Shown: positions 1-16,589 of the stretch, one piece after another
Position numbering within the stretch: the stretch's first letter is position 1
Layout: every line of letters begins with the position of its first letter
From: an uncultured Lachnospiraceae bacterium
Lineage (GTDB): Bacteria; Bacillota; Clostridia; Lachnospirales; Lachnospiraceae
Length of the DNA: 16,589 nt
Reading direction: 5' to 3'
NCBI GenBank assembly: GCA_958405355.1
Contig: CATYEA010000013.1
Location: 1 to 16,589, forward strand
Notes under the pieces: generated by a model
Databases searched by the model: none
Told to the model about the DNA's origin: nothing
Seen by the model: the letters and a program-made list of their open reading frames with translations, nothing else
Position numbers and translations under genes: made by a program

Positions 1-495
1 AATCGTTTCACCTTCAACATCGACCTTAGTCTCGACAAATCCCGGTTCCATCCCCTCCTGAATCTCAAACCCTTCTACTTTAAATGCAACAAAGGCAAAA
101 TAATCATCGACCATACTCTGTTTTACCGTCACTGTGACACCGCCATCGTTCACTGAAACTCCCGGAAAATCTACAACCCCGGAATCTTCCACAAATTGTT
201 TCTTTTCTTCACTGACATAAAATTCTTCTTCAATTCCCTGGCTCCATTTCATATAAGCCGCCGCTCCCACTGTAATCGTTCCCAGAATCAAAACAGTAAC
301 AAGAATAGCCATTGTAAGTTTTCTCCGCTTGCCTTTTCTAAAAAGTGCTCCAGTATTTACCCTTTTATTTCCTTCCATTTTACTTTGTAACGCTTCGCAT
401 TGAATCCGTGCAAACGCCTCATTTGCTTTGTTCTGCACCACTTCTGGAATTTGAATCTCCTGATTTAAAATTTCGAAAATATTCCCCACATCCAT
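1..495 (-). CDS. Anti-sigma factor, DUF4179-like membrane protein (partial, C-terminus beyond left edge)
   Basis: The reading frame stays open from a start at 495 to the left edge and shows 165 residues. Residues 1-60 are a soluble, charged N-terminal segment, residues about 61-82 form one hydrophobic membrane helix ending in AAAYM, and the remainder looks extracytoplasmic and beta-rich. This matches the layout of DUF4179-type proteins that are encoded just after an ECF sigma factor and hold it at the membrane. The start ATG overlaps the sigma stop codon (TAATG) and is preceded by GGAGGG, so translation is probably coupled, as expected for a sigma/anti-sigma pair that must be made in fixed ratio. 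The anti-sigma role is inferred from architecture and position. The signal sensed cannot be read from the sequence, and the C-terminal domain lies outside the window. Confidence 0.8.
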   Translation of the reverse strand, partial: MDVGNIFEILNQEIQIPEVVQNKANEAFARIQCEALQSKMEGNKRVNTGALFRKGKRRKLTMAILVTVLILGTITVGAAAYMKWSQGIEEEFYVSEEKKQFVEDSGVVDFPGVSVNDGGVTVTVKQSMVDDYFAFVAFKVEGFEIQEGMEPGFVETKVDVEGETI

Positions 496-1019
496 TACAA
501 CGCCCTCCTTTCACCATTTCCCCGATAAACTTCAGACAGGCGTTCCCGCCCTCTGACCAGCCGGGTCCTGACAGTTGCTTCCGGTATTTCTAAAATCTGA
601 CTGATTTCACTTGTTTTAAATCCTTCAATATAATATAACATCATTACCAAACGATATTTCTCATCTAATAATCTCAATGTTTCCTTCCACTCCACTTTGT
701 CCAAGTCAGTATCATTTGAAGAAAGCCCAAATAACGCTTCATCTCCAAATAAAGTTTGATTTCTTCTAATGTGGTCTTTACATTTTTTAACCAATATCCG
801 TGTTATCCATGTTTTAAAATACCTTGGTTCTTTTAAACCTTTTAAATTTCGCCAGCAACTAAAAATTGTATCCTGTATGGTATCTGCAATATCCTCGTCC
901 GACCACATAATAGATTTGGCCACCTTATACAAAGACTGCATCTGCATTTGCATTAACCGGGTAAACGCATCTGCATCACCCTTTTTTGCTTCTTGTACTA
1001 ATTGTATCAATTGTTCCAT
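495..1019 (-). CDS. ECF-family RNA polymerase sigma factor
   Basis: This 174-residue protein has the two-domain layout of ECF (group IV) sigma-70 factors. Region 2 spans about residues 20-85, with the acidic DEDIADTIQDTIF segment followed by YFKTWITRILVKKC, which contacts the -10 element. Region 4 spans about 110-165, with a helix-turn-helix (TSEISQILEIPEATVRTRL) for the -35 element. No region 3 is present, as expected. The ATG at 1019 has an AGGAGG site 6 bases upstream. It overlaps the downstream membrane anti-sigma gene by one base and is preceded by its own ECF-type promoter (1078-1104), suggesting autoregulation. The sequence does not show which stress it answers to. The divergent aldo-keto reductase is a possible regulon member, but its own promoter looks like a housekeeping one. 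Confidence 0.92.
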   Translation of the reverse strand: MEQLIQLVQEAKKGDADAFTRLMQMQMQSLYKVAKSIMWSDEDIADTIQDTIFSCWRNLKGLKEPRYFKTWITRILVKKCKDHIRRNQTLFGDEALFGLSSNDTDLDKVEWKETLRLLDEKYRLVMMLYYIEGFKTSEISQILEIPEATVRTRLVRGRERLSEVYRGNGERRAL

Positions 1020-1047
1020 TCACTAAGCCTCCTTTTTCCAATCGATA

Positions 1048-1070
1048 TATAAAGAAATATTTTCTTTATA
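1048..1070. promoter_or_regulatory. Perfect dyad, operator candidate at the sigma-gene transcription start
   Basis: Two 10-base arms, TATAAAGAAA and TTTCTTTATA, are exact reverse complements separated by TAT. The dyad lies just downstream of the ECF-type -10 element, where a bound protein would block transcription of the sigma gene. Its core (AAGAAATAT...TTTCTT) recurs in the second dyad at 1106-1123, which argues for one shared regulator. The region is AT-rich, so some palindromes are expected by chance. The regulator is unknown. Confidence 0.5.
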
Positions 1071-1077
1071 CTTATTA

Positions 1078-1104
1078 GACGGCCATAATTCGAAAAATGT
1101 TTCA
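1078..1104 (-). promoter_or_regulatory. ECF-type autoregulatory promoter
   Basis: On the minus strand a TGAAAC -35 element (1104-1099) is followed after 17 bases by CGTC (1081-1078). This matches the TGAAAC/CGTC consensus of SigM/SigW/SigX-like ECF factors. It lies about 60 bases upstream of the sigma-factor start, so it most simply drives the sigma/anti-sigma operon from its own product. Confidence 0.6.
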
Positions 1105-1105
1105 T

Positions 1106-1123
1106 CAAGAAATATATTTCTTG
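1106..1123. promoter_or_regulatory. Perfect 18-bp palindrome, operator candidate
   Basis: CAAGAAATATATTTCTTG reads identically on both strands. It overlaps the -35 hexamer of the rightward aldo-keto reductase promoter and abuts the -35 of the leftward ECF promoter, so one bound dimer could affect both directions. It shares its core with the dyad at 1048-1070. Confidence 0.55.
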
Positions 1124-1149
1124 CTTTATACCCTCGTTTCAAGTATGAT
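1121..1149 (+). promoter_or_regulatory. SigA-type promoter of the aldo-keto reductase gene
   Basis: TTGCTT (1121-1126), a 17-base spacer and TATGAT (1144-1149) fit a vegetative promoter. Transcription would begin near 1156, about 40 bases upstream of the start codon. The -35 hexamer overlaps the palindrome at 1106-1123, suggesting repression. Confidence 0.55.
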
Positions 1150-1196
1150 AAGAATGAGGGATCGATAACAAAAATTTATATTTGGAGGTATACAAA

Positions 1197-2039
1197 ATGG
1201 AGGTTAAAAAAATTTTCACCTTAAGTAATGGTGTGGAAATTCCTGGCATTGGCTTCGGAACATGGCAGGCCAAGGATGATGCTGCCGTCAACTGCGTTAA
1301 AGCAGCGCTTGAGGCTGGTTACCGTCATATTGACACAGCAACATTATATAAAAATGAAGGAAGCGTTGGACAGGCCATCGCAGAATGCGGTCTGAAACGT
1401 GAAGATGTATTTGTAACAAGTAAATTATGGAATTCGAAACGCGGCTACGATAAGACAATGGCTGCTTTTGAAACAACGATGGAAACTATGGGACTGGATT
1501 ACTTAGATTTATACTTGATTCACTGGCCAGCTACAGCACACCGCTTTGATAACTGGAAAGAAATCAATCTGGATACATGGAAAGCCATCACAGAACTTTA
1601 TAAAGCCGGACGTATCCGCGCCATCGGTGTATCCAACTTCCTGCCACATCATCTGGAACCGCTGATGCAGACCGAAATTCAGCCAATGATCGACCAGATT
1701 GAATACCATCCAGGATATCTTCAGCAGGAAACTGTAGACTATTGTCAGTCCAACGGCATTGTTGTTGAAGCATGGAGTCCTCTCGGAAATGGTCAGGTCC
1801 TCAACAATGAATTCCTTGCATCCATCGCTGAAAAATACGGCAAGAGTGTGGCACAGATTTGTATCCGTTTCGCTGTTCAGAACGGTATTATCCCGCTTCC
1901 AAAGTCTGTAACACCATCCCGTATTGCATCCAATCTTGATGTTTACAATTTTGAGATTTCTGATGAAGATATGAAAGCAATTGCCGCTATGGAACAGACC
2001 GGATTCTCCGGCTGGAACCCAGACGAAGTTGATTTCTAA
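1197..2039 (+). CDS. Aldo-keto reductase (AKR5-like, NADPH-dependent)
   Basis: This 280-residue protein is full length for the aldo-keto reductase TIM-barrel superfamily, which reduces aldehydes and ketones with NAD(P)H in the cytosol. The catalytic tetrad is visible as D46, Y51, K76 and H109 in the motifs GYRHIDTATLYKNE, SKLW and LIHWP. The cofactor-site motifs GVSNF and IPLPKSVTPSRI follow. It most resembles the bacterial 2,5-diketo-gluconate/methylglyoxal reductase group, but the physiological substrate cannot be read from sequence. The start at ATG 1197 is chosen because GGAGG lies 8 bases upstream; a longer frame beginning with TTG at 1182 would place the ribosome site inside the coding region. 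It stands alone, divergent from the sigma gene, with a promoter overlapped by a palindrome, which suggests inducible expression. Confidence 0.93.
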   Translation: MEVKKIFTLSNGVEIPGIGFGTWQAKDDAAVNCVKAALEAGYRHIDTATLYKNEGSVGQAIAECGLKREDVFVTSKLWNSKRGYDKTMAAFETTMETMGLDYLDLYLIHWPATAHRFDNWKEINLDTWKAITELYKAGRIRAIGVSNFLPHHLEPLMQTEIQPMIDQIEYHPGYLQQETVDYCQSNGIVVEAWSPLGNGQVLNNEFLASIAEKYGKSVAQICIRFAVQNGIIPLPKSVTPSRIASNLDVYNFEISDEDMKAIAAMEQTGFSGWNPDEVDF

Positions 2040-2045
2040 AAAGTC

Positions 2046-2121
2046 TATACCTATTCGGGCATCCCGTAATACATACCCTTCGGGCGGGCGCACTCCGTCA
2101 GGCTCCGCGCGATAAGGTATA
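2046..2121. repeat. GC-rich folded intergenic element, possible interspersed repeat
   Basis: This 76-base block is much richer in GC than its flanks. It is bounded by a 7-base inverted repeat (TATACCT at 2046-2052 and AGGTATA at 2115-2121). Inside are a small hairpin CGGG-CAT-CCCG (2056-2066), a CCC-TTC-GGG hairpin (2076-2084) and GCGG/CCGC arms (2084-2087 and 2105-2108). It lies between the aldo-keto reductase stop and that gene's terminator and does not itself look like a terminator, since no T-run follows. The closed shape and different base composition suggest a REP-like mobile palindromic unit or a structured 3' UTR. Copy number elsewhere is unknown. Confidence 0.4.
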
Positions 2122-2131
2122 CATCCAAAAC

Positions 2132-2172
2132 ACCGCCTTGAACAAATTATAAATGTCCAAGGCGGTATTTTT
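2132..2172 (+). terminator. Intrinsic terminator after the aldo-keto reductase gene
   Basis: A perfect 9-bp stem, ACCGCCTTG (2132-2140) with CAAGGCGGT (2158-2166), is followed by ATTTTT. The loop is 17 bases. Confidence 0.85.
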
Positions 2173-2234
2173 ATGAATAAATAAAGCTGTCTTACGTTTC
2201 CAGATATTGGCATGGTAAATATAGGTCCATTCAC

Positions 2235-2266
2235 TTGACAACGGTCGTCCTGTTAGTCTAAACTAA
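2235..2266 (+). promoter_or_regulatory. Promoter with overlapping TTAG/CTAA dyad
   Basis: TTGACA (2235-2240) and TAAACT (2259-2264) are spaced by 18 bases. The dyad TTAGTCTAAACTAA (2253-2266), with exact arms TTAGT and ACTAA, covers the -10 element. TTAG/CTAA half-sites resemble DtxR/IdeR-family operators, which would suggest metal control of the downstream gene. That assignment is a resemblance only. Confidence 0.5.
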
Positions 2267-2317
2267 ATAGCGCAGCTGATTGCACACGAATCATAATGAC
2301 TACCAAAGGAGGCCCCA

Positions 2318-2674
2318 ATGAACACTAAAATCCAACGACCACTCATGTTAATAACCATCGTACTGTGTGTACTACTTTTTATTGAACGATTTACTGGTGA
2401 AATTCCGCATGCAATATTCGGCTTTATACTCACAATACTTCCTGGAATACACACCTGGCAGCAAATGACTAAAATGAAATATAAAAACAAGTATACCCGC
2501 CTGGTGGATTGGGTACTTCTAATCTCTCTGGCAATTCTGCTTGTTACCGGAATTTTAGCACATCCGATGCACAGCGTACTGGTAATTAAGATTTTACATA
2601 AGTTTTCTGCGGTTATTTTTGTGCTTGGACTTATTGTTCATATCTTTCAGCACGTAAAAAAAGCACGTTGCTAG
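2318..2674 (+). CDS. Small four-helix membrane protein, DUF4405-like, possible heme ligands
   Basis: This 118-residue protein consists almost entirely of four hydrophobic helices, at about residues 8-25, 29-47, 62-82 and 87-112. Histidines sit at membrane positions (H31, H45, H82, H85, H94, H108, H112). This pattern resembles DUF4405 proteins, which are thought to be small cytochrome b-like or flavocytochrome-related membrane proteins, so heme binding is plausible but unproven. The start ATG follows AAAGGAGG with ideal spacing. The gene has its own promoter and ends just before a bidirectional terminator, so it is monocistronic. The charged loop KMKYKNKYTR (about residues 52-61) is probably cytosolic by the positive-inside rule. 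No partner reductase or quinone enzyme is adjacent, so its electron donor is unknown. Confidence 0.7.
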   Translation: MNTKIQRPLMLITIVLCVLLFIERFTGEIPHAIFGFILTILPGIHTWQQMTKMKYKNKYTRLVDWVLLISLAILLVTGILAHPMHSVLVIKILHKFSAVIFVLGLIVHIFQHVKKARC

Positions 2675-2701
2675 CTCATTTCTTTGCATTTTATGACAAA
2701 A

Positions 2702-2750
2702 AAGTGTCGCTCCATAACTAAGAATTTGTTATTTTGCGACACTTCCATTT
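2702..2750. terminator. Bidirectional intrinsic terminator
   Basis: AAGTGTCGC (2702-2710) and GCGACACTT (2736-2744) form a perfect 9-bp stem, extended by an inner ATAAC/GTTAT helix. A T-rich run follows on the plus strand (CCATTTTATTT) and six Ts follow on the minus strand. It therefore serves both the rightward membrane-protein gene and the leftward thioesterase gene. Confidence 0.85.
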
Positions 2751-3148
2751 TATTTATTCAATTTTGCTGCTGCCTTTGCTTCAATCTTGTCTTTCTGAAC
2801 ATAGGCTCTGACATGAGTTCCTGTGCCAATAACACCAGCCTCATCCACTGCTTCAAAAGAAAACGTCACCATCTTCTTTTCAACTTTTTCAACCTTCGCT
2901 GTACATGAAACCTTCATACCTACAGGTGTCGGTGAAGAATGGGTAATATCCAGAGTAACGCCAACACTGGCTTCTCCTTCCTCACTGGCCTGGTCCATAC
3001 ACATGAAACAAGTCTTTTCTGCCAATGCAACCAGAACCGGTGTACCAAATACGTTCGGTGTTCCCGGAACAGCGCTGGCTGCCGTCATATCCGGTGTAAC
3101 CACCTGTTCACAAGTAAATGTTGTCCCTAATAACTGTTCTTTTTCCAT
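2750..3148 (-). CDS. FlK-type hotdog-fold acyl-CoA thioesterase
   Basis: This 132-residue protein has the size and sequence style of the fluoroacetyl-CoA thioesterase (FlK) branch of hotdog-fold enzymes, which hydrolyse short acyl-CoA thioesters as cytosolic dimers. The FlK catalytic triad Thr42/Glu50/His76 maps with conserved spacing to T36 (GTPVLVALAE), E44 and H70 (DITHSSPTPVG). Many gut Firmicutes carry such a protein, and fluoroacetate is unlikely to be the natural substrate here; a housekeeping or detoxifying role for a small acyl-CoA is more likely. The start ATG has an AAGGAG site. It is the last gene of a three-gene leftward unit with an HPr-like protein and a DUF362 ferredoxin-like protein, and it ends at a strong terminator. 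Confidence 0.82.
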   Translation of the reverse strand: MEKEQLLGTTFTCEQVVTPDMTAASAVPGTPNVFGTPVLVALAEKTCFMCMDQASEEGEASVGVTLDITHSSPTPVGMKVSCTAKVEKVEKKMVTFSFEAVDEAGVIGTGTHVRAYVQKDKIEAKAAAKLNK

Positions 3149-3188
3149 ACTTTCTCCTTTTCCGCCGCATCCCCGAATCTTTACTGCT

Positions 3189-3416
3189 TTACTGAATAAA
3201 TGCTTTTAAAGAATCAATCAAAGTATCCGGGTTATCCCCATGAACCTGAATATTGATTGGTTTGCTTAAATCAAGGCTGAAAATACCCATAATGGATTTT
3301 GCATCGATAACATAACGTCCGGATACTAAATCTACATCGCCGTCATATACTGCTACAATACGGTTAAATTCTTTCACATCTTCAATACTCTGTAATAAAA
3401 TAGTTGCTTCCTTCAT
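3189..3416 (-). CDS. HPr-like protein lacking the active-site histidine
   Basis: This 75-residue protein matches the second half of HPr of the phosphotransferase system: VSGRYVIDAKSIMGIFSLDL aligns with the region around regulatory Ser46 (here S41). The usual active-site motif HARPA around His15 is missing. The corresponding segment reads QSIEDVKEFNRI, and the only histidine is H59. It therefore cannot accept phosphate from enzyme I in the normal way, but it may still be phosphorylated on serine or act as a binding protein, like Crh in Bacillus. The ATG at 3416 is chosen because GGAGAT lies at good spacing; an ATG at 3428 follows its AAGG too closely. It lies 37 bases after the DUF362 gene and 40 bases before the thioesterase gene, so the three are probably co-transcribed. 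Confidence 0.8.
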   Translation of the reverse strand: MKEATILLQSIEDVKEFNRIVAVYDGDVDLVSGRYVIDAKSIMGIFSLDLSKPINIQVHGDNPDTLIDSLKAFIQ

Positions 3417-3453
3417 ATTAATCTCCATTCCTTTCTAGGCACAAATAGTGCTG

Positions 3454-4560
3454 TTAAATCTGAATTAATTCATAGTCATCTGTTCCAAGTCCCAGCTTCT
3501 TGGCATGTTCCAAACAGCTGGTCCAGTTTGTGTCCGGGAATATATCAGTGAAATGATCATGATGTACATGTTCCACCTCATCCAGAACACTGCCCCTGCA
3601 AATCGGCTGTCTGTTGACAGCATCCGCACAGGCTTTATCCAAAGCCACCGGATCAAAGGATGCAAACATCCCCACATCCGGAACAATTGGTGCATCATTT
3701 TCTCCATGACAGTCACAATATGGGGATACATCCATAACCAGACTGATATGGAAATTCGGTCGTCCGTCAATAACCGCTTTTGTGTACTCCGCCATCTTAC
3801 AATTCAAAATGTCATTGGATTCATCCGATGCCGGTTTTACTGCATCCATCGGACAGACTCCGATACAGCGTCCGCAGCCGACACATTTATTATGGTCGAT
3901 TGATGCTTTCTTATCCGAAATGGTAATCGCATCATGGGCACATACTTTTGTACACTGGCCACAGCCGATACATTTTCTTTCGGATATATGCGGCTTGCCT
4001 GCACTGTGCATTTCCATCTTACCGGCTCTGGAACCACATCCCATACCGATATTTTTAATCGCTCCGCCAAAGCCGGCCGCTTCATGACCTTTAAAATGAT
4101 TCAGCGAAATAATGATATCCGCATCCATTACGGCCTGACCGATCTTAGCTTCCTTGACATAGGTCCCGCCTTCCACCGGCACAAGGGCTTCGTCCGTCCC
4201 CTTCAACCCGTCTGCAATAATCACATGACATCCGGTTGAAAATGGTGAAAAGCCATTGACATAAGCACTGTCCAGATGATCCAGTGCATTTTTTCGGCCA
4301 CCGACATAGAGGGTATTGCAATCCGTCAAAAACGGCTTTCCGCCCATGCTTTTTACAAAATCCACAACGGTCTTGGCATAGTTTGGGCGAAGATAAGCCA
4401 GGTTTCCCGGTTCTCCAAAATGAATTTTAATAGCCACATACTTGTTATTAAAATCAATGGTGTCCATTCCGGCCGTCTTCATCAGGCGCACCAGCTTCTG
4501 CTGTATATTTTCCCGTATAGTCGCACGGAAATTCGCAAAATATACCTTCGATTTTTCCAT
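3454..4560 (-). CDS. DUF362 protein with two 4Fe-4S ferredoxin motifs
   Basis: This 368-residue protein has a DUF362 core interrupted by a bacterial-type ferredoxin domain. The two clusters are visible as C197/C200/C203/C207 (CIGCGQCTKVC) and C226/C229/C232/C236 (CVGCGRCIGVC). The core carries NHFKGHEAAGFGGAIKNIGMGCGSRAGK, typical of the family. DUF362/ferredoxin proteins are cytosolic iron-sulfur proteins of anaerobes with proposed electron-transfer or metal roles and no firmly assigned reaction. The start is ATG 4560, behind AGAAGGAG. An upstream in-frame TTG at 4593 falls inside the -10 element of the promoter and so cannot be the start. It is the first gene of the leftward unit with the HPr-like protein and the thioesterase. 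Confidence 0.88.
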   Translation of the reverse strand: MEKSKVYFANFRATIRENIQQKLVRLMKTAGMDTIDFNNKYVAIKIHFGEPGNLAYLRPNYAKTVVDFVKSMGGKPFLTDCNTLYVGGRKNALDHLDSAYVNGFSPFSTGCHVIIADGLKGTDEALVPVEGGTYVKEAKIGQAVMDADIIISLNHFKGHEAAGFGGAIKNIGMGCGSRAGKMEMHSAGKPHISERKCIGCGQCTKVCAHDAITISDKKASIDHNKCVGCGRCIGVCPMDAVKPASDESNDILNCKMAEYTKAVIDGRPNFHISLVMDVSPYCDCHGENDAPIVPDVGMFASFDPVALDKACADAVNRQPICRGSVLDEVEHVHHDHFTDIFPDTNWTSCLEHAKKLGLGTDDYELIQI

Positions 4561-4592
4561 TTTCTTTCTCCTTCTGTTATCCTGCTCCTTCA

Positions 4593-4621
4593 ATTCTAAT
4601 ACGCCTCGAAAAGGCTGTCAA
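4593..4621 (-). promoter_or_regulatory. Strong SigA-type promoter of the DUF362 operon
   Basis: On the minus strand TTGACA (4621-4616) is followed by a 17-base spacer and TAGAAT (4598-4593), a near-consensus promoter. The spacer holds a short GCCT/AGGC inverted repeat. The predicted start of transcription lies about 25 bases upstream of the ATG at 4560. Confidence 0.8.
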
Positions 4622-4632
4622 TCCATTTCTTC

Positions 4633-4661
4633 TTGATTTCATCCATAGTAAATGCTATTAT
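4633..4661 (+). promoter_or_regulatory. Probable promoter of the malic enzyme operon
   Basis: TTGATT (4633-4638), a 17-base spacer and TATTAT (4656-4661) lie 45 bases upstream of the malic enzyme start. It is arranged back-to-back with the leftward DUF362 promoter, whose -35 lies 12 bases away. Confidence 0.5.
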
Positions 4662-4705
4662 TATTCATGTATTTTAATAAACTTATGATGAAAGGAATAT
4701 AGAAA

Positions 4706-5860
4706 ATGACAGTGAATGAGAAAGCATTAAAGCTCCATGAAGAATGGCAGGGAAAAATTGAAACCACTTCCAAATGCCGTATAAAAACACGTGAAGACCT
4801 GGCTCTTGCCTATACACCAGGCGTTGCTGAACCTTGTAAAGTCATCGCCGAAAACAAGGATGCAGTTTACACATATACAAGTAAAGCAAATACCGTTGCC
4901 GTTGTCTCCGACGGTTCCGCTGTTCTCGGTCTCGGCAACATCGGCGCTTATGCAGCCATGCCGGTTATGGAAGGAAAAGCAGCTCTGTTCAAAGAATTCG
5001 GAAATGTCAATGCCGTTCCAATCTGCCTGGATACTCAGGATACGGAAGAAATTATTGAAACTGTCATCCGCATTGCTCCGGCCTTTGGCGGAATCAACCT
5101 GGAAGATATCTCCGCACCTCGGTGCTTTGAAATTGAAACACGCTTAAAAGAAGTCCTGGATATTCCTGTTTTCCATGATGACCAGCACGGCACAGCCATC
5201 GTCGTTCTGGCGGGAATTATGAACGGACTCCGTCTGACAGGTAAGAAAAAAGAAGACTGTCAGGTCGTTGTCAATGGCGCAGGTTCTGCTGGTATCGCCA
5301 TTACCCGTCTCCTTTTGACCTATGGCTTTAAACATGTAACCATGTGCGACCGGTTTGGTATTATTTCTAAAAATTATCCAAACCTGAACTGGATGCAGGA
5401 AGAGATGACCAAATATACAAACCTTGAAAATAAAGAAGGAACTCTGGCTGACGCCTTAAAGGGCGCAGATGTTTTTGTCGGTGTTTCCGCACCAGGCATC
5501 GTTACCGCCGAAATGGTTTCTTCTATGAATAAAGATGCCATCATGTTCGCTATGGCAAATCCGGTTCCTGAAATCATGCCGGATATTGCAAGAGCTGCCG
5601 GTGCACGGGTTGTCGGTACAGGACGTTCTGATTTTCCAAACCAGATTAATAACGTAACAGCATTCCCTGGCATTTTCAAAGGTGCACTGGAAGGTCGTGC
5701 CCGTCAGATTACTGAAGAAATGAAATTGGCCGCTGCCGCCGCCCTGGCCGGACTTGTCTCCGATGAAGAATTGTCCGAAGACTTCATTATGCCGGACCCA
5801 TTCGACCCACGAATTGTAGATGTGGTTTCTAAAGCAGTTAAAGACCATATTGCAGACTGA
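4706..5860 (+). CDS. NAD(P)-dependent malic enzyme
   Basis: This 384-residue short-form malic enzyme oxidatively decarboxylates malate to pyruvate with reduction of NAD(P), linking C4 acids to pyruvate in the cytosol. The N-terminal domain carries the catalytic tyrosine Y36 (LAYTPGVAEPC), the loop SDGSAVLGLGNIG and the catalytic lysine K91 (EGKAALFK). Metal ligands are E133/D134 (NLEDISAP) and D158/D159 (FHDDQHGTA). The Rossmann motif GAGSAG is at 191-196. Length and motifs are typical of the bacterial YtsJ/MaeA-like group without the phosphotransacetylase extension; cofactor preference cannot be read with certainty. The ATG follows AAAGGAA. The next gene starts one base after its stop, so the two are co-translated. 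Confidence 0.95.
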   Translation: MTVNEKALKLHEEWQGKIETTSKCRIKTREDLALAYTPGVAEPCKVIAENKDAVYTYTSKANTVAVVSDGSAVLGLGNIGAYAAMPVMEGKAALFKEFGNVNAVPICLDTQDTEEIIETVIRIAPAFGGINLEDISAPRCFEIETRLKEVLDIPVFHDDQHGTAIVVLAGIMNGLRLTGKKKEDCQVVVNGAGSAGIAITRLLLTYGFKHVTMCDRFGIISKNYPNLNWMQEEMTKYTNLENKEGTLADALKGADVFVGVSAPGIVTAEMVSSMNKDAIMFAMANPVPEIMPDIARAAGARVVGTGRSDFPNQINNVTAFPGIFKGALEGRARQITEEMKLAAAAALAGLVSDEELSEDFIMPDPFDPRIVDVVSKAVKDHIAD

Positions 5861-5861
5861 T

Positions 5862-6848
5862 ATGATTTCCAGCTATTCAGAGGCTTTGCGGCAATGGCAT
5901 GGAAAACCTTATTTCTCGTTAAATCAGTATCTACAGGAAAAATTTGGCAAAAAAATATATAAAATTGCCCTGGACGGCGGTTTTACCTGCCCGAACCGGG
6001 ACGGAAGCCTTGGAAACCGGGGCTGCATTTTCTGCAGCGCCGGAGGCTCCGGAGACTTTTCCGGAGCCAGTATTTTCCAAAATGTTCCACCTGCCAGGGA
6101 TTCTTTGCCGGATATCCGCCTCCAATTGGAGGCCGGAAAGCAGCTTCTTTCCGAAAAATATGTCGGCCAGCGTTTTATTGCCTATTTTCAGGCATTTACA
6201 AATACCTATGGGCCGATAGAATATTTGGAAAAGCTGTATATGTCTGCCATTTGCCATCCTGAGACTGCAGTTCTCTCCATTGCTACCCGGCCAGACTGTA
6301 TTTCACAGGATGTCATTGAACTTCTAAAGCGTATAAATAAGATAAAGCCCGTCTGGGTCGAACTTGGACTTCAAACGATCCATGAAGACACCGCCCGTTT
6401 TATCCGCCGCGGTTACTCTCTGGATATTTTTACAGATGCCCTTGGCCGCCTGAGAGAAGCCGGTATCGAGACGATCGTCCATACTATTCTCGGACTTCCC
6501 GGAGAATCGGAAGACGATATTTTAGAAACCCATCATTTTCTTGCACAGCAGCCGATTCAAGGGATCAAATTGCAACTGCTTCATGTACTGCGCGGAACAG
6601 ATCTCGACACTATTTACCATACTCAACCCTTTCACATACTGACGCTTGAAGAGTATACGGATTTAGTCATCCGATGCATTGAGATTCTGCCCCCGGAAAT
6701 GGTCATCCACCGTATCACCGGGGACGGTCCAAAGGACCTATTAACAGCGCCCCTGTGGAGCGGCCACAAAAAACAGGTTCTGAACACGATTCATCACACA
6801 TTTAAAACCCAAGCCACCTGGCAGGGACGGCTGTATTCGCCCCTATAG
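5862..6848 (+). CDS. TIGR01212-family (YhcC-like) radical SAM protein
   Basis: This 328-residue protein belongs to the YhcC/YtqA group of radical SAM enzymes, related to Elp3. The iron-sulfur/SAM site is the family-specific C-x11-C-x2-C arrangement at C43, C55 and C58 within TCPNRDGSLGNRGCIFC. ELGLQTIHEDTARFIRRGY and HTILGLPGESEDDI are the typical later strands of the SAM barrel. The family has been linked to tRNA modification, but the reaction for this protein is not established here. The start is taken at ATG 5862, one base after the malic enzyme stop (TGATATG). A longer frame from 5820 would overlap malic enzyme by 41 bases. No convincing ribosome site precedes it, so translation probably depends on reinitiation from the upstream gene. 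Confidence 0.9.
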   Translation: MISSYSEALRQWHGKPYFSLNQYLQEKFGKKIYKIALDGGFTCPNRDGSLGNRGCIFCSAGGSGDFSGASIFQNVPPARDSLPDIRLQLEAGKQLLSEKYVGQRFIAYFQAFTNTYGPIEYLEKLYMSAICHPETAVLSIATRPDCISQDVIELLKRINKIKPVWVELGLQTIHEDTARFIRRGYSLDIFTDALGRLREAGIETIVHTILGLPGESEDDILETHHFLAQQPIQGIKLQLLHVLRGTDLDTIYHTQPFHILTLEEYTDLVIRCIEILPPEMVIHRITGDGPKDLLTAPLWSGHKKQVLNTIHHTFKTQATWQGRLYSPL

Positions 6849-6880
6849 GACACTGGCAAACGGTCAGGAAAGGAACATTT

Positions 6881-7417
6881 ATGATTGCCGATCCATCCAC
6901 TTTATACAAATTAATGATTCTCTATATTCTGAACGCCTCTGAATTTCCTCTCACAAATTCTCAGGTGTGTGAATTTCTTCTGGACAAAGGATATACCACC
7001 TACTTTACGACTCAGGCGGCCATATCCGATTTAATCGAAGCCCAGTTTATTTCCGTTGACCAGAAAAATAACAGCTCCTACTATCAGCTGACACCTTCTG
7101 GCAGAGAAACTCTGGAGGCCTTTTCCTCCTCCATTTCTGACGGCATTAAAAACGATATCTGCGCCTACCTGGCAGATAAACACTATGCCCTCCGCCAAAC
7201 GAATGAAGTGACCGCCAGCTATCTTCCGAAAAAAAATCAGGAATTTGACGTGGAACTTCTTCTCAAAGATGGAAAAGAACCGCTGCTCAAACTGCAGCTC
7301 ACCGTACCTACCGAGCTTCAGGCTGAACTGATCTGTGACCACTGGCACAAACAGAGCAGCGAAATTTATAATTATTTAATGACAACATTACTGACCAAAA
7401 AAAATGCGGATGAATAA
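6881..7417 (+). CDS. DUF4364 winged-helix protein
   Basis: This 178-residue protein matches DUF4364, a family found almost only in Clostridia. Residues about 5-80 form a winged-helix DNA-binding-like fold (LTNSQVCEFLLDKGYTTYFT, then DLIEAQFISV, then a wing YYQLTPSGRETLE). Residues about 90-175 form a second alpha/beta domain with no recognised motif. Its role is unknown; a transcription regulator is the natural guess from the fold. The ATG is preceded by GGAAAGG. It lies 32 bases after the radical SAM gene and ends the malic enzyme operon. Its last codons form the left arm of the operon terminator. Confidence 0.82.
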   Translation: MIADPSTLYKLMILYILNASEFPLTNSQVCEFLLDKGYTTYFTTQAAISDLIEAQFISVDQKNNSSYYQLTPSGRETLEAFSSSISDGIKNDICAYLADKHYALRQTNEVTASYLPKKNQEFDVELLLKDGKEPLLKLQLTVPTELQAELICDHWHKQSSEIYNYLMTTLLTKKNADE

Positions 7418-7432
7418 TCCGCATTTCTTTTT
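7402..7432. terminator. Bidirectional terminator overlapping the DUF4364 stop
   Basis: AAATGCGGAT (7402-7411) and ATCCGCATTT (7417-7426) make a perfect 10-bp stem with loop GAATA. CTTTTT follows on the plus strand and eight Ts on the minus strand. It serves the rightward malic enzyme unit and the convergent leftward metallo-beta-lactamase gene. The left arm lies inside the coding region of DUF4364. Confidence 0.88.
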
Positions 7433-7449
7433 ATCCTGAACTTTTCAAT

Positions 7450-9051
7450 CTATCTGTCCCATTTATCACAAAGATTATTGATCTGATCGGCAAGTTTCGC
7501 CAAATCCTTATTGGCTCCGCCTTCATTATGCTGTATAACGACCATAAGCCGTCTTCCCGCAGCCACAAGCCGTTCAAATACAGAACTGGCCTTTCTGGCC
7601 GCAGCCTTCTTCGACTTGCGAACCGGTACGGCTTCAACCACACAACTATTATCAACAAGGTCATAACTGGTGCCGCTGTACGGCGCCACCGCATCGTAAC
7701 CGTATTCATTTTTCAGACACTCTGTAAATGCTTCACACACAGCATCTTCACCATGAACAACAAATACCCGTTCCGGCTTCTTTTTAAATCCCTGAAGCCA
7801 GCAGATTAAGCCCTGCTTATCCGCATGACCGCTGATTCCGGCCAACTGTTCAATATGAGCATAGACCTCGATCGTCTCACCGAAAAGCTTTACTTCCTGG
7901 GCACCTTCCACCAATGCCCGTCCAAGGGTTCCATTGGCCTGATATCCAACAAACAAAACCGTACATTCCGGACGCCACAGGTTATGTTTCAAATGATGAC
8001 GAATCCGTCCGGCTTCACACATGCCGGATGCAGAAAGAATCACCTTTGGCCGACTGTCGAAATTAATCGCCTTTGACTCTTCACTGGAAACAGAAGTTTT
8101 CAGGCCAGGGAAGGTAATCGGATTAATCCCCTGCTTGACCAGTTCCATGGCTTCCTCGTCGAAACATTCATAAATATTTTGATTAAAGATCGTTGTTGCC
8201 TCAATGGCCAGCGGACTATCTACATAAACTTCAAAATTATCATGTCCTTTTATCCGATTCTCCGCTTTAATCTGCCGGATAAAATAAAGCATCTCCTGAG
8301 TACGGCCCACCGCAAAGGATGGAATGACCACATTACCGCCCCGGTCAAAGGTTTCCTGAATGATCCGGCTGAGTTCTTCCACATAATCCGGCCGGGTCTG
8401 TCCGTGGGAACGGTCACCATAAGTCGATTCGATAACCACGTAATCTGCCTCTTCCACCATCGACGGATCTTTGATCAACGGCTGATGAGTGTTGCCCACG
8501 TCCCCGGAAAAGACAATCTTCTTCTGTAATCCGTTTTCACTGATCCATACCTCTATACATGAAGAACCAAGTAAATGCCCCACATCGGTAAAACGAATAC
8601 GGATTCCCGGGCATATGTCAATGATCTTGTTATAATCACAGCCCGCAAAATGTTCAAGAACACCTTCTGCGTCCTCCATCGTATACGTCGGCACGACCTC
8701 CGGTTTTCCGGCCCGGCGCCCTTTACGGTTCTTCCACTCTGCCTCAAATTCCTGAATGTGGGCACTGTCACGAAGCATAATACCACAGAGCTGTTTTGTC
8801 GCATTGGTTGCAAAAACAGTTCCCCGAAAACCTTCCGCATATAATAAAGGCAGCAATCCGGAATGGTCAATATGGGCATGAGTCAAAAATACATAATCTA
8901 TTTCTGCAGCAGCCGCCGCTACCGGCTGATTTTCAAAAAAATCTTCTCCCTGTTCCATCCCATAATCAATAAATATTTTGTGTCCGCATGCTTCCAGATA
9001 ATGACAGCTTCCCGTCACTTCGTGGGCGGCTCCAGAAAATGTTAAACGCAT
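7450..9051 (-). CDS. Beta-CASP metallo-beta-lactamase-fold ribonuclease-like protein
   Basis: This 533-residue protein has a metallo-beta-lactamase domain with metal motif HAHIDH (H58, H60, D62, H63), H159 (VGHLLGS) and D184 (FSGDVGNT). An inserted beta-CASP domain begins at IESTYGDRSHG (about 207-217). SASGMCEAGRIRHHL and the late ISGHADKQG motif complete the set shared with RNA-processing enzymes such as the CPSF73/RNase J/YSH1 group. An RNA endo- or exonuclease activity is therefore expected in the cytosol. It is shorter and of a different branch from RNase J, and the substrate is unknown. The ATG has GAGGGA 5 bases upstream, but that site is buried in a long predicted hairpin (9057-9097). 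It follows engB in the same direction and may be the last gene of the tig-lon-engB cluster. Confidence 0.88.
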   Translation of the reverse strand: MRLTFSGAAHEVTGSCHYLEACGHKIFIDYGMEQGEDFFENQPVAAAAAEIDYVFLTHAHIDHSGLLPLLYAEGFRGTVFATNATKQLCGIMLRDSAHIQEFEAEWKNRKGRRAGKPEVVPTYTMEDAEGVLEHFAGCDYNKIIDICPGIRIRFTDVGHLLGSSCIEVWISENGLQKKIVFSGDVGNTHQPLIKDPSMVEEADYVVIESTYGDRSHGQTRPDYVEELSRIIQETFDRGGNVVIPSFAVGRTQEMLYFIRQIKAENRIKGHDNFEVYVDSPLAIEATTIFNQNIYECFDEEAMELVKQGINPITFPGLKTSVSSEESKAINFDSRPKVILSASGMCEAGRIRHHLKHNLWRPECTVLFVGYQANGTLGRALVEGAQEVKLFGETIEVYAHIEQLAGISGHADKQGLICWLQGFKKKPERVFVVHGEDAVCEAFTECLKNEYGYDAVAPYSGTSYDLVDNSCVVEAVPVRKSKKAAARKASSVFERLVAAGRRLMVVIQHNEGGANKDLAKLADQINNLCDKWDR

Positions 9052-9056
9052 AAAAA

Positions 9057-9097
9057 TCCCTCATTTCATATATTATTATCATATACGAAATAAGGGA
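9057..9097 (-). promoter_or_regulatory. Long leader hairpin sequestering the ribosome site of the MBL gene
   Basis: In the minus-strand RNA, 17 bases (9097-9081) pair without interruption with 17 bases (9073-9057) around the 7-base loop GAUAAUA. Two of the 17 pairs are G-U wobbles, which are only possible in RNA from this strand. The 3' arm contains the GAGGGA ribosome site, and UUUUU follows directly, so the hairpin can act as a ribosome-site mask, as a terminator for engB read-through, or as both. Confidence 0.65.
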
Positions 9098-9117
9098 TAA
9101 TTACTATAAATTTTTTA

Positions 9118-9717
9118 TTAAATTTCAGAATTTAGTGCATATTGTTCAATCAAATCCCAGATTTCATCCCGTCCCTGCTTGCTCACTGCAGAGAATGGAA
9201 CGATCGGTGTCCCTTCCGTTACATTCAGGCCAACCCGGATCTGTTTCACGTGCTTCGGAACCTGGCTGCGTTTCAGCTTATCCAGCTTCGTAGCAATAAT
9301 CACCGGATTAAAGCCCTGATCCACGATCCACTGATACATATGCTTATCATTGGCCGATGGTTCATGACGGATATCAATAAGCAAAAATACAAGCCGAAGC
9401 TGCTCCGACGTATGCAGATAACGCTCGATCATCGTTCCCCATTTTGCTTTGACAGCCTCAGAAACCTTGGCATAACCGTAACCAGGCAGATCGACAAAAT
9501 AAATCTCTTCGTTGATATTATAGAAATTAATTGTCTGTGTCTTTCCTGGCTGCTGGGAAGTCCGGGCATAGGATTTCCGGTTCATCAATCCATTAATAAG
9601 AGAAGATTTTCCCACATTGGATTTTCCGGCAAAAGCCACTTCCGGAAGGGTATTTTCCGGAAGTTTGCTCGTAATTCCGCAGACAGTTTCCAGATTTACA
9701 TTTTTTATAACGTGCAT
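9118..9717 (-). CDS. engB: Ribosome biogenesis GTPase EngB (YsxC/YihA)
   Basis: This 199-residue TRAFAC-class GTPase has the expected length and G motifs: G1 GKSNVGKSS (31-39), G3 DLPGYGY (76-82) and G4 TKLDK (143-147), followed by a G5-like FSAVSK. EngB proteins are essential cytosolic GTPases for late assembly of the large ribosomal subunit. The start ATG at 9717 is preceded by AAAGGAG; a longer frame from 9762 would overlap lon and lacks a site. It begins 10 bases after the lon stop, so the two are co-transcribed. The lon-engB order is conserved across Firmicutes, which supports the assignment. Confidence 0.95.
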   Translation of the reverse strand: MHVIKNVNLETVCGITSKLPENTLPEVAFAGKSNVGKSSLINGLMNRKSYARTSQQPGKTQTINFYNINEEIYFVDLPGYGYAKVSEAVKAKWGTMIERYLHTSEQLRLVFLLIDIRHEPSANDKHMYQWIVDQGFNPVIIATKLDKLKRSQVPKHVKQIRVGLNVTEGTPIVPFSAVSKQGRDEIWDLIEQYALNSEI

Positions 9718-9727
9718 AGAATCTCCT

Positions 9728-12067
9728 TTATTCACTCTCTGTCTTTTCAGGCATATGGACAAGAGCTGTCTTTAAAACATCTTCCATGGCTTCTGCATAG
9801 ACAATTTCCATGCCTTCATAAATTTCTCTATCCATCTCTTCCACATCCTTCCGGTTCTTGACCGGAACAACTACTGTTTTAATTTTGGCAACTTTGGCCG
9901 CCAGCAGCTTTTCTTTCAAACCGCCGATTGGAAGTACCCGGCCCCGAAGGGTAATTTCACCAGTCATAGCCACACTGGCCTTTACCGGAATTCCTGTAAT
10001 CGCAGAAAGCATTGCTGTTGCCATGGTCACACCGGCAGACGGCCCATCCTTCGGCACAGCGCCCTCCGGAATATGGATGTGAATATCGTGTTTTTCAAAG
10101 AAATCCGCCGGAATAAAATATTCCTCGCTCATAGAACGGATAAAGCTGATTCCGGCCCGGGCGGACTCTTTCATGACGTCTCCAAGCTTTCCTGTCAATT
10201 CAAACTTGCCATTGCCCGGCAAAACATTGACCTCCACAGAAAGAGTAACACCGCCTACACTGGTCCAGGCCAGTCCCCGGACAATGCCGACCTCGTCCTT
10301 TGAATTTGCCTCGTCAAAGCTATAACGCTCTTTGCCGAGATATTTTCCGAGCGTCTTTACGCCGACTTTCACATTCTTTTTATTTTCTTCCACAATCTCT
10401 CTGGCCGATTTACGACAGATATCCCCAATCCGCCGTTCCAGATTACGAACACCGGCCTCCTGTGTATAATGGACAATAATCTTTTCCAGTGCCTTATCTG
10501 TAATGGATATCTGACTCTTTTTCAGTCCATGAATCTTAATCTGCTTTGGAATAAGATGCTCTTTGGCGATGTGCATCTTTTCATTTTCCGTATAACTATT
10601 GACCTCGATTACTTCCATACGGTCTAAGAGCGGCCGTGGAATCGTTGATAAGGTATTGGCTGTGGCGATAAAGAGAACTTCGGACAGGTCCACCGGAAGC
10701 TCAATATAATTATCCCGGAATTTTGAATTCTGCTCCGAATCCAAAACTTCCAGAAGGGCAGAAAAAACATCTCCCTTATAATCATTGCTCGCCTTATCCA
10801 CTTCATCCAAAAGCATGACCGGATTTTTTACCCCGGCATTTTTCAGTGCGGAAGCAATACGTCCCGGCATAGCTCCCACATAAGTTTTTCGATGTCCCCG
10901 GATTTCTGCTTCATCCCGGACACCGCCAAGGCTGATGCGGACATATTTTTTATCCAATGCTCTGGCAACAGATTTGGCAATCGAACTTTTTCCGGTTCCC
11001 GGAGGTCCAACCAGGCATACGATTGGACTCTCGCCTTTACCTGTCAAAAGACGTACGGACAGATATTCCAGAATACGCTCCTTAACCTTTTCCAAGCCGT
11101 AATGATCTTCTTCTAAAATCTTCTCTGCCTGCTTCAGGCTGACCTTTTCCTCATCCCGCTTATCCCAAGGCATGGATAAAAGCGTTTCCACATAACCACG
11201 TATAACGCCACTCTCAGAAGCCATATTTGCCGATGAACGGAAACGGTCGATTTCCTTTTGAATTTTTTCTTTCACTTCATCGCTGGCTTCCAGCTCTTTA
11301 AGCTGAGCCTCAAACTGCTCTGCATCGGTCTGAGTATTATCCTCACCGAGTTCCTCACGGATGACCTTCATCTGTTCCCTGAGAATATATTCCCTCTGGT
11401 TTTTATCGACCCGTTCTTTCACTTTTGCCTGAATCTCCCGGGTAATCTGTATCATCTCTATTTCTTTCGTCATAAACTGGGCCAGCACCTCAAAACGCAT
11501 CTGTAAATCTACCGTTTCCAGACATTTTTGACGCTGCTTATATTCCATTGGAAGATTCGTACATAACTGGTCCACCAGTTTCAGCAAATTTTCTTCCTCC
11601 AAAAGCTGACGCACCAGCTCACTGCTGAAATTCGGATTCTGCATGGCATAGTTCTCCAAAAGTTCATGGAGATAACGCACATATCCGGCCTTCTGCACTT
11701 CATCAATCTCGCAGATTGTTTTATCAAAAACAGTAACCTCCGCTTTAAGCATTGGCTCCGTCATCATCAAATTATCAAGATGAGCTCTGTAGGTTCCCTC
11801 GACCATTACTCTGAGTGAATCCTTCGACAGTTTCACAATCTGCTTGATTTTAGCCACTGTTCCGAATTCATAGAGGTCATCCTTTCCCGGATCCTCCACC
11901 TCCACGTTACGCTGAGTCAGCAGAAATATATTCTGATCAGCCAACATGGCGGCCTCAATGGCCATTTTTGATTTATTGCGGCTGACTTCAAAGTGGACAA
12001 TCATATTCGGCAAAATCGTCATGCCCCGCAAAGCAATCACCGGCAGTTCTAAACATATATCATTCAT
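9728..12067 (-). CDS. lon: ATP-dependent protease Lon
   Basis: This 779-residue protein is a complete LonA. It has an N-terminal substrate-binding domain (about 5-200), a coiled helical region, and an AAA+ module with Walker A GPPGTGKS (354-361) and Walker B MLLDEVD (418-424). A C-terminal protease domain carries the Ser-Lys dyad S677 (KDGPSAGV) and K720 (GGLKEK), positions almost identical to S679/K722 of E. coli. It degrades misfolded and short-lived regulatory proteins in the cytosol as a hexamer. The start is taken as ATG 12067 (MNDICLELPVIALRG), matching the family N-terminus. An upstream in-frame ATG at 12127 would translate through a perfect hairpin and add 20 unrelated residues. The ribosome site (GGGAG, 13 bases away) is poor, so translation may be modest or coupled. 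Confidence 0.95.
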   Translation of the reverse strand: MNDICLELPVIALRGMTILPNMIVHFEVSRNKSKMAIEAAMLADQNIFLLTQRNVEVEDPGKDDLYEFGTVAKIKQIVKLSKDSLRVMVEGTYRAHLDNLMMTEPMLKAEVTVFDKTICEIDEVQKAGYVRYLHELLENYAMQNPNFSSELVRQLLEEENLLKLVDQLCTNLPMEYKQRQKCLETVDLQMRFEVLAQFMTKEIEMIQITREIQAKVKERVDKNQREYILREQMKVIREELGEDNTQTDAEQFEAQLKELEASDEVKEKIQKEIDRFRSSANMASESGVIRGYVETLLSMPWDKRDEEKVSLKQAEKILEEDHYGLEKVKERILEYLSVRLLTGKGESPIVCLVGPPGTGKSSIAKSVARALDKKYVRISLGGVRDEAEIRGHRKTYVGAMPGRIASALKNAGVKNPVMLLDEVDKASNDYKGDVFSALLEVLDSEQNSKFRDNYIELPVDLSEVLFIATANTLSTIPRPLLDRMEVIEVNSYTENEKMHIAKEHLIPKQIKIHGLKKSQISITDKALEKIIVHYTQEAGVRNLERRIGDICRKSAREIVEENKKNVKVGVKTLGKYLGKERYSFDEANSKDEVGIVRGLAWTSVGGVTLSVEVNVLPGNGKFELTGKLGDVMKESARAGISFIRSMSEEYFIPADFFEKHDIHIHIPEGAVPKDGPSAGVTMATAMLSAITGIPVKASVAMTGEITLRGRVLPIGGLKEKLLAAKVAKIKTVVVPVKNRKDVEEMDREIYEGMEIVYAEAMEDVLKTALVHMPEKTESE

Positions 12068-12099
12068 CTTTTGTATCACACTCCCGTAATGAACTAATA

Positions 12100-12123
12100 G
12101 GGCTGTACCTTTTGGTACAGCCC
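12100..12123. promoter_or_regulatory. Perfect 10-bp hairpin between clpX and lon
   Basis: GGGCTGTACC (12100-12109) and GGTACAGCCC (12114-12123) are exact reverse complements with a four-base loop (AAAA in the minus-strand RNA). No T-run follows, so it is not a standard terminator. It sits in the 76-base clpX-lon gap and could be an mRNA processing or stability element, or a DNA operator. Confidence 0.55.
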
Positions 12124-12143
12124 CCAATCTACAGTCATCTTAA

Positions 12144-13445
12144 TCAGGCAATCTCTCCGCTGCTTTGATGCGGAATTTTTTTACTGCCTGTCACCCGTTT
12201 TACAGGTGTTTTCTCACCATAAGTGAGTATCGGTTCTCCCTTGCCATCCACAACATCTTTGGTAATGGTGCAGGAATCTACCAATTCCTCCGATGGAATC
12301 CGATACATAATATCCATCATCGTCTCTTCAATGATCGCGCGTAATCCTCTGGCACCGGTTTTCTGTTCAAATGAGCGGCGAGCCACTTCCTTCACAGCCT
12401 CCGGTTCAAATTCCAGACGCACACCATCCATCTCAAATAACCGCTGATACTGGCGTACCAGGGCACTCTTCGGCTGAGTCAAAATCTGAACAAGGGCATC
12501 CTCATCCAGCAGATCCAGCGCAACGCATACCGGCACACGGCCGACAAATTCCGGAATCAAGCCAAATTTAATAAGGTCTTCCGGCAATGTCTGACGGAAC
12601 AGATCGCCGATATTCGTCTCCTCTTCACTCTGACGGATAACTGAATTAAATCCAATGCCCTTCTGACCGATTCGGGACTGAATGATTTTCTCCAAACCAT
12701 CAAAGGCTCCGCCGCAAATAAAGAGAATGTTTGTTGTATCAATCTGGATAAATTCCTGATGCGGATGTTTCCGTCCGCCCTGAGGCGGTACAGAAGCCAC
12801 CGTACCTTCAAGGATTTTCAGCAATGCCTGCTGAACGCCTTCACCGGAAACATCTCTTGTAATGGATACATTTTCCGACTTCCGCGTGATTTTATCAATT
12901 TCATCCACATAGATGATACCATATTCGGCCCGTTCTACATCAAAGTCTGCAGCCTGAAGAAGTTTCAGGAGAATATTCTCCACATCTTCACCCACATAAC
13001 CCGCTTCTGTCAGAGCCGTCGCATCCGCAATAGCAAACGGCACATTCAGCATTTTCGCCAATGTCTGAGCAAGTAATGTCTTACCTGAACCGGTCGGTCC
13101 GATCAAAAGTACATTACTCTTTTGAAGTTCCACATCCGAATCACTGTCTGCCATAATCCGTTTATAGTGATTGTACACGGCTACTGCCAGCGCTTTTTTC
13201 GCATCATCCTGTCCGATAATATAATCATCAAGGAAGGCTTTAATCTCCATCGGCTTCATTAAACGAATGCTTTCGGTAATATCCTCTTCCTCTTCAAACT
13301 CTTCGGTAATAATCTCCGAGCATATCCCAATACATTCATCACAGATAAACGCATTCGGACCTGCAATCAACTTTCTGACCTGATCCTGGGTCTTATTGCA
13401 AAAAGAACATCTTGGAATCTTCTTGTCTTCCATACGTCCTGCCAT
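12144..13445 (-). CDS. clpX: ATP-dependent Clp protease ATP-binding subunit ClpX
   Basis: This 433-residue AAA+ unfoldase is full length. The N-terminal zinc-binding domain shows C13, C16, C35 and C38. Walker A is GPTGSGKT (116-123), Walker B IIYVDEID (177-184) and the pore loop GYVG (149-152). The IGF tripeptide at 264-266 docks on ClpP. It unfolds tagged substrates and threads them into ClpP in the cytosol. The ATG is preceded by GGAGG at 7 bases. It lies 25 bases after clpP and upstream of lon, forming the expected tig-clpP-clpX-lon order. The C-terminal tail is ordinary for the family. Confidence 0.97.
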
Positions 13446-13470
13446 TATGATACCTCCGGCCTTTTATTAA

Positions 13471-14052
13471 TTATCTGCTAACAATGACTTTGTCAACTAA
13501 TCCATATTCCTTGGCTTCCTGGGCCGTCATGTAATTATCCCGTTCCGTATCCTGAGCAATAATCTCCAAAGGCTTTCCGGTATTTGCTGCAAGGATTTCA
13601 TTTAAACGCTGACGTGTTTTTAAAATCTGTTCTGCAACAATATTGATCTCCGTAGCCTGTCCCTGAGCACCGCCGGATGGCTGATGAATCATGATCGTGG
13701 AATTCGGCAGGGCCATACGTTTGCCTTTTGTTCCACCAGCCAGAAGAAAAGCTCCCATGCTGGCTGCCATACCCATACAAATGGTGGACACATCACATTT
13801 AATATAATTCATCGTATCGTAGATTGCCATTCCTGCAGACACGGAACCACCCGGACTGTTAATATAAAGGCTGATGTCCTTTCCCGGATCTTCTGATTCC
13901 AAAAACAGTAACTGGGATACGATCAGATTCGCAGAAACATCGGTTACTTCCTCTCCAAGGAAAATAATCCGTTCTTTTAAAAGTCTGGAAAAAATGTCGT
14001 AGGATCTCTCGCCTCTGCTTGTCTGTTCAATGACATAAGGTACTAAACTCAA
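13471..14052 (-). CDS. clpP: ATP-dependent Clp protease proteolytic subunit ClpP
   Basis: This 193-residue serine peptidase has the catalytic triad S98 (GMAASMG), H123 (MIHQPSGG) and D172 (DTERDNYM), plus the IGF-loop-docking ClpP fold. It forms the tetradecameric chamber served by ClpX, encoded immediately downstream. The start is an interpretation. The AGGAGG site at 14065-14060 is only one base from ATG 14058 but seven bases from a TTG at 14052. The TTG start gives [20 protein letters not shown], the standard ClpP N-terminus, so TTG 14052 is preferred. The alternative adds two residues. It follows tig by about 30 bases. Confidence 0.96.
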
Positions 14053-14082
14053 TTTCATTCCTCCTGTTAAAAATCAGGCTGA

Positions 14083-15357
14083 TTATTTTTCTACTGCTGC
14101 GTCCGTAATCATTTCGAGCGCTTTCTGTGCGGACATATCATTTTTCATCAAATCCTTGTCCATGTATTCTCTGACTTTATCTGCTTCCATGCTCCAAGAT
14201 TCAGCAAGTCTCTGGATTTCAGCCTCAATTTCTTCATCTGTAATTTCAATATTTTCAGCAGCAACAATAGCATCAAGAACAAGACGGTTCTTAATATTTG
14301 CCAATGCCTGTGGTTTTAACTGTTCAGCAAGCTGCTGTGGTGTCATGCCTGTATATTTGAAGTAAACATCCATGCTGAGTCCCTGGGCAGCCAGTTCCTG
14401 AGCATACTGATTCATCATATCATCTGTGCTCTTGCGAACCATAGCTTCCGGAATATCCATCTTTGCATTGCCGACAACAACATCCATAACCTTCTGCTGT
14501 TTTTCAGCTTTTGCTTCCTGAGCTTTTTTCTCTGCCAGGCTCTTCTTCAGATCTTCTTTGTATTCTTCTAATGTATCAAAGTCAGAAACATCCTGTGCAA
14601 ATTCATCATCTACGATCGGATAGTCTTTTGTTTTAACTTCATGTACTTTAACTTTGAATAAAGCTTCTTTTCCAGCCAGATCATCTGCATGATATGCCTC
14701 CGGGAATGTTACATGAACATCCACATCAGAACCAGCGGAAGCACCGATCAGCTGATCTTCAAATCCCGGAATAAAGGAACCGGAACCAAGAACAAGGCCA
14801 TAGCCTTCTGCAGAACCACCTTCAAATAATTCACCGTCTACGGAACCTTCGTAGTCGATCATTACTGTATCGCCATTTTCAGCCGGACGATCTACAGTTA
14901 CTTCTCTGGCATTCTGTTCCTGAACTTTTTTGATCTCAGCTTCGATATCTTCTTCTGTAACTTCAGCGCTTACTTTTTCAATTTCAACGCCCTTGTATTC
15001 TCCTAATTCAACTTCCGGTCTTAAAGCAACTTCTGCTGTGAAGATAAATGGTTTGCCTTTTTCAACCTGTACAACATCGATGCTTGGATAGGATGTGATA
15101 TCCAGTCCGGATTCCTTTGCTGCTGCTTCATAAGCACCTGGAATCAGATCATTTGCTGCATCTTCATAGAAAATGCTTGCTCCATAAAGTTTTTCGATAA
15201 TTGCCTGTGGTGCTTTACCTTTTCTGAAGCCCTGTACGGAAATCTGATTTTTATTTTTATTATAAGCCTTCGCCGTTGCAGCAACAAATTCCTCAGCAGC
15301 TACTTCAATGGTCAGTTTTGCCATATTGTTTTCTAACTTTTCTACCTGTACACTCAT
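14083..15357 (-). CDS. tig: Trigger factor (ribosome-associated chaperone, PPIase)
   Basis: This 424-residue protein has the three trigger-factor domains. The N-terminal ribosome-binding domain carries the signature GFRKGKAP (43-50). A FKBP-like prolyl isomerase domain follows at about 150-240 (GDTVMIDYEGSVDGELFEGG ... SFIPGFEDQLIG), then the helical C-terminal substrate cradle. It binds nascent chains at the ribosome exit. The start ATG 15357 gives MSVQVEKLENNMAKLTIEV, the usual family N-terminus. A longer frame from 15411 runs through the leader hairpin and is rejected. AGGAGG lies 12 bases upstream, slightly far. It is the first gene of the tig-clpP-clpX-lon-engB cluster, with a good promoter at 15422-15450. 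Confidence 0.97.
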   Translation of the reverse strand: MSVQVEKLENNMAKLTIEVAAEEFVAATAKAYNKNKNQISVQGFRKGKAPQAIIEKLYGASIFYEDAANDLIPGAYEAAAKESGLDITSYPSIDVVQVEKGKPFIFTAEVALRPEVELGEYKGVEIEKVSAEVTEEDIEAEIKKVQEQNAREVTVDRPAENGDTVMIDYEGSVDGELFEGGSAEGYGLVLGSGSFIPGFEDQLIGASAGSDVDVHVTFPEAYHADDLAGKEALFKVKVHEVKTKDYPIVDDEFAQDVSDFDTLEEYKEDLKKSLAEKKAQEAKAEKQQKVMDVVVGNAKMDIPEAMVRKSTDDMMNQYAQELAAQGLSMDVYFKYTGMTPQQLAEQLKPQALANIKNRLVLDAIVAAENIEITDEEIEAEIQRLAESWSMEADKVREYMDKDLMKNDMSAQKALEMITDAAVEK

Positions 15358-15384
15358 TGTATTTCTATTCCTCCTTAATTGGGC

Positions 15385-15410
15385 AAAATGCGTGAGAGCA
15401 TTTTTACGCA
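15385..15410 (-). promoter_or_regulatory. tig leader with two mutually exclusive hairpins
   Basis: In the tig 5' leader the minus-strand RNA can form AAAATGC/GCATTTT (15404-15398 with 15391-15385, 7 bp). Alternatively it can form TGCGT/ACGCA (15410-15406 with 15393-15389, 5 bp). The two share bases and cannot coexist. They lie between the transcription start and the ribosome site. A switch or stability role is possible, but no ligand or heat response is shown. Confidence 0.4.
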
Positions 15411-15421
15411 CTCTAATCTAT

Positions 15422-15450
15422 AGTATATAATATGGAAAGTCATATGTAAA
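15422..15450 (-). promoter_or_regulatory. SigA-type promoter of the tig-clpP-clpX-lon-engB cluster
   Basis: On the minus strand TTTACA (15450-15445), a 17-base spacer and TATACT (15427-15422) make a near-consensus promoter. Transcription would start near 15415, about 60 bases before the tig ATG. The spacer contains TATGACTTT, which is complementary to part of the unpaired stretch of the candidate guide RNA upstream. Confidence 0.75.
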
Positions 15451-15475
15451 TAGGCGAATTTGAAAAATTTAATGA

Positions 15476-15500
15476 GAAAAAGGCCCATTTACAGGCCTTT
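15476..15500 (-). terminator. Second intrinsic terminator upstream of tig
   Basis: AAAGGCC and GGCCTTT (15500-15494 with 15485-15479) form a 7-bp stem in the minus-strand RNA and are followed by a run of Ts. It backs up the terminator at 15511-15538, insulating tig from the locus upstream. Confidence 0.7.
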
Positions 15501-15510
15501 CCCCAAATAT

Positions 15511-15538
15511 AAAAAGGCAAAACACCAACGGTTCTGCC
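15511..15538 (-). terminator. Intrinsic terminator of the candidate guide RNA
   Basis: GGCAGAAC (15538-15531) pairs with GTTTTGCC (15523-15516) in the minus-strand RNA, 8 bp with one G-U, and is followed by TTTTTATA. It ends the transcript that carries the TnpB-like gene and the structured RNA. Confidence 0.8.
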
Positions 15539-15740
15539 CTTATGACTTTTATATAACTTCGGATACTCTCTGCCTGGACAAAGATGTCCAAACAATTCTT
15601 TGACAACCCCATACGAGCTGCCCGGCGGCACCCAACCGAAAGATTCCGCCCGTTGAGCGAAACCCTTTTTACAGTTTCCTGTTATTATTTTTATGAAACA
15701 ATGTCCTGCTGTCAAACATTCTGCATATGGCAGGACATGT
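15511..15740 (-). ncRNA. Candidate omega-RNA-like guide RNA at the 3' end of the TnpB-like gene
   Basis: This minus-strand region starts inside the last codons of the TnpB-like gene and ends at an intrinsic terminator. In order it holds: a 9-bp stem ATGTCCTGC/GCAGGACAT (15738-15730 with 15709-15701) spanning the stop codon; ACAG-GAAA-CTGT (15682-15671), a GNRA-capped hairpin; a domain with CAAC/GTTG, GGCGG/CCGCC and AATC/GGTT helices (15655-15604); and TGGACA-TCTT-TGTCCA (15590-15575). CCGAAG (15562-15557) can pair with TTTCGG (15641-15636) in the loop region of the central domain, a possible pseudoknot. Then comes a 16-nt unpaired stretch TTATATAAAAGTCATA (15556-15541), followed by the terminator. 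TnpB omega-RNAs share these traits: overlap with the gene's 3' end, several stems, a pseudoknot just before a guide of about 16 nt. No protein-like conservation is evident. I infer a guide RNA; covariation data are lacking. Confidence 0.6.
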
Positions 15741-16589
15741 GTTTACTCAAACTTTTCCAGGTCTTTCTTCCCAGGTTCACCCCGGCATTGACTCGGCGAT
15801 TCCCCTGATGTCCATTCTCACAAACAAATAACTCACCCCGTCGGCGCACCAAACCGCCGCAGACCGCGCAATATCTCTCGATATCCGACACTTCAGATTC
15901 AAGCACAAGAATGCCCGATTGCCATGCCTTATATTCCAAATGCGCACGAATCTGGTGATTCAGGCGCAGCGGTGACCAATTTCCCACTGATGCCATGACA
16001 TACTTCGTGAATTCTTTGCTGTATCGCGGGAGTACAATGACACCAGCTCCGGTTTCCTCACAAAAATCCACGATTTGACGGCTGATCTGATGGGCCATAT
16101 CCTCGCTGATCCACTTAAGCCTTTTCCAGTATTTTCTATTATCATTTCTGCCCGTTTTTTCTCCGACAGCCTTTTTTGAAACCCCAATCTTTTCCTGAAG
16201 CTTCCGACACCGATGGGCATAAGCTATGCCGCCTCTCATGAACCGCACCTCAGTCAGGCGGCCCGGCTCATCCACCACACAACATATGGCAATGGCATCC
16301 CCATTGGTAAACTGGACGGAACAGATTTTCATGTCCTCTGCCATGCGTTCCTTCAACGTCCTGCCATCCGGTACGACCTGACGAACCGGAACATGAAGCT
16401 GAACCACACCGTCCCTGAATACCAGCCTTGGAGACAGGCAGACCGCATCTTTCGGAATTATATTGCCGGATAAGCGTCCATGAATCCACCGCCATTTCTC
16501 ACCATCCCACACCTTGAGCCGGATAGAGTGACTGTCCAGATCCTTGTAATTTCCTTTATACAGAGTAACCCCAGATGCAAAAGCTTCTG
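15712..16589 (-). CDS. TnpB/Cas12-like protein with substituted RuvC catalytic residues (partial, N-terminus beyond right edge)
   Basis: The frame is open from the right edge (first full codon at 16587) to TGA at 15712, giving 291 visible residues. GTG at 16512 is only an internal codon. The C-terminal half follows the TnpB RuvC/zinc-ribbon plan: a RuvC-I-like strand (KICSVQFTNGDAIAICCVV), long bridging helices (RKLQEKIG ... YWKRLKWISEDMAHQISRQI), a RuvC-II strand (GVIVLPRYSKEF), the HLEYKAWQSGILV helix, a zinc ribbon (C240, C243, C256 and probably H260, visible numbering) and RuvC-III (GNRRVNAGVNL). The three acidic residues expected at VxxDxG, IxxEDL and DRDxNAA read Q92, P187 and R265, so nuclease activity is very unlikely although the gene is intact. 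Nuclease-dead TnpB homologues (TldR) are known RNA-guided transcription repressors. A structured RNA follows directly. A decayed transposon accessory gene is the main alternative. Confidence 0.82.
   Translation of the reverse strand, partial: EAFASGVTLYKGNYKDLDSHSIRLKVWDGEKWRWIHGRLSGNIIPKDAVCLSPRLVFRDGVVQLHVPVRQVVPDGRTLKERMAEDMKICSVQFTNGDAIAICCVVDEPGRLTEVRFMRGGIAYAHRCRKLQEKIGVSKKAVGEKTGRNDNRKYWKRLKWISEDMAHQISRQIVDFCEETGAGVIVLPRYSKEFTKYVMASVGNWSPLRLNHQIRAHLEYKAWQSGILVLESEVSDIERYCAVCGGLVRRRGELFVCENGHQGNRRVNAGVNLGRKTWKSLSKHMSCHMQNV

Follow-up and report, generated by a model that had tools for sequence, protein, structure and literature searches.

A nuclease-dead TnpB family with an adjacent structured RNA, a candidate TldR-like regulator of surface polysaccharide operons in Lachnospiraceae

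Phase-variable capsule operons of Bacteroides combine Mpi inversions with UpxY/UpxZ, LoaP is a NusG-family antiterminator of long glycan operons, and natural dCas12f is linked to a sigma factor. With the Bacteroides operons the gene family described here shares a putatively invertible promoter, a regulator gene that heads a glycan operon and several loci per genome; however, the presumed regulator in our family is a dead TnpB plus an RNA, in Lachnospiraceae. With LoaP it shares a leader RNA and a place at the start of polysaccharide operons; the protein is unrelated, and a NusG-family gene is additionally present in L130. IS200/IS605 TnpB and its omega RNA have the fold, the zinc ribbon and a 3' adjacent pseudoknotted RNA in common with the family; by contrast, our proteins lack the D/E/D active site of that nuclease, no tnpA was found in the window (the whole stretch of DNA analysed, 16,589 nucleotides) and the copies of one genome have mostly diverged from each other. 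The RNA of natural dCas12f (PDB 9n9c, 'dCas12f-gRNA complex') differs from that of the family here. TldR, in particular csrA-tldR of Oscillibacter as described in the accessible text of PMC13418256, matches in its TnpB fold, lost RuvC acids and adjacent scaffold RNA; it is likewise tied to a surface antigen, occurs at several loci per genome and, in the csrA-tldR case, has an upstream DNA inversion. According to the same text csrA-tldR pairs with flagellin, whereas our family pairs with surface polysaccharide; neither csrA nor fliC was noticed by eye among its neighbours, and the word 'polysaccharide' has no occurrence in the main text of PMC13418256. A further source on phase variation is PMC13121745, in its accessible part. 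TldR has a guide target, but none was found for our family. On balance, sequence comparison favours a nuclease-dead TnpB that has been domesticated and would, together with the RNA next to it, regulate surface polysaccharide expression. Because the arrangement of a putatively invertible promoter, a dead TnpB, its scaffold RNA and genes for the cell surface mirrors the csrA-tldR/flagellin layout in the accessible part of PMC13418256, we hold the family to be a putative TldR-like regulator of phase-variable glycan operons, whose partner genes, and possibly whose mode, are novel; targeting of DNA is something we only infer, because a guide target was not found.

The minus-strand frame from 16587 to 15712 was open over 291 codons up to the window end, as the sequence-only reading had described it, and that reading had also named the three catalytic codons correctly. 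The features of the gene are as follows.

15712..16587, minus strand: nuclease-dead TnpB-family protein, C-terminal 291 codons; start outside the window, full length about 411 aa
16312..16314, minus strand: RuvC-I position, Asp to Gln, codon CAG (sequence and family alignment)
16027..16029, minus strand: RuvC-II position, Glu to Pro, codon CCG (sequence and family alignment)
15793..15795, minus strand: RuvC-III position, Asp to Arg, codon CGA (sequence and family alignment)

The proposed homology to TnpB was real, since Pfam PF07282 (Cas12f1-like_TNB) matched with 30.4 bits (E 4.3e-7), above the required 26.3 bits, and NCBIfam guided_TnpB matched as well (E 1.1e-12; 48 bits, under the 100-bit cut-off). 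The full-length version, P0001 (411 aa), was 99% identical to the window part; its predicted structure was a complete Cas12f/TnpB fold, so the DNA-facing domains are presumably retained. The D, E and D columns of seven distant intact-site relatives, which anchored the alignment of the catalytic columns and carried the motifs VDLG, VFE and CDLNA or CDLSA, fell on Q212, P307 and R385 of P0001, in agreement with the earlier assignment. Across these columns no D or E was present among 173, 174 and 172 readable family rows; on this alignment the triple loss is neither chance nor one decayed copy, because an acid was absent from every readable row. The RuvC-II column was Pro in 169 of 174 readable rows, the RuvC-III column in relatives was mostly Y/F/R/W/H and never D/E, and the zinc ligands CCC-H were conserved (170-172 family rows each). 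A relocated active site was considered and judged unlikely: the conserved acids were just E70, D217 and E350 in a count made before alignment cleaning, implausible as a triad. Whether tnpA lay nearby had been left as a check, and a tblastn search of the window with one TnpA query gave no match to a Y1 transposase. Elsewhere the same query matched solely in G303 (a separate upstream element) and at a distance of 14 kb from G649c; for most of the remaining loci the search covered 1.5-kb flanks. An apparently complete separate tnpA-tnpB element was seen at L071:16858-18390, about 0.5 kb upstream of a dead TnpB copy.

Homologues came from profile searches, with 133 listed clusters (in one of these searches 120 of 289 proteins at E up to 1e-10 were listed), and from genomic copies. 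The cleaned alignment held 177 family rows after removal of five rows under 60 bits; because clusters overlap fetched loci, these rows do not equal independent genes. The dead family formed a clade with support of 0.988 when 83 of its members were placed in a tree with seven active relatives and one canonical TnpB. Omega was 0.073, 0.077 and 0.099 in three close pairs, with synonymous change near saturation in two, and 0.08-0.28 in five further pairs; two more pairs gave no value. The close pairs indicate purifying selection, and the earlier view of selection instead of simple decay was upheld. One old loss of the acids followed by constraint would fit these data, given a small outgroup sample. 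PF27142 was annotated on most homologues in precomputed annotation. The active sister group (L040-L045, L004, L005) was TnpB-like with D/E/D intact (L044 truncated); its first two zinc-ribbon cysteines were absent, and two members lay on viral contigs.

A structured RNA was recognized 3' of the gene, with the following parts.

15553..15683, minus strand: core of an omega-RNA-like structured RNA, cognate to the gene and lying 3' of it (model match, fold z-score, covariation)
15671..15682, minus strand: 5' hairpin with GAAA loop, ACAG-GAAA-CUGU (fold and sequence)
15624..15637, minus strand: GGU...GCC hairpin, with the loop 15633-15628, GGGUGC, as a pseudoknot strand (covariation)
15561..15566, minus strand: 3' pseudoknot strand GUAUCC (covariation)
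15553..15560, minus strand: conserved scaffold end GAAGUUAU (comparison of copies and model match)
15540..15552, minus strand: tail AUAAAAGUCAUAA after the scaffold, a candidate guide by its position in comparison with TldR/TnpB RNA (sequence)
15511..15539, minus strand: intrinsic-terminator-like hairpin with a U run, after the tail (sequence and fold)
15474..15504, minus strand: further terminator-like hairpin, ahead of the promoter region of tig (sequence; comparison with G290)

The region 15440-15720 folded more stably than shuffles (z -3.7), and a similar region followed the stop codon in 21 copies compared side by side. The loop strand of the GGU-N8-GCC hairpin pairs with the 3' end just ahead of the scaffold end. 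In an alignment fixed manually at these two strands (21 sequences, 18 distinct), 107 of 108 cells of the pseudoknot helix (99.1%) were paired, against 19-47% after sliding the partner, and double changes were present at all six pairs; the inner stem covaried likewise. Further pair types in the pseudoknot helix were not above shuffles (159/500). The covariance model R1 gave 57.8 bits at 15553-15637, the window being among its 18 training sequences. With 150 candidates scored per genome, the model located 20 sites, spread over 10 of 11 genomes; two known G243 copies escaped it. Nineteen sites adjoined a family gene or fragment; the twentieth was truncated at a contig start, ahead of a glycosyltransferase-like frame. 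No RNA copy without the protein gene, as would be expected of a binder acting in trans, was found at this depth, and the gene-less relative G290 had no model site. The RNA was detected in 22 of 24 later loci outside training (the misses being a contig-end copy and a frameshifted copy), and in 25 of the full 28 loci, the exceptions being L119 (contig end), L128 (frameshifted) and L134 (G243c, where the RNA was visible by eye). The model had no match in eight loci of active-type relatives (one truncated), and Rfam gave nothing above gathering scores for window positions 15350-15850.

The next gene was tabulated for 39 of 42 loci, the other three lacking one within reach; for G264b and G264c the next forward gene was used and short reverse frames were set aside. 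It belonged by Pfam to glycosyltransferase, nucleotide-sugar or polysaccharide families in 29/39 loci, a raw count with no random-gene baseline in which L118, L123 and L124 were counted through CoA_binding_3 alone. The rest were two DUF4422, one NusG and seven of none of these families. An apparent polysaccharide locus lay downstream in the reading direction, by eye, in 10 of 11 wide-flank loci, and G243c had polysaccharide-type genes on the opposite side of the gene. Features of TldR that the family shows are a TnpB-derived fold, lost RuvC acids, an adjacent putative guide-RNA scaffold and, through the polysaccharide genes of 29/39 loci, a stable link to non-transposon genes; the window copy, beside tig, lacks that link. 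Its placement next to tig, with no glycan gene beside it, is atypical, and tig as the setting of the gene, as first suggested, was not borne out: the gene was found in 0/5 genomes of the genus closest to the window, G290, at 91-93% identity over this region, carries tig behind different upstream sequence and lacks the dead TnpB, and the copies examined mostly head polysaccharide operons. Similarity between the window and G290 starts at 15481, inside the U run of the second terminator-like hairpin. The leaders of G264b and G264c (L061-L064) had a second inverted-repeat pair, ACTCAACA..., between RNA and glycan operon, perhaps a second switch.

TldR target matches can be short, and tail matches under about 12 nt are indistinguishable from chance without a TAM. 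Tail positions 1-8 were 77-95% A/T over 43 copies (a raw figure without background); as a sequence property this composition is unlike that of freely chosen guides. Short A-rich matches were numerous in 40-kb flanks around loci of the same genome, and none was convincing. Prefix matches of at least 8 nt numbered 29 in the roughly 1.5 kb around each of 21 loci, compared with 11 for shuffled tails; the 29 were mostly A-runs with no common position or motif. The longest local tail matches were 14 nt (G243c, a self-overlapping near-palindrome) and 12 nt (L011, within its own gene). When two tails were searched genome-wide with up to two mismatches, 6 and 7 matches lay outside their loci, whereas the reversed pattern had one in each case, an unexplained excess; the three one-mismatch matches were inside ordinary housekeeping-like frames, and the off-locus matches had no common flanking motif. 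The mean longest prefix in same-genome upstream regions was 6.71 (52 pairs), compared with 6.64 in others (1465 pairs). The share of prefixes of at least 9 nt was 0.077 in the same genome, 0.083 in others and 0.16 in the locus's own upstream region at offset 0; at offset 2 the values were 0.115 against 0.069, and these differences were taken as noise. For the window tail, three matches with up to two mismatches, including itself, were present in the window (0.76 expected), and in five relatives the matches were at or under the reversed control, the sole exact one lying in an hsdS-like frame. The accessible text of PMC13418256 names a seed of nucleotides 1-6 for TldR. The sequence-only reading had proposed a nuclease-dead, RNA-guided DNA-binding protein: the dead, constrained nuclease is supported, and the analysis adds a covarying partner RNA, but guidance to DNA stays putative, given the AT-rich tail and no convincing target. 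The idea that a tail targets its own leader was examined at the AAGTTAT motif of 16 loci and rejected, with a similarity of 3.7/10 to the own and 4.0 to other leaders. A stretch TTGGAT/TTAGAT-AAGTTAT was conserved just before the gene start in G649a, G649b, G264a, G264c, L108, L112, L114, L121 and L129; its AAGTTAT also occurs in the RNA end, and the bases after it differ from the tail.

With an AT-rich tail and no target found for it, the complex may do without a programmable guide. A TnpB turned into a dedicated regulator of phase-variable glycans, possibly guide-less and acting at the nascent leader or at promoter DNA rich in A/T, is a tentative reading of these sequences, in which the dead protein and pseudoknotted RNA may, by analogy, fill the place held elsewhere by UpxY/UpxZ or LoaP. 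A guide-less mode for any TnpB descendant was not met in the literature searched, which did not cover the type list of the founding Nature 2024 TldR paper. A serious rival, though rather unlikely in our estimate, is a cis-acting leader regulator that targets no DNA: the protein would bind the nascent leader RNA and control glycan read-through or translation as LoaP or UpxY does. The scaffold end was 14-32 nt ahead of the next start codon in 7/39 loci (starts called mechanically), the gene stands at the operon head, the next gene in L130 is of the NusG family, and no RNA was found away from the gene in 11 genomes (150 candidates each); the tail and the lack of a target would suit this rival too. 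However, the window RNA is followed by a terminator-like hairpin and then an unrelated gene, the gap between RNA and next gene was 490-954 nt in several loci, and the predicted fold is complete, with DNA-facing domains presumably retained. The NusG-family (LoaP-like) gene at L130:55-615 follows the RNA at the operon head.

Inverted repeats of at least 15 bp, 80-700 bp apart, were upstream in 23/39 copies, several of them orthologues of one another, compared with 3/288 controls, which were upstream regions of other genes on the contigs of 11 loci only. No repeat of at least 15 bp was present within 900 nt in 16/39 copies, some of which have a longer flipping segment beyond that limit. Because the window ends before the promoter region, the evidence for the switch comes from relatives only. 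A 371-bp segment was in opposite orientation at 97% identity in L112 and L121 (both in G733, 6.7 Mb, of uncertain quality), and a 1.4-kb segment containing a tyrosine-recombinase-like gene was on opposite strands at 91% identity, before the same operon start, in G649b and L114 (two genomes of one genus). Sigma-70-like sites in one direction were present in 7/12 segments (p<0.05 vs shuffles); they faced away from the gene in G649a, G264a, G264b, G264c and L011 and toward it in L002 and L012. In some repeats palindromic arms flanked a spacer that was, by eye, equal within a pair and different between loci, a layout resembling tyrosine recombinase sites. A tyrosine-recombinase-like gene was just upstream of the dead TnpB in G649b, L114, L115, L116 and L129 (also L006 and L122). 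These repeats, and the recombinase-like gene of some loci, directly upstream would suit a complex that steers the recombinase or the promoter orientation instead of transcription. We consider such an accessory role improbable: 16/39 copies had no such repeat within reach (some with the longer segment), and recombinase-driven inversion in other bacteria is not known to require such a factor. In L011 the repeats are palindromic, which would suit operators too, and the long inverted repeats upstream of L009 and L014 (26 bp, CGCGCTCCCGC..., in L014) were unlike those of other loci, perhaps a different repeat element.

The gene was present in 7/299 genomes at the family level of Lachnospiraceae (up to six candidates scored per genome), and a match in 12/392 at order level (up to four), so that copy numbers may be low in both; six of the 12 were active-type relatives, one truncated and visible at RuvC-I only. 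One genus had the gene in 15/64 genomes. Carrier genomes often held two to four copies, mostly diverged (64% identity between G264b and G264c), and G099 had two copies with 92% identity over 182 aa. Some copies were fragments, in-frame stops were present in at least four matches (L008, L020, L117 and G744:C109:25136-26374), and some members carry the database name 'transposase'. Plasmids (DNA query) and phages (protein query) gave no match. Such patchiness, names, broken copies and the G099 pair would fit a functionless IS200/IS605 remnant hitchhiking with mobile glycan loci, which is nonetheless very improbable against a dN/dS of 0.07-0.10 in close pairs, the conserved RuvC-II Pro and CCCH ribbon, the covarying RNA and the fixed gene order with glycan operons.

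In the favoured reading of a TldR-like polysaccharide regulator, the protein would bind its adjacent RNA, and the complex, produced solely in the promoter-ON state, would bind DNA or a nascent transcript without cutting and repress rival or alternative surface loci, or else tune its own operon. That no tail target was found, that the tail is rich in A/T and that the window copy is not beside a glycan gene count against it. The window unit, upstream of tig and with its own terminator, is proposed to be a stand-alone or orphaned copy. If the reading is true, dead TnpBs control flagellin and also the sugar coat of gut Lachnospiraceae from behind invertible promoters, which would bring another, unrelated surface antigen under the control of a TnpB descendant and provide a testable connection between transposon domestication and phase variation. 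A long-diverged clade with three acids uniformly lost and its own covarying RNA would be a clean system for the role of the TnpB scaffold after cutting and its need for a guide. At the far end of the window, positions 1-1019 carry, by eye, an ECF sigma factor-like gene and a partner.
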